DNA from: Bacteroidota bacterium | GTDB taxonomy: Bacteria > Bacteroidota > Bacteroidia > UBA8524 | Assembly: GCA_008933805.1 (NCBI GenBank) | Contig: WBUH01000003.1 | Coordinates: 186,001 to 250,000 of the forward strand | Direction of reading: 5' to 3' | Length of the DNA: 64,000 bases | In this document: piece after piece, positions 1 through 64,000 of the stretch | How positions within the stretch are numbered: the first letter of the stretch is position 1 | How the letters are laid out: every line of letters begins with the position of its first letter | The notes under the pieces: generated by a model | The model's database searches: none | The model's input: the letters and a program-made list of their open reading frames with translations, nothing else | What the model was told of the DNA's origin: nothing | Program-made: the position numbers and the translations under genes

Positions 1-1251
1 AGGGCAGCCCGGTAAACCCAAAGCACACACCATACGTGGGTTGATAAATCCTATTACGGTATCCATATAAGCTTTGCCTTTGGCATAGCTCATATCAGGG
101 TTGGTAAGCATTGAGTTTTTGTGAGCATTAACACCCATAGGACCGAACATCTTAATGGTTGTGCTATCCCACCATTCCCAAGGTGAACCTTGGTTCAAGA
201 ATTGTTGTGATGCTTGAGGCAAAACCAAAGGATACAAAGCTTGGAAGCCTTCGTTCATTGATTCTGCACGGGTGGTAAATACGTCGTTGTATTGACGGTC
301 GTTGATGATATCGTTATTGCCCAATTTTTGGCTGATACGAATTGTTTCGCGGCTACCGCAAGCATTGTTTATAACAGTTGCACCGGTTGTAGGTACAATT
401 ACGTTGCTAAATCCGTAAGGAGCATAAGGATCTAACTTACAGTGTACTGAAGCGATGGGTACTTCACCTGCTTCAATCCAAGATGAATCGCCCATTGCAC
501 CACCGTAGTTAAATACAAAGTCAACATCGGTTGATACGTTTGCATCGCCGGGGATGTTTAGCTGCGGAATACCGCCCAAACCTAACCAATCGCCCATCAT
601 GGCTGTATTAACCATTGGAGAAGTGTTAGGCCAGCTGAATTTTTCTAATTCAACTTCGCTTTGTTTAGTAAGTGCTGCGTATGCAAGAGATACATATCCG
701 CCTGTTCCTTGTCCGCCAATTGCTATACGGTCAGTATCAATTTTATAAGTAGACGCGTTTGAGCGGAAGAAACGTACTGCATTACGGGTATCTTGTATGG
801 CACGGTAAGTAGCTTGCAACAATAACGATGTAGCAGTATCGCTGTTTGTGGTGGTTGGGTTCCAACCTAAGCGGTAGCTAACAGCCACTGCTACATAACC
901 ACGTTGTGCAAGACGGGTACAATAATGTACTATAGCGCTATCAGAGCGTCCGCCTGTGGTTTGCTGGTTGATTAGTGCAGGTAAAAAACTACCTGTGTGC
1001 AACAATATAACCAAAGGACGTGCAGTAGCGGTATCGCCTGTGGGTTCATAAATATCACATTGCAACCCGATTTTCACCAACGGTGGAGGAACTGCAGGAA
1101 GTGAAGGCCAAGACATGTTTGAATCGTACACCACATTTTTGGTTACGGTTACGTTGGCATACACTTCTGAAAGGTAGCGCTGTGCATTGGCCGAAATGGC
1201 GCTGCAAAGGCAAATACAAAGTGTGAGAACAGGGAGTAAAATTTTCTTCAT
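1..1251 (-). CDS. Secreted alpha/beta-hydrolase-like protein, partial (3' end outside window), nucleophile Ser missing
   Basis: The frame is open from an ATG at 1251 to base 1 (417 codons, no stop), so the C-terminus lies outside the window. The first 23 residues are a signal peptide (KKILLPVLTL core, ending near SANAQ), so the protein is exported. The fold is suggested by LVILLHTGSF near residues 83-92, the usual oxyanion-hole region after the first core strand, and by DRIAIGGQGTGGY near residues 173-185, which aligns with the nucleophile elbow of carboxylesterases (G-x-S-x-G-G). The Ser position is Gly182 (codon at 706-708). By family knowledge this would abolish ordinary serine-esterase chemistry, so it may be a non-catalytic relative or use another mechanism. 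It is the last visible gene upstream of pyrG on this strand. Family is fairly sure, activity is not. Confidence 0.75.
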   Translation of the reverse strand, partial: MKKILLPVLTLCICLCSAISANAQRYLSEVYANVTVTKNVVYDSNMSWPSLPAVPPPLVKIGLQCDIYEPTGDTATARPLVILLHTGSFLPALINQQTTGGRSDSAIVHYCTRLAQRGYVAVAVSYRLGWNPTTTNSDTATSLLLQATYRAIQDTRNAVRFFRSNASTYKIDTDRIAIGGQGTGGYVSLAYAALTKQSEVELEKFSWPNTSPMVNTAMMGDWLGLGGIPQLNIPGDANVSTDVDFVFNYGGAMGDSSWIEAGEVPIASVHCKLDPYAPYGFSNVIVPTTGATVINNACGSRETIRISQKLGNNDIINDRQYNDVFTTRAESMNEGFQALYPLVLPQASQQFLNQGSPWEWWDSTTIKMFGPMGVNAHKNSMLTNPDMSYAKGKAYMDTVIGFINPRMVCALGLPGCP

Positions 1252-1380
1252 AGCAAGCTAAATGTTTACAGTATAATGTATCTGCAAAATACAAAAAGGT
1301 ATCTGTAAAAAAAGCTATTTTTTTACATTACCGTTTTATTATCAACGCGCTTGATAGTATTGCCCAACTCCGTTTAAACA

Positions 1381-1425
1381 CAAAAGCACAAAAGCGCAAT
1401 TGTTCGTTGCGCTTTTGTGCTTTTG
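1381..1425 (-). terminator. Intrinsic terminator of pyrG
   Basis: Perfect 19-bp inverted repeat (arms 1381-1399 and 1407-1425, 7-nt loop) lying about 57 bp past the pyrG stop. On the minus strand the 3' arm runs into a T-rich tract, as expected for rho-independent termination. The arms are AT-rich at their outer ends and GC-containing near the loop. Confidence 0.75.
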
Positions 1426-1481
1426 CTATCAATCAAAAGAACTTAAAAACAGTTCTCTTAATGGTTATTAATTCTACTGAA

Positions 1482-3131
<1,650 letters not shown>

Positions 3132-3178
3132 TTATAGTTTTACGAACGAACCCGAAAACTATCTCCCTGAACGGGATG

Positions 3179-3186
3179 CAAAGGTA
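3179..3186 (-). promoter_or_regulatory. Probable -7 promoter element of pyrG
   Basis: Reads TACCTTTG on the minus strand, an exact match to the Bacteroidota -7 consensus TAnnTTTG. No convincing TTG was found 19-20 nt upstream, so the call rests on one element. Confidence 0.45.
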
Positions 3187-3204
3187 TCACATTTTAACGG
3201 AACG

Positions 3205-3963
3205 TTAACTAAACTGTGGAAACTGTTGTAAAAAATTTTCAGCCCTGTGCAAATCTTCGGGTACATCAACCGCTACACTGTGGAAGTCTGTAAGGCTTAC
3301 CGATATTGTATAACCGTTCTCCAACCACCTAAGTTGCTCTAGCATTTCAAGGCTTTCTAATGTGGATAACGGAAGTTTTACAATTTCACCCAACACTTCT
3401 TTTCGGTAACCATAAACACCCACGTGCAAATAATGAATGCGGCGGGCAGCCCATTCATCGTGGGGCACTCCGCGCAAGTGCGGTATGGGTTGACGGCTAA
3501 AATAAAGGGCTTTAAAATCTTCGTTATAAACCACCTTTGCAGTGTTAGGGCTAAACAATGCTTCGGTATTATCGGTTTGTTTTATCAGCGTAGCTATATC
3601 GGTGGCCTCATCTTCAAAGCATTTGGCCAATAAGTCAACCTGTTCAGGCAATATAAAAGGCTCGTCGCCTTGTATGTTCAATACCACATCAAACTCGTTG
3701 TACAGTTTTTCAATCACCTCGGCGCAGCGCTCAGTACCGTTTTGGTGTTGCTCGGCAGTCATCATCACATTACCGCCAAAATCCTGCACGTGGTCGTATA
3801 TCCTGCCATCATCAGTAGCCACCACCACTTTATCAATGCGGGTAGCTTTTTCTACCTGAGTGTAAACACGCTGTATCATGCTTTTACCACCAATTTGTGC
3901 CAACGGCTTGCCGGGAAAACGGGTTGATGCATAACGTGAGGGAATTACTGCCAGTACTTTCAT
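3205..3963 (-). CDS. kdsB: 3-deoxy-manno-octulosonate cytidylyltransferase (CMP-Kdo synthetase)
   Basis: Activates Kdo with CTP to CMP-Kdo for lipid A/LPS inner-core synthesis in the cytosol. The 252-aa length is typical. The nucleotidyltransferase signature VIPSRYASTRFPGKPL (residues 6-21) has the conserved Arg and Lys residues that bind CTP. NIQGDEPF near residue 95 is the family's metal/CTP motif. The protein consumes CTP, and its gene sits directly upstream of pyrG on the same strand, which may be coincidental. A TATATTTG element at 3986-3993 suggests its own promoter with a leader of about 20 nt. Its presence shows that the organism makes Kdo-containing LPS. Confidence 0.96.
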   Translation of the reverse strand: MKVLAVIPSRYASTRFPGKPLAQIGGKSMIQRVYTQVEKATRIDKVVVATDDGRIYDHVQDFGGNVMMTAEQHQNGTERCAEVIEKLYNEFDVVLNIQGDEPFILPEQVDLLAKCFEDEATDIATLIKQTDNTEALFSPNTAKVVYNEDFKALYFSRQPIPHLRGVPHDEWAARRIHYLHVGVYGYRKEVLGEIVKLPLSTLESLEMLEQLRWLENGYTISVSLTDFHSVAVDVPEDLHRAENFLQQFPQFS

Positions 3964-3985
3964 AACTCTTTGGTTTGTGGGTGTG

Positions 3986-3993
3986 CAAATATA
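3986..3993 (-). promoter_or_regulatory. Probable -7 promoter element of kdsB
   Basis: TATATTTG on the minus strand matches TAnnTTTG exactly and lies 22 nt before the kdsB ATG. The only nearby TTG gives a 13-nt spacer, shorter than the 19-20 nt seen at the best promoters here. Confidence 0.45.
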
Positions 3994-4041
3994 CTATCAA
4001 TTGTACCAACGGGTTTTATTGTGTAAAAGATGCAGCCTATA

Positions 4042-4071
4042 AACAAAAAAGGTAGCCGTTTTGCGGCTACC
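4042..4071 (-). terminator. Intrinsic terminator of the frameshifted T9SS cargo gene
   Basis: An 8-bp hairpin (ggtagccg / cggctacc, 4051-4071) is followed on the minus strand by a T-rich run (A-rich 4042-4050 on the plus strand), 26 bp past the stop codon at 4097. Confidence 0.7.
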
Positions 4072-4096
4072 GGTGCATTGTTTCAATTATTGTTAC

Positions 4097-5835
4097 TTAT
4101 TTAATTAATAATAAAATATTGTTTGACAGGTTGGTGCCTGTAACTTTTACCGTGTACATACCTGCTGCCATGTTTGTGGCGCTGATATCCAAGGGTAAGC
4201 TATTGCTGCCTTTTACCAGTTCAAAACTGCTGTTGTAATAGCAGCGGCCCAGCATATCGTATATGGCTACTTGTGCGGTAACCGGTGCATCGGTTTTAAC
4301 CTCTACAGCAATTGCTTGTGTGCCTTGCTGCATTGGGTTGGGTACAACCAATGCCTCTTTATCGCCTTTAGGTTCATCAGGCTGCATACGAGCGTTGCTG
4401 CCTCCGGGTATCCACCATGCAAAACAGGTATTTTTATCATTAATTGGAGCATTTGCAACCCATAGTGTATTAAAATTAAACCACGAAGGCATATTTACTG
4501 AAACATTGCCCATTTGTCCAGGAGCCGACATGGTTGGAGAGACACTAAGTGCCTGATTACACGCCGACTCTCCATTGAAATATACTTTGCGGATGTACAT
4601 TTCTGAGCCTACGCCGGGCATTGCTGAAAAATCACCCATACCAAAAATACTAAGCCCGTCATTGCCCGTACCGTCCAGTTGGTCTATTTTGAAACATAGC
4701 TGAAAATTCGCATCACCGTAACTAAACTCCCCAACAGAGGCACCGGCGTCATCCGTTTTAACAATCAATGCATCTGATGAACCCATAACCCCGTTATAGG
4801 CAGTGCCCCCATATAATATTCATATTTTCCCGATGTATTGAACCTTTCTATCACATCGTAACAACGTTCATCACCGCCGGGATTAAAACTATAATCGTAC
4901 TGGTTTGCCCAAATACTGTTACCGGCAGCATCAACCAGATTCAACCAAAAATCGAACGGAGGCGATACTGAAGAAGAAATATACCCCCCTATCACAAAGC
5001 CGCCTACTTGGTTTGCTACACTTATAGAAGAAAAATAGTCCCAAGTACTTGATGTGCCATAAGTAACCGCCGTACCCGCAGCTCCTGAATTAGCATCTAC
5101 GGGAAGGAAGAATGCATCTTGGGTAAGTCCGGGGCTATATACCGTACCTACTACCATCACTTCAGGAGAAAACGGGCTTTCGATTATGTCTTCAGCCAAC
5201 GCAAACGCCGGTGCTGATGGGGTTACAAAATCATACAAATTGCCCCATATTATGCCACCTGAAGCAATATCAATTTTCAGCACAAAGACATAAGCATCAG
5301 TCCATGCATTTTGGGCACTGCCTGTAATATACGCTTCATTACCCGAGGCAGACAATGCTACTGATGTAACAGTGTACACTTCCCAAGTCATCCCTCCAAT
5401 AGGTTGTATCCTGTATTCGTAGGCATTAATGGGGTTTCCGGCAGCATCAACCGTAAAATAATAAATACCTGAGTAAGGTGCACCCATACTTGGGTCGTAA
5501 AACCTGCCTACCACCCCAAACGCTGCACTGCTGTTGGGATACTCAAACACTTTTGTTCCACCCGGAGAAACAGTAACACCGGTAGAGCTGTATAGCTCAT
5601 ACTCATGATTAAAATACGGCACTCCAGTTATGTCGGTATGGGTTAGCGTGATAATACTTAGTGGCATGGCAACTGCCCCTCCTTCGCCTGCTATTACAAA
5701 GCCGGGAGTGTTAACGGTGTTTTTACCGTCAGAAAGGGCGTCATCAAACTGACGGCCGTAAAGGTGTTCAAAATACTGCGCCTGAACAGAAGAGAAACCA
5801 CATAGCGCAATGGCAATAATAAATAGTTTTTTCAT
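4097..5835 (-). pseudogene. Secreted protein with T9SS type A sorting domain, frame broken by a 1-nt deletion
   Basis: Two overlapping minus-strand frames form one protein. The 5' part (5835 to 4765, 356 aa) has the signal peptide MKKLFIIAIALCGFSSVQAQ and a beta-propeller-like repetitive secreted region. The 3' part (open from about 4810 to 4097) ends with a T9SS sorting domain (MLGRCYYNSS near its start, ending GTNLSNNILLLIK). The break maps to the C5 run 4806-4810 (G5 in the coding strand). Adding one G restores YYMGGTAYNGVMGSSDALIV and one 579-aa protein of exactly 580 codons. Without it the first frame runs 15 codons further and stops at 4765. It may be a sequencing error at a homopolymer, a true mutation, or slippage. 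Function is unknown; surface export through T9SS is inferred. The preceding and following genes are unrelated. Confidence 0.8.
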
Positions 5836-5933
5836 GTGTTAATGACCTTTATTGGTTTGATAGAAAACAATGCATCAGCAAGTTCATCAAAAAAAACCAG
5901 TTACACATAAATATTATAGCAAGTGGGTGACCG

Positions 5934-5967
5934 TAAAAAAACAAAGCCGTACACTAGTGCACGGCTT
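5934..5967 (-). terminator. Intrinsic terminator downstream of the outer-membrane barrel gene
   Basis: A 7-bp GC-rich hairpin (aagccgt / acggctt, 5944-5967) precedes a run of seven T on the minus strand (5934-5940), about 30 bp past the stop of the gene ending at 5997. Confidence 0.7.
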
Positions 5968-5996
5968 GTTATACCTAACCTATCTATACCTTATTA

Positions 5997-6836
5997 TTAA
6001 TGATTAACCGGCGGTGTTGGTTTTGGCACAGGCTTCACCTCAGCAGGTCGGGGAGCGGGAGTATTGGGAGTTAAATTAATTCTGTTATTGTTTGGGGTGT
6101 AATGTGTGCTTTGGCTGCGTTGCACATTATCCAGTTTTATTAATATACCTATGCGGTACGTAAGCATATCCGATACGGGAGTACGCACAGTGCGGTATGT
6201 GATGCCGCTGGCAAGATCGGGATCTTTAGCCGGTGATTTTAAATCAACAAAGTTTATAGCACTGCCTGTTGAGTAACTCACCCTTGCATCAAAAGCTATT
6301 CGGCTGCCCAAGTTATAAATAAGCCCTACAGAACCACCGTAATGGGCGGCAGCGTTTTGTACCACCGGCTTATTGCTGGTACGCTCATACCCTTGTACTT
6401 CTTTATTAAAACGGTTTACCTGATAACTGTTAAATATGCGGGCGTTTGCAAACACATCAACATAAGGACTGAAACGGCCTACGTTGAATATGAATTTAGG
6501 AGCTACAAAAAAACCGAACATTTGGTTTTGCAATTTGCTGCTGCCCAAATCGTTGTTGGGAGTGTTAAACACTAAATCTTCTACTTTTTTGCTGCTGCCG
6601 TGATGAAAAAACTCGATGCCGGCTCCTACCCTTACTTCAAACGGGCTGCGGGTATTGGGTGCAAATAATGAAGGGCTAAGGTACTCTGCCGAAAAGCCGA
6701 TACCGTTGCGATATCCTGAATCGTTTAATTGATTAAACGGTGTAGCTCCGTTCAGGTAAAAACCTATATGATGCTGGGCACCTGCAAAGGATACAATGCC
6801 CAACATCAAAAAGGCAAGCATGTATAATTTTTTCAT
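5997..6836 (-). CDS. Outer-membrane beta-barrel protein with Pro-rich tail
   Basis: Predicted exported protein of 279 aa. The start is taken at the ATG at 6836 because it gives a standard signal peptide (MKKLYMLAFLMLGIVSFAGA, then Q). An ATG 21 nt upstream (6857) is possible. The mature part has alternating hydrophobic/aromatic strands typical of the OmpA/porin-like outer-membrane barrel families of Bacteroidota, with segments such as FGFFVAPKFIFNVG and GGSVGLIYNLGSRIAFDARV. The last 35 residues are a Pro/Lys-rich tail (PRPAEVKPVPKPTPP) that could contact peptidoglycan or a partner. No enzyme motif is visible. Function is unknown; the location is inferred. Confidence 0.75.
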   Translation of the reverse strand: MKKLYMLAFLMLGIVSFAGAQHHIGFYLNGATPFNQLNDSGYRNGIGFSAEYLSPSLFAPNTRSPFEVRVGAGIEFFHHGSSKKVEDLVFNTPNNDLGSSKLQNQMFGFFVAPKFIFNVGRFSPYVDVFANARIFNSYQVNRFNKEVQGYERTSNKPVVQNAAAHYGGSVGLIYNLGSRIAFDARVSYSTGSAINFVDLKSPAKDPDLASGITYRTVRTPVSDMLTYRIGILIKLDNVQRSQSTHYTPNNNRINLTPNTPAPRPAEVKPVPKPTPPVNH

Positions 6837-6930
6837 AGTGTGTTGTTTTGTTTTCATAGTTTCAATCTTAATGCCAATATTCTCTATACAATAAAAGTTA
6901 CCCCTACCCCCAAAGTAATTTTAAAATTTT

Positions 6931-7211
6931 ACCCCTAAATCCCCTGTAAGGGGACTTTCACCCAACGACAAACTAATATTGATTTAAGGTATGACTTTGT
7001 GTTACTCCCCCGCCTTTAGGAGAGGGCAAAGTATGGAAAATCAATGAGCGGTGAAAAGTCGGGTGAGGTTGACCCCTAAATCCCCTAAAGGGGACTTTCA
7101 CCCAACGACTAACTAATTTTGATTATAAGGTATGACTTTGTGTTACTCCCCCGCCTTTAGGAAAGGGCAAGAGCGGTATAATCAATGCTCTGTGGGAAGT
7201 CGGGTGAGGTT
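6931..7211. repeat. Two tandem copies of a 141-bp intergenic repeat
   Basis: Copy 1 is 6931-7071 and copy 2 is 7072-7211. They differ at scattered bases but share blocks such as ggggactttcacccaacga, ggtatgactttgtgttactc and aagtcgggtgaggtt. Each begins with a hairpin-forming aatcccctaaaggggact segment (imperfect in copy 1). There is no open frame. The pair fills most of the gap upstream of menD. Confidence 0.85.
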
Positions 7212-7214
7212 CGT

Positions 7215-7245
7215 TTGATAATTCAGCAAACAAACTTTAGGTTTG
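7215..7245 (+). promoter_or_regulatory. Promoter of menD-menB
   Basis: TTG at 7215-7217, a 20-nt spacer, then TAGGTTTG at 7238-7245: both parts of the Bacteroidota promoter. The TTG at 7243, which would otherwise extend menD, lies inside the -7 element, so translation should begin at the ATG at 7264. Confidence 0.7.
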
Positions 7246-7263
7246 CCCGTTTTATACACCGTA

Positions 7264-8979
7264 ATGCAGGAAGCCATTAACCACATAGCCGCCGCGTGCG
7301 CAGCCGCCGATGTACGTTATGCAATAATTTGTCCCGGCAGCCGCAATGCACCGCTTACCATGGCTTTTGCCCGCCACCCAGGTATTAAATGCCAAAGTGT
7401 AATTGATGAGCGGAGTGCGGGGTTTATTGCATTGGGCATGGCACAACGGTGCTCACTTCCGATAGTTGTAATTTGTACATCGGGCAGTGCTGTGGTAAAT
7501 CTGTATCCTGCCGTTGTTGAGGCATATTACCAACGCTTACAGCTTATAGTAATAACGGCAGACAGGCCTCCTGAGATGATAGACCAATGGGACGGCCAAA
7601 CCATGCACCAACACGAGGTGTTTGGTAAGCACGTAAAAGCAAGTTATACCCTACCCGACCGTTACGATAATCCTGAAGAATTTAGTGCTACAGTTTTTGA
7701 GGCTGTGAAGCTATCATTAACGGGGAATAGAGGTCCGGTGCATATTAATGTGCCTTTGCGCGAACCATTATATACTGCAATAAACGACACGTTTGAATAC
7801 CCTCAGCTGGCTCAGCTAACTAGTGATTTTTATTTTGGTAATAAGGGTGAGGCATCAGATATTTCTGAGTTAAAAAATGCCATTAATCAATATCAAAAAA
7901 TATTGGTAGTTATAGGAACACAAAAACATACTGAAATGGGGCTTTTGATTGCTTATCAAAAAGTTAAAGACAAAATACCGTTTGTTTGCGATGTTTTAAG
8001 TAACCAACTTAACTCGAGCCGAGCCCTTTACCACAGTGATATGCTGCTCTCTATACCCAACCCGCAACTGAAAGCACAACTACAACCCGAAGTATTATTA
8101 ACTTTTGGCACCAGCGTAGTATCAAAAAACCTGAAACAATTTTTACGCCAATACAAACCCAAAAAGCATTTTCATATTTCAAGGTTTGGAGAAACTGCCG
8201 ACCCGTTTGATACCTCGCCCATACAGATTATAGGAAGTGACAGAGATGTTTTTGAACAATTGGATTTTAGCCATTTAACCACTGATTATAACAATCTTTG
8301 GCAAAAACACGACGACCAAATTGCCTCCTTCACAGAAGAATTTCTCTCTCAGCCAACATTTCATGAACTGGCCGTTGCAGACAGAATATTAAAACACTTG
8401 CCTGATAAAAGCCAATTGCAATTAGCCAACAGTATGGCGGTGCGGTGGGTAAATATATTAGGCGGAAATAAATACAGTAACATAGCAATATGCGGCAATC
8501 GTGGAGTATCAGGCATTGATGGGTGCACATCAACCGCAGTAGGTATGGCCTACATGGATGATGAAGCAATGAACCATTGGGGTGTGGTGTTAGGTGCAAA
8601 TACTGTAACTCTGCTAACAGGCGATGTGGCATTTTTTTATGATAGTAACGCCCTTTGGAATAAATTTGCGCCCGCAAACTTGCGCATTATTATACTGAAC
8701 AATGGCGGTGGGGCTATTTTCAGGTTGATTGACGGGCCGGGGCAAATGCCCGAACGCGAGGAGTTTTTAGAAACCCGCCACCAACGTACCGCAAAGCTTT
8801 TGTGCGAGGATATGAAGGTGGGCTATGCGCAGGCAAGCAATTTTGAGGAACTGGAAAGGGAACTTGAGCTTTTATACCAAGCTTCTGACCGCCCGAAGGT
8901 GCTGGAGGTGTTTACCGATGCTGAAACCAATACTAAATTTTTTAACGAGTATAAACAATTGATACATGGACTGGAATAG
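7264..8979 (+). CDS. menD: 2-succinyl-5-enolpyruvyl-6-hydroxy-3-cyclohexene-1-carboxylate synthase
   Basis: Thiamin-diphosphate-dependent enzyme of menaquinone synthesis. It joins isochorismate and 2-oxoglutarate to give SEPHCHC, releasing CO2. The N-terminal ThDP pyrimidine domain carries [14 protein letters not shown] (near residues 22-35) and the cofactor-activating Glu49 in [13 protein letters not shown]. The C-terminal pyrophosphate domain has [16 protein letters not shown] followed by the Asn-rich [10 protein letters not shown]. Length is 571 aa from the ATG at 7264. An upstream in-frame TTG at 7243 is rejected because it is part of the promoter. It overlaps menB by 14 nt, so the two genes form an operon and are probably translationally coupled. 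Other men genes are not in the window. Confidence 0.96.
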
Positions 8980-9793
8980 ATATGACTGGCAACCGATAAA
9001 AGAATACGAAGAGATTCTTTTTCATCAATACAACGGCATAGCCCGTATAAGCATTAACCGCCCGAAGGTACACAATGCTTTTACCCCGCTTACGGTAAAA
9101 GAAATGATTGACGCAATGAACATTTGCCGCGAACGCGAAGACATTGGCGTGATTGTTTTGACAGGAGAAGGCGGTAAGGCTTTTTGCAGCGGCGGCGACC
9201 AAACCGTGCGCGGTGATGGCGGCTATGTAGGTAATGACGGTGTACCCCGCCTAAACGTGTTGGATTTGCAAATGCAAATACGCCGCATACCCAAGCCTGT
9301 AATTGCTGCGGTAGCCGGCTGGGCAATTGGTGGCGGACACGTGTTGCACGTGATTTGCGACCTTAGTATTGCTGCAGAAAACGCCCGTTTTGGCCAAACT
9401 GGTCCTAAGGTGGGTAGTTTTGACGGTGGTTTTGGTGCTTCGTACCTTGCCCGCATTGTAGGCCAGAAAAAAGCCCGCGAAATTTGGTATTTGTGCGACC
9501 AATACGATGCCAACGACGCGCTGCAAATGGGATTGGTGAACAAGGTGGTGCCTTTGGAAATGTTGGAGCAAACCACTGTAGAGTGGTGCAATAAAATCCT
9601 TGAAAAATCGCCGATAGCGTTGCGTATGCTGAAAAGCTCTTTCAACGCTGAATTGGACGGACAAGCCGGTATACAGGAGTTGGCAGGTAACGCTACCTTG
9701 CTTTATTACCTGAGCGAGGAAGGCAAAGAAGGTAAAAACGCTTTTGTTGAGAAACGTAAACCCGACTTTAGCAAATTCCCTAAATTTCCGTAA
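8966..9793 (+). CDS. menB: 1,4-dihydroxy-2-naphthoyl-CoA synthase
   Basis: Crotonase-fold enzyme that closes the second ring in menaquinone synthesis (o-succinylbenzoyl-CoA to DHNA-CoA). The 275-aa length is typical. Visible family features are [13 protein letters not shown] (near residues 70-82), the oxyanion-hole stretch [17 protein letters not shown], and the MenB-specific [15 protein letters not shown]. The ATG lies inside the end of menD, confirming the menD-menB operon. No separate promoter is seen. Assignment to MenB rather than a general enoyl-CoA hydratase rests on these motifs and the menD context. Confidence 0.97.
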
Positions 9794-9841
9794 GGAGAGT
9801 TTTTGATTTGTTAACTTGTTGATTTAGAGATTTTCAGCACT

Positions 9842-9926
9842 CCGTCATTCCGAACTTGTTTCGGAATCTCATTGGTGTTCATCCTGAAATGGTAATGTGA
9901 TGCTGAAACAAGTTCAGCATGACGGG
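9842..9926. repeat. Pair of inverted REP-like hairpins
   Basis: The left hairpin is attccgaa-cttgt-ttcggaat (9847-9867) and the right is atgctgaa-acaag-ttcagcat (9900-9920). Each is flanked by cgtca/tgacg, so the whole unit is an imperfect larger inverted repeat starting ccgtca and ending tgacgg. This is the layout of a bipartite REP/BIME element between convergent menB and uvrC. No transposase is present in the window. Confidence 0.65.
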
Positions 9927-9929
9927 TAA

Positions 9930-11738
9930 TTATTCCCCCATACCGAAATACTCTACCACTACTTTGGCTTTGGCCTTGCCAATAATGGCTTCAATGCTTT
10001 CTAAGGAAGCCTCTTTTAGTTTCTTTACCGATTTAAAGTGCGATAGCAATTGATTGGCCGTTTCATCACCAATGCCTTTAATCTCGGTCAGTTCTGTTAC
10101 CAAAGTGCCTTTATCACGGCGTTTGCGGTGATGGGTAATCCCAAAACGATGCGCCTCATCGCGCATTTGCTGTATAATCCGCAACGTTTCTGATTTTTTA
10201 TCTATGTGCAGGGGCAGCGGGTCTTCGGGGTAATAAATTTCTTCTAACCGCTTCGCAATACCAATCACGGGGAGTTTGCCATAAATACCCATTTCTTTTA
10301 ACGCCTCTACCGCACTGCTCAACTGGCCTTTACCACCATCAACTATCAGCAGTTGGGGCAAAGGTTGGTTTTCTTCCTGCAAGCGTTTGTAACGGCGGGT
10401 AATTACCTCCTTCATCGTGGCAAAATCGTTCGGACCTTCTACCGTTTGCACGTTAAAATGGCGGTAATCTTTCTTGCTGGGCTTGCCGTTTTTAAAGCAC
10501 ACCATTGCTGATACGGGGTATTTTCCCTGAAAGTTTGAGTTATCAAAACACTCAATATGATAAGGCAATTCGGTAAGGTGCAAATCGTTTTTCATTTGCG
10601 TCATCACCCTTTCTACACGTAAATCGGGATTTAGCTTTTCGCTTTGGGTTACCTTATCGTTTTTATAGAAAATAGCATTCTTTAGTGAAAGGTCAAGCAG
10701 TTTCTTTTTATCCCCCGTTTTAGGCACCGTAAACCTGATATTCGGGTCGTCGATATCCAACTCAAAGGGGACTAATATCTCTTCGGCTTTGCTGTTGTAT
10801 CGGTTACGCATTTCGGCAATGGCCATTTCAAGCATTTCCTGCGGCGTTTCCTCCAATCGTTTTTTATACTCTAATGTCTGGGTTTGGATGATAATCCCGT
10901 GGTTTACTTTCAGGTAGTTAATAAAGGTGCTCTTACCTTCATCGGCTAAGTTAAACACATCTACATCGTGGCGTACCTGTGTAACCACCGTTGATTTGCC
11001 TTGATAATTCTCTAAAATATCCAGCTTGGTTTTAGCCACAGCCGCCACCTCAAACTTCAATTGCGAGGCAGCTTCCTGCATATCCTTTTTAAGGTATTGA
11101 ATTACCTCACCCACATTACCGCGCAATATCTTGCGTACCTGCTCAATGCTATTCATGTAATCCGCCTCGCTTTGTAATCCTTCACAGGGGCCTTTACAAT
11201 TCCCTATCTGATACTCAAGGCAGGTTTTAAACTTCCCTGCTTTAATATTGGCATCGCTAAGGTTTAGATTACAGTTACGCAAAGGATATACATTGCGCAC
11301 CAACTCCAATATGGTGTGCATCATCCTTACTGAGCCGTATGGACCAAAATACTCGGAGCCATCTTTAACAGGGTTTCGGGTTGGGAAAACTTTTGGGAAC
11401 CGTTCTTTGGTAAGCCGTATGAAAGGATAGGTTTTATCGTCCTTCCAATCAATATTAAAGCGGGGCTTAAACTCCTTAATCAGGTTGTTTTCCAGCAGTA
11501 GCGCATCAAACTCGGTATCTACCACCGTGTACTGTATATCGTCAATACGACTTACCAGCACGGCCGTTTTCTTGTTCTCGTACTGGTTTTTATTAAAGTA
11601 AGAGGATACGCGCTTTTTGAGGCTTTTAGCCTTGCCAATGTATATCAACTCCCCTTCGGAACTGTAGTACTTATACACTCCGGGAGAATCGGGCAGTATC
11701 GAAATAATCTTTTTGAGTTTATCCTCGGCAGCAGGCAT
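9930..11738 (-). CDS. uvrC: Excinuclease ABC subunit C
   Basis: Nuclease subunit of UvrABC nucleotide excision repair, making the two incisions around a lesion. At 602 aa it has normal length. Domains in order: GIY-YIG endonuclease at the N-terminus (PGVYKYYSSEGELIYIGKAK, residues 19-38), Cys-containing middle segment (CKGPCEGL), UVR domain contacting UvrB (near residues 200-240), RNase H-like endonuclease region with HIECFDNSNFQG, and a C-terminal helix-hairpin-helix pair (LTEIKGIGDETANQLL). The ATG at 11738 follows a TAACTTTG element by only 4 nt, so the mRNA may be leaderless. The gene stands alone, convergent with menB. Confidence 0.98.
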   Translation of the reverse strand: MPAAEDKLKKIISILPDSPGVYKYYSSEGELIYIGKAKSLKKRVSSYFNKNQYENKKTAVLVSRIDDIQYTVVDTEFDALLLENNLIKEFKPRFNIDWKDDKTYPFIRLTKERFPKVFPTRNPVKDGSEYFGPYGSVRMMHTILELVRNVYPLRNCNLNLSDANIKAGKFKTCLEYQIGNCKGPCEGLQSEADYMNSIEQVRKILRGNVGEVIQYLKKDMQEAASQLKFEVAAVAKTKLDILENYQGKSTVVTQVRHDVDVFNLADEGKSTFINYLKVNHGIIIQTQTLEYKKRLEETPQEMLEMAIAEMRNRYNSKAEEILVPFELDIDDPNIRFTVPKTGDKKKLLDLSLKNAIFYKNDKVTQSEKLNPDLRVERVMTQMKNDLHLTELPYHIECFDNSNFQGKYPVSAMVCFKNGKPSKKDYRHFNVQTVEGPNDFATMKEVITRRYKRLQEENQPLPQLLIVDGGKGQLSSAVEALKEMGIYGKLPVIGIAKRLEEIYYPEDPLPLHIDKKSETLRIIQQMRDEAHRFGITHHRKRRDKGTLVTELTEIKGIGDETANQLLSHFKSVKKLKEASLESIEAIIGKAKAKVVVEYFGMGE

Positions 11739-11742
11739 AGCG

Positions 11743-11750
11743 CAAAGTTA
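11743..11750 (-). promoter_or_regulatory. Probable -7 element of uvrC, directly before the start codon
   Basis: TAACTTTG on the minus strand matches TAnnTTTG and ends 4 nt before the uvrC ATG. Transcription would begin at or next to the start codon. No matching -33 TTG was found. Confidence 0.45.
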
Positions 11751-11972
11751 GGAAATAGCGGGCTGAGTTGATTTGAAATAAAACCTGTGTGCGTTATTAA
11801 ACCAACGCTGAAAATCAATTTCACTGTTTTTACGGCACTTACTCTGTCATTCCTTGCGCTCAATCATTGGTGCTTTACGGCGATTATTAAACGTGGTAAA
11901 TTTGATATTAATCAAGCGCGTATACCGAAAAGCGGGAAACAGAGTAGGTAATTATTAAACAAAATTCAAACA

Positions 11973-13034
11973 ATGAACACTAATCCAATTGTAGGGAAAC
12001 GTCTTTCCCATCTCATTCTATTAATTGTAGTCATGGTTTTCTCAGGAGTACTTATGACAGGCTGTAAAAAAGACAACCCTGTATCTAACCCATCCATTAC
12101 TGAACCGTTACCGCAAGCCAATTTGGTGCCCGACGAAAATGAAACCGACTATTCAATGGCCAATTACCAAGATGCTTTGGATAATGTTGAATTTAACGGA
12201 GACAGGCTGATATTTCAAAACCTGAGTCATTTTTTTACTACTGCTATGGCATTGGATAGTTTGGGTGACAGTACGGCACACATCTGGTTTCAGAATATCG
12301 GGTTTACTAACTCATTGTATGATCAATACAAGAGTGCCGTAGAAAATATGCCCGAGGACCTTGAAGATGCTGATATGGATGCTTATTACACCGCAAACAG
12401 CAACTCATTAGTGTACGACGGTGATTTGGATGCCTGGCATGTGAACGCCCAAGCTCCCTTTTGTGCCAAGTTACTAAACGGTGCACACAAAGCCCAAATA
12501 GGGGGGAATATTTACTACTCTAATTATGATGTTGATGTAATGGTAGGTCAAGCGGATGAAAGCTTAATCCCCACCTATGCTGCACAAAGTGCTGAGCAGG
12601 AAGATGAGTATGCCATTGTGAAATTTAACCGTACCGCATTAAAAACAACAGGAACACTTTGTGTATCCTGCGGCCAAAACTATTATCTCGGTGAAATTAC
12701 TTGTGGCTCACCTGCACAAAAAAGGGCTAAAATGTGGATGAAGACATATTGCCAGTACGGATTACAGGGCGAAAAATACACTGCCACCCACATTATTGTA
12801 CAACAGCATAAGCGCGGTTTTTTGGGCCGTTGGTATAAAGAATCGAGGGGCTCACAAGTTGGCGGTAATTTTAACGGCCAGTATTTCAATATGGCCTTCA
12901 TTTACAATCAATCAAGCTGGGAAAGTGTGTACCCCGTTTATGGAAATATGAACTGGATGTCGGTATGTGCGTCGGATTTACAGATATGCGTAGCACCTAT
13001 GTGCAGCGGAAATACGATTTGCCGAAACTGGTAA
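11973..13034 (+). CDS. Cys-rich lipoprotein of unknown function
   Basis: A 353-aa exported protein that I do not recognise. The N-terminus has a charged start, a hydrophobic core (LILLIVVMVFSGV) and a lipobox LMTGC near residue 31, so it should be a lipoprotein. The following residues (KKDNP) fit typical Bacteroidota lipoproteins. The N-terminal half of the mature part is acidic and helical. The C-terminal 150 residues hold nine cysteines, including CVSC and several in the last 25 residues, suggesting disulfide-stabilised structure. A terminator and the tRNA-Asp gene follow. No partner genes are evident. Confidence 0.8.
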   Translation: MNTNPIVGKRLSHLILLIVVMVFSGVLMTGCKKDNPVSNPSITEPLPQANLVPDENETDYSMANYQDALDNVEFNGDRLIFQNLSHFFTTAMALDSLGDSTAHIWFQNIGFTNSLYDQYKSAVENMPEDLEDADMDAYYTANSNSLVYDGDLDAWHVNAQAPFCAKLLNGAHKAQIGGNIYYSNYDVDVMVGQADESLIPTYAAQSAEQEDEYAIVKFNRTALKTTGTLCVSCGQNYYLGEITCGSPAQKRAKMWMKTYCQYGLQGEKYTATHIIVQQHKRGFLGRWYKESRGSQVGGNFNGQYFNMAFIYNQSSWESVYPVYGNMNWMSVCASDLQICVAPMCSGNTICRNW

Positions 13035-13052
13035 ACATCACCCGAATACAAA

Positions 13053-13088
13053 ACAAAAAAGCCCTCGCATTGCAAGGGCTTTTTTGTT
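13053..13088 (+). terminator. Intrinsic terminator of the lipoprotein gene
   Basis: The hairpin aaaaagccct / aagggctttttt with a short cgcattgc loop is followed by a T-rich tail, 20 bp after the stop codon at 13034. The A-run on the other side means it could also stop transcription leaving tRNA-Asp on the minus strand. Confidence 0.8.
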
Positions 13089-13093
13089 TTTTG

Positions 13094-13167
13094 CGGTCTG
13101 GACGGGACTCGAACCCGCGACCCCGTGCGTGACAGGCACGTATTCTAACCAGCTGAACTACCAGACC
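13094..13167 (-). tRNA. tRNA-Asp (anticodon GTC)
   Basis: A 74-nt cloverleaf on the minus strand: acceptor arms GGTCTGG / CCAGACC, D-arm GTTCAGCTGGTTAGAAT, anticodon arm CGTGC-CTGTCAC-GCACG with GTC at the anticodon, and T-arm with the invariant GGTTCGAGTCC. The 3' CCA is not encoded (the next bases are CAA). It has its own complete promoter upstream. Confidence 0.97.
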
Positions 13168-13187
13168 GTGGTTTCGAAAAGGGAGTG

Positions 13188-13217
13188 CAAATATAGCTAT
13201 ATGCTGTGTTTTGTCAA
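13188..13217 (-). promoter_or_regulatory. Promoter of tRNA-Asp
   Basis: On the minus strand TTGAC (13213-13217), then TATATTTG (13188-13195), with 19 nt between TTG and TA. Both boxes match the Bacteroidota consensus. The -7 box ends 20 nt before the mature tRNA 5' end. It is the best-formed promoter of the window with that of the SRP RNA. Confidence 0.8.
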
Positions 13218-13339
13218 TATTTTTTTTAAAAATTTACTGATTTAGCTAATTTTCAACATCTTATTTATTTAGGCAATGGGCATAGTGTACCTAATTTGAA
13301 AATTGGTTTACTTTGCGGGTTCAAAAAAATGAAGTAAGT

Positions 13340-14296
13340 ATGGCACAACTGATGGATTTTGAAAAACCTATTGCCGAACTGGAAGAACAGTTGGAGAAAA
13401 TGCAACAAGTGCAGGCAAAGGGTAAAGTGGACGTTACTGACAGCATAAAGAAGCTGGAAGCCGAAATACTTGAAACCAAAAAGAAATTATACAGCAACCT
13501 TTCAGGCTGGCAAAAGGTGCAGATATCACGTCACCCCGACAGGCCTTATACGCTGGATTATATTGAGAATATTTGTGATGAATTTATAGAGTTGCACGGC
13601 GATCGCAATGTGAAGGACGATAAAGCCATGATTGGCGGCTTGGCCAGCATTGATGGTAAAAGTGTGATGATTATCGGTCACCAGAAAGGACGTAATACCA
13701 AGCAACGCCAGTTGCGCAACTTTGGTATGGCCAACCCTGAGGGCTACCGCAAAGCATTACGCCTAATGAAGCTGGCCGAAAAATTCAATAAGCCCATTAT
13801 CACGCTGATTGACACTCCCGGTGCTTCACCCGGTTTGGAGGCAGAAGAACGCGGCCAAGGCGAAGCAATTGCCCGCAACCTGCTTGAAATGAGCGTGCTT
13901 AAAGTACCCGTGATTTGTATAGTGATTGGTGAAGGTGCCTCGGGCGGTGCGTTGGGTATTGGTATCGGAGATAAAGTGATGATGCTTGAATACACTTGGT
14001 ATTCAGTGATTTCGCCTGAGTCTTGCTCGTCTATCTTATGGCGTAGCTGGGATTATAAAGAAAGGGCTGCTGAAGCGTTGAAACTAACCGCTACGGATAT
14101 GTTGGAGCAAGGCCTTATTGACGGTATTATTAAAGAACCGATTGGTGGTGCCCACAACGACCCACAAGCGATGTACAAAACGCTTAAAACAGAAATTAAA
14201 CGCTTGCTGAAAGAGCTTAGCGGCTACTCAACCGAAGATTTGATAAACTTTAGGGTAGAGAAGTTTTCTAAAATGGGCGTATATCAAGAGGCGTAA
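13340..14296 (+). CDS. accA: Acetyl-CoA carboxylase carboxyltransferase subunit alpha
   Basis: Alpha subunit of the carboxyltransferase that transfers the carboxyl from biotin-BCCP to acetyl-CoA, the committed step of fatty acid synthesis. Length is 318 aa from the ATG at 13340; the N-terminus [17 protein letters not shown] is the family's usual helical lead-in. The crotonase-fold domain carries [19 protein letters not shown] and [18 protein letters not shown], both typical of AccA. A TTG 27 nt upstream is in frame but sits in a promoter-like TTACTTTG stretch and would add residues not typical of the family. accD is not in the window. Its stop codon overlaps the 3' end of the convergent WbqC gene by 13 bp. 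Confidence 0.97.
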
Positions 14297-14892
14297 AAGC
14301 TTCTTGCCCCTTGCAAATCGTTACATATCCAATCTAAAATACTTAGGTTGGATATAAAACCTTGCTTTTCTTCAAACACCTGCGTGTAGTGCGGGTGAAC
14401 AAATTCCGTTTCTATTTTCGGGCTGATGGTATTGCGTAAATCGTTTACCCCCTCCCCTGCTTGCACAGTGTATTCCGTAGTGAATGAATGATTGATGGTA
14501 GCTTTGAGTGTTTTTACCACCCACTCCAGCCACATCAGGTTGTAATCCAGCAAATACTTGTGTTGGGTGAAAAATAACCGATGGATGTCGTTTTCAAAGT
14601 AATCATAATACGGCGACGAGCGATAGGCTGAATGCACGGCCATAAAATGGGTATGCTGCCACTTTTCGGCATACATTATTTCCAATTCTTTTACGGGTAC
14701 TTTGGCCGATTTTTTCTTTACAGGCACTATCAAATCCAGCACTCCGTTAGCTCCTGCAATGCGGCAACGATTGCGGTAGGTTTGCTTGATAAAATGCTCG
14801 TGGGCTTCAAAAAGCACAGCATTGCCCGCTATGGCATTTACATACGCTATGCTTGGCAAATAGTGCAATTCTATTAAAACAGATGTACCCAT
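14284..14892 (-). CDS. WbqC-like family protein
   Basis: A 202-aa cytosolic protein matching the WbqC-like family (first noted in O-antigen loci). Characteristic features are [14 protein letters not shown] at the N-terminus, [17 protein letters not shown] near residues 29-45, and [18 protein letters not shown] near residues 100-117. The biochemical role is not established. In Bacteroidota the gene often stands apart from O-antigen loci, as here. It is the last gene of a minus-strand operon with the deoxynucleoside kinase (3 nt upstream) and the acyl-CoA carboxylase. Its 3' end overlaps accA. Confidence 0.85.
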
Positions 14893-14895
14893 AGG

Positions 14896-15543
14896 CTATA
14901 TAACAGGGCGGGAAATGCCCTCGGCAAATTCAGTAGTAAACAAAACGTCTTTCAAACGTTCATAATCATCGGCATCGTTCACAAAATCAAGATTTTTAGC
15001 GTCTATCACCACCACTTTTTGCTTGGGCATCTGCTTAAAAAACTCAAAGTAGCCGGCCTCAATCTTTTCGAGGTACGAGGGACGAATGTCTTGCTCGTAA
15101 CTGCGCCCCCGCTTGCTGATATTGGCAATCAGTTGCCCTACAGGGCGGTGTATGTACACAATCAAGTCAGGGCGGGGCAGTTGGGGCTGTATAATCTCAT
15201 ACAGTTTATAAAACAGCTGAAACTCGTCGTCTTCAAGGGTAACCCTTGCAAACACCAAGTTCTTAAAAAAGCTGTAATCGGATATAATGGAAGGATTACT
15301 GAAAATCTCGCTTTGGTTGGTAATAATATCTTTAAGCTGTGTGAAGCGTGCAGCCAAAAAACTTAACTCTAACGGGAAGGCAAACCTGCGTGAATCGTTA
15401 TAAAATTTGGGCAGAAATGAGTTGTCTTCAAACTGCTCCAGCATCAGGCGACAATCAAACTCAGCCGCAAGTTTTTTGCTGAGACTGGTTTTTCCTGCAC
15501 CAATATTCCCTTCAACAATCAGGTATGGATACTTGTGTTGCAT
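14896..15543 (-). CDS. Deoxynucleoside kinase
   Basis: Phosphorylates deoxynucleosides with ATP in the salvage pathway. The 215-aa protein has the P-loop VEGNIGAGKTSLSKKL (residues 8-23) and the dNK-family substrate and lid regions (SDYSFFKNLVFARVTL; PRPDLIVYIHRPVGQL; ISKRGRSYEQDI). The substrate (dA/dG or dC/dT) cannot be fixed from the sequence. Its ATG overlaps the stop of the carboxylase gene by one base (TGATG), which indicates translational coupling, and WbqC follows after 3 nt. The functional link to the carboxylase is not obvious. Confidence 0.9.
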   Translation of the reverse strand: MQHKYPYLIVEGNIGAGKTSLSKKLAAEFDCRLMLEQFEDNSFLPKFYNDSRRFAFPLELSFLAARFTQLKDIITNQSEIFSNPSIISDYSFFKNLVFARVTLEDDEFQLFYKLYEIIQPQLPRPDLIVYIHRPVGQLIANISKRGRSYEQDIRPSYLEKIEAGYFEFFKQMPKQKVVVIDAKNLDFVNDADDYERLKDVLFTTEFAEGISRPVI

Positions 15544-17174
15544 CAGGTTTGTATCACACCGGGGTTAAATTGCTTGGTAATAGGACTGTGGTTAGCCGCC
15601 TCAATACTCATTGAGATGTGCTGGCGTGTTTCCAACGGGTTGATGATATTATCCACCCACAACCTCGATGCTGCATAATACGGCGTAGTTTGGGCTTCGT
15701 AGCGGTCGGTAATTTTATCCAGCAACGCTTTTTCGGCTTCGGGGGTAATCTCCTCCCCTTTCCCTTTTAGCGTGGCAGTTTGTATTTGCAACAAGGTTTT
15801 GGCGGCTTGCTCGCCTCCCATTACTGCAATTTTAGCCGTAGGCCATGCAAAAATAAAGCGGGGGTCGTATGCCTTGCCGCACATGGCATAATTACCTGCA
15901 CCGTAGGAGTTACCTGTGATAATGGTAATTTTAGGAACAATACTGTTGGCAACAGCATTTACCATCTTGGCTCCGTCTTTTATAATACCGCCCATTTCAC
16001 TGCGCGAGCCAACCATAAAGCCCGTTACATCCTGCAAAAACACAAGAGGTATTTTCTTTTGGTTACAGTTTAATATAAAGCGGGCCGCCTTGTCAGCACT
16101 GTCTGAATAGATTACCCCGCCAAACTGCATTTCGCCTTTTTTGCTTTTTACCAGTTTGCGGTTGTTGGCCACAATGCCCACAGCCCAACCATCTATACGG
16201 GCGTAACCGCACAAAATGGTTTTACCGTAAAGCTCTTTGTATTGGTCAAACTCGCTGTTATCTACCAAACGCTCAATCAACTCAAGGGTATCGTACTGCT
16301 TGGTGCGGTCGGCAGGCATAATGCCTAAAATTTCATGGGGGTCTTTGGCAGGCTTCACAGGTTTAATACGGTCGAACCCTGCGGTTTCAAAATGACCGAT
16401 TTTACCCATAATCCCTCTGATGCGGTCTAAGCAACTCTTATCATCGGGGAATTTATAATCCGTAACGCCTGATATTTCGCAATGGGTAGTAGCGCCGCCC
16501 AATGTTTCGTTGTCAATATCTTCGCCAATGGCTGCTTTTACAAGGTATGAACCTGCTAAGAATATCGAGCCTGTTTTGTCAACAATCATGGCTTCGTCGC
16601 TCATAATAGGCAGGTAAGCACCGCCCGCAACGCAACTACCCATAATGGCTGATATTTGGGTAATTCCCATGCTGCTCATAATGGCATTGTTACGGAAAAT
16701 ACGCCCGAAATGCTCTTTATCAGGGAAAATCTCGTCTTGCATAGGTAAGAAAACGCCCGCGCTATCTACCAAGTAAATAATGGGCAAGCGGTTTTCCATG
16801 GCAATTTCTTGGGCACGCAAATTCTTTTTGCCTGCCATAGGAAACCATGCCCCGGCTTTCACAGTGGCATCGTTAGCCACCACCATGCACTGGCGTCCTT
16901 GTATATACCCCACACCGCACACAACGCCTGCACTGGGGCAACCACCGTATTCTTCGTACATATCATAGGCAGCAAAAGCCCCTATTTCCATAAACGGGCT
17001 GTCTTTATCCAGCAAATAGGCAATACGCTCGCGAGCCAGCATTTTGCCTTTTTCTTTTTGCTTGGCCGCAGCTTTATCGCCGCCGCCTTTGCTTATTTTG
17101 CCAAATTCGTACTTTAGTTTATCCACCAAAAGACGCATCGCGTCTTCGTTCTTGTTAAATTCTAAGTCAGACAT
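15543..17174 (-). CDS. Acyl-CoA carboxylase carboxyltransferase (beta) subunit
   Basis: Carboxyltransferase of a biotin-dependent acyl-CoA carboxylase, in the family of methylcrotonyl-CoA and propionyl-CoA carboxylase beta chains. Length is 543 aa from the ATG at 17174. A TTG at 17186 also in frame is less likely. Two crotonase-fold halves are visible: the N-terminal half with IMGSCVAGGAYLPIMSDEA and the C-terminal half with FLQDVTGFMVGS and ITGNSYGAGNYAMCGKAYDP. The latter motif with the length favours the methylcrotonyl-CoA carboxylase type, but substrate choice is not certain. The biotin carboxylase/biotin carrier subunit is not in the window. First gene of the operon with dNK and WbqC. 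Confidence 0.9.
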   Translation of the reverse strand: MSDLEFNKNEDAMRLLVDKLKYEFGKISKGGGDKAAAKQKEKGKMLARERIAYLLDKDSPFMEIGAFAAYDMYEEYGGCPSAGVVCGVGYIQGRQCMVVANDATVKAGAWFPMAGKKNLRAQEIAMENRLPIIYLVDSAGVFLPMQDEIFPDKEHFGRIFRNNAIMSSMGITQISAIMGSCVAGGAYLPIMSDEAMIVDKTGSIFLAGSYLVKAAIGEDIDNETLGGATTHCEISGVTDYKFPDDKSCLDRIRGIMGKIGHFETAGFDRIKPVKPAKDPHEILGIMPADRTKQYDTLELIERLVDNSEFDQYKELYGKTILCGYARIDGWAVGIVANNRKLVKSKKGEMQFGGVIYSDSADKAARFILNCNQKKIPLVFLQDVTGFMVGSRSEMGGIIKDGAKMVNAVANSIVPKITIITGNSYGAGNYAMCGKAYDPRFIFAWPTAKIAVMGGEQAAKTLLQIQTATLKGKGEEITPEAEKALLDKITDRYEAQTTPYYAASRLWVDNIINPLETRQHISMSIEAANHSPITKQFNPGVIQT

Positions 17175-17421
17175 ATCAATGGGCAAAATAAGCTAACATG
17201 GCTTAATTGACAAAGGGAAATATCGTTTGTATTTAATAGTCAAATAAGCGTAAACAAAACCTACTCCATCTGTATCAAAAATAACCTAATGATTAGCCTT
17301 TCCAGCACGATTTCAAGGGCCTATGTCATTACAATATCCTACTTGTTGAAATTTAATCCCATACAAATCCAAAACAAGGCATTGCGGGTGAGTAATTTAG
17401 TACGTTGCTTTGTACTCCCTG

Positions 17422-18288
17422 ATGAACAATCTATACGTTGAACAACAACAGCAGGCTTTCTTGCGCTGCAAAACTGAGTTTGAAGATGCCCGCTACCGAC
17501 CCGAAACTCCGCTGGGATGTTTTACGCTGATATGGCAACGAAAGCATTCGGCTAAACTAATGGTGGACGGATTGCCAATGAAACTGCAAGAAGGGCAGGT
17601 ATTGGCGTTGGGCTTTGAAAACCGTATTGACTTTGCACCAACCGAGGGGACGGTGATTGTTGAATTTAACCGCGATTTTTATTGTGTGATTGACCACGAC
17701 AAGGTGGTTTCTTGCTCGGGTATATTGTTTTGGGGGGCGAAAGGTGCTGAGGCATTAACGCTTGGCGATGTAGAAACCGAACAATTGGAAGGTTTGCTTT
17801 TACTTTTTGCCGAAGAATTTAAAAGCGAGGACAATTTGCAAGGTGAGATGCTGCGTATATTATTAAAACGTATGATTATCATTCTTACCCGTTTGGCAAA
17901 AAAACAGTTGTATGGCAGACTAAACTACGCAGAAACGGATTTAGATGCGGTGAGAACTTATAGCCGCTTGGTTGATGTAAATTACAGGCAACTGCACACC
18001 GTTACCGAATATGCTGCGATGATGAATAAATCGCCAAAAACGTTATCAAATTTGTTTCATCTGTTTTATAGTAAAACTCCGTTGCAGATAATACACGAAC
18101 GGATTACGCTGGCGGCAAAACGGATGCTCATGTTCACCGATAAATCAACTAAAGAGATAGGCTTTGAACTGGGGTTTGATGATGCTTCAAAATTCAGCAG
18201 GTTTTTCAAAACACAAACCGGCTACAGCCCCACAAGTTTTAAAGACGGGTTGCTAAAAACCGAACCAAGGGAAGAATTGGTATCTTAA
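17422..18288 (+). CDS. AraC family transcriptional regulator
   Basis: A 288-aa DNA-binding regulator. The N-terminal 150 residues form a probable cupin-like sensory part (LPMKLQEGQVLALGF, FAPTEGTVIVEFN). The C-terminal part has the double helix-turn-helix of the AraC family: VTEYAAMMNKSPKTLSNLF and TDKSTKEIGFELGFDDASKF, followed by FFKTQTGYSPTSF. An in-frame TTG at 17410 precedes the ATG at 17422. The TTG is part of a promoter-like TTGCTTTG stretch, so the ATG is preferred. The AhpD-like gene 77 bp downstream is the likely target, an inference from position. Confidence 0.9.
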   Translation: MNNLYVEQQQQAFLRCKTEFEDARYRPETPLGCFTLIWQRKHSAKLMVDGLPMKLQEGQVLALGFENRIDFAPTEGTVIVEFNRDFYCVIDHDKVVSCSGILFWGAKGAEALTLGDVETEQLEGLLLLFAEEFKSEDNLQGEMLRILLKRMIIILTRLAKKQLYGRLNYAETDLDAVRTYSRLVDVNYRQLHTVTEYAAMMNKSPKTLSNLFHLFYSKTPLQIIHERITLAAKRMLMFTDKSTKEIGFELGFDDASKFSRFFKTQTGYSPTSFKDGLLKTEPREELVS

Positions 18289-18365
18289 CGGGAAGCACTG
18301 CTATTCTTTGGCTGCACAGCCACCATGACCTTTGTGCTGTAACATTTAAACAAATATTTACAGTC

Positions 18366-18920
18366 ATGAAATTCACCATCCCAACAAAAGAAACTGCCCC
18401 TGCCGGCTCAAAAGCAATTTTTGAAAACCTTGAAAAACAAATTGGTTTTCTTCCCAATTTATTTGCTTACATAGGTCATTCACCCAACGCACTGCAAAGC
18501 AGTTTAGCCTACCAACAAGGGAATGCTAAAGGTGCTTTTAACATTAAACAACGTGAGGTTGTGAACCTTGCTGTTTCGCAAGTAAATAATTGTCAGTACT
18601 GTCTAAGTGCCCATACTGTCCTTGGAAAAATGAACGGCTTTAGCGAAGAAGAGATTTTGCAACTACGTGCAGGTACCCACCCCGATGAAAAGCTAAACAC
18701 TATTGCACTCCTTTCGGCTGAAATTCAACGCACGCATGGACACCCTGAGCAAACATTGCTTGACAAGTTTTTCGCGTTAGGATATAACGAAGCTGCACTA
18801 GTTGATTTGGTAGCCCTTGTGGCCGATAAAGTGTTTGCCAACTACATTAACAATATTGTGCAGACTCCGATAGATTTTCCGGCAGTGCCTGAATTAACCC
18901 CCGCTCAACAAGCAGTTTAA
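18366..18920 (+). CDS. Carboxymuconolactone decarboxylase / AhpD-like family protein
   Basis: A 184-aa helical protein of the AhpD-like superfamily. The signature CQYCLSAHTVLGK (Cys76, Cys79, His83) is the CxxC-x3-H active site used by alkylhydroperoxidase-type proteins for thiol-based reduction of peroxides. The length and the motif fit peroxidase-related AhpD-like enzymes rather than true carboxymuconolactone decarboxylases. It lies just downstream of an AraC regulator on the same strand and ends before a hairpin at 18942-18969. A stress-inducible AraC-AhpD unit is likely, but the inducer is unknown. Confidence 0.88.
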   Translation: MKFTIPTKETAPAGSKAIFENLEKQIGFLPNLFAYIGHSPNALQSSLAYQQGNAKGAFNIKQREVVNLAVSQVNNCQYCLSAHTVLGKMNGFSEEEILQLRAGTHPDEKLNTIALLSAEIQRTHGHPEQTLLDKFFALGYNEAALVDLVALVADKVFANYINNIVQTPIDFPAVPELTPAQQAV

Positions 18921-18941
18921 CTAAGCCCCGCACATTTAATG

Positions 18942-18981
18942 CGGCGCATAGCTTATTAGTTATGCGCCGTTTCTATTTTTG
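18942..18981 (+). terminator. Hairpin terminator overlapping a -7 element
   Basis: A 9-bp stem, cggcgcata (18942-18950) / tatgcgccg (18961-18969), is followed by ttctattttt. The same T-rich tail contains TATTTTTG (18974-18981), a match to TAnnTTTG lying 5 nt before the next ATG at 18987. One stretch may therefore end one transcript and start the next. Confidence 0.6.
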
Positions 18982-18986
18982 CCCTC

Positions 18987-19235
18987 ATGGAAGACTTATT
19001 GCGGTTTTACGGGATTGATTGGGTAGCAATGGCTCTTAGCTTGTATGCGGTGTATTTATTGGGCAACCGCAACAAATGGGGCTTTGTGTCATTTATCATC
19101 TCCAATGCGTTGTGGGTGTATGTGGGGTATCTAACGGGTAGCTATGCTATTGCCATCGGTAATTTTGTATTTTTACTGATGAACTCTCGCGGGTATTTGA
19201 AATGGGTGCGTGAGGCACGGGTATCACAAAATTAA
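18987..19235 (+). CDS. Small integral membrane protein, PnuC-like fragment length
   Basis: An 82-aa protein with about three hydrophobic segments (VAMALSLYAVYLLG; GFVSFIISNALWVYVGYL; AIAIGNFVFLLMNSRGYLKW). The pattern and the final NSRGYLKW resemble part of PnuC-type vitamin transporters, but only one repeat is present, so transport cannot be claimed. The TAnnTTTG box ends 5 nt before its ATG. Its end is followed 41 bp later by the ATG of the next gene, and the two may be co-transcribed. Function is unknown. Confidence 0.7.
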   Translation: MEDLLRFYGIDWVAMALSLYAVYLLGNRNKWGFVSFIISNALWVYVGYLTGSYAIAIGNFVFLLMNSRGYLKWVREARVSQN

Positions 19236-19275
19236 GCGGCTTAAACTTCACGGGCAAAAAGTTCGTTTCAACAAT

Positions 19276-20016
19276 ATGCGTTATCACATACCTACCCCCT
19301 GCCACGAAAACTGGGATAAAATGTCTCCTACTGTGCAAGGCCGTTTTTGCAGTTTATGTAGCAAAACAGTGGTCGATTTTACCCGAATGAGCGATGAGGA
19401 GGTACTTAATTACTTCGCAAACCATAAAAATGAGAATATCTGCGGACGCATAAAAAAACAACCCCAACTGCCTGAAATAACTATCCACATCCCTGCCTCA
19501 ACAATACACCGACGGTATAACTATTTCCAAACGTTCTTGCTGGCATTATTGCTTTCGTTCGGGCTGCTTTTAACAGGTTTTACGGGTGAGAAAACACACG
19601 CTGAGTTTGCCCTCGAAAACACTAACAGTATAGCCGCTGTTGATAGCCCGCCTCCGGCAATTGAATTACCCTACCCCGACCCAACTGAGGAAATTATCTT
19701 AGGTAAAATGATGATACTTCCAGCTTATCCGGGCGGGGAAGAGGCAAGGATAAAATTTGTTGACGAAAAGCTAACATCGCTTGACCTCTCGTCGTATGCA
19801 GATAGTCTCCCTCGAAAAGTTTTGACACATTTTTATTTAGACAGCACAGGCAAAGCAACTAATGCTAAAATTATTAACGGTGGATTAGATAGTGCTTTCA
19901 ATCACCAAATAATCAACATAATATACGCTATGCCATTGTGGGATATGGCCGACATACATAGTAGCCGCATACCGATAAAACTAAGTATGCCCATCAAAAT
20001 TCTACGCAAAGAGTAA
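19276..20016 (+). CDS. Membrane protein with Cys-rich cytosolic N-terminus and TonB-like C-terminal domain
   Basis: A 246-aa protein from the ATG at 19276; an in-frame GTG at 19210 lies inside the previous gene and is rejected. The N-terminal region has IPTPCHENWDKMSP and GRFCSLCSKTVVDFTRMSD, then ICGRI, a four-Cys arrangement common in Bacteroidota membrane proteins and able to bind a metal. One membrane segment follows (FLLALLLSFGLLLTGF). The periplasmic C-terminal region (residues about 155-246) has VLTHFYLDSTGKATNAKIIN, similar to TonB C-terminal domains that transmit energy to outer-membrane receptors. No ExbB/ExbD lies nearby. The combined role is unknown. Confidence 0.75.
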   Translation: MRYHIPTPCHENWDKMSPTVQGRFCSLCSKTVVDFTRMSDEEVLNYFANHKNENICGRIKKQPQLPEITIHIPASTIHRRYNYFQTFLLALLLSFGLLLTGFTGEKTHAEFALENTNSIAAVDSPPPAIELPYPDPTEEIILGKMMILPAYPGGEEARIKFVDEKLTSLDLSSYADSLPRKVLTHFYLDSTGKATNAKIINGGLDSAFNHQIINIIYAMPLWDMADIHSSRIPIKLSMPIKILRKE

Positions 20017-20024
20017 TATAAATT

Positions 20025-20055
20025 TTGTGTTAAGCCAATCGGCGTATTATATTTG
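20025..20055 (+). promoter_or_regulatory. Promoter of the SRP RNA
   Basis: TTG at 20025-20027, a 20-nt spacer, then TATATTTG at 20048-20055. Both boxes match the Bacteroidota consensus and would start transcription near 20060, the predicted RNA 5' end. Confidence 0.75.
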
Positions 20056-20056
20056 C

Positions 20057-20147
20057 CGTGGGTCTGTACTACCAGCTCCCACTAATCCCCCAGGTCAGGA
20101 ATGGAGCAAGGGCATGTGGTTGTAGCGGTGAGATACAGGCCTTTTTT
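20057..20147 (+). ncRNA. ffs: Signal recognition particle RNA (4.5S type)
   Basis: About 85-nt RNA with closing helix ggtctgta (20061-20068) / tacaggcc (20134-20141, one G-U pair). It has the conserved SRP apical region with caggtcagga (20091-20100) and ggagcaaggg, corresponding to the Ffh-binding symmetric/asymmetric loops of helix 8. A T-run follows at 20142-20147 as terminator. It is the small bacterial form without an Alu domain. It guides co-translational membrane insertion with Ffh and FtsY, neither of which is in the window. Confidence 0.9.
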
Positions 20148-20175
20148 ATTGGTCTAAACCCAAAATACGTATATC

Positions 20176-20274
20176 CATCGGGTTAAAACCCGATGCTACC
20201 AAAATTACAACGCGAAGCGGGACTTAAGTCCCGCTTCGCGTTGTAATTTTTACAGGGCAGGATTTCAATCCTGC
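20176..20274. repeat. Three hairpins in series, including a 50-bp perfect palindrome
   Basis: Hairpin 1: catcgggtt / aacccgatg (20176-20195). Palindrome: 20201-20250, whose left half from 20201 to 20225 is the exact reverse complement of 20226-20250, centred on cttaag. Hairpin 3: gcaggat / atcctgc (20257-20274). None is followed by a U-run of terminator type on the plus strand. The same style of hairpin appears at 34318-34414. Confidence 0.85.
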
Positions 20275-20298
20275 TAAAACAACATCGGGATGTTTACT

Positions 20299-20306
20299 TA
20301 TCTTTG
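20299..20306 (+). promoter_or_regulatory. Probable -7 element of transaldolase
   Basis: TATCTTTG, an exact TAnnTTTG match, 48 nt before the ATG at 20355. No clear -33 TTG at the normal spacing. Confidence 0.5.
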
Positions 20307-20354
20307 CAACCGTTTCATAATTACCCAATAACAAATAACTGATAACCACACAAA

Positions 20355-21011
20355 ATGAAGTTTTTTATTGATACCGCCAATCTTGACCAAATACGCGAAG
20401 CAAACGATTTAGGCGTATTAGACGGGGTTACTACCAACCCTTCACTAATGGCTAAAGAAGGCATTAAAGGGCAAGATGCTGTAATGGCACATTACAAAGC
20501 CATTTGTAACATTGTTGACGGTGATATAAGTGCCGAAGTAATCAGCACTGATTTTGAAGGTATTGTTCGCGAAGGTGAAATACTGGCTGCTATTGATGAA
20601 AAAATAGTAGTAAAAGTACCGATGATTAAAGATGGTGTAAAAGCGTTGAACTACTTTGCAAACAAAGGTATCAAAACTAACTGCACACTTGTGTTTTCAC
20701 CCGGACAGGCATTGTTGGCGGCTAAAGCCGGTGCAACGTATGTATCTCCATTTTTGGGTCGTTTGGATGATATTTCATTCAACGGTTTGGAACTGATTGC
20801 CCAAATGAGCAGCATGTATGCCGTGCAAGGATATGCTACCCAAATTTTGGCAGCTTCTATCCGTAACCCTGTGCACATTGTTAAATGTGCCGAATTAGGA
20901 GCACACGTTATCACCAGCCCGCTTGACAGCATTATGGCGTTGTTGAACCATCCTTTGACTGATATCGGCTTGAAGAAGTTTTTGGCCGACCATGCTAAAC
21001 TAAACAGCTAA
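20355..21011 (+). CDS. tal: Transaldolase, short (MipB/TalC) type
   Basis: Cytosolic class I aldolase-type enzyme of the non-oxidative pentose phosphate pathway. At 218 aa it belongs to the short transaldolase subfamily, which also includes fructose-6-phosphate aldolase. FFIDTANLDQIREAND opens the barrel, VTTNPSLMAKEG follows near residues 25-36, and the Schiff-base lysine is Lys87 in KIVVKVPM. The chain ends with VITSPLDSIMALLNHPLTD. The true activity (transaldolase or F6P aldolase) cannot be read from these motifs. It has its own -7 element and a terminator at 21034-21066, so it is monocistronic. Confidence 0.93.
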   Translation: MKFFIDTANLDQIREANDLGVLDGVTTNPSLMAKEGIKGQDAVMAHYKAICNIVDGDISAEVISTDFEGIVREGEILAAIDEKIVVKVPMIKDGVKALNYFANKGIKTNCTLVFSPGQALLAAKAGATYVSPFLGRLDDISFNGLELIAQMSSMYAVQGYATQILAASIRNPVHIVKCAELGAHVITSPLDSIMALLNHPLTDIGLKKFLADHAKLNS

Positions 21012-21033
21012 TTACTGTTTTAGCAGAATATTT

Positions 21034-21066
21034 GAACGCTTGCCCCAAAGGCAGGCGTTTTTTGTT
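21034..21066 (+). terminator. Intrinsic terminator of transaldolase
   Basis: A 10-bp hairpin (aacgcttgcc / ggcaggcgtt, one mismatch) with a 5-nt loop is followed by a seven-base T run, 23 bp after the stop codon. The rest of the gap up to 21320 holds no open frame or strong structure, only AT-rich sequence with short aaatgg repeats. Confidence 0.8.
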
Positions 21067-21320
21067 TAACCTTATAGCGTCTGTAAACCCATGTTACGGT
21101 GTTATGCAGTTACGCGGTTATTGTGTTATTTTAGTTACTACTTGCACAATGGTTTGCAATGATTAAAGCAAAAACCATTATCAGGAAACCAAAGAACTGT
21201 TTTAATAAACAGTAGTTGGAAACTCAAAACAATGTGATGCTATTATTCCAATGAGAATAAAAGACAGTAACCAAAACAGTAATGGCTAAATGAAAAATGG
21301 TAAATGAAGAATGGTAACTG

Positions 21321-22109
21321 TTAAACGCTTACGCGACCGCCAAATAAAAATTCAGCAGGACCTTCCAAACGGATATTCTCAAACTTGTCAGGGCCTATTT
21401 TGTCAAACACAATTTGCAAATTGCCGCCCGGTGTGCTGATAGGTTGCACAATATCCTTGCCGTTGGGTGTGTTTGCAGCAGCAGCCAGCGCAACCGCCGT
21501 AACCCCTGTACCGCATGAGAAAGTTTCACCCTCTACACCGCGTTCATAGGTACGTACTTTTAGCACGCTACCTTCGGGTTTCACTATATTAACGTTAGTG
21601 CCTTGTGCAGCAAAGCGTTCGTTATAACGCACTTTATGCGCTTCGGTAATCAAATCAAAAGCATCAATATCCCCCTCAATAAACCTCACATAATGCGGAG
21701 AGCCTGTATTGAGGAACAAATCATTGCCAATTCTTTCAACCTCGTCCACATTTTTCATGTATAAGCTCACACGGCCATCGTCAAAAATTTCGGCATCGTG
21801 CGGCCCGTCAACTGCTAAAAAGTGGGCTTTCGTATTTATAATACCCAATTGCTTGGCAAACATGGTTATACAGCGTCCGCCATTGCCGCACATACTGCTC
21901 TCATTGCCGTCGCTGTTAAAGTAAACCATCTCAAAATCATACCCCTCTTTGTTTTGTACCATTATAAAACCATCGCCGCCAATGCCAAAACGACGGTCGC
22001 AAAGCCTGCGGTACAATTCAGTATTCTTTTGGGGTAAGGCAAGGTTGCGGTTGTCAACCATTATAAAATCATTCCCTGTGCCTTGGTATTTAAAAAATTC
22101 TATCTCCAC
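21321..22109 (-). CDS. dapF: Diaminopimelate epimerase
   Basis: Converts LL- to meso-diaminopimelate for lysine and peptidoglycan synthesis, cytosolic, cofactor-independent. The 262-aa length is normal. The two catalytic cysteines are visible: Cys74 in SSMCGNGGRC and Cys199 in ETFSCGTGVTA. The N-terminus FFKYQGTGNDFIMVDN is canonical. It is the last gene of an operon with an ECF sigma factor and its probable anti-sigma factor (14 nt after the latter), an unusual placement for a cell-wall precursor enzyme that could tie it to an envelope-stress response. Confidence 0.97.
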   Translation of the reverse strand: MEIEFFKYQGTGNDFIMVDNRNLALPQKNTELYRRLCDRRFGIGGDGFIMVQNKEGYDFEMVYFNSDGNESSMCGNGGRCITMFAKQLGIINTKAHFLAVDGPHDAEIFDDGRVSLYMKNVDEVERIGNDLFLNTGSPHYVRFIEGDIDAFDLITEAHKVRYNERFAAQGTNVNIVKPEGSVLKVRTYERGVEGETFSCGTGVTAVALAAAANTPNGKDIVQPISTPGGNLQIVFDKIGPDKFENIRLEGPAEFLFGGRVSV

Positions 22110-22123
22110 TACTAATCCGTTCT

Positions 22124-22936
22124 TTATTTAATCGGAGGCAATCCTTTCAACGCCTCTGCATCTGTAACTTTGGTTAAATCGTTGGGCTTACCGTCTTTTT
22201 TCAACGAGTAATACCCCTTATTCCATACCAAATATGATGCCTTTTCTATCTCATACACCATCACTTTATCTTCAAACGGTACTTTATACAAAGTCAGCTT
22301 ATTCGGCTCGTATTGATACTTAAGAGCATCGGCAGATTTATAATATACCAACAGTTTGCCTGAGCTTTTACCGCTGGCAATACGGGTTATATTTTCTTGT
22401 TTGTTTTTAGTGAGCGCATACAAATCCACCTCTTTTTTAATTTCAGGGGTTGCATCATCCCCATTGGTTTGTTGGGGAGTAGAATTTTCAACATACGCAG
22501 GCGATTCTTGGGTCTTACCTTTATCCTCGTTCTCAACGGCTATTCCGCCTTCATTAACACCCTTTGAATCCGTTTTGTTGCTGTCATTAGATTTCTGCTC
22601 GGCAGTAGGTTCATTATTACTTGAGTTCATAAAGTATTCAACCGCCACATACGATGCAAACATAATCACCAAAATAGCCGCCGAAGTCATTACCCAACTG
22701 CGCCCCCAAATATTGCCTATATATTTAATGTTGGCATTCTTCTTAATATAATCCTTTAGTTCCTCACGTCGTGCCTCACGTATGCCGGCCACCATATTCC
22801 GGTGCCATTCGTATGCCTCCCTAAAGGCTGGGTCAGAGTCAAGTTGCTGCAAAAACTCTTTAGTTTCCGCCTCATCCATTTGTCCCGTAAGGTAACGGTC
22901 AAAAACCTCTTGTATGTTATCGTCAAAATTCATCAC
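22124..22936 (-). CDS. Probable membrane-bound anti-sigma factor
   Basis: A 270-aa protein with a cytosolic N-terminal helical part (QEVFDRYLTGQMDEAETKEF near residues 9-28, the small acidic helical domain common in Bacteroidota anti-sigma factors), one membrane helix at residues about 80-103 (SWVMTSAAILVIMFASYVAV) and a charged linker then a C-terminal periplasmic domain. It follows the ECF sigma gene by 27 nt, which together with the topology makes it the likely anti-sigma factor. No zinc-finger HxxxCxxC motif is visible. The signal it senses is unknown. The divergent HtrA protease may act on the same stress. Confidence 0.75.
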   Translation of the reverse strand: MMNFDDNIQEVFDRYLTGQMDEAETKEFLQQLDSDPAFREAYEWHRNMVAGIREARREELKDYIKKNANIKYIGNIWGRSWVMTSAAILVIMFASYVAVEYFMNSSNNEPTAEQKSNDSNKTDSKGVNEGGIAVENEDKGKTQESPAYVENSTPQQTNGDDATPEIKKEVDLYALTKNKQENITRIASGKSSGKLLVYYKSADALKYQYEPNKLTLYKVPFEDKVMVYEIEKASYLVWNKGYYSLKKDGKPNDLTKVTDAEALKGLPPIK

Positions 22937-22963
22937 AGGTAAAGGGTAAATGTGTTACATCAG

Positions 22964-23533
22964 TTAAATGTTAAAATCACCTTTGGTAAAATCTTGCTTA
23001 ATCAACTGTTCCAGCTTTTTAAAACACTGGTACTTTTTTGATTTAGCAGTATCTGCGTTGGCAAAATCCATTCGTTCAGCTATCGAGGTCATATCCAACC
23101 CGTCAAAATAAAACAACTGCAACAGCTCGCGGCAGGTATCGCCCAGTTTCTCAAGGTACTCTACCACAATATCCAAGTCCATCTTATGGTTTTTAGGCTC
23201 ATCGGCCGGATGGGTATTGCTGTGAAAATCCTCAAGCGGGTCAAGGCGTTTATCCTTATTCAATTGTTTCAGCCATAAATTTTTGGCTATGGCATATATA
23301 TATGTATTCAGTTTAGAGGTGAGGTTAAAACTGCGCTGACTGACATTTTGCCAGACTGCAATCACCGCATCTTGTAAAATATCGTCAACGTCTTCTAGCG
23401 TGCCGTTATTTTTTAAAATGTAATTCCTCACCGAACTAAAATTATTCTGATACAAATACACCAGCGCCTGCTGGTTCCCTCCTCGTATTTCTTCTACTAT
23501 TTCCTCGTCGCTGAATTTTTTGCGTCCAAACAT
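22964..23533 (-). CDS. ECF RNA polymerase sigma factor
   Basis: A 189-aa group IV sigma-70 factor. Region 2 is seen at residues about 25-90 (VRNYILKNNGTLEDVDDILQ; LNTYIYAIAKNLWLKQLNK) and region 4 at about 130-180 (CRELLQLFYFDGLDMTSIAE followed by an HTH-like ANADTAKSKKYQCFKKL). It heads the operon sigma, anti-sigma, dapF. It is divergent from the HtrA protease (178 bp between starts), so autoregulation and control of HtrA from that gap is a reasonable inference. Confidence 0.93.
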   Translation of the reverse strand: MFGRKKFSDEEIVEEIRGGNQQALVYLYQNNFSSVRNYILKNNGTLEDVDDILQDAVIAVWQNVSQRSFNLTSKLNTYIYAIAKNLWLKQLNKDKRLDPLEDFHSNTHPADEPKNHKMDLDIVVEYLEKLGDTCRELLQLFYFDGLDMTSIAERMDFANADTAKSKKYQCFKKLEQLIKQDFTKGDFNI

Positions 23534-23711
23534 TGGTTAATTCTGTATGGGGGTTAAAAAGTAAATGGCAAGATAAGTTTTTTTATCCATCGACTAACGG
23601 CTGCAAAAATACTATGTATGCACGGCACTTTGGTATATGAATTGATACTATTTTACTCCTGAAACCCGTTTTAGGGTGGTAAACCGTTAATTACATTAAA
23701 TTGCTTACAAT

Positions 23712-25172
23712 ATGAATTATAAGAAAATTTTAGGAACCTTTTTAGTAGCCTGCCTCGGCGGGGCCGTGGCGTTGGGCGTTTTTAAAATCGTAGAAAAGAA
23801 AAACCCGAAAAGTATTGAAGAAATGCAGGGTAAAGTAGCCTTTGCTAACTTAAGAAACCCTGACGGTACTCCTGCTTTTGATTTTACACAACCTTCAGCA
23901 GTAGCTACCCCTGCAGTGGTGCATATTAAAACCACAGCCGAAGCAGTGAGCGGTGGTGAAGGCTTTGATTTTCACCAATTTTTCGGTGAGGGGTTTGAAA
24001 TGCCCGAATTGCAACCGGGCGGCGGTTCAGGTTCAGGTGTAATTATGACTCCTGACGGATATATAGCCACCAATAATCACGTAATTGAAGGTGCCAACAC
24101 TATTGAAGTAGTATTGAATGATAAACGCAGTTTTCAAGCTGAGTTGGTAGGTCGCGACCCAAGTACTGACCTTGCCCTTTTAAAAATAGAAGCGACTGAC
24201 TTGTCGTTCTTGCGTTTTGGTAACAGCGATAATGTAAAAGTAGGAGAATGGGTAATGGCAGTGGGCAATCCCTTTAACCTTACCAGCACGGTTACCGCAG
24301 GGATTGTGAGTGCCAAAGGCCGTAACATCAACCTGTTGCGCGATGCCAATAACCAATACGCTATTGAGAACTTTATACAAACCGATGCGGCTGTAAACCC
24401 CGGAAACAGTGGCGGTGCCTTGGTAAACATGGACGGTGAGTTGATTGGTATCAACACCGCCATTGCCACCCGTACAGGTTCGTATGCGGGTTATTCTTTT
24501 GCCGTTCCCGTGAATATTGTGAAAAAGGTAATGGACGATATCCTAAAATACGGCGAAGTACAACGCGGCTTTTTGGGTATTGAAATTGCCGATGTAACAG
24601 CTGCTCTTGCGCAAGAAAAAGGCATCAAGGATATTAAAGGTGTGTATGTGAACCGTGTGAACGAGAGCAGTGCTGCCGAAAAAGCCGGTATTAAAGACGG
24701 TGATGTGATTATAAAGATTAATGATGTAGCTGTTAACTCATCGTCTGAATTGCAAGAGCAGGTGAGCCGTTACCACCCCGGTGATAAACTGAATGTTACC
24801 GTGAAACGTAAGGACAAAGAAATGGTGCTGAACCCTGTGCTTAAAAACCGAGAGGGAACTACTGAAATAGTAAAAAAATCAGACAAGAAAGAGAGCGTTA
24901 CAGCTATGAAGGGTGTTGAGTTGGAAGGCATTGACGCAGCTGATAAAAAGAAATTCAGTATCAAAAACGGCGTGAAATTGAAAAAAGTGAGCAATGGTCC
25001 GTTTAAAAATGCCCGTGTTCCCGAAGGTTTTATCATCACCCACATTGATAAAAAACCTGTATATACTACAACTGAAGCCAAACGTCTTTTAGAAACCAAA
25101 AAAGGCGGCATATTGGTTGAAGGATACAACCCCGATGGCAGCGAAGGGGTGTATGGTTTGAAACTTGAATAA
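23712..25172 (+). CDS. htrA: Periplasmic serine protease/chaperone of the HtrA (Do) family
   Basis: Degrades or holds misfolded periplasmic and outer-membrane proteins. The 486-aa protein has an N-terminal membrane anchor or signal (ILGTFLVACLGGAVALGVF) and a trypsin-like domain with the full triad His123 (ATNNHVIEG), Asp153 (DPSTDLALLKI) and Ser233 (NPGNSGGALV). Two PDZ domains follow: the first around residues 285-375 (RGFLGIEIADVT; AAEKAGIKDGDVIIKIND), the second around 400-486 and more divergent (VPEGFIITHIDKKPVYTT). A strong terminator follows at 25198. It is divergent from the ECF sigma operon, which supports a role in envelope stress. Confidence 0.96.
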   Translation: MNYKKILGTFLVACLGGAVALGVFKIVEKKNPKSIEEMQGKVAFANLRNPDGTPAFDFTQPSAVATPAVVHIKTTAEAVSGGEGFDFHQFFGEGFEMPELQPGGGSGSGVIMTPDGYIATNNHVIEGANTIEVVLNDKRSFQAELVGRDPSTDLALLKIEATDLSFLRFGNSDNVKVGEWVMAVGNPFNLTSTVTAGIVSAKGRNINLLRDANNQYAIENFIQTDAAVNPGNSGGALVNMDGELIGINTAIATRTGSYAGYSFAVPVNIVKKVMDDILKYGEVQRGFLGIEIADVTAALAQEKGIKDIKGVYVNRVNESSAAEKAGIKDGDVIIKINDVAVNSSSELQEQVSRYHPGDKLNVTVKRKDKEMVLNPVLKNREGTTEIVKKSDKKESVTAMKGVELEGIDAADKKKFSIKNGVKLKKVSNGPFKNARVPEGFIITHIDKKPVYTTTEAKRLLETKKGGILVEGYNPDGSEGVYGLKLE

Positions 25173-25197
25173 AAAATTACAATCGCTACATAATAGA

Positions 25198-25229
25198 AAG
25201 GCCGCCATACTTCTGTATGGCGGCCTTTT
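25198..25229 (+). terminator. Intrinsic terminator of htrA
   Basis: A 12-bp perfect stem (aggccgccatac / gtatggcggcct) with a 4-nt loop and a T-run, 26 bp after the htrA stop codon. Confidence 0.85.
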
Positions 25230-25377
25230 CATTGACTAAAAAGCACTTGCATTGTATCGTATTATTTTTATACCTTCGATTGTAGGTACATATTTCCAGA
25301 CTCCGTCAAACCAGCTCACTCCTTTTTGAAACTCCTATTGACCAATAACTTGGTGGCTTAATTATATAAATTGAGAT

Positions 25378-25410
25378 GCTCGTGATGTTTTATCGTCACG
25401 GGCTTTTTTA
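25378..25410 (+). terminator. Second terminator-like hairpin after htrA
   Basis: An 8-bp stem (gctcgtga / tcacgggc, one G-U) with a 10-nt loop is followed by tttttta. As htrA already has a terminator 150 bp upstream, this one implies another plus-strand transcript starting between 25230 and 25370, perhaps a small RNA. No open frame is present in 25230-25468. Confidence 0.55.
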
Positions 25411-25468
25411 TTTTTATCAGCTACAATAAGGAATTTGATTGTAAAAGAATGGGCATAAAGCGTCTTGT

Positions 25469-26281
25469 TTACCCCTTTTGCTCTGTAGCGCTCACTATGT
25501 TCATCAAATCTTCAACCTCGTTCACCAACTCAATAAAGCGTTTTTCGCGTTTACTTTCACGAGTACGGTTAAATGGTAAATCAACACTCACCCTATGAGC
25601 AATATGTCCCGGATTTGCCGCCATGATGTAAACCTCGTCTCCCAAATAAACAGCCTCTGTTATATCATGAGTAACGAAAATGATGGTTGAGTGGAACTTT
25701 AGCCAAATATCCTCAAGCATATCCTGCATTTGCAAGCGAGTGTTAATGTCCAATGCCCCAAAAGGCTCGTCCATTACTATAATTTCCGGGTTTGCAATCA
25801 GGCTTCGTGCAATTGCTACACGCTGTAGCTGCCCACCTGAAAGAGCCGGCATTTTTGCATACTTTTTCTCGTGCCCGTCAAGCCCTACCAACTGTATCAT
25901 TGCCATTGCCTTTTCTTCCCGCTCCTTTTTATCAACTCCTTTGAACTTTAAGGGCAAGGCAACATTATCCAGCACACTAAACCAAGGAAGCGAGGAGTAG
26001 TTTTGAAACACCATGCTTACCCTTGTTTTTTCATCTAAAGGCTTACCATTTACCAAAACTGTTCCTTCGGTGGGTTGTTGCAAATTGCATATGTAGCGAA
26101 GCAACGTAGATTTTCCGCAACCTGACGCTCCCATCAAAGCAATAAATTGACCTTGATCGGGTTTATCGGGTACTACAAAATCAAGTCCGTCAAGCACATA
26201 CTTCTTCCCGTCGTACGTTTGGCGTATCCCCCGCAACTCAATAACGTTGGGCAATGAACTATCAAAAAAAGTATCGCTCAT
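25469..26281 (-). CDS. ABC transporter ATP-binding protein (NitT/TauT type)
   Basis: A 270-aa cytosolic ATPase. Walker A GASGCGKST (residues 51-59), Q-loop in VFQNYSSLPW, signature LSGGQLQRVAIARSL (147-161), Walker B IIVMDEPFGALD (167-178) and the H-loop in FVTHDITEAV are all intact. The sequence resembles the SsuB/TauB/NrtD group used for nitrate, sulfonates, taurine or thiamine precursors. It is the last gene of the five-gene operon 30357-25469, 6 nt after the permease. The true substrate is unknown, because the cognate binding protein is an unusual OmpA fusion. Confidence 0.93.
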   Translation of the reverse strand: MSDTFFDSSLPNVIELRGIRQTYDGKKYVLDGLDFVVPDKPDQGQFIALMGASGCGKSTLLRYICNLQQPTEGTVLVNGKPLDEKTRVSMVFQNYSSLPWFSVLDNVALPLKFKGVDKKEREEKAMAMIQLVGLDGHEKKYAKMPALSGGQLQRVAIARSLIANPEIIVMDEPFGALDINTRLQMQDMLEDIWLKFHSTIIFVTHDITEAVYLGDEVYIMAANPGHIAHRVSVDLPFNRTRESKREKRFIELVNEVEDLMNIVSATEQKG

Positions 26282-26287
26282 ACAGTA

Positions 26288-27085
26288 TTATTGATATTTA
26301 TGCTTAAACAATAGCCTATCAGCCAGTTTAAATAATTTATCTTGTAAAAAACCTATCAGTATTATCACCAGCAGTATGGCAAACAACTTATCAATACGGC
26401 TCTGTCTTTGAGCTTGCCATGCAAGTCCCCCTAACCCACCTGTATTATTTATAAGTTCAGCCACTATTATGTAAGTCCAACTCATTGCCACCAGCACCCT
26501 GATATCATCACTTAGCTTGGCCATTACATTAGGTATAAAAACAGAAGTAACTGTTTGCCACTTATTGGCACCCAACGTATAAACCGTTTGCAAGTAAATA
26601 CTTTCTACCTCATCTATTCTCTGCACAACTACTGGCAATAGATACACCACAATACCAAACGCAAGGAAATACACCTTCATATCGGTACCAATGCCAAACC
26701 ACGCAATAAATATCCCTGTAACGGCTGTTAAAGGCAAAAATCGTATTGCATCAATGGGTCTATTGAACAATGAGCGGAAAATAGGAAACATCCCAATCAT
26801 AAATCCCAATGGTATAGCAATAAGTGAGGCTACTACATATCCTAAAAAATTGATTTTTATGGAGAAGAAAGAGTTACGCACCAGCGCATCCTTAAAGTGT
26901 AATTCCTCAAACGAAGAAATTACCTTACCCGGAGCAGGTAAGAGCGAAGAAGGTATTAATTGAAGGTTGGTTACAATGTACCAAACCAACAATAGTAAAA
27001 CTATACCTGTTATTTCTATAATGGTAAAAACAGGTTTTGGTAGTGTCCCTCTTAGCTTAAAAAATTCTCCAAAAAGTTTTTTCAT
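26288..27085 (-). CDS. ABC transporter permease (NitT/TauT type)
   Basis: A 265-aa inner-membrane protein with about six membrane helices (for example GIVLLLLVWYIVTNLQLI, VVASLIAIPLGFMIGMF, LFAILLVIILIGFLQDKLF). The EAA loop that contacts the ATPase is visible as YTLGANKWQTVTSVFIPNVM near residues 168-187. It lies between the binding-protein fusion (2 nt away) and the ATPase gene (6 nt away), so all three subunits of one transporter are co-expressed. A single permease gene implies a homodimer. Confidence 0.92.
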   Translation of the reverse strand: MKKLFGEFFKLRGTLPKPVFTIIEITGIVLLLLVWYIVTNLQLIPSSLLPAPGKVISSFEELHFKDALVRNSFFSIKINFLGYVVASLIAIPLGFMIGMFPIFRSLFNRPIDAIRFLPLTAVTGIFIAWFGIGTDMKVYFLAFGIVVYLLPVVVQRIDEVESIYLQTVYTLGANKWQTVTSVFIPNVMAKLSDDIRVLVAMSWTYIIVAELINNTGGLGGLAWQAQRQSRIDKLFAILLVIILIGFLQDKLFKLADRLLFKHKYQ

Positions 27086-27087
27086 AA

Positions 27088-28620
27088 TTATTCTTCTGCT
27101 AGAAGCTGGAACTCAGTACGGCGATTCTTCGATTTGCCTTTATCTGTACTGTTATCCGCAACGGGTTTTTTGCTACCGTTACCCACAATAACAAATTTAT
27201 TTCGAGGCATTCCGTGTTCAGACGCTAAGTAATCAGCTACTGCTTGCGCCCTACGTTCCGAAAGAACTTGATTTGTTGCCTCTGAGCCCACATTATCAGT
27301 ATTTCCTTCTATACGCACACGCACATTACCAAAAGCCTTGGCAATTTCGGTAAACTCCATATCTATAATATACTTTGCGTTTTCATCCAGCGTTGCGCTT
27401 CCGGTAGCAAAGGTGATGGTAATGGCTTTTGCTGAAAAAGCCGGGGCAGTTTTAAGCTCTTTTGTAACGGGTGAAAACTCTGTTTGCTCCTCTGCATTGT
27501 GTTCATTACCGTTAAGCTTAATATCCTTTATCAAAGATGGATTAGCAATTAACCTAAACGCGGGCACTGTAGCAGGAGCATACCCCCATTTATTGTATGA
27601 TTTGCTCATACGGTTATACAGGTCTTCACCTTTAACACCGGTATAATTACCTTCAATGTTAAAGAAGTTAACATTATCACCATATGTACACAAACGGGCA
27701 TTGTTTATAGCATTGTAGCAAAACTCTTCGGGTAGGTTTAACCCTCCGGCAAGTATTTTAGCAGCTTTTTGCTTATTGCTTTCTGATGAGTTTATTTCTG
27801 CTGCACCGCGCAACCAGCCTTCAACTAACTTCTTTAAGTCTTCTTTGTTCTTTTCTAAGTAGGCTTTTTTAACAAAAAACACATCCGCAATAATGTTTGA
27901 AGCTGACTTTGTGTTACGCAAAACTTTAGCACCTTTCACGTTTTTCACACAATCCTCATCATCCGGGCTCCAAACTACGGCAGCATCTACTTTACCTGCT
28001 TTAAAATAAGCAGCGGCATCAACAGCATTAGGTGCTTCAACAATTTCAATATCTTCTTTCTTAAGTCCCCCTGCATCCAACAACCAAATCAAAAACGTGT
28101 TTGATGGGGTCATAGGAGCCACGGCAACTTTTTTGCCCTTCAAATCTGCAACATTATCAATGCCCCTGCGCACTACGATGGCATCACCACCACGCGACCA
28201 GTCAGCTTGAAATATTACCTGAGGGTCTAGATCTTTAAAACCATCTACCTCTGTCGGAAACGCATCAATCGTTGTCCATAACACATCTATCTCGCCTGCT
28301 TTCCAAGCTTCGCGTGATGAGTTAAAATCGTCATTAAGTACAAACTCTACATTAATGCCGTATTCTTTTGTAAAACGTGATTCTTTTGAGGGTTTAAAAC
28401 CTTCGTTAAAATATTCACCTCCGGCATATCCGCCCCAAGTCACAACGCCCACACGAATAAGTTTATCCCTATCAACATCACTGGCATTTTCTGACCCGCC
28501 TTTGGGCAGCAGTTTTTCAGTAATGTTTTTGTTATTCGCCAATGAATATATCAAATAACCCAAACCACCTGCAATTACAACAGCAATAAGGAATTTTGAA
28601 AGGGGTGTCAATTTGTTCAT
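27088..28620 (-). CDS. Membrane-anchored ABC substrate-binding protein fused to an OmpA peptidoglycan-binding domain
   Basis: A 510-aa fusion. Residues about 8-28 (SKFLIAVVIAGGLGYLIYSL) form an uncleaved-looking membrane anchor with no lipobox. Residues about 55-370 are a periplasmic binding protein of the NMT1/THI5-like (NitT/TauT) group (VGVVTWGGYAGGEYF; DVLWTTIDAFPTEVDGF; VAVAPMTPSNTFLIWLLDAG). Residues about 395-510 are an OmpA domain (ITITFATGSATLDENAKYII; RIEGNTDNVGS; LSERRAQAVADYLASEHG), which binds peptidoglycan diaminopimelate in known members. The protein would tie the transporter's binding protein to the cell wall. The genes of the permease and ATPase follow. Substrate is unknown. 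Confidence 0.9.
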   Translation of the reverse strand: MNKLTPLSKFLIAVVIAGGLGYLIYSLANNKNITEKLLPKGGSENASDVDRDKLIRVGVVTWGGYAGGEYFNEGFKPSKESRFTKEYGINVEFVLNDDFNSSREAWKAGEIDVLWTTIDAFPTEVDGFKDLDPQVIFQADWSRGGDAIVVRRGIDNVADLKGKKVAVAPMTPSNTFLIWLLDAGGLKKEDIEIVEAPNAVDAAAYFKAGKVDAAVVWSPDDEDCVKNVKGAKVLRNTKSASNIIADVFFVKKAYLEKNKEDLKKLVEGWLRGAAEINSSESNKQKAAKILAGGLNLPEEFCYNAINNARLCTYGDNVNFFNIEGNYTGVKGEDLYNRMSKSYNKWGYAPATVPAFRLIANPSLIKDIKLNGNEHNAEEQTEFSPVTKELKTAPAFSAKAITITFATGSATLDENAKYIIDMEFTEIAKAFGNVRVRIEGNTDNVGSEATNQVLSERRAQAVADYLASEHGMPRNKFVIVGNGSKKPVADNSTDKGKSKNRRTEFQLLAEE

Positions 28621-28656
28621 TTTACTATAATTCTTATAAAGTGCTAACTATATTAT

Positions 28657-29670
28657 TTAATCAAATAAATGATTGTATGGATTAATATCCGATTTATTTC
28701 CTTTAGGCAAGGGGCGTTCTATATCAAGCGGGGGTTTACCGTCGTTACCTTGTGAGATAAGTATGGTTTTATCCTCGCCTAACAATAACGACATTCCTTC
28801 TTTCTCCCACTGTTCAAGCATCTCAAGTCCACGTTCTTCATACACTCCGTTTTGCAAATCAATACTATCCATGAAGTTTGCTGATAGTTCCATAAAACGT
28901 TCCATCTCCCCTACTTTACGGCTCACATCATCAGCAATAGCTTCCATTGCCTGATCAAACATCATGCGTTTATCTTTATCGCCTGAAATAATATTCATTG
29001 CTGAACGCATTGCAGAATGACTTGTGCGTATTGCTTCACGTTCCATCTTTTTTACCGCTACTTGGTCTTTCACGTCTTCTAACAGCACTTCGCTGTTTTC
29101 ATACATTTTACTAAGTACGCGGTACAAGATTTCCATTTTGCGGTATAAATCGCCCAACTTTAAGTTCGACTCTTCTAACCTGCCTGCTTTGCGGGTTTTT
29201 AAAATTAAGATGTTTTGCTTGCCTGCATCACGTGCTTGCTTGGCCATTGCAAGACTGTCATCCTTCTCCTTCTCGTTATTGTCTAAAATATCCTTTAGCT
29301 TACGCATCTGGCCACGCAATTTGGCTACTTGGTCGCCCATTTTAACCAAATTATCCTGCAAGCTGCCAATGTATGTTTGTAGAATTCCTATCGGGTCTAT
29401 TTGCACAAACAATCCGGTTACAAAACGCATAACGCTTTTGTACATAAACCAGATTAAATTACGAAAACGTGAGTCGAGTAATATATATATTATGGCTCCC
29501 AATGCCATAAAAAGCAATACTGCATATAATGTGTTTTGCAATAATGTAATTAAAAAGGGCAATATGGTATAAAGTAAAAAACCACCGCCCACTACTATCA
29601 TTGCTAACGTAATAAAGCCGGTTACGCCCTCGGGACGCTGCCAAAAACTTTTGGGTTTCATTCCTTCCAT
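28657..29670 (-). CDS. Membrane-anchored coiled-coil protein, PspA/IM30-like
   Basis: A 337-aa protein that I place only by its shape. Two hydrophobic segments lie at residues about 18-70 (GFITLAMIVVGGGFLLYTIL; LYAVLLFMALGAIIYILL). From about residue 100 to 285 it is a long helical coiled coil (IGILQTYIGSLQDNLVKMGD; LRGQMRKLKDILDNNEKEKD; LDLGDLYRKME-like spacing). The heptad-rich layout, ending in a helix and a loose acidic tail, resembles PspA/Vipp1/ESCRT-III proteins, which are normally soluble and peripheral. It lies 36 nt upstream of the SBP-OmpA gene and 12 nt downstream of another coiled-coil gene. An envelope-maintenance role is an inference from shape and context. Confidence 0.7.
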   Translation of the reverse strand: MEGMKPKSFWQRPEGVTGFITLAMIVVGGGFLLYTILPFLITLLQNTLYAVLLFMALGAIIYILLDSRFRNLIWFMYKSVMRFVTGLFVQIDPIGILQTYIGSLQDNLVKMGDQVAKLRGQMRKLKDILDNNEKEKDDSLAMAKQARDAGKQNILILKTRKAGRLEESNLKLGDLYRKMEILYRVLSKMYENSEVLLEDVKDQVAVKKMEREAIRTSHSAMRSAMNIISGDKDKRMMFDQAMEAIADDVSRKVGEMERFMELSANFMDSIDLQNGVYEERGLEMLEQWEKEGMSLLLGEDKTILISQGNDGKPPLDIERPLPKGNKSDINPYNHLFD

Positions 29671-29682
29671 TGGATACTGATA

Positions 29683-30357
29683 TTATTTAGGGGAAATTAA
29701 ATACTGCTTGATTTTTGTAACGTCGTCTGTCATTTGAGTAACTACCGCAGTATAGGTACTGTTAAAGTTCGCCTCAGCCTGCTCAATACGGGTTTTTGCA
29801 AGCGTTATTTCTTCACGTGTTTTTTGAACATCTGCTTGATGCTTCTGAATTTCTTCGGTAAGCTGTTTTATTTGTTCGGATTTATCCTGAACCATTTTGT
29901 TCAGTCGGTCTATTTCCTGTTCCCGTCCATTAATATTTGATTCCTTTTGTTGGGATACGACATCACTAAAAGTAACGTGCTCTTTACCAAGAATTTTAAG
30001 GTAATGATCGGCAGTTTGTAGCAGCTTATCTACCGTTAGTCCCATTGTAGAGGCAGTAGCAAACGCCGAGCGGAAGCGCGTAGCCTCATCTAAGGGCATT
30101 TGTGATAATGCTTTCAATGAGTTTTTAAACTCAAAATAATCAAAACCCTCCAGGTTATTTTTTTCAAGAGCTTCAAAAAGAGATTCGGCGATACGGTCTT
30201 CGTAAATCCCTCCTCCGGAGGTGTTTGGAGCCACAGTTCTTGTAGCAGGCGGAGTAGTATTTGATACTGGGGCTGAATTTTCTTCGGTTTTGGAAGCTTC
30301 AGGGTTTTCTTCCTCAGTAACTATAAATAACGATTTAAGGTTTTTTAGGTTTATCAT
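29683..30357 (-). CDS. Coiled-coil protein of unknown function, first gene of the ABC/OmpA operon
   Basis: Length is 224 aa from the ATG at 30357 (MINLKNLKSLFIVTEEE). An ATG at 30393 is upstream of the predicted transcription start and is rejected. Residues about 20-60 are a disordered Glu/Thr/Pro-rich stretch, then a helical domain (SLFEALEKNNLEGFDYFEFK; ATRFRSAFATASTMGLTVDK) and a coiled coil from about 130 to 210 (EQEIDRLNKMVQDKSEQIKQ; TLAKTRIEQAEANFNSTYT). There is no signal peptide, so it is cytosolic. It likely partners the membrane coiled-coil protein encoded next. No known family was recognised. Confidence 0.75.
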   Translation of the reverse strand: MINLKNLKSLFIVTEEENPEASKTEENSAPVSNTTPPATRTVAPNTSGGGIYEDRIAESLFEALEKNNLEGFDYFEFKNSLKALSQMPLDEATRFRSAFATASTMGLTVDKLLQTADHYLKILGKEHVTFSDVVSQQKESNINGREQEIDRLNKMVQDKSEQIKQLTEEIQKHQADVQKTREEITLAKTRIEQAEANFNSTYTAVVTQMTDDVTKIKQYLISPK

Positions 30358-30382
30358 GCTACCGTACAGGTATCTTGTTTCA

Positions 30383-30390
30383 CAAACATA
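30383..30390 (-). promoter_or_regulatory. Probable -7 element of the ABC/OmpA operon
   Basis: TATGTTTG on the minus strand, an exact TAnnTTTG match, 25 nt before the ATG at 30357. It lies just downstream of the alternative ATG at 30393, which therefore would not be transcribed. No -33 TTG at 19-20 nt. Confidence 0.5.
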
Positions 30391-30457
30391 CATATTTTTA
30401 GCATGTTTTTATGTTGGCATTGCTATCTTTACGATAAAATAAACCCCTCATTTACCA

Positions 30458-31291
30458 ATGGAAAAACAGTCATTAATACTCCTTGCCGAAATTGCAAAAA
30501 TCACAACTTCTCCGTTTAATGGATTTGACGATGGTCTATATGCCGTAAAAAATTTAGCCAAAAGTAATTGTAAAGCCCTTTACCCTGAGACTAACCCTGT
30601 GGTTGAGTTATTAGATGGTTTTGACAGCCTACAGACTGAGTTTGTGATTAAGGAGTATTCTGCGTTTTCTTATGCTGCAATTCATATGTTGTTGGATGCT
30701 GCTTTGAGAAATCATGATTGGAAGCTATTGCAAAACGAAATTATCAGAAATATTAACGAGGAAAAAGGTGAAGAAACAAAAGACATCCCACACCTAGAGA
30801 TGATGCGCCAAGGCTATAAAAATGACTTAGGTATTGAAACAGATAATTACAATGCCTCAGGAATAACAATGAGTTTTTTAGATAAAATGAAACGCATTTT
30901 TAAGGAAGTAGATAATGCCTTTGTTGCTGGTGCTCTTATGGCTTTTGAAGGTAGCGCAATACCTGAATTTGTGATTTTGGATAAAATTGTAACTGCTTAC
31001 AGGCATAAAAAAAACCTGCCTGCAATAAGTAAAAGGGATTTAACACAACTGTATATTGATGGCCATAAAGATTTTGAAATTGGCCACGAACAAGGGCTAA
31101 TTGATGCGGTGAAACCATTTATAAATAGTAAAAACACCGGCAATATGATTAAAGGATATGTGTCTGTTTGTATTGCATTATCTACATGGTGGGAACAACT
31201 TGCAGTTGAAGCCGTGTATGTTGGAGTTGCTACCAAAACTCAATTAAACACACGCGAAGATTTTGATGTTACGGGTGCTTTTTTGAACTAG
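30458..31291 (+). CDS. Probable heme-oxygenase-fold diiron oxidase (CADD/DUF3865-like)
   Basis: A 277-aa helical cytosolic protein. The candidate metal ligands follow the six-residue pattern of CADD-type proteins: Glu105-x6-His112 (with PHLEMMRQG), Glu164 in AFEGSAIPEF, and His203-x3-Glu207-x2-His210 in DGHKDFEIGHEQG. The spacing of the first and last sets equals that of chlamydial CADD (Glu-x6-His and His-x3-Asp-x2-His). Members of this fold carry out oxidations such as pABA, alkene or N-hydroxyl formation; the reaction here is unknown. The fold call is inference from motifs, not from an alignment. The gene is divergent from the ABC/OmpA operon (100 bp between starts). Confidence 0.6.
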   Translation: MEKQSLILLAEIAKITTSPFNGFDDGLYAVKNLAKSNCKALYPETNPVVELLDGFDSLQTEFVIKEYSAFSYAAIHMLLDAALRNHDWKLLQNEIIRNINEEKGEETKDIPHLEMMRQGYKNDLGIETDNYNASGITMSFLDKMKRIFKEVDNAFVAGALMAFEGSAIPEFVILDKIVTAYRHKKNLPAISKRDLTQLYIDGHKDFEIGHEQGLIDAVKPFINSKNTGNMIKGYVSVCIALSTWWEQLAVEAVYVGVATKTQLNTREDFDVTGAFLN

Positions 31292-31309
31292 TTTCATACA
31301 TATTTAAAC

Positions 31310-31345
31310 AAAAATGCACGAAGCTTTTGCTTCGTGCATTTTTTG
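31310..31345. terminator. Bidirectional intrinsic terminator
   Basis: A perfect 10-bp stem (tgcacgaagc / gcttcgtgca) with a tttt loop, A-run on the left and T-run on the right. It separates the convergent HDO-like gene (ends 31291) and M16 peptidase gene (ends 31361) and can end both transcripts. Confidence 0.85.
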
Positions 31346-31360
31346 TTTAAAGGGATACTT

Positions 31361-34168
31361 CTATCGGTTCTCAGGCATCAACACAAAACGGGCATAATTT
31401 TCCATAGTCAGGTACTTGTTTGCCAGCTTTTTGATGGTTTCGGCTGTAATAGCATCCACCAGTTTATCGTATTGAGCAAAGTCAGTCCATTTCTCGTTGT
31501 TTTGTGAGTATTGTGATAGAACACTTTGCCAGAAATTGTTTTCCTTCAAACTGGTTTCGCGTTCACGCCTTAGGGTTTCCTTCACTTTAATAAGGTCTTT
31601 TTCCTCTGGGCCGTTTGTTTTTAGCTTTTCTATCTCAAGCAAAACGTTGTTTATTAATGTATCTACGTTTTCAGGGGCACAACCAAACTGTACTGTAATA
31701 TTGTACGAAGGTTGAGGTATGCGAGATGGGTAGCCGTTGGCTCCGACACCGTATACTCCGCCTTTATCTTCGCGCAGGTTTTCACGCAGTTTTATACGTA
31801 ATACGCTCATCAAAGCATTAAACTCAAGACGGTTTTGCATGGTCCACTCAAACTTGCCGTGGCTGTGCAACTCAACATAGCTCTTGGGTTCAACGCCTTT
31901 TTTAACCACCTTAGAAATTTTACCCTTTGGTGCTTTAATGCCTATATCCTTCCACTCTTTTGGTTTAGCGGCCGAGGGTAGTGCGCCCAAATATTGTTCG
32001 GCAAGGGCTTTAAAAGACGCAACATCAACATTACCCACAAACACAAACGTGTGACCGTTAAAGTTTGAATAGGTTTGTTTGTAAATATCAAACGCCCTGT
32101 CAAGATTTATTTTACCAAGTTCAGTAATAGTAAGTGGTTTTACGCGTGGATGGTGGTTTGCCATGGTAACGCTTACCGTATCGCTGAAAACCTCTTCAGG
32201 GTCGTTACCCCTGTTCAATACATAGGGCTTCATTTGCTCCATAAGAGCGGCAAAAATATCAGCGTCTTTGCGGGGAGCGGTAGCACGCAGGTAAATCAAT
32301 TGTAAAGCAGTTTCCAAGTCAGCAGGAGAACAGCTTCCGTTAAATCCTTGCGAGTAATTACCGATAGTGGGCGATACCCTTACAATCTTACCCTTTAGCA
32401 TTTTTTCTAACTGGATGTTGTTAATTTCTCCAACTCCGCCTTGGGCAATTACATAGCTGGCATAATCTGCCGATTGGTTATCCTCATCGCCAAACAACGA
32501 CACACCGCCCCATCCTGATGAGGTAAACAGAATTTCGTCGTTTTTAAAGTCGGTAGTTTTAAGCAATACTTTAACCCCGTTGCTAAGTGTAAACTCAGTT
32601 GCCCCTACTTCTTTAATTTCTTTTTGGGCAGTTACTTTACCCGCAACAGGCTTTTGCGCCATCAGAGGCATATCGGTTACATCATCTACAAAAGCTGTTA
32701 CCTCCAATGCCTGTGCATTATTTATCATTGCTAATACTTCATCGCTAGTAGGCACTTTCACCCCGTCTTTTTCGGGTAGCATTACCATAGCCACCATGTT
32801 TTTGCCGTTGGTAATCCATTGTGCGGGCAATGCATTTACTTCGGCCAACGTAATGCCGGGCACATACCGTTTGTACAATTCATACTCAAAGGCGATACCG
32901 GGTATCACTTCCCCTTCAAGGAAATGACGTACGTATTCGCCCACATAAGATGCTGACGGGGTTTTATCTCGCTCGCTAAATGTCTTTTCAATACCGCGAA
33001 GCATTTCTTGTTTGGCACGCTCCAACTCAGTTCCGGTAAAACCAAATTTGCGAACACGGTTGTTTTCTTGTATCAAGGTTTCAATACCGCGCTGTATGCC
33101 GTCTTCAGATACTATTGCAATGGCATAGTACACGTCCTTAGGTCTCAAAAAATCTTCGTAACCACAAGCACCGTAAATAAACGGAGGGTTGGGCTTTTGG
33201 GTTAGTTCTTCCAAACGGGCATTAAGCATGCTGCCGTACAAGTTGTTTATCAACTGCTGCCTGTAGTCGGCAACGGTTTTAACCTCTTTATCAGTATGTT
33301 TATAAAACATTTGTATCTGAGTGTAGGTGTTTTCTTTATCAGATACTACTGATACCAACGGTTGGTCGTTATCAGGAATGTCCCATTTTTGCACGGGCAA
33401 TCCATTAGTACGGGCAGGTATTTTAGAGAACTGTGCAATGATTTTTTTCTCCATTTCGGCAGGGTCAAAATCACCTACAGCCATCACCGCCATTAATTCA
33501 GGACGGTACCAATCGTAGTAAAAACGTTTAAGGGTATCGTAAGGTGCATTTTTTAATATCTCTGGCTTACCGATAGGAAGGCGAACCGCATAACGGCTGT
33601 CTTTCAAAATCACAGGGAAGTATTTTTCGCGCATACGTTCTTGTGCACCCAAGCCCAATCGCCATTCTTCGGTAACAACGCCGCGTTCTTTGTCAATCTC
33701 TTCGTTTTCAAAGCTCACATTGTGCGCCCAATCTTCTAATATCTGAAGGCCTTTTGTTACATACTCTTCTTTATCGGTAGGCACTTGCAGCATATATACT
33801 GTTTCATCAAAGCTGGTGTACGCATTTAAGTGCGGGCCGAATTTTGTTCCAATCGACTCTAAATAATCCACCAACTCGCTTTTCTTAAAGTTTTTGGTGC
33901 CGTTAAAGCACATGTGTTCTACAAAGTGTGCAAGCCCTTGCTGGCCTTCGGTTTCCATAGTAGATCCCACATTCACGGCCAACCTAAGTTCCATGCGGTT
34001 TTCAGGTTTCACGTTGCGGCGCACAAAATATTTCATGCCATTGGGTAAAACACCGGTACGGATGGAAGAATCGACCGGAAAGCCTGCCGAAAGGGCAAAG
34101 CGGTCTTGGGCCTGCAAGCCCGAAAGCATTACTAAAAAGGCTAAACAGCCAAGTAGTTTCAAACGCAT
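31361..34168 (-). CDS. M16 (insulinase/pitrilysin-type) zinc metallopeptidase
   Basis: A 935-aa exported zinc peptidase. The start is taken at the ATG at 34168 because it opens a signal peptide (MRLKLLGCLAFLVMLSGLQA then Q). An ATG at 34237 would put 23 non-signal residues before it. The inverted zinc motif HFVEH is at residues 81-85 in GLAHFVEHMCFNGT. The more distal Glu is in DKERGVVTEEWRLG near residue 160. The second half has the usual inactive M16 repeat (SYVELHSHGKFEWTM). Length and layout fit a two-unit pitrilysin-like periplasmic peptidase. No operon partner. Confidence 0.94.
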   Translation of the reverse strand: MRLKLLGCLAFLVMLSGLQAQDRFALSAGFPVDSSIRTGVLPNGMKYFVRRNVKPENRMELRLAVNVGSTMETEGQQGLAHFVEHMCFNGTKNFKKSELVDYLESIGTKFGPHLNAYTSFDETVYMLQVPTDKEEYVTKGLQILEDWAHNVSFENEEIDKERGVVTEEWRLGLGAQERMREKYFPVILKDSRYAVRLPIGKPEILKNAPYDTLKRFYYDWYRPELMAVMAVGDFDPAEMEKKIIAQFSKIPARTNGLPVQKWDIPDNDQPLVSVVSDKENTYTQIQMFYKHTDKEVKTVADYRQQLINNLYGSMLNARLEELTQKPNPPFIYGACGYEDFLRPKDVYYAIAIVSEDGIQRGIETLIQENNRVRKFGFTGTELERAKQEMLRGIEKTFSERDKTPSASYVGEYVRHFLEGEVIPGIAFEYELYKRYVPGITLAEVNALPAQWITNGKNMVAMVMLPEKDGVKVPTSDEVLAMINNAQALEVTAFVDDVTDMPLMAQKPVAGKVTAQKEIKEVGATEFTLSNGVKVLLKTTDFKNDEILFTSSGWGGVSLFGDEDNQSADYASYVIAQGGVGEINNIQLEKMLKGKIVRVSPTIGNYSQGFNGSCSPADLETALQLIYLRATAPRKDADIFAALMEQMKPYVLNRGNDPEEVFSDTVSVTMANHHPRVKPLTITELGKINLDRAFDIYKQTYSNFNGHTFVFVGNVDVASFKALAEQYLGALPSAAKPKEWKDIGIKAPKGKISKVVKKGVEPKSYVELHSHGKFEWTMQNRLEFNALMSVLRIKLRENLREDKGGVYGVGANGYPSRIPQPSYNITVQFGCAPENVDTLINNVLLEIEKLKTNGPEEKDLIKVKETLRRERETSLKENNFWQSVLSQYSQNNEKWTDFAQYDKLVDAITAETIKKLANKYLTMENYARFVLMPENR

Positions 34169-34317
34169 AATAGAGGATTGTTGGTTTAAGTGGGTAAAGT
34201 TATAAAAGATGGCGGGATTGGCAAAACAGTGCTGCATTGAGCATTTACCATTTGGATAGGTATTAATTCAGGCGGGTATAGAACCTGTAGCTATTTCAAC
34301 GTCCGAGACGGAAAATC

Positions 34318-34414
34318 AGACAGGTATAAAACCTGTCTCTATGGCAATGCCTAAAACGGAGGGTTTAAAATCCTCCGTTTCGATATCTACAAAAGAACAG
34401 GATTTCACATCCTG
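34318..34414. repeat. Series of short hairpins with AT-rich loops
   Basis: Hairpins are agacaggt-ataaa-acctgtct (34318-34338), aaacggagg / cctccgttt (34354-34380) and caggat-ttcac-atcctg (34398-34414). Related weaker motifs occur on both sides (ggcgggtatagaacctg near 34270; aggttaaaacccgt near 34450). They occupy the M16-tsaD gap (34169-34517), which holds no gene. Same type as 20176-20274. Confidence 0.7.
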
Positions 34415-34517
34415 CTCACTCATACAATAGTTTCAAGTAATTACTGCTACAGGTTAAAACCCGTAACTTTGCCCGCCCCACAACACACAACTGAAAACCA
34501 AAAACTGAAAACTTCCC

Positions 34518-35531
34518 CTACCCCTCAAGCCTTGTGAACGGTACAGCATCCTGTCCGCAAAAAATACCTTCTTGGTATTTAAAATGGCCTGCAATAGCTA
34601 TCATAGCCGCATTATCGGTACAATACTCAAACTTGGGAATGTAGGTATTCCAGCCCTTGGCCTTGCCTGTGCTCTCAAGCGCTGCTCGTAAACCGCTGTT
34701 TGCACTCACGCCACCCGCAATAGCAACTTCAGTAATACCTGTTTGTTCGGCTGCTTTGCTTAATTTTTTCATCAAAGTGCTGATGATGGTATGCTGCACG
34801 CTTGCGCATATATCCGCAAGGTTTTCTTGTACAAAATCAGGATTCAGTGCCACATTATCGCGCACAAAGTATAGTACCGACGTTTTAAACCCGCTGAAAC
34901 TAAAGTCAAGCCCATCAACCTTTCCTTCCGGAAACTTAAAACGTAACGGATTGCCTTCCTTAGCATACTTATCAATCAGTGGACCTCCCGGGTAGGGCAA
35001 GCCCAATATTTTAGCAGCTTTGTCAAATGCTTCGCCCGCGGCATCGTCTTGGGTTTGTCCCAGCAATTCCATCTCCAGCGGGCTGCTTACTTTCAAAATT
35101 TGGGTATGTCCGCCCGATACCGTAAGGCACAAAAACGGAAACGAAGGCTTAGGATTGTCTATAAAATGCGCCAGTACGTGCGCATCCATGTGGTTCACCT
35201 CAATCAAAGGAATATCCAGTGCTAAGGCAAGGCTTTTGGCAAACGTAACCCCCACCAGCAAACTGCCCAGCAAACCCGGTCCGCGTGTAAACGCAACAGC
35301 AGTAAGTTGTTCACGGCTCACACCCGCCTCTTTCAACGCCACATCCACCACCGGAACAATATTTTGCTGGTGGGCACGGCTGGCCAATTCGGGTACAACG
35401 CCGCCGTACTTCTCGTGCACGGTTTGCCCCGCAATAATATTGGCAAGAATGTTGCCGTTGTTTAGTATAGCGGCCGATGTCTCGTCGCACGACGATTCTA
35501 TGGCTAATATGTAAGCTTCTGTTTGGGGCAC
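34518..35531 (-). CDS. tsaD: tRNA N6-adenosine threonylcarbamoyltransferase
   Basis: Forms t6A at position 37 of ANN-decoding tRNAs, with TsaB and TsaE. The 337-aa ASKHA-fold protein starts LAIESSCDETSAAIL and has the metal-binding pair His114/His118 in NHMDAHVLAH. It also shows LTVSGGHTQIL and the phosphate loop AIAGGVSANSGLR. The start is GTG at 35531 (PQTEAYILAIESSCDE), the only start that keeps the N-terminal strand. It is divergent from the TamB-like gene with only 21 bp between starts; the probable -7 element on the minus strand (35560-35567) lies inside that gene. Confidence 0.97.
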   Translation of the reverse strand: MPQTEAYILAIESSCDETSAAILNNGNILANIIAGQTVHEKYGGVVPELASRAHQQNIVPVVDVALKEAGVSREQLTAVAFTRGPGLLGSLLVGVTFAKSLALALDIPLIEVNHMDAHVLAHFIDNPKPSFPFLCLTVSGGHTQILKVSSPLEMELLGQTQDDAAGEAFDKAAKILGLPYPGGPLIDKYAKEGNPLRFKFPEGKVDGLDFSFSGFKTSVLYFVRDNVALNPDFVQENLADICASVQHTIISTLMKKLSKAAEQTGITEVAIAGGVSANSGLRAALESTGKAKGWNTYIPKFEYCTDNAAMIAIAGHFKYQEGIFCGQDAVPFTRLEG

Positions 35532-35537
35532 TTTTAT

Positions 35538-35545
35538 TACTTTTG
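35538..35545 (+). promoter_or_regulatory. Probable -7 element of the TamB-like gene
   Basis: TACTTTTG, an exact TAnnTTTG match that ends 7 nt before the TTG start codon at 35553. The opposite-strand TATTTTTG for tsaD is at 35560-35567, so the two promoters cross over. Confidence 0.4.
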
Positions 35546-35552
35546 AGAAATT

Positions 35553-38500
35553 TTGCGGGCAAAAATATTCAAAATACTCTTCTGGCTTTTATTGTGGTTC
35601 GTTACCGGCGCTACCATGGTAGGTGCCGTTATCCGCAGCAAAACCTTTCAAAGCTGGGCCACAGACAAAGTAGCCCAATATTTTTCAGCAGAATTAAATA
35701 CAAAGGTAAGCATTGCAGGCTTTAGGATTGACAACTTTACCTTTTTACACCTCGACAGTATTTATATCGAAGACCGCCAGCAAGACACTGTTTTTTATGT
35801 GCAGGAATTTACGGTTGACCTTGACCGACTAAGCTGGACGTTTGATAAAGTACAGAAACGCATTAATGTTAATTATGCTGAGGTGGAAGGAGCGAAAGTT
35901 TGTTTCAGGCAATACTCGGATACGGCAGACTGGAATTATGAATTTGTGATTGATTACTTTGACCCTCCGAGAGACAGCACTGATACAATACCCGGACGGC
36001 CTTTTATCTTAAAAGTAAAACAACTGGATGTAATAAACTCCAGCTTTGCCTATAAAAACCCTACTTACGACAGTACTTGGGAAGCTAAATTCCACCCCGA
36101 TGATTTCAGGTTTAATGAGCTAAACGGTACATTAGAGAAATTCTCGATTGTTGACGACTCGTTGGCATTTACCACTGAAAATCTTAGTGCCCGAGAAAAG
36201 AACGGGTTTTATGCCAAAAAAATGGCTGCCGATGTGCGCATACACTCACGGGGGCTTGAGTTTTACGATATGCTTATCGAAACTGAAAAAAGTAGTTTAG
36301 GTGATGAGTTGAAAATGAATTACAACAATTGGGATGAGCTCAGCGACTTTATTCCCAATGTGATGTTTAATGCCCGCGTAAAAAACAGCACCGTAAGCAT
36401 GGAGGATGTTGCCTATTGGGGGCCTAACATGGAGAACCTGAAACAGGTAGCAAAAATTAACGGGCTGGTGCGGGGTACGATTGATAACCTTAAAGGTCGT
36501 TCGATAAAACTTGAAGCGGGTAAAGAAAGTTTACTTGCCGGTGAGTTTAATATTAAAGGCTTGCCCGATTTTTATGCTTCATACATTGATATGAAGCTGG
36601 ATAAATCACAAACCAGTGCTGCCGATATTAAACAGCTTTTTGATATTGACAGTTTGCCTCCAAGCATTACTACACTGGGTAAAGTTGATTTTACAGGGAA
36701 GTTTACCGGTTTCCCTAAATCGTTTGTGGCGTATGGTAAGTTTAACACCGGTTTGGGTGGTTTAACCTCGGATATAAAACTCGATTTTACTGAAGGTATT
36801 TCTACGGCCACTTATTCGGGTTTCTTAAAAAGCGACAAGTTTGATTTGGGTAAGCTTATCGACGAAAGTGCTACCGTAGGTAAAATATCTTTTGAGGCTA
36901 ACGTTCAAGGTACCGGGCTTTCTTTGGCCACCATAGATGTTGAGGTAAAGGGTAATGTGGGTGCCATTGAGGTGCAACACTACAACTACACCAACATTGA
37001 AGTTGACGGTAATTATGTAGACAAATTTTTTGAGGGGTATGCCCGCATACGTGATGAAAACCTTGATTTAGATTTTAACGGCGGGGTTGATTTTAGTGCC
37101 GATTTGCCCAAAATGAATTTCATTTCAACTATTCGCAAAGCCAACTTGCAAAAATTGGGGCTTGATTCTGTGCAATCGTTGGTAATGGGCAAGGTGTACC
37201 TTGATTTTTCGGGCGATGAGATTGATAACTTAGACGGGGTAGTAAGCGTTGCTAACGTATCAGTGATGCGTGACGGACGCTTGTTAAAACTTGATACGGC
37301 ATCACTATTGGCTGAGTATAGCCAAAACCTGCGCAGGCTTAAATTAAACAGTAGTATTGTTGATGCCGAAATTGCAGGCCAATACAACCTTAGTCAACTT
37401 AGCGGGGCAGTGTACCACTATGCTTCTACGCTTTTGCCGCACATTATCAAAGAGGACAGCAATATACAGGTCAACGAAAATTTCAGTTTCAAAACCCGTT
37501 TTAAAAACCCGGGGCCTTTAGCCCGTTTTCTGTGGGACGATGTAAGCATCGAACCTTTTGAAGCATCGGGTAGTATCAACACCGCTGCAAACGATGTGCA
37601 GCTGAACATTAATGTGCAGCAAGTACGTATTGGCGAGGTAAATCTTCGCAACGTAGGTATACACACCCAACCCGCTGTTGACGGCAAAAAACTGTTAGAA
37701 CTAAAGTGCGGCAGCTATTACCAAAACGATAGCTTGTATGTACAAAATGCCACCGCGTTGCTCACCTTTGATAACAGCGATGTTTTGTTTGATATACAAG
37801 CCCCGCAAACCATCACCCGCCTGAGTGCCTCACTAAAAGGCAAACTAATGTTTAGTGATACCTTGTACCGTTTAGTGTTTTCCCAATCAAAAATCACTAG
37901 TAAAATACGCCCTTGGGATATAAGTAACGATGCTTATTTGGCCTATCAGCCAAAAGAAAAACGGCTAATGATTGAAGGTTTTAAATTATCCAGCAACAAC
38001 GAGTGGCTGATGCTGAACGGTGCCGTGGGAGAAGACCCTTCCGACACGTTGCGGATTGATTTTAACCGTTTTGGGGTAGGAAATGTAAACTACTTTACCC
38101 GCCCACCCAAGGGGCAAGAAGTGGGCGGCGTTTTAAACGGACACGTGGTACTGTTTAACCTGTTTGATGTACCCATGTTTACCAGTAACTTAAGTGCTGA
38201 CAGCCTTTCGTTTGGTAAAGATACCTTGGGCGATTTGCGATTAAGTTCTTCCATCAACAACCTATTCAAAATAATTACCGTGCGGGGCGGTTTTGAAAAC
38301 GGCAGGCTGCAAGGTTCTAAAATAAACGGCTTTGTAAGCTTTGATAAGCAAGCACGTCGCAACCTAAACCTTACGTTTAGCCTAAACAATGCTACCACCC
38401 GATTTTTTGCCCCCTTTTTAGAGGGAATAGCATCTGAGTTTGAGGGTACATTTACTACCATGCTTAATTTAAGGGGAACATTTGAAAACCCTGAATTAAG

Positions 38501-40073
38501 CGGCGAAGCGTCCCTCGGTCGTGCCTCGTTTAAGATAGATTACTTAGGTACCCGCTACTTTGTTGATACAGCCATTGTGCACATCAGCCAAAATAAATTT
38601 AGTATCAGCAACACCACATTAAGAGATGAAAGAGGCACACCTGCCTACGCTTGGGGCTTTATTAGTCACGATGCCTTTTCTGATTTCAGGATACACCTTG
38701 AGGTGAACGATATGCGCCGCTTTTTGGCACTGAACACCACCACCAACGATAACGATTTATACTTTGGTACTGCATATATGACGGGGAGTTATAAGCTCAC
38801 CGGTCCTTTTGATGACTTGTACATGGATGTGAAGGGAAAATCGGAAAAGGGCACTACGTTTAACCTTAAACTGGCCGATGAGACCACAGTAGGTAATTAT
38901 GATTTTATAACCTTTATTGATAACAATAACCCTGCACCCGAGCCCGTACCCGTAAACCTTGAAGGGATTAGGCTAAACCTTGATTTGCAAGTAACCCCTG
39001 ATGCGGATATAAAAATCATTTTCGACTCACAACTGGGTGATGTGATACAAGGCACGGGTAATGCCGACCTGCGTATGGAAATCAACACGCTGGGAGATTT
39101 TAGGATGTACGGCACGTTTGTGATTGAAAAGGGTAGCTACTTATTCACCGCCCTCGATTTCATCAACCGTCCTTTTATTTTAAGTAAAGGCGGAACTATT
39201 ACATGGACGGGCGACCCGCTAAATGCCAATATCAACCTAAGGGCACTTTATTCTAAACAAGCTACTGTACAACCGCTTGTGCTGGGATTAGTGCCTGATT
39301 CAGAGTTACCCAACTACAAAACTCCGGTAGCAGTAAATGCAGTAATGGATTTGAAGGGACAACTGATGAAACCCGATATTCGTTTTGGTATTGAAATACC
39401 GGATTTAACAGGGTTGAGGGGAAATAATGCCAACACTAATGTATTGCTAAACTCAATACGACGAATTGAGCGCGATCAAGAAGAAATGTCGAGGCAGGTA
39501 TTTAGCCTTTTATCCGTAGGTACTTTAGCCACCCCTACCGATAACGGCTATGTGGCAACGGGAGCTACTGCAACTAATCCCGGATTAGACGCAGCTTACA
39601 ACACCGTAGGAAACCTACTTAGCAGCCAAATAACCAACTGGTTATCAAAATACGACCCTAAATGGGACATTGGTATCCGTGTGGGACAAGGCGGCTCACA
39701 AGCCCGTACAGAGTTTATCGTATCGGCCAGCCGCCGTTGGCTGGATGACCGCCTGCGTTTTGATTTTTCGGCGGATAATACCTCACAAGGAAACATCAGC
39801 GTAAACTATAAGATTAAACCCGATGGCAACATACAAGCCCGTGTGTTTGGCCGAAACAGCAACAACCCTATTTATAACCAAAACATTTTGAGCTTTGGCG
39901 GCGGTTTCTTTATCCGCTCAGAGTTTGAAAACTTTGGCGAGTTTAAACGTAATTTCCAAACCAACTTCGGCAAAAAACCTGTACTAATATCACCCCCACC
40001 GCCCGCGCCCCTGCCTGAACCTGAAGGCGGAGATACCTTATCAGCTGTGCCCCGGCCTAATTACAGGCGTTAA
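35553..40073 (+). CDS. tamB: TamB-like translocation/assembly protein
   Basis: A 1506-aa envelope protein. A TTG at 35553 is used because it gives the N-terminal membrane anchor (IFKILFWLLLWFVTGATMV). The first ATG, at 35616, would remove it. The body is a long, repetitive beta-rich groove (many short DFSGK-, NLDGV- and INGLVRGT-like turns), the fold of AsmA/TamB proteins that bridge the periplasm and move lipids or help barrel assembly. The last 400 residues form the conserved TamB C-terminal domain (RLNLDLQVTPDADIKIIFDS; KGSYLFTALDFINRPFIL; GIRVGQGGSQARTEFIVSA). It ends with a Pro-rich tail. No TamA gene in the window. Confidence 0.9.
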   Translation: MRAKIFKILFWLLLWFVTGATMVGAVIRSKTFQSWATDKVAQYFSAELNTKVSIAGFRIDNFTFLHLDSIYIEDRQQDTVFYVQEFTVDLDRLSWTFDKVQKRINVNYAEVEGAKVCFRQYSDTADWNYEFVIDYFDPPRDSTDTIPGRPFILKVKQLDVINSSFAYKNPTYDSTWEAKFHPDDFRFNELNGTLEKFSIVDDSLAFTTENLSAREKNGFYAKKMAADVRIHSRGLEFYDMLIETEKSSLGDELKMNYNNWDELSDFIPNVMFNARVKNSTVSMEDVAYWGPNMENLKQVAKINGLVRGTIDNLKGRSIKLEAGKESLLAGEFNIKGLPDFYASYIDMKLDKSQTSAADIKQLFDIDSLPPSITTLGKVDFTGKFTGFPKSFVAYGKFNTGLGGLTSDIKLDFTEGISTATYSGFLKSDKFDLGKLIDESATVGKISFEANVQGTGLSLATIDVEVKGNVGAIEVQHYNYTNIEVDGNYVDKFFEGYARIRDENLDLDFNGGVDFSADLPKMNFISTIRKANLQKLGLDSVQSLVMGKVYLDFSGDEIDNLDGVVSVANVSVMRDGRLLKLDTASLLAEYSQNLRRLKLNSSIVDAEIAGQYNLSQLSGAVYHYASTLLPHIIKEDSNIQVNENFSFKTRFKNPGPLARFLWDDVSIEPFEASGSINTAANDVQLNINVQQVRIGEVNLRNVGIHTQPAVDGKKLLELKCGSYYQNDSLYVQNATALLTFDNSDVLFDIQAPQTITRLSASLKGKLMFSDTLYRLVFSQSKITSKIRPWDISNDAYLAYQPKEKRLMIEGFKLSSNNEWLMLNGAVGEDPSDTLRIDFNRFGVGNVNYFTRPPKGQEVGGVLNGHVVLFNLFDVPMFTSNLSADSLSFGKDTLGDLRLSSSINNLFKIITVRGGFENGRLQGSKINGFVSFDKQARRNLNLTFSLNNATTRFFAPFLEGIASEFEGTFTTMLNLRGTFENPELSGEASLGRASFKIDYLGTRYFVDTAIVHISQNKFSISNTTLRDERGTPAYAWGFISHDAFSDFRIHLEVNDMRRFLALNTTTNDNDLYFGTAYMTGSYKLTGPFDDLYMDVKGKSEKGTTFNLKLADETTVGNYDFITFIDNNNPAPEPVPVNLEGIRLNLDLQVTPDADIKIIFDSQLGDVIQGTGNADLRMEINTLGDFRMYGTFVIEKGSYLFTALDFINRPFILSKGGTITWTGDPLNANINLRALYSKQATVQPLVLGLVPDSELPNYKTPVAVNAVMDLKGQLMKPDIRFGIEIPDLTGLRGNNANTNVLLNSIRRIERDQEEMSRQVFSLLSVGTLATPTDNGYVATGATATNPGLDAAYNTVGNLLSSQITNWLSKYDPKWDIGIRVGQGGSQARTEFIVSASRRWLDDRLRFDFSADNTSQGNISVNYKIKPDGNIQARVFGRNSNNPIYNQNILSFGGGFFIRSEFENFGEFKRNFQTNFGKKPVLISPPPPAPLPEPEGGDTLSAVPRPNYRR

Positions 40074-40166
40074 GAATATTTGCAGAAGATTTCTGTACCT
40101 TGGTGGAAAATATGCCTAGGGGTAATTCGATACATAGTTACTTCGCAGCGTCATAAATTTAAAACA

Positions 40167-40724
40167 ATGGACAACAAAAAACTTACTGAACACGGCATAA
40201 AATGGGGGATTATTTTAGGCCTTGTAGTTTCTCTGATTCGCATTGCACCTTGGTTTATCAGCCCGGAAGCAGCTCTTGATACCGGCGGAAAATCAAGCAT
40301 CACCTGGTGGATAGGCTTGGCTACTTTTATCGGCTTATTATCTTTTATAGCTATTAAAGCCCGTGGCTTTAGCGGTTACATCACCTCTAAACAAGCATTC
40401 CGTACGTTGTTTGCAGCTGTTTTAGTTCACGGTATTATCTGCTTTGTGGCCGATACAGCGGTATTTGTGATAAATAAAGAGAAGATTGACCTTAAAATGG
40501 CTGAGGTTCGTGAAGAAACCTATACCAAAATGGAAGATAAAGGCATGACCGATGAACAGATTGAACAATCGATGAGGTGGTTTGATATGTTTAAACCCGG
40601 TATGACTTTGATGGTGGTTGGTTTTATCTTGCGTTTGGGAGTTAATGTTTTGATTGCCCTTATCATAGCCCAGATTGTGAAACGCAATCCGCCTGTGCAG
40701 CCTGTGATGCAACAAGAAGAATAA
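40167..40724 (+). CDS. DUF4199 family membrane protein
   Basis: A 185-aa inner-membrane protein from the ATG at 40167 (MDNKKLTEHGIKWGIILGL). An upstream in-frame TTG at 40080 is unlikely. Four hydrophobic segments are visible: WGIILGLVVSLIRIAPWF, ITWWIGLATFIGLLSFIAI, FRTLFAAVLVHGIICFVA, and the last around FILRLGVNVLIALIIAQIV. A charged amphipathic part lies between segments 3 and 4 (EKIDLKMAEVREETYTKM). DUF4199 proteins have no established function. The gene precedes a family 2 glycosyltransferase, a pairing common in Bacteroidota, but a terminator separates them here. Confidence 0.85.
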   Translation: MDNKKLTEHGIKWGIILGLVVSLIRIAPWFISPEAALDTGGKSSITWWIGLATFIGLLSFIAIKARGFSGYITSKQAFRTLFAAVLVHGIICFVADTAVFVINKEKIDLKMAEVREETYTKMEDKGMTDEQIEQSMRWFDMFKPGMTLMVVGFILRLGVNVLIALIIAQIVKRNPPVQPVMQQEE

Positions 40725-40750
40725 AACTCATTTTCACTCAATAGAAAATT

Positions 40751-40792
40751 AACTACTTCCGTATTGCTTATGCAGTGCGGAAGTAGTTTTGT
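40751..40792 (+). terminator. Intrinsic terminator of the DUF4199 gene
   Basis: An 11-bp stem (aactacttccg / cggaagtagtt) with a 14-nt loop and a T-rich tail, 27 bp after the stop codon. Confidence 0.75.
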
Positions 40793-40924
40793 TTACACAG
40801 CGTGCCAAACACTTATTTTTGGGTGTAATTATCTGTAAAAACAACCTTACAGTGCAGCATTTCATCTTATAGTGAAGCAGGCAAAGGTATTTTGCATTAT
40901 TTTGCGGCTGTTTTAAAAATCACG

Positions 40925-41884
40925 ATGGACATTTCGGTTGTTATCCCTTTACTAAACGAAGAAGAATCGTTGCCCGAACTTTCGGAATGGATTGCTCGTG
41001 TGATGAACGAACACAAGTACAGCTACGAGGTATTGTTTATTGACGACGGCAGTACCGATAGCAGCTGGAAAGTGATTGAGCAACTGTCAAAAGCAAACCC
41101 ATCTATAAAAGGGATTAAGTTTCGCAGAAACTATGGTAAATCTGCTGCGCTAAATGTGGGTTTTCACAATGCGCAAGGGGATGTGATAATTACCATGGAT
41201 GCAGATTTGCAAGACAGTCCCGACGAAATACCCGATTTATATCGCCGCATAAAAGACGAAGGTTACGACCTTATCTCAGGTTGGAAGAAGAAACGCTACG
41301 ACCCTATTACCAAAACACTTCCCACCAAACTGTTTAATGCAGCTACCCGCAGCATGAGCGGTATACAATTGAATGACTTTAACTGCGGCCTTAAATCGTA
41401 CCGCAACGAGGTGGTAAAAGCCATTGAAGTGTACGGCGAAATGCACCGCTATATTCCTGTGATTGCCAAAAACGCAGGGTTTAAAAAAATTGGTGAACAA
41501 GTAGTGCAGCACCGTGCCCGCAAATACGGTACGTCAAAATTCGGGTTGAACCGTTTTGTGAACGGCTTCCTCGATTTGCTGTCTATCACCTACATGGCAA
41601 AATTCAGCAAACGTCCTATGCACTTTTTCGGCAGCATAGGCATTGTTTCCTTCTTTATTGGTTTTGCCATCACCATCTATTTGCTGGGCAACAAAGCCTA
41701 CCACTCATGGATTACCCATGAACCCGTGCGCGATGCGGTTGACAATCCTTGGTTTTATCTTGCCCTTACTGCCCTTATTGCAGGTGTGCAGTTATTTTTA
41801 GCAGGCTTTTTGGGCGAAATGATTAGCCGCGGCAGCCACGACCGTAACAATTACTTGGTGGCCGACAAGCTAAACCTTGATTAA
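40925..41884 (+). CDS. Family 2 glycosyltransferase, polyisoprenyl-phosphate type
   Basis: A 319-aa enzyme from the ATG at 40925 (MDISVVIPLLNEEESLPELS). The TTG at 40892 is not used. The GT-A domain has IDDGSTDSSWKVIEQL, the DxD region MDADLQDSPDEIPDLYR and the acceptor region DFNCGLKSYRNEV. The C-terminus has two membrane helices (FGSIGIVSFFIGFAITIYLL; WFYLALTALIAGVQLFLAGF) as in GtrB/DPM-type transferases that load a sugar onto undecaprenyl phosphate. The sugar is unknown. No partner glycan genes are adjacent. Confidence 0.92.
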   Translation: MDISVVIPLLNEEESLPELSEWIARVMNEHKYSYEVLFIDDGSTDSSWKVIEQLSKANPSIKGIKFRRNYGKSAALNVGFHNAQGDVIITMDADLQDSPDEIPDLYRRIKDEGYDLISGWKKKRYDPITKTLPTKLFNAATRSMSGIQLNDFNCGLKSYRNEVVKAIEVYGEMHRYIPVIAKNAGFKKIGEQVVQHRARKYGTSKFGLNRFVNGFLDLLSITYMAKFSKRPMHFFGSIGIVSFFIGFAITIYLLGNKAYHSWITHEPVRDAVDNPWFYLALTALIAGVQLFLAGFLGEMISRGSHDRNNYLVADKLNLD

Positions 41885-42281
41885 TTCTCCCCATACTTCA
41901 TTACAATTTATTTTCGGCAGGTGACAAAAATCATATTTGTTGCTGACGTATCTCATACACCAACAAGCTCTTAAGCCCCAACTTTGTATTGTTGATTGAT
42001 GCTAACCACAGGTGCAGAAAGAAATTGCGACGGATAAGAAGGGACGCTCATTGAGAGTATACTTACAACTCATTTAACAACTCGTTGCAGTACTGGTGGC
42101 ACTAGCACAGTATGTAAATGGTATGCGTATGATTGAGTTGGCTACTTTTTAAACCTAAGGAAAAGGTTAATGATAGAAAAAGTAATGTTTAAGCCATTTA
42201 GTTTTTTCAGGGATTATTAATAGGAAACCCACTGCGTCGGGAGATAGTAGTGGGTTTATTTTTTGTATCACTGTACAAGTA
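41885..42281. other. Gene-free 397-bp gap with a terminator-like hairpin
   Basis: No open frame of note. The only structured element is the hairpin at 42225-42257 (aaacccact / agtgggttt, 15-nt loop) with the T-run tatttttt after it on the plus strand. The stop of the glycosyltransferase is 340 bp upstream, so this may end either a long 3' UTR or a separate RNA starting inside the gap. I recognise no known RNA family here. Confidence 0.5.
42225..42264 (+). terminator. Intrinsic terminator in the gap after the glycosyltransferase
   Basis: A 9-bp perfect stem (aaacccact / agtgggttt) followed by attttttg on the plus strand. No T-run on the minus strand, so it acts on plus-strand transcription. 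Confidence 0.65.
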
Positions 42282-44288
42282 TCATCGTACCAAAAACTTA
42301 CCCGTTGCTACTTTCCCGGCATTCTCAAACACATACGTATAAAGTCCTTCTGCTAAACCTACAACAGATAACGTGTAATTATACAACCCTGCTTCTTGTT
42401 GTTGCTGCCAATGCGAAACGACCTTCCCCTCAACAGTATATACAGTAATTTTTACCGCTCCGTTTTTAATTACGCCGTATTGAAGCGTGAATGTATTGCT
42501 TGTAGGATTGGGGTAGGCATAAAACACCACTGCATTTTCAACCCCTTGCACAGCAACGGGCAACGGCAGCTTGGCCGGAGCAGGTATTTCTTGTTTTGCT
42601 TTGGGTAATGGAGCATTGGCCGATACTTGCACCCTGCCCGTGTTGGTAATGGTATAGGCCGTTTTACCAAAATTTTCTACTGTAGTAGGCGCGTTAATCT
42701 TATCAGCATAATAATAGCCGGCTTGCGCAGTATCGTCTTTCAGGTCTAAAATAAAATAGCCGTGGCGGTCAACATCGGCGTATTTCAAATGAGGGTTGTA
42801 GTGACTGTTGTTTAAAAAAGAGATGGGATTACTCACCCACTGCTCAAATTGGGCGGCCACAGGCACCCCAACACGTTCATCCATATTGGCCGATGAAATG
42901 GAAGGGACACAAAACTCTACCGCTACCGAGCCTTGCCCGGTGCTTGCAGTATAAGTAGGCGAAGGGCTTGCATAATTATTTGCCTGCGGATTAGGATAAA
43001 TAGCAGGCTGCTTGGTAACATCAAACGCCCAACTCATGTGCGAATCGCCTGTTAAAATCACCACGTTTTTTATCCCACCTTGTTCAATCGTATCAATAAT
43101 TGCATCCCGCTCTGTGGGGTAACTTTCCCATGTATTAATAAAAACCCTCTCAACCTCGCGGATGGCGTTTATATCGCTTGGTGATGGAAACCCTTGTGAA
43201 TTGCGTGCTGAAAAGCCCACATTTAAATCAGAAAACAATACTTGGTTACCCACCACTTTCCACTTAGCCGATGAGGTTTTCAGTTCATTAATAAACCACT
43301 GGTATTGGGCAGTGCCTAACATAGCACGTTGGGGTATATCGGGGTCGTCAAAATTTGCAGGGGGTTTGGTGCGGCCTTCTAAGCGGGCATCCAGCAAAAT
43401 CAAATCGGCCATATCGCCGTACTTAATAGTTCGGTATACCTTATTGTCAACATCGTTGCGTATGGGCATCCACTCAAAATACACCTTACGGCTGATAGCC
43501 CTGCGGGTTTGCCAATTACCCTCCCCTGTCTGGTGGTTTTGTGCCCCGTCTTTGTATGAGTCGTTGGCGCTCTCGTGGTCGTCCCAAATACTAATAAAAG
43601 TATGTTGTTGGTGGGCGCGTTGCAAATCAGCGTCCAATCGATACATCGAGTAACGGGTACGGTAATCTGCTTCGGTTACGGCCTCGTTTTCAGGTTGTAC
43701 AAAACGGCTTGTGGTACTGTCACCGTATTGCTTGGCAGCATACTCATAAATATAATCTCCCAAATGAATAACAGCATCTATGTCGTTGCGTACACTTAAG
43801 CTATTAAACGAGTTAAAAAAACCTGCTTCGTAATTATTGCACGATACCACCCCAAAACGCAGGTGGCTTGCATTGCCCATAGGTGCAGTGCGGGCACGGC
43901 CAATGGTTGAGTAGATGCCTTTTGCCTTAAACACATAATAGTAGGTAGTGGCGGGTGATAATCCGCTCACATCCACTTTTACGGTAAAATCTTTGGTTGA
44001 ATCTGTTGTAATGGTACCCGATTTCACCACAGCAGTAATGCCTGTATCGGTTGCCATTTGCCACTCTACGGTGATGGTTTCATTGGGTGCATCGGGGGTT
44101 ACTCTTGTCCAAATAATTACCCCGTCGGGCAAAGGGTCGCCGGATGCAACCCCGTGATAAAAGGGTTTTAATAAGGGATTATACGGCAACCCGCCGCTTT
44201 TACGCCCGAACCCGATAACGTTATCCGACTGAGCGTTGGTAATAACACACGCTCCAATAAAAATGATAATGAAAAATAGTTTCTTCAT
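42282..44288 (-). CDS. phoD: Secreted PhoD-type alkaline phosphatase with T9SS sorting domain
   Basis: A 668-aa exported phosphodiesterase/phosphatase. Signal peptide MKKLFFIIIFIGACVITNAQ. The PhoD N-terminal domain (FYHGVASGDPLPDGVIIWTR) is followed by a Fibronectin III-like part and the metallophosphatase core with VVSCNNYEAGFF, VIHLGDYIYEYA, SIWDDHESANDSYK and VILTGDSHMSWAFDV, the last three carrying the metal ligands. The C-terminal 75 residues (VFYAYPNPTSNTFTLQYGV to the terminal KFLVR) are a T9SS type A sorting domain, so the enzyme is probably exported to the cell surface or medium. It acquires phosphate from organic phosphates. Stands alone. Confidence 0.94.
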   Translation of the reverse strand: MKKLFFIIIFIGACVITNAQSDNVIGFGRKSGGLPYNPLLKPFYHGVASGDPLPDGVIIWTRVTPDAPNETITVEWQMATDTGITAVVKSGTITTDSTKDFTVKVDVSGLSPATTYYYVFKAKGIYSTIGRARTAPMGNASHLRFGVVSCNNYEAGFFNSFNSLSVRNDIDAVIHLGDYIYEYAAKQYGDSTTSRFVQPENEAVTEADYRTRYSMYRLDADLQRAHQQHTFISIWDDHESANDSYKDGAQNHQTGEGNWQTRRAISRKVYFEWMPIRNDVDNKVYRTIKYGDMADLILLDARLEGRTKPPANFDDPDIPQRAMLGTAQYQWFINELKTSSAKWKVVGNQVLFSDLNVGFSARNSQGFPSPSDINAIREVERVFINTWESYPTERDAIIDTIEQGGIKNVVILTGDSHMSWAFDVTKQPAIYPNPQANNYASPSPTYTASTGQGSVAVEFCVPSISSANMDERVGVPVAAQFEQWVSNPISFLNNSHYNPHLKYADVDRHGYFILDLKDDTAQAGYYYADKINAPTTVENFGKTAYTITNTGRVQVSANAPLPKAKQEIPAPAKLPLPVAVQGVENAVVFYAYPNPTSNTFTLQYGVIKNGAVKITVYTVEGKVVSHWQQQQEAGLYNYTLSVVGLAEGLYTYVFENAGKVATGKFLVR

Positions 44289-44355
44289 TCTTTACAATGC
44301 CTCTTTTTCAGCAAGTTGAACAATAGTAAAGAAAAAAGATGAATTGCTGTTTGTG

Positions 44356-45558
44356 TTACACCAGCATAAATCTTGTGTTCACTGCCACTTTAAAAGTAGT
44401 CCCTACACCTTCAGTACTATGAATGTCGATGCCACCCAAATGCTTTTCAGCAAATTCTTTACACATCAATAAGCCAAGTCCTGAGCCGGCTTCGTTATTT
44501 GTTCCGTTGGTTGTAAAGCGGTTTTCCCAGTTAAACAGTTTCTTTTGTCGCTCCTCACTCATACCCACACCTGTGTCTTTCACACTAAGCACCCAACCGT
44601 GCGCGGTATCATCCAAAGAAATTGAAACACTTCCTTGTGCCGTAAACTTAACAGCGTTGGTTATCAAATTGCGGATAATGAACTTCAGCATATTTGCATC
44701 GGCCAGCACCACTACCGCATCTTCTTTACCTACTTTATTAATAAGCTCCAGTTTCTTTTCTGTCGCAACGGGGTTTATACGGGTATATTCACTATCAATA
44801 ATTTCACTCACCTTCACCATGCCTAAATCCAGCTTATCACCTTTGGTTTGTGATATACCCCAGTCAATCAGGTTATTCAGTAAATCCACCGTATGCGAAA
44901 CGTGTTCACCCAACTTGCCTGATAGTTCTTTAAAATCATCGGCAGTTATCATTTCGCTATCCATCATATCAATCATGGATTTAACTGACACTAAGGGGTT
45001 GCGTACATCATGGCTGATAATAGCCAGAAACTTATTTTGTAAACTGTTCAGCTTGCTCAATCGCTGGTTTTTCAAACGCAGCTCAAGCATATTTATCACC
45101 TGTTTACCCAATGTTTTCAATGCAAATTTTTGGTCTTCGGTAAGTTCACGGGGTTGCGAGTCAAGCACACACAATGTACCTATTTTGAAACCGCTTCTGG
45201 TTACCAGCGGCATCCCTGCATAAAACCTCACATTGGGATTATTAATCACATAGGGATTATCAAAAAAACGTTCATCTTCGATGGCATTAGGTACCACCAT
45301 CAATTCATCGTTCAATATGGCATGGGCACAAAATGCAACATCCCGGTTGGTTTCAGGGTCGTCAATACCAATCCTTGCTTTAAACCATTGTCGTTGCGAA
45401 TCAATTAAGGATACCAACGACATGGGGGTATTGCAAATTGCAGATGCCAGTTTTACCACATCATCATAATCTTGCTCTTCGGGAGAATCGAGTATCTGAA
45501 GATTTTTAAGTTCGTTCAAGCGTTCCGCCTCGTTCTCAGGGATTGGTGCAACTATCAT
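44356..45558 (-). CDS. GAF-domain sensor histidine kinase
   Basis: A 400-aa cytosolic hybrid-free sensor kinase with no membrane segment. The N-terminal 165 residues are a GAF domain (ICNTPMSLVSLIDSQRQWFK; VRFYAGMPLVTRSGFKIGTL) that may bind a small ligand or sense oxidants. HisKA follows with the phospho-acceptor His183 in LAIISHDVRNPLVSVKSMI. The HATPase domain has NLITNAVKF (N-box), DTGVGMSEE (G1) and GSGLGLLMCKEFAEKH (G2). No response regulator gene is adjacent, so the partner is elsewhere. The extreme C-terminus is short. Confidence 0.94.
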   Translation of the reverse strand: MIVAPIPENEAERLNELKNLQILDSPEEQDYDDVVKLASAICNTPMSLVSLIDSQRQWFKARIGIDDPETNRDVAFCAHAILNDELMVVPNAIEDERFFDNPYVINNPNVRFYAGMPLVTRSGFKIGTLCVLDSQPRELTEDQKFALKTLGKQVINMLELRLKNQRLSKLNSLQNKFLAIISHDVRNPLVSVKSMIDMMDSEMITADDFKELSGKLGEHVSHTVDLLNNLIDWGISQTKGDKLDLGMVKVSEIIDSEYTRINPVATEKKLELINKVGKEDAVVVLADANMLKFIIRNLITNAVKFTAQGSVSISLDDTAHGWVLSVKDTGVGMSEERQKKLFNWENRFTTNGTNNEAGSGLGLLMCKEFAEKHLGGIDIHSTEGVGTTFKVAVNTRFMLV

Positions 45559-45687
45559 ATTAAGCGTTTCCTAAAACTTTATCCCAATTTTATAAAATCA
45601 ACGCAAATAAAAGCAATTTGTTTGAAGATACCCTGTTAGGATGTTAAACCTATGAGCATACTACAAACAAAAGCCTCTGTTTTTTAT

Positions 45688-45695
45688 TACTTTTG
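45688..45695 (+). promoter_or_regulatory. Probable -7 element of the acyl-CoA dehydrogenase operon
   Basis: TACTTTTG, an exact TAnnTTTG match, 21 nt before the ATG at 45717. It contains the in-frame TTG at 45693, so that TTG is not the start codon. Confidence 0.5.
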
Positions 45696-45716
45696 CACCA
45701 AACTCAATGTAAAGAG

Positions 45717-46934
45717 ATGCCAAATTTTAGCGAACACCCCGAGATTCAACGAAGCAATAAGCAAGACCTTTTCACTGCACCTGATTTTTATGAAATTGAT
45801 GACTTGCTTACCGAAGAGCATAAACTAATACGAAACACTGCCCGTGATTGGGTGAAGCGCGAAATAAGCCCCATTATTGAAGATTGTGCCCAACGCAATA
45901 TTTTCCCCAACCACATTGTAAAAGGTATGGGAGAAATTGGTGCATTTGGTCCGCAACTGCCTGCCGAATACGGTTGTGGCGGTTTGGATTATATCGCATA
46001 CGGTTTGTTGATGCAAGAAATTGAACGTGGCGATAGCGGTATGCGCAGTACTGCATCAGTGCAAGGTTCATTGGTAATGTACCCCATTTATAAATTCGGT
46101 ACTGAAGAGCACCGTCGTAAATACCTTCCTAAACTTGCCACCGGCGAAATGATGGGCTGCTTTGGCCTTACTGAGCCTAACCACGGTAGTAACCCCGGCG
46201 GTATGGAAACCAATATTAAAGATATGGGCGACCATTACTTGCTAAACGGTGCCAAAATGTGGATTAGCAATGCCCCATTTGCTGATGTAGCTGTAGTGTG
46301 GGCTAAAAACGAAGCCGGAAAAATACGCGGTATTATAGTAGAACGCGGTATGGAAGGCTTTACCACACCTGAAACCCACAACAAATGGTCGTTGCGCGCA
46401 AGCGCCACCGGTGAGTTGGTGTTTGACAACGTTAAAGTACCAAAAGAAAATATATTCCCAGAAGTTGAAGGTTTGCGAGGCCCGCTAACCTGCCTAAACA
46501 GTGCCCGCTATGGTATTAGCTGGGGTGCTGTGGGTGCTGCTATGGATTGCTACGATACTGCCGTTCGTTATTCAAAAGAGCGTGTGCAGTTTGGCAAACC
46601 CATCGGTGGTTTCCAATTGCAACAAAAGAAACTGGCCGAAATGCTTACCGAAATCACCAAAGCACAGTTGCTATGCTGGCGTTTAGGTAATTTAATGAAT
46701 GAAGGTAAAGCTACGGCTGCCCAAATATCGCTTGCTAAACGCAACAACGTAGATATGGCCTTGCAAATAGCCCGCGAAGCTCGCCAAATGCTTGGCGGTA
46801 TGGGTATTACCGGTGAATATCCTATTATGCGCCACATGGCTAACCTTGAATCGGTTATTACCTACGAGGGTACACACGATATACATTTGCTTATATTAGG
46901 TAACGAGATTACCGGCATACAGGCGTTTAAATAA
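45717..46934 (+). CDS. Acyl-CoA dehydrogenase, glutaryl-CoA dehydrogenase-like
   Basis: A 405-aa FAD enzyme. Start is the ATG at 45717 (MPNFSEHPEIQRSN). Characteristic stretches are CFGLTEPNHGSNPGGMETN (FAD/substrate loop), SARYGISWGAVGAAMDCYD and the C-terminal ITYEGTHDIHLLILGNEITG with catalytic Glu384. These features are typical of glutaryl-CoA dehydrogenases (oxidative decarboxylation of glutaryl-CoA in lysine/tryptophan breakdown), but short-branched-chain dehydrogenases share some. The next gene follows after 7 nt, so they form an operon with the unknown protein and the phosphohexomutase. Confidence 0.88.
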   Translation: MPNFSEHPEIQRSNKQDLFTAPDFYEIDDLLTEEHKLIRNTARDWVKREISPIIEDCAQRNIFPNHIVKGMGEIGAFGPQLPAEYGCGGLDYIAYGLLMQEIERGDSGMRSTASVQGSLVMYPIYKFGTEEHRRKYLPKLATGEMMGCFGLTEPNHGSNPGGMETNIKDMGDHYLLNGAKMWISNAPFADVAVVWAKNEAGKIRGIIVERGMEGFTTPETHNKWSLRASATGELVFDNVKVPKENIFPEVEGLRGPLTCLNSARYGISWGAVGAAMDCYDTAVRYSKERVQFGKPIGGFQLQQKKLAEMLTEITKAQLLCWRLGNLMNEGKATAAQISLAKRNNVDMALQIAREARQMLGGMGITGEYPIMRHMANLESVITYEGTHDIHLLILGNEITGIQAFK

Positions 46935-46941
46935 ACCACTA

Positions 46942-48021
46942 TTGCATAAAAGAACGGGCATACTTGTATTTTTTATTGTAGCATGGCAATGCTGCTTTGC
47001 TTACAGAGATATGCCCGTACTTACCCACTTGGGTAAAAACGACCAAAAAGACACCTTCGGGTTTAATTTGGTTACTTCAGTACCCCAACTGGTGTACGGA
47101 CTGCTGCAAAAAAAGCAGGTAACCCTTTGGGATTCTCCCGCAAAAAACATCAACATCAGTTTTGATGCCCTGCAAAGTATTGAGAAAAACAGCAATACGC
47201 AGTTTACCAATGCTAACGATTTGTTTTTGTACGAGATATGGAGCAGTAACCGCAAACGCACCAAGTTTGAGATTATAGGCTTTTCATTCATCAACAAAAA
47301 CGAAAAGGGAGAACCTGTTTCATACGGCTTTGTGGATATGGAAGAAATGGCAACTTTGCTAAAAGATAGCATTATTGCCTCTAATGCCAATGGCGGTAAC
47401 AATACCACTTTTTACACCGCTTTGTATAGCCGCAACTATCACTTTAACGTGGTGCAATTTGGCACCAACACCTTTAAAGATAACCTGATAAAAGCCTTAC
47501 AGATAAAGGATAAGGCGTTTAACAAAAAGAAGAAGATTGTTGGCAAAACAGCTCTACCTGCTCAAAAACTGGTGGTGTACGAGATTGTAAAATCAGCCCG
47601 CAGCGAGTATTTCTACAAAACCATCAATAACTTTTTAAACGATAACCCCGAGTTTTTCTTTAACAACGGCGGTACTCGCATTTTTAATCACCTGAACCAC
47701 GATTTCAATTTTTCAGTAAGTAATATCGAAGTTACCGAAGTATGGGAAAAAACAGGCTCAACAACACAAAGCAGCTCATTGCACGTGGTACTTTATTTCA
47801 ATGCTTTTGCATTGCCGCCTATACCCATACAACGATTTACTGATTACCGGTTGAAAGTTGATTTTCAAGACCTGAAAACCATACTCGCTACTAAGAGTTT
47901 TGATTACTTGTTGAAAAAAATTAACACGCAGGATATACCCCCCGCACAATCGGGCAAGTATATTAGAGCACTGGAAAATTACTTCTGGACACAGATAACC
48001 GAATACGTTAAATACGACTAA
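46942..48021 (+). CDS. Secreted protein of unknown function
   Basis: A 359-aa protein that I do not recognise. A TTG at 46942 gives a plausible signal peptide (KRTGILVFFIVAWQCCFAY); the next possible start, ATG at 47011, would remove it. The mature part is alpha/beta with segments LFLYEIWSSNRKRTKFEIIG and GEPVSYGFVDMEEMATLL near the middle and VWEKTGSTTQSSSLHVVLYF later. It contains no obvious catalytic motif. A remote resemblance in the middle to gliding-motility/T9SS protein GldN was considered but is too weak to assert. It lies between the acyl-CoA dehydrogenase (7 nt) and phosphohexomutase (4 nt) genes, so the three are co-transcribed. Confidence 0.75.
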   Translation: MHKRTGILVFFIVAWQCCFAYRDMPVLTHLGKNDQKDTFGFNLVTSVPQLVYGLLQKKQVTLWDSPAKNINISFDALQSIEKNSNTQFTNANDLFLYEIWSSNRKRTKFEIIGFSFINKNEKGEPVSYGFVDMEEMATLLKDSIIASNANGGNNTTFYTALYSRNYHFNVVQFGTNTFKDNLIKALQIKDKAFNKKKKIVGKTALPAQKLVVYEIVKSARSEYFYKTINNFLNDNPEFFFNNGGTRIFNHLNHDFNFSVSNIEVTEVWEKTGSTTQSSSLHVVLYFNAFALPPIPIQRFTDYRLKVDFQDLKTILATKSFDYLLKKINTQDIPPAQSGKYIRALENYFWTQITEYVKYD

Positions 48022-48025
48022 TACG

Positions 48026-49429
48026 ATGAACGAAAAAATTAAGTTTGGAACCGACGGCTGGCGCGCCATTATTGCCAAAGAATACACCTTGGATAATGTT
48101 GCCCGTGTAGCTGAAGCTACCGCCCTTTGGCTTACCAAAAACTACCCCGGTGCCAGCGCCGTTGTAGGCCATGATTGCCGCTTTGCAGGCGAAATGTTTG
48201 CTGAAGCCACCGCAGTAATACTTGCACAAAAAGGTATAAAAGTATATTTGGCTAAAGAGTTTGTGAGCACCCCGATGATATCGTTGGGTACTAACAGCCG
48301 CAAAGCCTCAGCTGGTATTATCATCACAGCCAGCCACAACCCGCCCAGCTACAACGGATATAAGATAAAAGCAGGCTACGGCGGCCCTGCTACCCCCGCC
48401 ATGATTGATGAGGTAGAAAGCCTGATACCCGATGCAATGCCCGTACCCAATGAAACCGTTGCAGATTATATTGCAAAAGGGTTGATTGAGTATATTGATT
48501 TGGAAGCTGAGTACATTGCCCACGTTGAGAAGAACTTTGATTTGGATTTGATTCGCAACTCAGGTATTGAGATTGCTTACGATGCAATGTACGGTGCCGG
48601 CCAAAACGTAATGCGTCGCTTGTTTCCGGATGCTACTTTCCTACACTGCGATAACAACCCCGGTTTTGACGGCCAAGCCCCTGAACCGATTGATAAAAAC
48701 CTTACCGAGTTAAGCGAAACCATTAAAGCGGCGGGTGATATTGATTTTGGACTTGCTACCGATGGCGATGCTGACCGCATTGGCTTGTATAACGCCAAAG
48801 GTAAGTTTATCGACTCGCACCATATCATCCTGTTGCTGATTAACTATTTGGTGAAACACAAAAATTTAGGCGGCAAAGTAGCCGTTAGTTTCAGTTGCAC
48901 TGATAAGATTAAAGACCTTTGCAAAAATCTTGGGTTAGAAGCTATTATCACCAAAATAGGCTTTAAATACATTTGCGAATACATGGTTGAAGACGATGTA
49001 TTGGTGGGTGGAGAAGAAAGCGGCGGTATAGCCATTAAAGGCCACATACCTGAGCGCGACGGCCTATGGATGGGCTTTACCTTGCTTGAATACATGGCAA
49101 AAACAGGCAAAAGCCTTGATGAGTTGATTGAAGAAGTGTACGCCATTGTAGGTCCTTTTGCAATGGAGCGCATCGACCACCACATTAGCGAAGAGCAAAA
49201 GCAAAAAGTGCTTACCAACTGCAAAGAAGGTAACTACAACGCCTTTGGTTCAATTGCTATTGAGAGCGTTGAAGACATTGACGGTTGGAAATTCCACTTA
49301 GGCAATGGTGAATGGACAATGATACGTGCCAGCGGTACCGAACCTGTGTTGCGCACCTACTGCCAAGCTCCTTCATCAAAAAGGGCATTTGATATATTAA
49401 ACGCCCTTGCTACTGAAATTTTGAAGTAA
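48026..49429 (+). CDS. Phosphoglucomutase/phosphomannomutase family protein
   Basis: A 467-aa cytosolic alpha-D-phosphohexomutase. The phosphoserine is Ser103 in IIITASHNPPSYNGYK. The metal loop is DGDADR near residue 245, the sugar-binding loop is GGEESGG near 330, and the phosphate-binding loop is RASGTEP near 435. Four domains in the usual order are therefore present. Whether glucose-1-P, mannose-1-P or glucosamine-1-P is the substrate cannot be decided. It is the last gene of the operon that starts at the acyl-CoA dehydrogenase and ends at a bidirectional terminator. Confidence 0.92.
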   Translation: MNEKIKFGTDGWRAIIAKEYTLDNVARVAEATALWLTKNYPGASAVVGHDCRFAGEMFAEATAVILAQKGIKVYLAKEFVSTPMISLGTNSRKASAGIIITASHNPPSYNGYKIKAGYGGPATPAMIDEVESLIPDAMPVPNETVADYIAKGLIEYIDLEAEYIAHVEKNFDLDLIRNSGIEIAYDAMYGAGQNVMRRLFPDATFLHCDNNPGFDGQAPEPIDKNLTELSETIKAAGDIDFGLATDGDADRIGLYNAKGKFIDSHHIILLLINYLVKHKNLGGKVAVSFSCTDKIKDLCKNLGLEAIITKIGFKYICEYMVEDDVLVGGEESGGIAIKGHIPERDGLWMGFTLLEYMAKTGKSLDELIEEVYAIVGPFAMERIDHHISEEQKQKVLTNCKEGNYNAFGSIAIESVEDIDGWKFHLGNGEWTMIRASGTEPVLRTYCQAPSSKRAFDILNALATEILK

Positions 49430-49447
49430 TTACTATACCCATTAATA

Positions 49448-49484
49448 TAAAAAGCCCGCCTTGCTTTGCAAGGCGGGCTTTTTG
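49448..49484. terminator. Bidirectional intrinsic terminator
   Basis: A perfect 14-bp stem (aaagcccgccttgc / gcaaggcgggcttt) with a 3-nt loop, A-run before and T-run after. It separates the convergent phosphohexomutase and transglutaminase genes. Confidence 0.88.
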
Positions 49485-49501
49485 TTTAAGAGACATTATT
49501 C

Positions 49502-52500
49502 TCATTTAAATGCTAACTGGCGGGTATCTTCTTCTACCACCTTTTCAAAAAACTTCTTAAATTCATTGTATTCCGCTACAGGCACTATATCAGCCAAAAT
49601 ACGTACAGTGCGCTTAGCAACAATTTTATTACCCACTACTTTATAAGTAACGGTATACTCTGCCGCATTGCATTTTAGGTGCACATTAGCCGGTAATTCA
49701 GCTAGTTTTGTTCCTTCAGGAAGGGTTAGCGATATTGTCTCTTCTGAAACATTGTATTGCAGGTATCCCCAAACTCTGATAGGGTATTTCCTTTCTTCGC
49801 TAGACAAGAATGCTATCGACGAAAACTTAGTAGACCATGGAAAACTAAAAATGTTAAGCCCGGTAATTTGAGTAACTGTATTACCGATAGTGTAATTGTA
49901 ATCATAAACAATAGAATCACTTATAGCTTCCAAATCATTAAACTTATACGTGTTCAACTTAATGCTTGAGTTATCCCCGGTTAGGTTTTGCAACAGTTTC
50001 TTACGTCGTTCGGTTTCAGGTATATCAGCATATTGATGACGCACGTCGCTGGCCCAATCACCATATTTTGTGGTTTTTGTGTTTATCGTCATCTCTTTGC
50101 CGCTAAACTGGGCATCGGTAACACGAATAATATTGTCAGGAATTGCTGTAGGAGGCGCTAAATAAAAAGGCTCTTGGCTGGTTCCTTCTAACTCATCGTA
50201 TATTTTTAACGCATACGAGTTTTTAAGTACAGTAGGATGAGATGTAAAACCATTCTTATCAGAAGTTAATTCAACAAAATATTCCTTACCGTCAACCGTA
50301 ACATTACCAATACAGTGATTAAAATCAATTGAAGGCAGTAAAAGGTCTTTTTGACCATTGTCGCGAGTATTAATCAATACCAAACGAACGCTATCAATAC
50401 CTGCTTCGCGGCAAAGAGCTACAAATAATGTAGAAACGTCTTTACAATCGCCCACACGTGTATTGATAACTTTGGATGCCTTTTGAGGAATTAAACCACT
50501 TTGACGGAACGATACTAAGCTGTAACGAATGTTCTTAACAATGTAATCATGAATAAGCATCACCTTCTCAAGTTTGCTAAGGTTTTCTTTGCCTTTAAAC
50601 AATTCTTGCGCGGTTTCTTTTACCTCAAAGTCTGATTTTGCCTTTGTTTTAGCCAAATCAGAGTACCAGTTTGATATAAACTTCCAATCAGGGAATGATG
50701 AGATAAACAACACCTCACCGTAATCCACCAAGTCAGTCATGTACGACTCACTCTTAATCGCCGGGATATCCCTCTTTTCCCATTGGTACATGGTATATCC
50801 GTCCATCACAGTTTTATTTGAAGTTAAATCTCCTGAGAATAGCTCTTTAGACTTAACTACTGTGTCTGACTCTGGTTTAACAAAGTTTTTAATAGGCGCG
50901 AACCCTTTGTTTGAAAACTTGTGCCTGAACTTAATACTTGTGTCAATTAACAACGAGTACGATGAGTATTTAACAGGGTAAAACAGCTCAAAATAGTGTT
51001 TATCGGTAAAGTGTGGGGCAAGCTTACCGGTTTGGTAGTTCTCAATCTTGTAAGTAATGTGGATACCATCACCTGCCTCAAGGTTGGTAAACACTACACT
51101 ATTACCATCACTTTCAGCCTCCAATTTGGTTCCGTTTGCCTTAAGAACTTCAACCTTCTCAATGGTTACATCCTGTGTTGAATAATAAGGTACACGATAC
51201 TCTTTCCATACATCTATACCAGCCTTATTAAGTACTTTCACAACCAAAATGTGCTTTTCTTCAGAAACCCCATCACCATATACAACACGCTGCACAGCAT
51301 TTACCAAAATAGCACTGTTATCATCTGGATAGTCTGTTGCGCTGCCGCCTTCATTAAATGCTTTGTACACATCTATCTCAGGGAAGTTTTTAAACACATC
51401 GGCCTCTTGTCCGTCAAGCTCCCTTGTTTTTGTACGAGCACCAAAGTTTGTAGGGCTCAACTCAATAGCCCTTACATAATTTGTTTTTGCCGCGATATGG
51501 TCTTTCTTCTCAGCATAGCATTTGCCCCTTAATTCCCAATACCTGCTTATGGTTGGTGCTATCCTTACCATGTTATTCAGCAAATCTATTGCGCCGTTAT
51601 AATTTTGAATTTGCATATATATATCGGCCAACTCATAGTGCAAGCCAACCCCAATAGGGTTATCGGCTACAAGTTGTCTGTATATATCCAACCCTTCATA
51701 CACATTACCGCTTGAAAAATGTATTTGTGCTATTTGCTTTAAAATACTGATGTTGTAGTATTTTTTAGTGTACTTTTTAAGCACCTTAATAGCCCCGCCG
51801 TTGTTGTTTTTAGATTTTTCAATCAGTGCTTTATACAATACAAAAAGGTAATTATCAGGATAACGGTCATAGGCCATTTCAATAACACCTATCAACTCCT
51901 CGTTTTTCTCTTGGGCACCATACAGGTTCATTTTCTTTTCATACACCATCTCGGCATTGCTGCCAACAACTGCCTCAATACTCTTTAGTAAAGAGTCGGC
52001 TTTGGTATAGTTCTTATTCTCCACTGCCTCGTCATAAAGCATATCCAACGAAACAATGTTGTCTTTATCGTTCTCCTTCAGCCATTCAATAGCCTTTGCA
52101 ATTGCTGTTCTATTGCCCTCACTCTGATAAACACTTATCAGTTTAAGCACCACATAACTGCTTTTAGGAGCCATTTCCTGAGCACGGGTAAGCACCTTGC
52201 GGGCTTGGTAGCGCATATCACGGTCGCTGTATGCCCTAGCTAATAAAATAAGGTTTACAAACGATGGATCTTGCTCAACTTTCTTTTCAAAAAATTCGAA
52301 GTATGAAGGATTGATTGCCTTAAATTCAACAGGAGATTTATCATACTCCTTATCATCCCTATCCGCAAATGTTAATCCCTGTATGTTCTCACCGTTTTCG
52401 TCGGTAATACGCATTAAAAAGTTCGAATTATCAGCCTCACTTTCTCCCACTTGAACTAATACACGGTTGTAACCCTTCTTAAGCGTAGTTTCAACCCAAT

Positions 52501-53320
52501 AGCTGTCAAAATCATTATTGCGCTCCTCAGCTTCACTCAAAATCAATTGATCGTTCAACCACACTTTGATTGAGCCGGAAACACCAAAACGTAAGTGTAC
52601 TTTTTGCTCAGTAGGAGAGTTTACAAAGTTTTGTGAGTATATAACCGAGTTTCCTGCATAAAAGTAATACTCAAGGTCAACCCAGCGGTCTAAACGTACA
52701 TCATACAGCGTAAACCAGTTAACCTTTGCGCCTAACTTGTTTTTGAATTGAGTACTAACCTTGGGATTCTTAATAGGCTCGTAGTCTTTATCAAAACCAC
52801 TGGCCGAAATATTTTCAAAAGAACCCACACACATCCATTTGGTAATTGAACCTATTTGTTCAAACTCTTTTTTGGCATCACTAAACTCCCCTTGAGACTC
52901 AAAGTGGTCTCCCAGTGTTGAGTGCAAACGTGCTTTTAAGTTTCCGGGTAGTTTTGGGTCTTTTAACAGGCTTTTTAAAAACTTAAGCCTCTTTTTATCC
53001 TTTACCCCTCCGCCATTGGCAACTGCCGAGGTATTCCAGAGTACATCCATATAAGGATATGGGTTGGCGGATATTTTGTAAAAGTTTTGAAAACTTTCTA
53101 ATGCGTAATCGGCATAACCTTCATCGTGGTAAACAAAACAAAGACCAAGATGTGCCTCTTCAGCAGTGCTTGCATCGCGGGTGGCTTCCAAAAACAACTC
53201 AAGAGCCTTAGCACTGTTGTTGTTGTAAAAACTTTGCCAACCTTCATCAATCTTAGATTTTTGGGCCGTAACGCTTAGGGCAATCAGCAACCCTAAAAAG
53301 AATAGCGAAAATTTACGCAT
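49502..53320 (-). CDS. Exported DUF3857/transglutaminase-like protein with TPRs
   Basis: A 1272-aa protein with signal peptide MRKFSLFFLGLLIALSVTAQ. Domains in order: TPR-type helices (AKALELFLEATRDASTAEEA), a PA14-like beta-sandwich (residues about 200-310, YFYAGNSVIYSQNFVNSPTE), more TPRs (residues about 340-640), a DUF3857 domain (about 680-860) and a transglutaminase-like core around Cys959 in RVGDCKDVSTLF with His in DFNHCIGNV and Asp in FVELTSDKNG. A C-terminal DUF-type region ends the chain. The catalytic triad appears intact, so an amide-forming or proteolytic activity is possible; the substrate is unknown. Stands alone. Confidence 0.9.
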   Translation of the reverse strand: MRKFSLFFLGLLIALSVTAQKSKIDEGWQSFYNNNSAKALELFLEATRDASTAEEAHLGLCFVYHDEGYADYALESFQNFYKISANPYPYMDVLWNTSAVANGGGVKDKKRLKFLKSLLKDPKLPGNLKARLHSTLGDHFESQGEFSDAKKEFEQIGSITKWMCVGSFENISASGFDKDYEPIKNPKVSTQFKNKLGAKVNWFTLYDVRLDRWVDLEYYFYAGNSVIYSQNFVNSPTEQKVHLRFGVSGSIKVWLNDQLILSEAEERNNDFDSYWVETTLKKGYNRVLVQVGESEADNSNFLMRITDENGENIQGLTFADRDDKEYDKSPVEFKAINPSYFEFFEKKVEQDPSFVNLILLARAYSDRDMRYQARKVLTRAQEMAPKSSYVVLKLISVYQSEGNRTAIAKAIEWLKENDKDNIVSLDMLYDEAVENKNYTKADSLLKSIEAVVGSNAEMVYEKKMNLYGAQEKNEELIGVIEMAYDRYPDNYLFVLYKALIEKSKNNNGGAIKVLKKYTKKYYNISILKQIAQIHFSSGNVYEGLDIYRQLVADNPIGVGLHYELADIYMQIQNYNGAIDLLNNMVRIAPTISRYWELRGKCYAEKKDHIAAKTNYVRAIELSPTNFGARTKTRELDGQEADVFKNFPEIDVYKAFNEGGSATDYPDDNSAILVNAVQRVVYGDGVSEEKHILVVKVLNKAGIDVWKEYRVPYYSTQDVTIEKVEVLKANGTKLEAESDGNSVVFTNLEAGDGIHITYKIENYQTGKLAPHFTDKHYFELFYPVKYSSYSLLIDTSIKFRHKFSNKGFAPIKNFVKPESDTVVKSKELFSGDLTSNKTVMDGYTMYQWEKRDIPAIKSESYMTDLVDYGEVLFISSFPDWKFISNWYSDLAKTKAKSDFEVKETAQELFKGKENLSKLEKVMLIHDYIVKNIRYSLVSFRQSGLIPQKASKVINTRVGDCKDVSTLFVALCREAGIDSVRLVLINTRDNGQKDLLLPSIDFNHCIGNVTVDGKEYFVELTSDKNGFTSHPTVLKNSYALKIYDELEGTSQEPFYLAPPTAIPDNIIRVTDAQFSGKEMTINTKTTKYGDWASDVRHQYADIPETERRKKLLQNLTGDNSSIKLNTYKFNDLEAISDSIVYDYNYTIGNTVTQITGLNIFSFPWSTKFSSIAFLSSEERKYPIRVWGYLQYNVSEETISLTLPEGTKLAELPANVHLKCNAAEYTVTYKVVGNKIVAKRTVRILADIVPVAEYNEFKKFFEKVVEEDTRQLAFK

Positions 53321-53648
53321 GTAACTATATAATTGGTTTAAACGCGAATATAAAAACAGATACGTATTCTTTTTGGTATAAAAAGAATTATTCGATGAAG
53401 TTGCAACATCAATTTAAATAACATTCGTTTAATAAAGTGTATGTTAAACTAGTTTAAGATTACCGTTATAAAACGGTATTTGCTTTAGGTGTAACCACCC
53501 ATTTTTGACATGAAATATATTTCAATAACCTGTAAATCATTATATTATAAAAATTTCGATTTTAAATAACGAATAAAAACTTAGCAACTTTAAGTTTAAT
53601 TTTTATACTTTAGTGGGCGGAAAAACTTATAACTTAATATTTAAAATT
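53321..53648. other. Divergent 328-bp gap
   Basis: AT-rich gap between the divergent transglutaminase gene and the small protein gene. It contains one short hairpin (taccgtt / aacggta near 53461) and no open frame. Promoter boxes of the TAnnTTTG type are only approximate here (TACTTTAG near 53606). Confidence 0.4.
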
Positions 53649-54017
53649 ATGGCATTTAACGGCACTGAAGGATCTTTTATCACGCTAACCGCTGGCGCAG
53701 CTATGACAGAAACTTTCCGCAACACTTTTTTAGGTAATGGCAGAACAAGAAAAGCGGTTTTTTTTGGTAAAGACAAACTACTAGACATTTTGAACCAAAC
53801 TGATTGCGTTGGTATCCGTTGCTATTTCGGAGGAGTGGTTACAACTGTTGACCCTAAATCGAGCGTGATTGATTTTTCGCTTGTTTTGGTTGGTGCAACC
53901 GCAAATGAAAACGACATGCTTGGCGAAATGGACAAAATCTTGGACGACGGTGTTCCCTGCCCTGCACAATGTGGTGTGTCTAACGCATTAAACCCATCAA
54001 CTTTAGCAAACCTTTAA
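53649..54017 (+). CDS. Small conserved protein of unknown function
   Basis: A 122-aa cytosolic protein from the ATG at 53649 (MAFNGTEGSFITLTAGAAMT). A GTG at 53613 is unlikely. The patterns NGTEGSFITL, KAVFFGKDKLLDILNQ, DCVGIRCYFGG and LVLVGATANENDML, ending in a PCPAQCG cysteine motif, are those of a small family that is frequent in Bacteroidota and has no known function; I know it only as hypothetical proteins. It is the first gene of a group with a membrane protein, a sensor kinase and a response regulator (12 nt to the next gene), so a signalling role is an inference. Confidence 0.7.
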   Translation: MAFNGTEGSFITLTAGAAMTETFRNTFLGNGRTRKAVFFGKDKLLDILNQTDCVGIRCYFGGVVTTVDPKSSVIDFSLVLVGATANENDMLGEMDKILDDGVPCPAQCGVSNALNPSTLANL

Positions 54018-54029
54018 TTAATTAAGTTC

Positions 54030-54677
54030 TTGGGATTCTATTCTATTTTTGCATATGTAACAACGCTGTCGGTAATTATCCCGACTTTATTAGCATTTTT
54101 TAAACTCAAAAGCCTTGACACCAGCTTAAGGCTTTTGAGCTTATATTTAATCATTACTACAGTTAAAGAACTGGTTTGCGTTTACTACTCATACAACCAG
54201 TGGTACAATATCCATATTTACAACCCCTTAAGAATTGTTGAGTTTTTTATTATGCCTTTGATTTATTATAAGGCATTTACAAACAAAAAATTCAAGAACA
54301 TAACTAAATACGCTATTGTACTAATTACAAGCGTTTATCTCGTAAATCTTTTATTCATACAAGGCCTAAACAAATTCAACACCTACACCATTATTGTTGG
54401 CCGTATTTCGCTCATTATTATCACTCTTTTATACTTTTTTGAGCTGTTACAAAAAGTAGAGACTACCAGTTTGTACCGAGAACCCATGCTATGGATTAGT
54501 ACAGGCTTGCTCTTTTATTCAGTGGGTTCATTTCTTATACATGGATTATACGATTTACACTCTAACTTCCCTGCTGATTTAAGTAAGAAAATTTGGGCCA
54601 TAAACTCTATATTGAATTTATTTTTAAACCTCATTTATAGTATCGCTTTCTTGTGCAAACCCCAGAGTCAGAAATAA
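54030..54677 (+). CDS. Polytopic membrane protein of unknown function
   Basis: A 215-aa inner-membrane protein with about seven helices (for example FAYVTTLSVIIPTLLAFF, LSLYLIITTVKELVCVYY, YAIVLITSVYLVNLLFI, ISLIIITLLYFFELLQ, PMLWISTGLLFYSVGSFLI). TTG at 54030 is used as start because no ATG occurs before residue 75. It resembles the sensory membrane regions found next to LytS-type kinases but no family was identified. It overlaps the next gene (kinase) by 25 nt, indicating translational coupling, and the kinase has only one membrane helix. It could therefore supply the sensing part in trans. Confidence 0.75.
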   Translation: MGFYSIFAYVTTLSVIIPTLLAFFKLKSLDTSLRLLSLYLIITTVKELVCVYYSYNQWYNIHIYNPLRIVEFFIMPLIYYKAFTNKKFKNITKYAIVLITSVYLVNLLFIQGLNKFNTYTIIVGRISLIIITLLYFFELLQKVETTSLYREPMLWISTGLLFYSVGSFLIHGLYDLHSNFPADLSKKIWAINSILNLFLNLIYSIAFLCKPQSQK

Positions 54678-55465
54678 TAGTAACCATTATAGCCGGTACC
54701 ATACTGCTTTTGCTGTTGGTATCCTTTATCGTGTTATTTTTATTCCTTCACCAACGACGGGCTTTTAACCATAAACGCCAAGTACAAAAACTACAAGAAG
54801 AGTTTAGCCAAGCACAAATAGAGTTGCAAGAGCAAGTACTGGGCAGCGTATCGGCAGAAATTCATGACAACTTAGGCCAAATGCTGTCGGTAATAAAGCT
54901 TAACCTATCAAAGCTTAGCCGCATGGTTAAAGGTCAGGAGGAAGAAGAACTTATTGGCTTGGTACGAACTCAGGTATCGGGCGTAATCAGCGATATGCGC
55001 AGCATATCAAAAACCCTTTCGCAAGATTTTATTTCGGATTTTGGGCTGTATGAAGCGCTGAGACTCGAAATGGACAGGGTGCAGAACACCGGATTTCTGA
55101 AAACTGAATTAACCACTGAGGGCGAACCTGAGAAGTTTAACCCTAAAATGGAAATTGTACTCTTTAGGATTACCCAAGAACTTATTAATAATACTATTAA
55201 ACACGCCGAAGCAACCACACTTACCGTAAATTTAAACTATAGTACAGACGTATTGGTGATGACGGTGACTGATGACGGCAAGGGATTTGACCCATCGGCA
55301 GTAACACAAAGGGCCGCAGGCGATTCGGGCAATGGGTTAAAGAATATGCAGAACAGGGTGAAAATTATCGGCGGATTATTAACTTTGGAGAGTTCTGGAG
55401 ATACCGGCACAAGGGTAAAAATTGAAATAAACACACAAAAAAGCCCTATTGTGCAACCTAAATAA
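54653..55465 (+). CDS. Sensor histidine kinase, HisKA_3 (LuxR-partner) type
   Basis: A 270-aa kinase. GTG start at 54653. One N-terminal membrane helix (IIAGTILLLLLVSFIVLFLF) is followed by a short coiled coil and the HisKA_3 domain with His71 in SAEIHDNLGQMLSVIK. The HATPase has ELINNTIKHAEATTL (N-box), VTDDGKGFDP (G1) and GNGLKNMQNRVKIIGG (G2). There is no input domain of its own. It overlaps the membrane-protein gene and is followed by the NarL-type regulator after 20 nt. The three with the small protein before them form one signalling operon. Confidence 0.92.
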   Translation: MQTPESEIIVTIIAGTILLLLLVSFIVLFLFLHQRRAFNHKRQVQKLQEEFSQAQIELQEQVLGSVSAEIHDNLGQMLSVIKLNLSKLSRMVKGQEEEELIGLVRTQVSGVISDMRSISKTLSQDFISDFGLYEALRLEMDRVQNTGFLKTELTTEGEPEKFNPKMEIVLFRITQELINNTIKHAEATTLTVNLNYSTDVLVMTVTDDGKGFDPSAVTQRAAGDSGNGLKNMQNRVKIIGGLLTLESSGDTGTRVKIEINTQKSPIVQPK

Positions 55466-55485
55466 ACAAATAGTACCTAACCTAT

Positions 55486-56142
55486 ATGGCCATAAAAATT
55501 GCTTTGGTTGACGACCATACCTTGTTCCGTAGGGCGTTGGCCGGTTTAATAGAATCTGACGACAAATACGAAATACTTTTTGAGGCCGAAAGCGGCAACC
55601 AACTTTTTGATTTGATTGACGAAAAGGGAGAACCCGATATTGTGCTTTTGGATGTGAATATGCCCGGACAAGACGGCTATACAGTTGCCGGAAAGTTGCG
55701 CAAAAACAACCCAACGGTGCGTATTATAGCAGTAACTATGAATGATGATGAGCCTGCTATCATCAAAATGATTAAACTGGGTGCAAGGGGCTATGTACTT
55801 AAAGACTCAGAACCTGAGGAATTGCTTACGGCCTTAGAAGATGTGCACACTAAAGGTTATTATTACTCTGATTATGTTTCAAAAACAATGGCTAACTCAA
55901 TTAACTACCACACCAAGTGGGACAAAGAGGCCAGCACCATTGAAAAACTTACCCAGCGTGAAATAAACTTCTTAGAACTTGTTTGCCACGATTACTCATA
56001 CAAGGATATTGCCGAGCGTATGAACGTGAGCGTGCGTACTGTAGATGGTTACCGCGACTCTCTATTCCAAAAAATAAACGTTCGTACCCGTGTTGGGTTG
56101 GTAATCTTTGCCATTAAAAACGGCATTGTAAAAATTGTATAA
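55486..56142 (+). CDS. Response regulator, NarL/LuxR family
   Basis: A 218-aa transcription factor. The receiver has KIALVDDHTLFRRALAGLI, the acceptor Asp56 in DIVLLDVNMPG, and conserved Thr (IAVTMNDD) and Lys (GYVLKDSEPEEL). The C-terminal LuxR HTH is visible in LTQREINFLELVCHDYSYKD and IAERMNVSVRTVDGYRDSLF. It is the partner of the kinase encoded just upstream. Target genes are unknown. The stop is followed by a 155-bp gap before the helicase. Confidence 0.95.
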   Translation: MAIKIALVDDHTLFRRALAGLIESDDKYEILFEAESGNQLFDLIDEKGEPDIVLLDVNMPGQDGYTVAGKLRKNNPTVRIIAVTMNDDEPAIIKMIKLGARGYVLKDSEPEELLTALEDVHTKGYYYSDYVSKTMANSINYHTKWDKEASTIEKLTQREINFLELVCHDYSYKDIAERMNVSVRTVDGYRDSLFQKINVRTRVGLVIFAIKNGIVKIV

Positions 56143-56262
56143 CACGCACTATTAGCAGCCTTCCTACTTCTCTTTACCCCGTAAAGAGTACATTTACTTT
56201 TCACTAAACAATGGTATTAAAGCGATAGTTAGCTGCCACTTGGCACATAAATAGCTATGCAC

Positions 56263-56293
56263 TTGACACCCGCGATTAATCCCCCTACTTTTG
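56263..56293 (+). promoter_or_regulatory. Promoter of the PIF1-like helicase, probably leaderless
   Basis: TTGAC with TTG at 56263-56265, a 20-nt spacer, then TACTTTTG at 56286-56293. Both boxes are good matches. The -7 box ends 4 nt before the ATG at 56298, so transcription should begin at or next to the start codon. Confidence 0.7.
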
Positions 56294-56297
56294 AGCC

Positions 56298-58463
56298 ATG
56301 CTCCCCGATTCAGAAAATGCCCTTTTTGATATAGCCTTTGATGTTGTAAACAATACTGCCTGTAACCTTTTTTTAACCGGAAAAGCGGGAACAGGTAAAA
56401 CCACTTTTCTTAAATACGTACAACAACATACGCGCAAACAAACTGTAACTACGGCACCCACGGGAGTTGCAGCTATTAATGCGGGCGGAGTTACGCTGCA
56501 TTCATTTTTTCAATTACCGTTCATCCCCTATATCTCCGAAGGTTTCTTTAACAACGGAGCAACTACCAACCGCCACGATTTACTTAGTAAAATCCGTTTT
56601 AACAGCGATAAAATAGGTCTGCTCAAAGACCTTGAACTGCTGATTATTGACGAAGTGAGTATGCTGCGGGCGGATATGCTGGATGCTATTGACGATATTT
56701 TGCGTCACTATCGCCAAAACCGTAGCACCCCGTTTGGCGGTGTGCAAGTGTTATTAATAGGTGATTTGTTTCAGCTTCCACCCGTGGTGAGTGATAGCGA
56801 GTGGCCTTTATTACGCAACGAATACGAAAGTCCCTTCTTTTTTAGCGCAAAGGTGATACGTGATAACCCTCCGCTGTTTATTGAACTGAAAAAGATATAC
56901 CGCCAAAACGAGGAACGTTTTATCAACCTGCTGAATAATATACGAAACAACGAGGTTGAAGAGTGGGACTTACAATTGCTGGAAGAACACTACCAGCCCG
57001 AAATGCAGGATGCTTCGGAAAATACAATTACCCTTTGCACCCACAACTATAAAGCCGACCAAATAAACCAGCAACAGCTTAACCAATTAGACGGAGAACT
57101 GTACACGTTTACTGCCGATGTGAAAGGAGATTTTTCAGACAAGGCCTACCCTACTGAGGAAAAACTGACGCTAAAAGTTGGGGCACAGGTAATGTTTATT
57201 AAAAACGATGTTGAAAAACGCTATTTCAACGGAAAACTGGCTACAGTTAAAGCAATCAGCGATGGCAAAATAACCCTTGAACTGGAAGGCAGCGGCACCG
57301 AGTTACAACTTGAAAAAGAGAAGTGGCAAAACATCCGCTACAAAGTAAACAACGATACCAACCGAATTGAAGAAGAAGAAATAGGCAGTTTCACACAATA
57401 CCCCGTTAGGCTGGCGTGGGCCATCACCATTCACAAAAGTCAGGGGCTAACCTTTGACAGGGCTGTGATTGATGCAGGCCAGTCGTTTGCCGCAGGGCAA
57501 GTATATGTGGCACTAAGCCGTTGTCGCACACTTGACGGCGTTACCCTGCTATCGCGCATTAGCGGGCAAAGTATAAAAAGCGACGAACGCATTATACAGT
57601 TTGCCACCCAAGAAAACAGCATGGACGAGGTATTACGTGTGCTGGAGCAAGAAAAGCCTGCCTATGCCGCCCAAGTGCTTATCAATACCTTTAGCTGGGA
57701 TAAACTGCTTAGCCGCTTAAATGCGTTTTACGAAATCACCCGTGCAAAAAACCTTCCTGAAAAAGAAAAACTTCACGTGCTGGTGCGCGGTATGGTTGAA
57801 AAAGCAGCCGAACAAAACGAGGTAGCGGGCAAGTTTATGGCACAGCTAAAATACATTTTCCATAACAAGCCTATTGACGAAACCTTGCTAAACGAGCGCG
57901 TTACCAAAGCCAAACAGTACTTTGCCAACACTCTTAACAATGATATTGTGAGTGTGATTACCGAAATACACTCGCTACTGAAATTGAAACCTAAGGTAAA
58001 ACAATACTTAGGCGATTTGGCTGAGCTGGAGAAACTGGTATGGGCCAAAATACGCGATATTGAAAAAATAACTTTCGGCGATATGCACTTTGAAGTGCCT
58101 ACTCTGCAAGCACCCGTTGAAAAAATCACCGTAGAAAAAGGTAAAAAGGCTGAGAAGGGCGAAAGCAACCGCATCACACTTGGATTATACAAAGAAGGGA
58201 AAACAGTCTCAGAAATTGCCGCAGAACGCAGCATGGCCGAAAGCACCATCGAAGGCCATTTGGCCGAATACATAAGCACGGGCGAGGTGAATATTCTTGA
58301 TTTTATGAGCAGTGAATTGCTTGACCAGCTTACCCGCTTGATTAATGAATTGGGTGGCGACCAAGCAAAACCCATTAAAGAAGAATTAGGAGATTCGGTT
58401 TCGTACGGGCAAATACGCATGGCCGTTAACTACCTTAAAGCAAAACATATTGCAGCCGGATAA
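56298..58463 (+). CDS. PIF1/RecD2-like ATP-dependent DNA helicase with C-terminal HTH
   Basis: A 721-aa SF1 helicase. Walker A is FLTGKAGTGKTTFLKY (residues about 26-41), Walker B is LLIIDEVSMLRADML, and motif III is VLLIGDLFQLPPV. Motifs V/VI are WAITIHKSQGLTFDRAVID and VYVALSRCRTLDGVTLLSR. After the helicase core (to about residue 430) the C-terminal half is helical and ends with an HTH domain near residues 630-720 (NRITLGLYKEGKTVSEIAAE) of the type found at the end of some RecQ proteins. It likely unwinds DNA or R-loops with 5'-3' polarity. It is next to an O-methyltransferase gene (38 nt). Confidence 0.9.
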   Translation: MLPDSENALFDIAFDVVNNTACNLFLTGKAGTGKTTFLKYVQQHTRKQTVTTAPTGVAAINAGGVTLHSFFQLPFIPYISEGFFNNGATTNRHDLLSKIRFNSDKIGLLKDLELLIIDEVSMLRADMLDAIDDILRHYRQNRSTPFGGVQVLLIGDLFQLPPVVSDSEWPLLRNEYESPFFFSAKVIRDNPPLFIELKKIYRQNEERFINLLNNIRNNEVEEWDLQLLEEHYQPEMQDASENTITLCTHNYKADQINQQQLNQLDGELYTFTADVKGDFSDKAYPTEEKLTLKVGAQVMFIKNDVEKRYFNGKLATVKAISDGKITLELEGSGTELQLEKEKWQNIRYKVNNDTNRIEEEEIGSFTQYPVRLAWAITIHKSQGLTFDRAVIDAGQSFAAGQVYVALSRCRTLDGVTLLSRISGQSIKSDERIIQFATQENSMDEVLRVLEQEKPAYAAQVLINTFSWDKLLSRLNAFYEITRAKNLPEKEKLHVLVRGMVEKAAEQNEVAGKFMAQLKYIFHNKPIDETLLNERVTKAKQYFANTLNNDIVSVITEIHSLLKLKPKVKQYLGDLAELEKLVWAKIRDIEKITFGDMHFEVPTLQAPVEKITVEKGKKAEKGESNRITLGLYKEGKTVSEIAAERSMAESTIEGHLAEYISTGEVNILDFMSSELLDQLTRLINELGGDQAKPIKEELGDSVSYGQIRMAVNYLKAKHIAAG

Positions 58464-58475
58464 ATCCATTCTCAA

Positions 58476-58483
58476 TACATTTG
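58476..58483 (+). promoter_or_regulatory. Probable -7 element of the O-methyltransferase gene
   Basis: TACATTTG, an exact match, 18 nt before the ATG at 58502. It overlaps the in-frame TTG at 58481, which is thus not the start codon. No TTG at the normal spacing. Confidence 0.45.
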
Positions 58484-58501
58484 CAGTTACAACTGCAAAC
58501 T

Positions 58502-59170
58502 ATGGATAATACAATTTTTGAACAGGTAGATGGCTACATTGGCCAACTACTTGCCCCTGAAGACTCTGCTTTAAAAAACACCCTGCAATCATTAGCCAGT
58601 AATAATATTGACAACGCCAGCATTTCGCCCGTGCAAGGCAAACTGTTGCAAGTATTGGCCAAAATGTGCAATGCTAAAAACATTTTAGAGCTGGGCACAT
58701 TGGGTGGTTATAGCACCATTTGGCTGGCAAGATCGGTCTCTCAAAACGGGAAAGTAGTCTCAATTGAGTACAGCGAAGAACACGCCCTCATCGCCCAAAA
58801 CAACATTAAAAACGCAGGACTTGAAAACACGGTTGAAATTCGTGTGGGCAATGCCTTGGATATTCTTCCTCAAATTGCCGCTGAACAGCGTGCCCCTTTT
58901 GATATGATTTTTATTGATGCCGACAAACCTCCTTATGTTGAGTACTTTGAATGGGCATTAAAACTGGCTAGACCCGGTACCATAATAGTTGCCGATAATA
59001 TTATACGCAATGCCAAAGTACTTGATGCAAACAGCACCGATGAGAAAGTAAAAGGCGTACAGCGGTTTAATACATGGCTTAGCAACTGCACCCAAGTTAC
59101 AGCCACCATATTGCAAACCGTTGGAGCAAAGGAATACGATGGGATGGCTATTGCTGTGGTTAACCATTAA
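58502..59170 (+). CDS. SAM-dependent O-methyltransferase (family 3)
   Basis: A 222-aa cytosolic methyltransferase from the ATG at 58502 (MDNTIFEQVDGYIGQ). The SAM motif is NILELGTLGGYSTIWLARSV (near residues 60-79). The metal/catalytic motif is DMIFIDADKPPYVEYFEW, and GTIIVADNIIRNAKVL follows. These are the hallmarks of caffeoyl-CoA/catechol O-methyltransferase-like enzymes, which use a divalent metal. The substrate is unknown. It begins 38 nt after the helicase stop and has its own -7 element. Confidence 0.92.
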   Translation: MDNTIFEQVDGYIGQLLAPEDSALKNTLQSLASNNIDNASISPVQGKLLQVLAKMCNAKNILELGTLGGYSTIWLARSVSQNGKVVSIEYSEEHALIAQNNIKNAGLENTVEIRVGNALDILPQIAAEQRAPFDMIFIDADKPPYVEYFEWALKLARPGTIIVADNIIRNAKVLDANSTDEKVKGVQRFNTWLSNCTQVTATILQTVGAKEYDGMAIAVVNH

Positions 59171-59507
59171 TTGCCGTTAATAGATATTTTTCAATCATTC
59201 ATCCGATAAAAAATTTTCTATGCCGTTTTGCTTTTCAGTAAAAAATCTTTCAAACCCTTAACTATCAAAGGATGTGACAGAAAATGAGTCTCTTTTCTCA
59301 CCCCTTTTGAAAATATTTTTTTGGTTTTGCACATAAGATTGGCATTCAATTTGAAATATATCATGCAACGGTTCGATGGGATATCGCCCCGTTAAACTAT
59401 TAAGCAACAATCAGCTTAGTAATTGGTTTATAGGTTAGTTTCCCCGTTACAACCATGTGACGGGGTTTTTTCGTTATAGGGACATATTAAACTAATTGTT
59501 ACCTATT
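59171..59507. other. Leader region of the T9SS cargo gene, possible attenuator
   Basis: 337-bp gap without a gene. A -7-like box TCAATTTG is at 59346-59353. Past it the transcript contains gccccgtt at 59386-59393 and a terminator hairpin at 59442-59465 followed by T6. The ccccgtt block is present twice, and either copy could pair with the same acgggg, so alternative structures are possible. Confidence 0.5.
59442..59471 (+). terminator. Terminator hairpin inside the leader of the T9SS cargo gene
   Basis: A 9-bp stem (ccccgttac / gtgacgggg, one G-U) with loop aaccat and six T (59466-59471). It lies 37 bp before the ATG at 59508 and after the O-methyltransferase stop (272 bp), so it may end a small RNA or act as an attenuator. 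Confidence 0.75.
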
Positions 59508-61043
59508 ATGACAAAGCTCTATTCTTTATCTGCATTACTTTTCGCCTTAGTAATTGGCACAATACATGGCGTAGCCCAACCTGTTGTTTCGGCCACAATA
59601 GAAGCAAATAATGTAAAAGCCCAAGCTAATACAGCAGGCTTACTATTTAATAATATAGGTTTAGGCAGTGGGGCATTTATAGCCCCAAAAGGTCCCGGCG
59701 GCCCATCATCAATATACGCTTCAACGCTTTGGATAGGCGGGCTTGATAACGGCGGCAACCTACACATGGCTGCGCAAACTTATCGCCAAGCGGGAAACGA
59801 TTTCCACAGCGGGCCTATTGACCAACTAGCAGGAACACCCGTGAATTCGGTAGCTTTTGATTCTTTATGGCGCATTACAAAAGCCGATTATCTTTCTGCC
59901 CGTCAAGGGGTTTGGACAGACAACTTGCGTAGATGGCCTGTATCATACACTACTGCTAATGGCACTTACAAACTAGCTCCTTTTCACGATGCCAATAACG
60001 ATGGCAAAATGGATGTTAGCGGTGGTTTAGAATACCCCATCTTCCCCGGTGATGAAGCACTCTTTTTTGTATATAATGATAAAACCCTTCACGGAGAAAC
60101 AAGCGGCAGCCAATTAGGTGTTGAAGTAGCCGGTTTTATGTATCAACTAAAAAGCGCCACTAACGAGTATTTAAACAATACCGTGTTTGTTGATTACTAC
60201 ATCACCAACAAAAGTTCAAACGCATACTATGATGTGCTTGCGGGTATTTGGACAGATTTTGACTTGGGTAATTATGCTGATGACCGCATCGGATCCGATT
60301 CTGCACGCAATATGTATTATGCCTACAACGGCGACGATAACGACGAAGGAGTAATAGGTTACGGTACTACTCCTGCTGCAATGTGTGTGATGTTTATTAA
60401 CCAACCTATGTATGCTACAATGGGATACGGTAGCGACTTTAGTGTAATTGGCAACCCTATGTTGGCCGAACAGTACTACGGCTACACACGCGGTATTTGG
60501 AAAGACGGCAGCCCGCTTACTTACGGAGGCAACGGCTACAACACAGGCTCACGCACCCGTTATACGCTTAGTGGAAACCCTTGTGCTAATACCGGTTGGA
60601 CTGAACAAAATTCAGGAGTTGGAGCCGGAGACAGGCGTATGCTTGGCTCGGTAAACTTAGATACCCTGTTGCCCGGAGGCGTTAAAAAAATATCACTAGC
60701 CTACTTATGGAGTAGAGCTGCTACGGGCGGAGCAAAAGGAAGTCTTTGCAAAATGTTTGACCAAGCCGATAGCCTTATCAACTGGACAAATAACAACCCT
60801 CCCCTTTCAGTAAAAAATCCCGCTACTGAAACTGTTAAAATTTATCCCAACCCTGCAACAAGCGCAGTAACCATCGAAACCGAGGAAGAAAATATTAAGG
60901 TTTCACTGTTTGATATTAGTGGTCGTGAGGTGTTATTATCCACCCAAAAAACAATAGATATTTCAGGCTTAACAAAAGGTATTTATGTGGTACGCGGTAC
61001 TGCAGGTACTACCTATATCAGCCAAAAAATACTGGTCCAGTAA
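59508..61043 (+). CDS. Secreted protein with T9SS type A sorting domain, paralogue of the gene at 63245
   Basis: A 511-aa exported protein. The ATG at 59508 begins a signal peptide (MTKLYSLSALLFALVIGTIHG then VAQ). The body has FWIGGLD-like segments (TLWIGGLDNGGNLHMAAQTY; HSGPIDQLAGTPVNSVAFDS; YPIFPGDEALFFVYND; GIWTDFDLGNYADDRIGSDS) shared with the truncated protein at 63245. The C-terminal 70 residues (VKIYPNPATSAVTIETEEEN to the end QKILVQ) are a T9SS sorting domain. Function is unknown; export to the cell surface is inferred. It lies upstream of an ECF sigma gene, from which a terminator separates it. Confidence 0.9.
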   Translation: MTKLYSLSALLFALVIGTIHGVAQPVVSATIEANNVKAQANTAGLLFNNIGLGSGAFIAPKGPGGPSSIYASTLWIGGLDNGGNLHMAAQTYRQAGNDFHSGPIDQLAGTPVNSVAFDSLWRITKADYLSARQGVWTDNLRRWPVSYTTANGTYKLAPFHDANNDGKMDVSGGLEYPIFPGDEALFFVYNDKTLHGETSGSQLGVEVAGFMYQLKSATNEYLNNTVFVDYYITNKSSNAYYDVLAGIWTDFDLGNYADDRIGSDSARNMYYAYNGDDNDEGVIGYGTTPAAMCVMFINQPMYATMGYGSDFSVIGNPMLAEQYYGYTRGIWKDGSPLTYGGNGYNTGSRTRYTLSGNPCANTGWTEQNSGVGAGDRRMLGSVNLDTLLPGGVKKISLAYLWSRAATGGAKGSLCKMFDQADSLINWTNNNPPLSVKNPATETVKIYPNPATSAVTIETEEENIKVSLFDISGREVLLSTQKTIDISGLTKGIYVVRGTAGTTYISQKILVQ

Positions 61044-61069
61044 ATTTTTCATTTCTTATTGGTTTCTTT

Positions 61070-61096
61070 AAAACCTGCTCTACGGGGCAGGTTTTT
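61070..61096 (+). terminator. Intrinsic terminator of the T9SS cargo gene
   Basis: A stem (aaacctgc / gcaggttt, 8 bp) with loop tctacggg and a T-run, 27 bp after the stop codon at 61043. Confidence 0.78.
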
Positions 61097-61184
61097 TATT
61101 TTTGTATTTAATCCCCTGTTTCACAGGCAACATTTTACCTGTTTTGTTGTATCTTGTAGAAAATTACCCTGGGGAAAAGAGCTC

Positions 61185-61754
61185 ATGACCGAAGAGGAGT
61201 TGATAAAAGGATGCATACGGGAAGACCGCACTTGTCAGCAAAAGTTATATAAAACTTATGCAGGCAAGATGTTGGTGGTGTGCCTTCGGTATTGCAGGAG
61301 CAGGCAGGAAGCAGAGGATATTTTGCAAGACGGTTTTATACGGGTATTTGACAACATAAAAAAATTCTCTTTCAACGGTTCGTTTGAAGGATGGGTGAGA
61401 AGGATAATGATTAACTGCGCGTTGCGCAACTATCGCAAAAGCAGTTATCAAAAAGAGCAGATTGGAATAGCCGATGATTACGATATACCTGAAGACACAG
61501 GAGTATATGATAAGTTATCGGAAAAGGAGTTGATGGTGATGATAAACGACTTACCCGAAGGGTATAAAATGGTTTTTAACCTTTATGCCATTGAGGGATA
61601 TAGTCACAAAGAAATTGCTGATACGCTGGGCATAAACGAAGGGACGTCGCGCTCGCAATTAAATAAGGCACGTAAGCAATTGCAAAAAAAATTATACGAT
61701 ACAAAAGGCTTTAAGGAACCTGCTGAACAAGCAGATAAAATTTTGACAGAATGA
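61185..61754 (+). CDS. ECF RNA polymerase sigma factor
   Basis: A 189-aa sigma-70 group IV factor from the ATG at 61185 (MTEEELIKGCIREDRTCQQK). A TTG or other start upstream would add a hydrophobic stretch not belonging to the family. Region 2 is at residues about 25-90 (DILQDGFIRVFDNIKKFSFN; WVRRIMINCALRNYRKSSY). Region 4 is at about 125-175 (INDLPEGYKMVFNLYAIEGY; SHKEIADTLGINEGTSRSQL). It overlaps the next gene by 4 bp (ATGA), so the two products are translationally coupled. The partner is the membrane-spanning barrel protein below. Confidence 0.94.
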   Translation: MTEEELIKGCIREDRTCQQKLYKTYAGKMLVVCLRYCRSRQEAEDILQDGFIRVFDNIKKFSFNGSFEGWVRRIMINCALRNYRKSSYQKEQIGIADDYDIPEDTGVYDKLSEKELMVMINDLPEGYKMVFNLYAIEGYSHKEIADTLGINEGTSRSQLNKARKQLQKKLYDTKGFKEPAEQADKILTE

Positions 61755-63220
61755 GTATGGAGACTAATAAGATTGATGAACTGTTCAGGAGTAAGTTGGG
61801 CGATTATTCGTTAGACGCACCTGACCATGTTTGGAAGAGTATTGATGCAAAACGTACACCGCTGCACAAAGCGATAAACTACTTTAAACGTAGAAAAGCC
61901 GCTGTGGTCGGTGCATTCTTGCTAATTGCAGGCATTAGTGCTGCAGCATTTATTGGGTTTGGCCCCACTGCTGATACACAGCAAACGGCTGTAGTTACTT
62001 CGCAATCAACAACCACAACCCCTGTGGCCAATAGCGAAACAAGCGGCAGCAATGCAGCAGTAGCTACTACTCCATCCGCTACTTCTGCTGAAAACCTTGC
62101 AAACACTAACACGCCTGCCACAAACAGTACTACTGTTTATACAACACCAAACCGCACAAATACCAACGATGGAGGTAATACCCGCAACGGTGGCAACAAC
62201 GGCGGCGGTACCGATGCAACTTCTCACACGGTAACACCCGCTACAAACCCAACACAATCAACTTCTTCAACAGATAATAATACAACCCCTATAGTTACAA
62301 CTTCTACTACTACAATAACTGATAACAGTACTCCGGCACTTACGAATGAAGAAAAAGAAGTAGTTGTTGCCGATGCACAACCTGTTTCTGAGCCGGTAGC
62401 AACCGCTAATAACGAAACCGAAGGCACCGAAGCTACTGATGCGGCTGAAAAAGCTAACAAACAAGCTATTGAGCCTCAAAAACAACGTTGTAACAGCCTA
62501 ACCGCTGATTTGTATGCAGGAATAGGTTTTGCAGGCCGCAGCTTAAACGCAAACGGTATTGGTGCAGGATATTTTGCAGCTAAAAAACAAGCTGAAAGCT
62601 ACACCCCTTCGTTCACTGTAGGCGCAAGGTTTAACTTAGACCTTAATAAATCAAAAACATTGAAGTTGCGCGTAGGCTTGCAATACACCCGTGTAGGTGA
62701 AAAATTGAACTACAACGCTGAACAAACCTATACCCGCACTCAAGTTTATATCGGTGATATTATCGACCCTGTAACCGGACAAGTAATTGGCCACACCGAC
62801 CCTGAATACAGGCAAGTTACTGAAACCCGCAGGGTTGCTGTAAGTGCTAATAACTCGTACACCTTTATTGATGTACCCGTTCAGTTAGAGTACAGTTTCT
62901 TCAGAACTGAAAAATACAGCCTGTTTGCTACAGGTGGTGCCAGTGCAAACCTTCGCTTCTCACAACGCGGCAGCCAATTAAATACTGACTTAAGCGGTGC
63001 CCACGAGATACGCAGCAACAACCCTTACAAGCCAACAACAGGCCTAAGCCTATTGGCAGGTATCGGTGGCGAATATAAATTCAGCCCCATATCTAAATTC
63101 TCGTTGCTTGCCGAAGGAACTTACAGCCACGGTCTAACCAACGTAATGCAAAGCAATGCAGGTATGCGTCAAAGCTTCCGCACATTTAATGTAAGTGTTG
63201 GCCTTCGCTACCGTTTCTAA
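61751..63220 (+). CDS. Trans-envelope protein: cytosolic anti-sigma-like head, inner-membrane helix, long linker, outer-membrane barrel
   Basis: A 489-aa protein. Residues 1-45 are a cytosolic basic/acidic helix region (TNKIDELFRSKLGDYSLDAP) of the type seen at the start of Bacteroidota anti-sigma proteins. Residues about 49-71 are one membrane helix (AAVVGAFLLIAGISAAAFIG). Residues about 72-246 are Thr/Asn/Ser-rich and low complexity. Residues about 249-489 are a beta-barrel domain (SLTADLYAGIGFAGRSLNAN; FNLDLNKSKTLKLRVGLQYT; SVGLRYRF with terminal Phe). There is no cleaved signal peptide. Topology is inferred: the head would hold the sigma factor, with the barrel in the outer membrane. Start is ATG at 61751, overlapping the sigma gene. 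Confidence 0.82.
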   Translation: MSMETNKIDELFRSKLGDYSLDAPDHVWKSIDAKRTPLHKAINYFKRRKAAVVGAFLLIAGISAAAFIGFGPTADTQQTAVVTSQSTTTTPVANSETSGSNAAVATTPSATSAENLANTNTPATNSTTVYTTPNRTNTNDGGNTRNGGNNGGGTDATSHTVTPATNPTQSTSSTDNNTTPIVTTSTTTITDNSTPALTNEEKEVVVADAQPVSEPVATANNETEGTEATDAAEKANKQAIEPQKQRCNSLTADLYAGIGFAGRSLNANGIGAGYFAAKKQAESYTPSFTVGARFNLDLNKSKTLKLRVGLQYTRVGEKLNYNAEQTYTRTQVYIGDIIDPVTGQVIGHTDPEYRQVTETRRVAVSANNSYTFIDVPVQLEYSFFRTEKYSLFATGGASANLRFSQRGSQLNTDLSGAHEIRSNNPYKPTTGLSLLAGIGGEYKFSPISKFSLLAEGTYSHGLTNVMQSNAGMRQSFRTFNVSVGLRYRF

Positions 63221-63244
63221 CAAAAAAATACGTACTTAGCCCCT

Positions 63245-64000
63245 ATGCTAAAACAAGCGGCATTAAGTATATTGGCTCTTGCCTCGCTAACTAAGTTGGC
63301 GGGGCAATCCTATTTTACAACACTATCTTCCAATAACCTCAATGCTACCGTCAATGCAAACGGTATCTTGTTTAATCGGGGGCTTGAGGCTCCAAAAGGC
63401 TCAGGTACAAAATCCATAAGCATCTCGCAGTTTTGGATTGGAGGGAAAAGCAACGGTAACCTGCACATTGCAGCCCGTTTAAACGATAGCCTTAAAAACG
63501 ATTTCTGGCCAGGTCCTATTGATACTGTTAATGGCAATGCAGGCGACAGTACTTTTTGGAATTCGATTTACAAAGTAAGTGCGGCTGAAATTGCTACGCA
63601 CAAAACCGACTATAATAAAAACGGGTACATAATGCCCGATGGTATTAAGCACTGGCCGGGCAGCAACCCTACTCAACAACCTTTTAAGCAGGTATTGGCA
63701 AAGTTTGTTGATTACAACGCTAACCGTATTTATGAACCCGAAATGGGCGAGTACCCTTTTATAAAGGGCGACGAAGCTGCATATTTTATTGTAAACGATA
63801 AAGCCAATACACATTTTGCTAGCGGCGGTATGCCTATGGGTGTTGAAGTACAAGGTTTGGCCTATGTGTATGCCAATAATCCGGCATTAGCCAACACTGT
63901 TTTTTTAGAATTAACTTTTATTAACCGCTCTACTAATAATTACGATTCGGTATTTGCAGGTGTTTGGACTGATTTTGAACTGGGTGCTAAAGGGGATGAG
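63245..64000 (+). CDS. Secreted protein, partial, paralogue of the T9SS cargo at 59508
   Basis: Open from the ATG at 63245 to base 64000 (252 codons, no stop), so the C-terminus is outside the window. Signal peptide MLKQAALSILALASLTKLAG, then QSYFTTLSSN. Segments matching the protein at 59508 are ISQFWIGGKSNGNLHIAARL, LKNDFWPGPIDTVNGNAG, YPFIKGDEAAYFIVNDKA and FAGVWTDFELG. The same order and spacing show that the genes are paralogues. Because the 59508 protein has a T9SS sorting domain, this one probably has one too. It starts 24 bp after the barrel gene and may be in its operon. Confidence 0.85.
   Translation, partial: MLKQAALSILALASLTKLAGQSYFTTLSSNNLNATVNANGILFNRGLEAPKGSGTKSISISQFWIGGKSNGNLHIAARLNDSLKNDFWPGPIDTVNGNAGDSTFWNSIYKVSAAEIATHKTDYNKNGYIMPDGIKHWPGSNPTQQPFKQVLAKFVDYNANRIYEPEMGEYPFIKGDEAAYFIVNDKANTHFASGGMPMGVEVQGLAYVYANNPALANTVFLELTFINRSTNNYDSVFAGVWTDFELGAKGDE

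Follow-up and report, generated by a model that had tools for sequence, protein, structure and literature searches.

How might an event at the cell surface be reported to an ECF sigma factor in the cytosol? The question is raised by two overlapping genes near the end of the window, by which we mean the whole analysed stretch of 64,000 nucleotides (Bacteroidota bacterium, contig WBUH01000003.1, positions 186,001 to 250,000). An earlier note, made from the letters and reading frames of this DNA, had proposed that a single protein reaches from the sigma factor through both membranes to the surface. The relevant features, in window coordinates and all on the plus strand, are as follows (Dma-type refers to a protein family introduced below).

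61070..61095, +, intrinsic terminator between the upstream T9SS gene and the sigma operon (11-pair stem, T-rich tail)
61126..61154, +, putative ECF-type autoregulatory promoter, GGCAACATTT (−35 type) followed by TATCT (−10 type), from conservation
61185..61754, +, ECF sigma factor gene, 189 residues, ECF21-like, Dma cognate (Pfam and profile ranking)
61751..63220, +, gene of the Dma-type protein, 489 residues (domain order and relatives)
61751..61897, +, putative anti-sigma head, residues 1-49, predicted cytosolic (AlphaFold, head profile, sigma adjacency)
61898..61957, +, inner-membrane helix, residues 50-69 (sole hydrophobic segment, positive-inside bias of 7:0, AlphaFold helix 37-69)
61958..62485, +, disordered T/A/N/S-rich periplasmic tether, residues 70-245 (composition, pLDDT below 50 over residues 70-240)
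62498..63217, +, C-terminal 8-stranded outer-membrane barrel, residues 250-489, ending in YRF (PF13568, AlphaFold, Foldseek)
63245..64000, continuing to about 64783 in the genome, +, gene of a T9SS-exported surface protein, 512 residues, third in the operon (Por_Secre_tail, gene order)

Domain organization of the 489-residue protein

The sigma frame contains the Pfam domains Sigma70_r2 and Sigma70_r4_2, and the start codon of the following frame lies inside its stop codon, in an ATGA at 61751-61754. This overlap had been described before, and the coordinates of the two frames (61185-61754 and 61751-63220) agree with it. The protein encoded by the second frame has one hydrophobic segment, a 19-residue window from residue 50 with a mean Kyte-Doolittle value of 2.43. 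Seven Lys or Arg residues are found in the 20 residues that precede the helix and none in the 20 that follow it; given that this is the sole hydrophobic segment, the bias predicts that the first 49 residues, the head, are cytosolic. The polar stretch ahead of the helix exceeds the length expected of an ordinary signal peptide, and the worry that a cleaved signal peptide might take the place of the helix is thus not borne out: no signal-peptide-like N-terminus was found.

An AlphaFold model of the single chain was made with 24 relatives. In the head it places helices at residues 5-16 and 25-34 and the start of a third, 37-69, with a pLDDT of about 60-70; Trp28 is near-invariant. The linker (residues 70-245) consists for 75% of Thr, Asn, Ser, Ala, Gln, Gly and Pro (25% Thr, 12.5% Ala, 12% Asn and 8.5% Ser), residues 70-240 are modelled without structure, and its length varies from 128 to 235 residues across the 24 aligned relatives. 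The C-terminal domain matches OMP_b-brl_2 (PF13568) with an E-value of 1.7e-8, above the cut-off of that family, and strands extend across residues 250-488, mostly with a pLDDT above 90. The best 8-stranded barrels retrieved by Foldseek were NspA (1p4t, TM 0.73 of target) and OmpA (9fzd, TM 0.69 of target), so that the domain is predicted to resemble a closed barrel, a point on which the proposal depended. Similarity to PorT/SprT-type barrels (NF052311) is weak, 24.5 bits against a cut-off of 125, and those barrels are not described with an anti-sigma head. A search of the PDB with the Dma profile gave no sequence relative.

Pfam, AlphaFold, Foldseek and composition therefore agree on the domain order given in the earlier note: a cytosolic head, one helix, a linker of about 175 residues and a barrel ending in Phe. 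Together they support a single chain in which a sigma-linked, predicted cytosolic head is joined through an inner-membrane helix and a tether to an outer-membrane barrel. The chain would be inserted in both membranes at once. The sequence gives no account of how a barrel is delivered to the outer membrane by a chain with a cytosolic N-terminus, and this counts against the dual-membrane reading.

Relationship to the Dma family

An arrangement of this kind is already known. The Dma proteins of Bacteroides thetaiotaomicron begin with an anti-sigma domain, continue through a transmembrane helix into a long disordered tether and end in a barrel; their genes adjoin ECF21 sigma genes and the family is described as confined to Bacteroidota (PMC13088901, 2026). 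The class was introduced by Pardue et al. (2024, PNAS), as cited in that paper, which names Dma1, Dma2 and Dma3 and, as cognate ECF21 sigma factors, Das1 and Das2. Upon deletion of dma2, das2 and the downstream operon genes go up by 2.5-6 log2 units, and the product of BT_1557, the gene after that of Dma2, is a DUF4943 protein (PMC13088901). The window protein resembles the Dma family in its putative anti-sigma head, single transmembrane helix, disordered tether, C-terminal barrel, adjacent sigma gene and occurrence in Bacteroidota.

The named Dma reference genome is that of Bacteroides sp. GM023. The family profile of the window protein finds two proteins there, of 346 and 422 residues, with the Dma architecture and each behind a sigma gene. 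The gene of the first is followed by that of a DUF4943 protein and the second adjoins a NigD-like gene; by operon content, the first of these is the orthologue of Dma2. Profile-profile alignment of the window family with the GM023 pair using hhalign gave a probability of 98% and an E-value of 2e-13, with the barrel aligned and the head not; a profile of the head matches the two GM023 heads weakly, with E-values of 1e-4 and 1e-6. The 489-residue protein is thus a new and distant member of the Dma family, with a likeness at the profile level. With a window-family sigma profile, the two Dma-linked sigma genes rank first and second among 71 matches in GM023, at 167 and 151 bits, while the next sigma scores 84 bits. 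From this ranking of the GM023 Dma-linked sigmas, rather than from an ECF21 model, the window sigma gene is provisionally assigned as ECF21-like.

The idea of one chain from the surface to the sigma factor thus stands as to topology, which is backed by prediction and homology; as a new solution it does not, the arrangement being known as the Dma family with its adjacent ECF21 sigma (PMC13088901). The same applies to the contrast that had been drawn with anti-sigma factors dependent on a second protein as receptor. It is consistent with the window protein, in which Pfam finds no FecR domain at E-values up to 1 and likewise no plug or TonB-receptor domain, but it is already in print. No ASDI or zf-HC2 type domain was matched in the head by Pfam at E-values up to 1 either. 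The window locus differs from Dma of B. thetaiotaomicron in its third gene, which encodes a T9SS-exported surface protein instead of a DUF4943 or NigD-like protein, in belonging to an organism with a T9SS, and in a sequence similarity that is remote.

Conservation of the head and its linkage to sigma genes

Four other genomes of the window's family encode the full Dma chain at 26-32% identity, and the upstream sigma gene in these genomes is 64-67% identical. For a wider view, the head profile was built from the head and helix only (71 positions), adjacency not being used in its construction, and was searched against Bacteroidota. Within the class Bacteroidia it has matches in 94 of the 149 genomes sampled, or 72 of 99 genera. 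A sigma gene lies directly upstream in 71 of the 71 distinct head proteins for which upstream DNA was covered, five further table entries having been excluded as cut-off copies of proteins counted elsewhere. As the profile is blind to adjacency, this is an independent link of the head to sigma. Whether the same fusion beside a sigma gene would be found across Bacteroidota had been posed as a check, and it recurs in relatives. The head is rare outside the class: of the 36 genomes with a match in a sample of the phylum, 34 belong to it and two to other classes. All long relatives examined retain the single-chain architecture, and none is split into two genes. A natural sigma-Dma fusion, of the Dma3 type, was sought among the fetched loci, in which long frames proved to be only alternative starts over the sigma gene.

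These counts bear on the plainest alternative, namely that the protein is an ordinary outer-membrane barrel with an unusually long N-terminal signal region and that the neighbouring sigma gene is coincidental. PF13568 barrels are indeed common, with 21 matches in the window's genome, but a sigma gene directly upstream in every covered head protein, and a conserved head of 49 residues with a conserved Trp ahead of the hydrophobic stretch, make this very improbable indeed. Since both recur in relatives, architecture and sigma adjacency are not due to chance. The head beside sigma genes in so many genera would also help to explain why so few ECF sigma factors of Bacteroidetes could be paired with a recognised anti-sigma factor, ASDI accompanying only 6% of them (PMC7406223).

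The three-gene operon and its putative promoter

Two paralogous T9SS-type surface proteins flanking the sigma and Dma genes had been suggested as the regulated output. Both are real: the frame at 59511-61043 and that from 63245 on each have a Por_Secre_tail domain, their products are 35% identical, and the genome contains SprA (2495 bits), so that a T9SS is present. The downstream gene begins 24 bases after the Dma gene and belongs to the operon. Its product has a signal-like start and a type A sorting domain (Por_Secre_tail, E-value 1e-14), and is modelled by AlphaFold with a pLDDT of 89 as an N-terminal beta-sandwich-like domain and a C-terminal sorting domain. In Foldseek searches, the latter matches T9SS sorting domains (TM up to 0.87 of target), while the beta-sandwich is weakly like GH116/GH94-type enzymes (TM about 0.3 of query). 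The upstream gene lies outside the unit: it was considered as part of it and rejected, being separated by the terminator at 61070-61095, absent from that place in relatives and outside the linked clades of the tree described below. In the class sample of 295 genomes, 259 encode homologues of this T9SS surface protein family (59511-61043, 63245-64000), some of them as parts of 1300-residue frames; the main part of the protein is without a named Pfam domain.

In each of the four family relatives, the orthologous T9SS gene follows the Dma gene at a distance of 43-53 bases. Forty further regions were taken from matches to the downstream T9SS protein; the sigma-Dma-T9SS order is present in 13 of these, from five other families, a proportion that is no estimate of frequency, as four regions were chosen for an adjacency already seen and five for belonging to a family in which the order had been observed. 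The result is the recurrence itself: 18 genomes in six families in all have the conserved operon. Most gaps in the 13 regions are of about 57 bases or fewer, down to a 4-base overlap; one exceeds 500 bases, and one is a 42-base overlap that may reflect the choice of start. On a tree of the T9SS protein family the linked state requires 3 changes, against 13.7 in shuffles. Most Dma genes are without this T9SS neighbour.

The sequence GGCAACATTT precedes the sigma gene without variation in all five genomes from the family of the window, and TCT follows CAAC there at a distance of 19-20 bases. Across the class, CAAC-N18..20-TCT is present in 22 of 60 sigma upstream regions (shuffles: mean 1.3, maximum 6), and in 21 of the 60 the spacing from CAAC to TCT is exactly 19. 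Conservation of this −35 type element before the sigma gene points to an ECF operon autoregulated from the GGCAACATTT/TCT promoter, and operon structure and promoter motif together would place the downstream T9SS gene under the control of the sigma factor. Outside sigma operons, a genome-wide search gave few matches and a control pattern also matched; with counts so close to the control, a wider regulon is a lead only. One such match, the closely similar GGCAACATTTTAC...TATCT on contig C14 of the same genome (L126:2383-4774), is situated just upstream of the gene of a 786-residue FG-GAP protein that has a T9SS sorting domain of type A, a possible member of the regulon of the window's sigma factor. 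The conserved sigma-Dma-T9SS operon and the ECF-type promoter go beyond such published Dma work as we could trace, and are modest additions to it.

Instead of being output, the T9SS surface protein might be the signal, binding, once exported and retained at the surface, to the loops of the barrel so that the operon senses T9SS export in a feedback loop. The tight linkage to the Dma gene, conserved in six families, and its clustering on the family tree would fit such a role, and in Porphyromonas the T9SS-type protein PorA feeds an ECF sigma cascade through a link that is unknown (PMC7712824). The argument is wholly inferential, a T9SS partner is missing from many Dma operons, and Dma2 of Bacteroides works with other downstream genes (PMC13088901); we regard this role as possible, if on the whole improbable. 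Its fuller form, in which the T9SS-coupled Dma branch is an autoregulated closed loop where one chain reports the state of the surface or of T9SS export to sigma, is more doubtful still.

Proposed mechanism

A Dma-type sigma/anti-sigma switch, with an autoregulated operon that includes the T9SS gene, is very probably the best explanation of the locus. Residues 1-49 would bind the ECF sigma factor on the cytosolic side of the inner membrane, keeping it off RNA polymerase, and helix 50-69 would anchor the chain in that membrane. The disordered tether would cross the periplasm to the 8-stranded barrel in the outer membrane, the loops of which would be exposed at the surface. An event in the outer membrane or at the cell surface may release sigma, be it a ligand on the loops, a barrel that fails or is lost, or cleavage of the tether. 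Freed sigma would then act at the GGCAACATTT/TCT promoter to transcribe its own operon, the downstream T9SS surface protein gene included, and perhaps also a few other genes of T9SS-exported proteins. Such derepression of the operon agrees with the effect of the dma2 deletion on das2 and downstream genes in B. thetaiotaomicron (PMC13088901). Gene order, domain order, their recurrence and the conservation of the promoter are what the data show; fold and topology are predictions, while binding of sigma, insertion in both membranes at once, the nature of the signal and the regulon are what we infer for this scheme.

Membrane anti-sigma factors are usually released by proteolysis. This favours a variant in which the tether is cleaved while the chain assembles or afterwards, barrel and anchored head separate, and RseA-like proteolysis of the remaining stub is the switch; a tether that is disordered and so variable in length would be easy to cut. 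If barrel and head worked apart, fission into two genes would be expected in some lineages, but the chain is single in all long relatives, and we think this course of events unlikely.

The Dma-type switch resembles FecI/FecR/FecA in that a signal from the outer membrane is carried to an ECF sigma factor. It differs in that FecR does not reach beyond the periplasm and depends on a TonB-dependent receptor that is a separate protein, domains of either kind being absent from the window protein. In PorA-PorXY-SigP of Porphyromonas gingivalis, a surface protein with a T9SS sorting domain likewise feeds an ECF sigma factor, but through a two-component system, with an unknown link between surface and inner membrane and no dual-membrane anti-sigma factor (PMC7712824). 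EcfO/Reo of Bacteroides fragilis (Ndamukong 2013), another Bacteroidota ECF sigma factor with its own regulator, is cited beside Dma in PMC13088901. The present data would extend single-protein signalling between cytosol and outer membrane from gut Bacteroides to most sampled Bacteroidia genera. The conserved T9SS operon provides a concrete output, or signal, and bears on how surface events reach ECF sigma factors in bacteria with a T9SS; if the T9SS protein itself were sensed, T9SS export would be tied to transcription, as for PorA in Porphyromonas (PMC7712824).

Other partners with a Dma-type head

In the window's own genome, sigma genes are accompanied by at least five partners with barrels, one with PKD and T9SS domains and one with VWA/YfbK domains. 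The second kind is encoded at L066:1412-3269 (contig C1:35911-37768), where an ECF21-like sigma gene, preceded by the same CAAC-N19-TCT promoter, is followed by the gene of a partner with a Dma-type head, a membrane helix and a T/N/S-rich linker. In place of the barrel, this partner has a pair of PKD domains and, at its C-terminus, a T9SS sorting domain of type B (TIGR04131, 39.6 bits, the cut-off being 35). It may be an anti-sigma factor that bears a T9SS export signal on its tail, as though this end of the chain were passed to the T9SS. A second anti-sigma factor with a T9SS sorting-domain tail was not found among the loci examined. On contig C23 (L071:1018-3692), a sigma gene is followed by that of a protein with a weak head match, a helix and PKD, VWA and YfbK_C domains, and the head-helix chassis thus seems to carry different outer modules. 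Short partners of about 245-293 residues, with head and helix and each behind a sigma gene, are found at five loci (L017, L018, L022, L029 and L038); without a recognised domain past the helix, they form a barrel-less branch of the same anti-sigma family.
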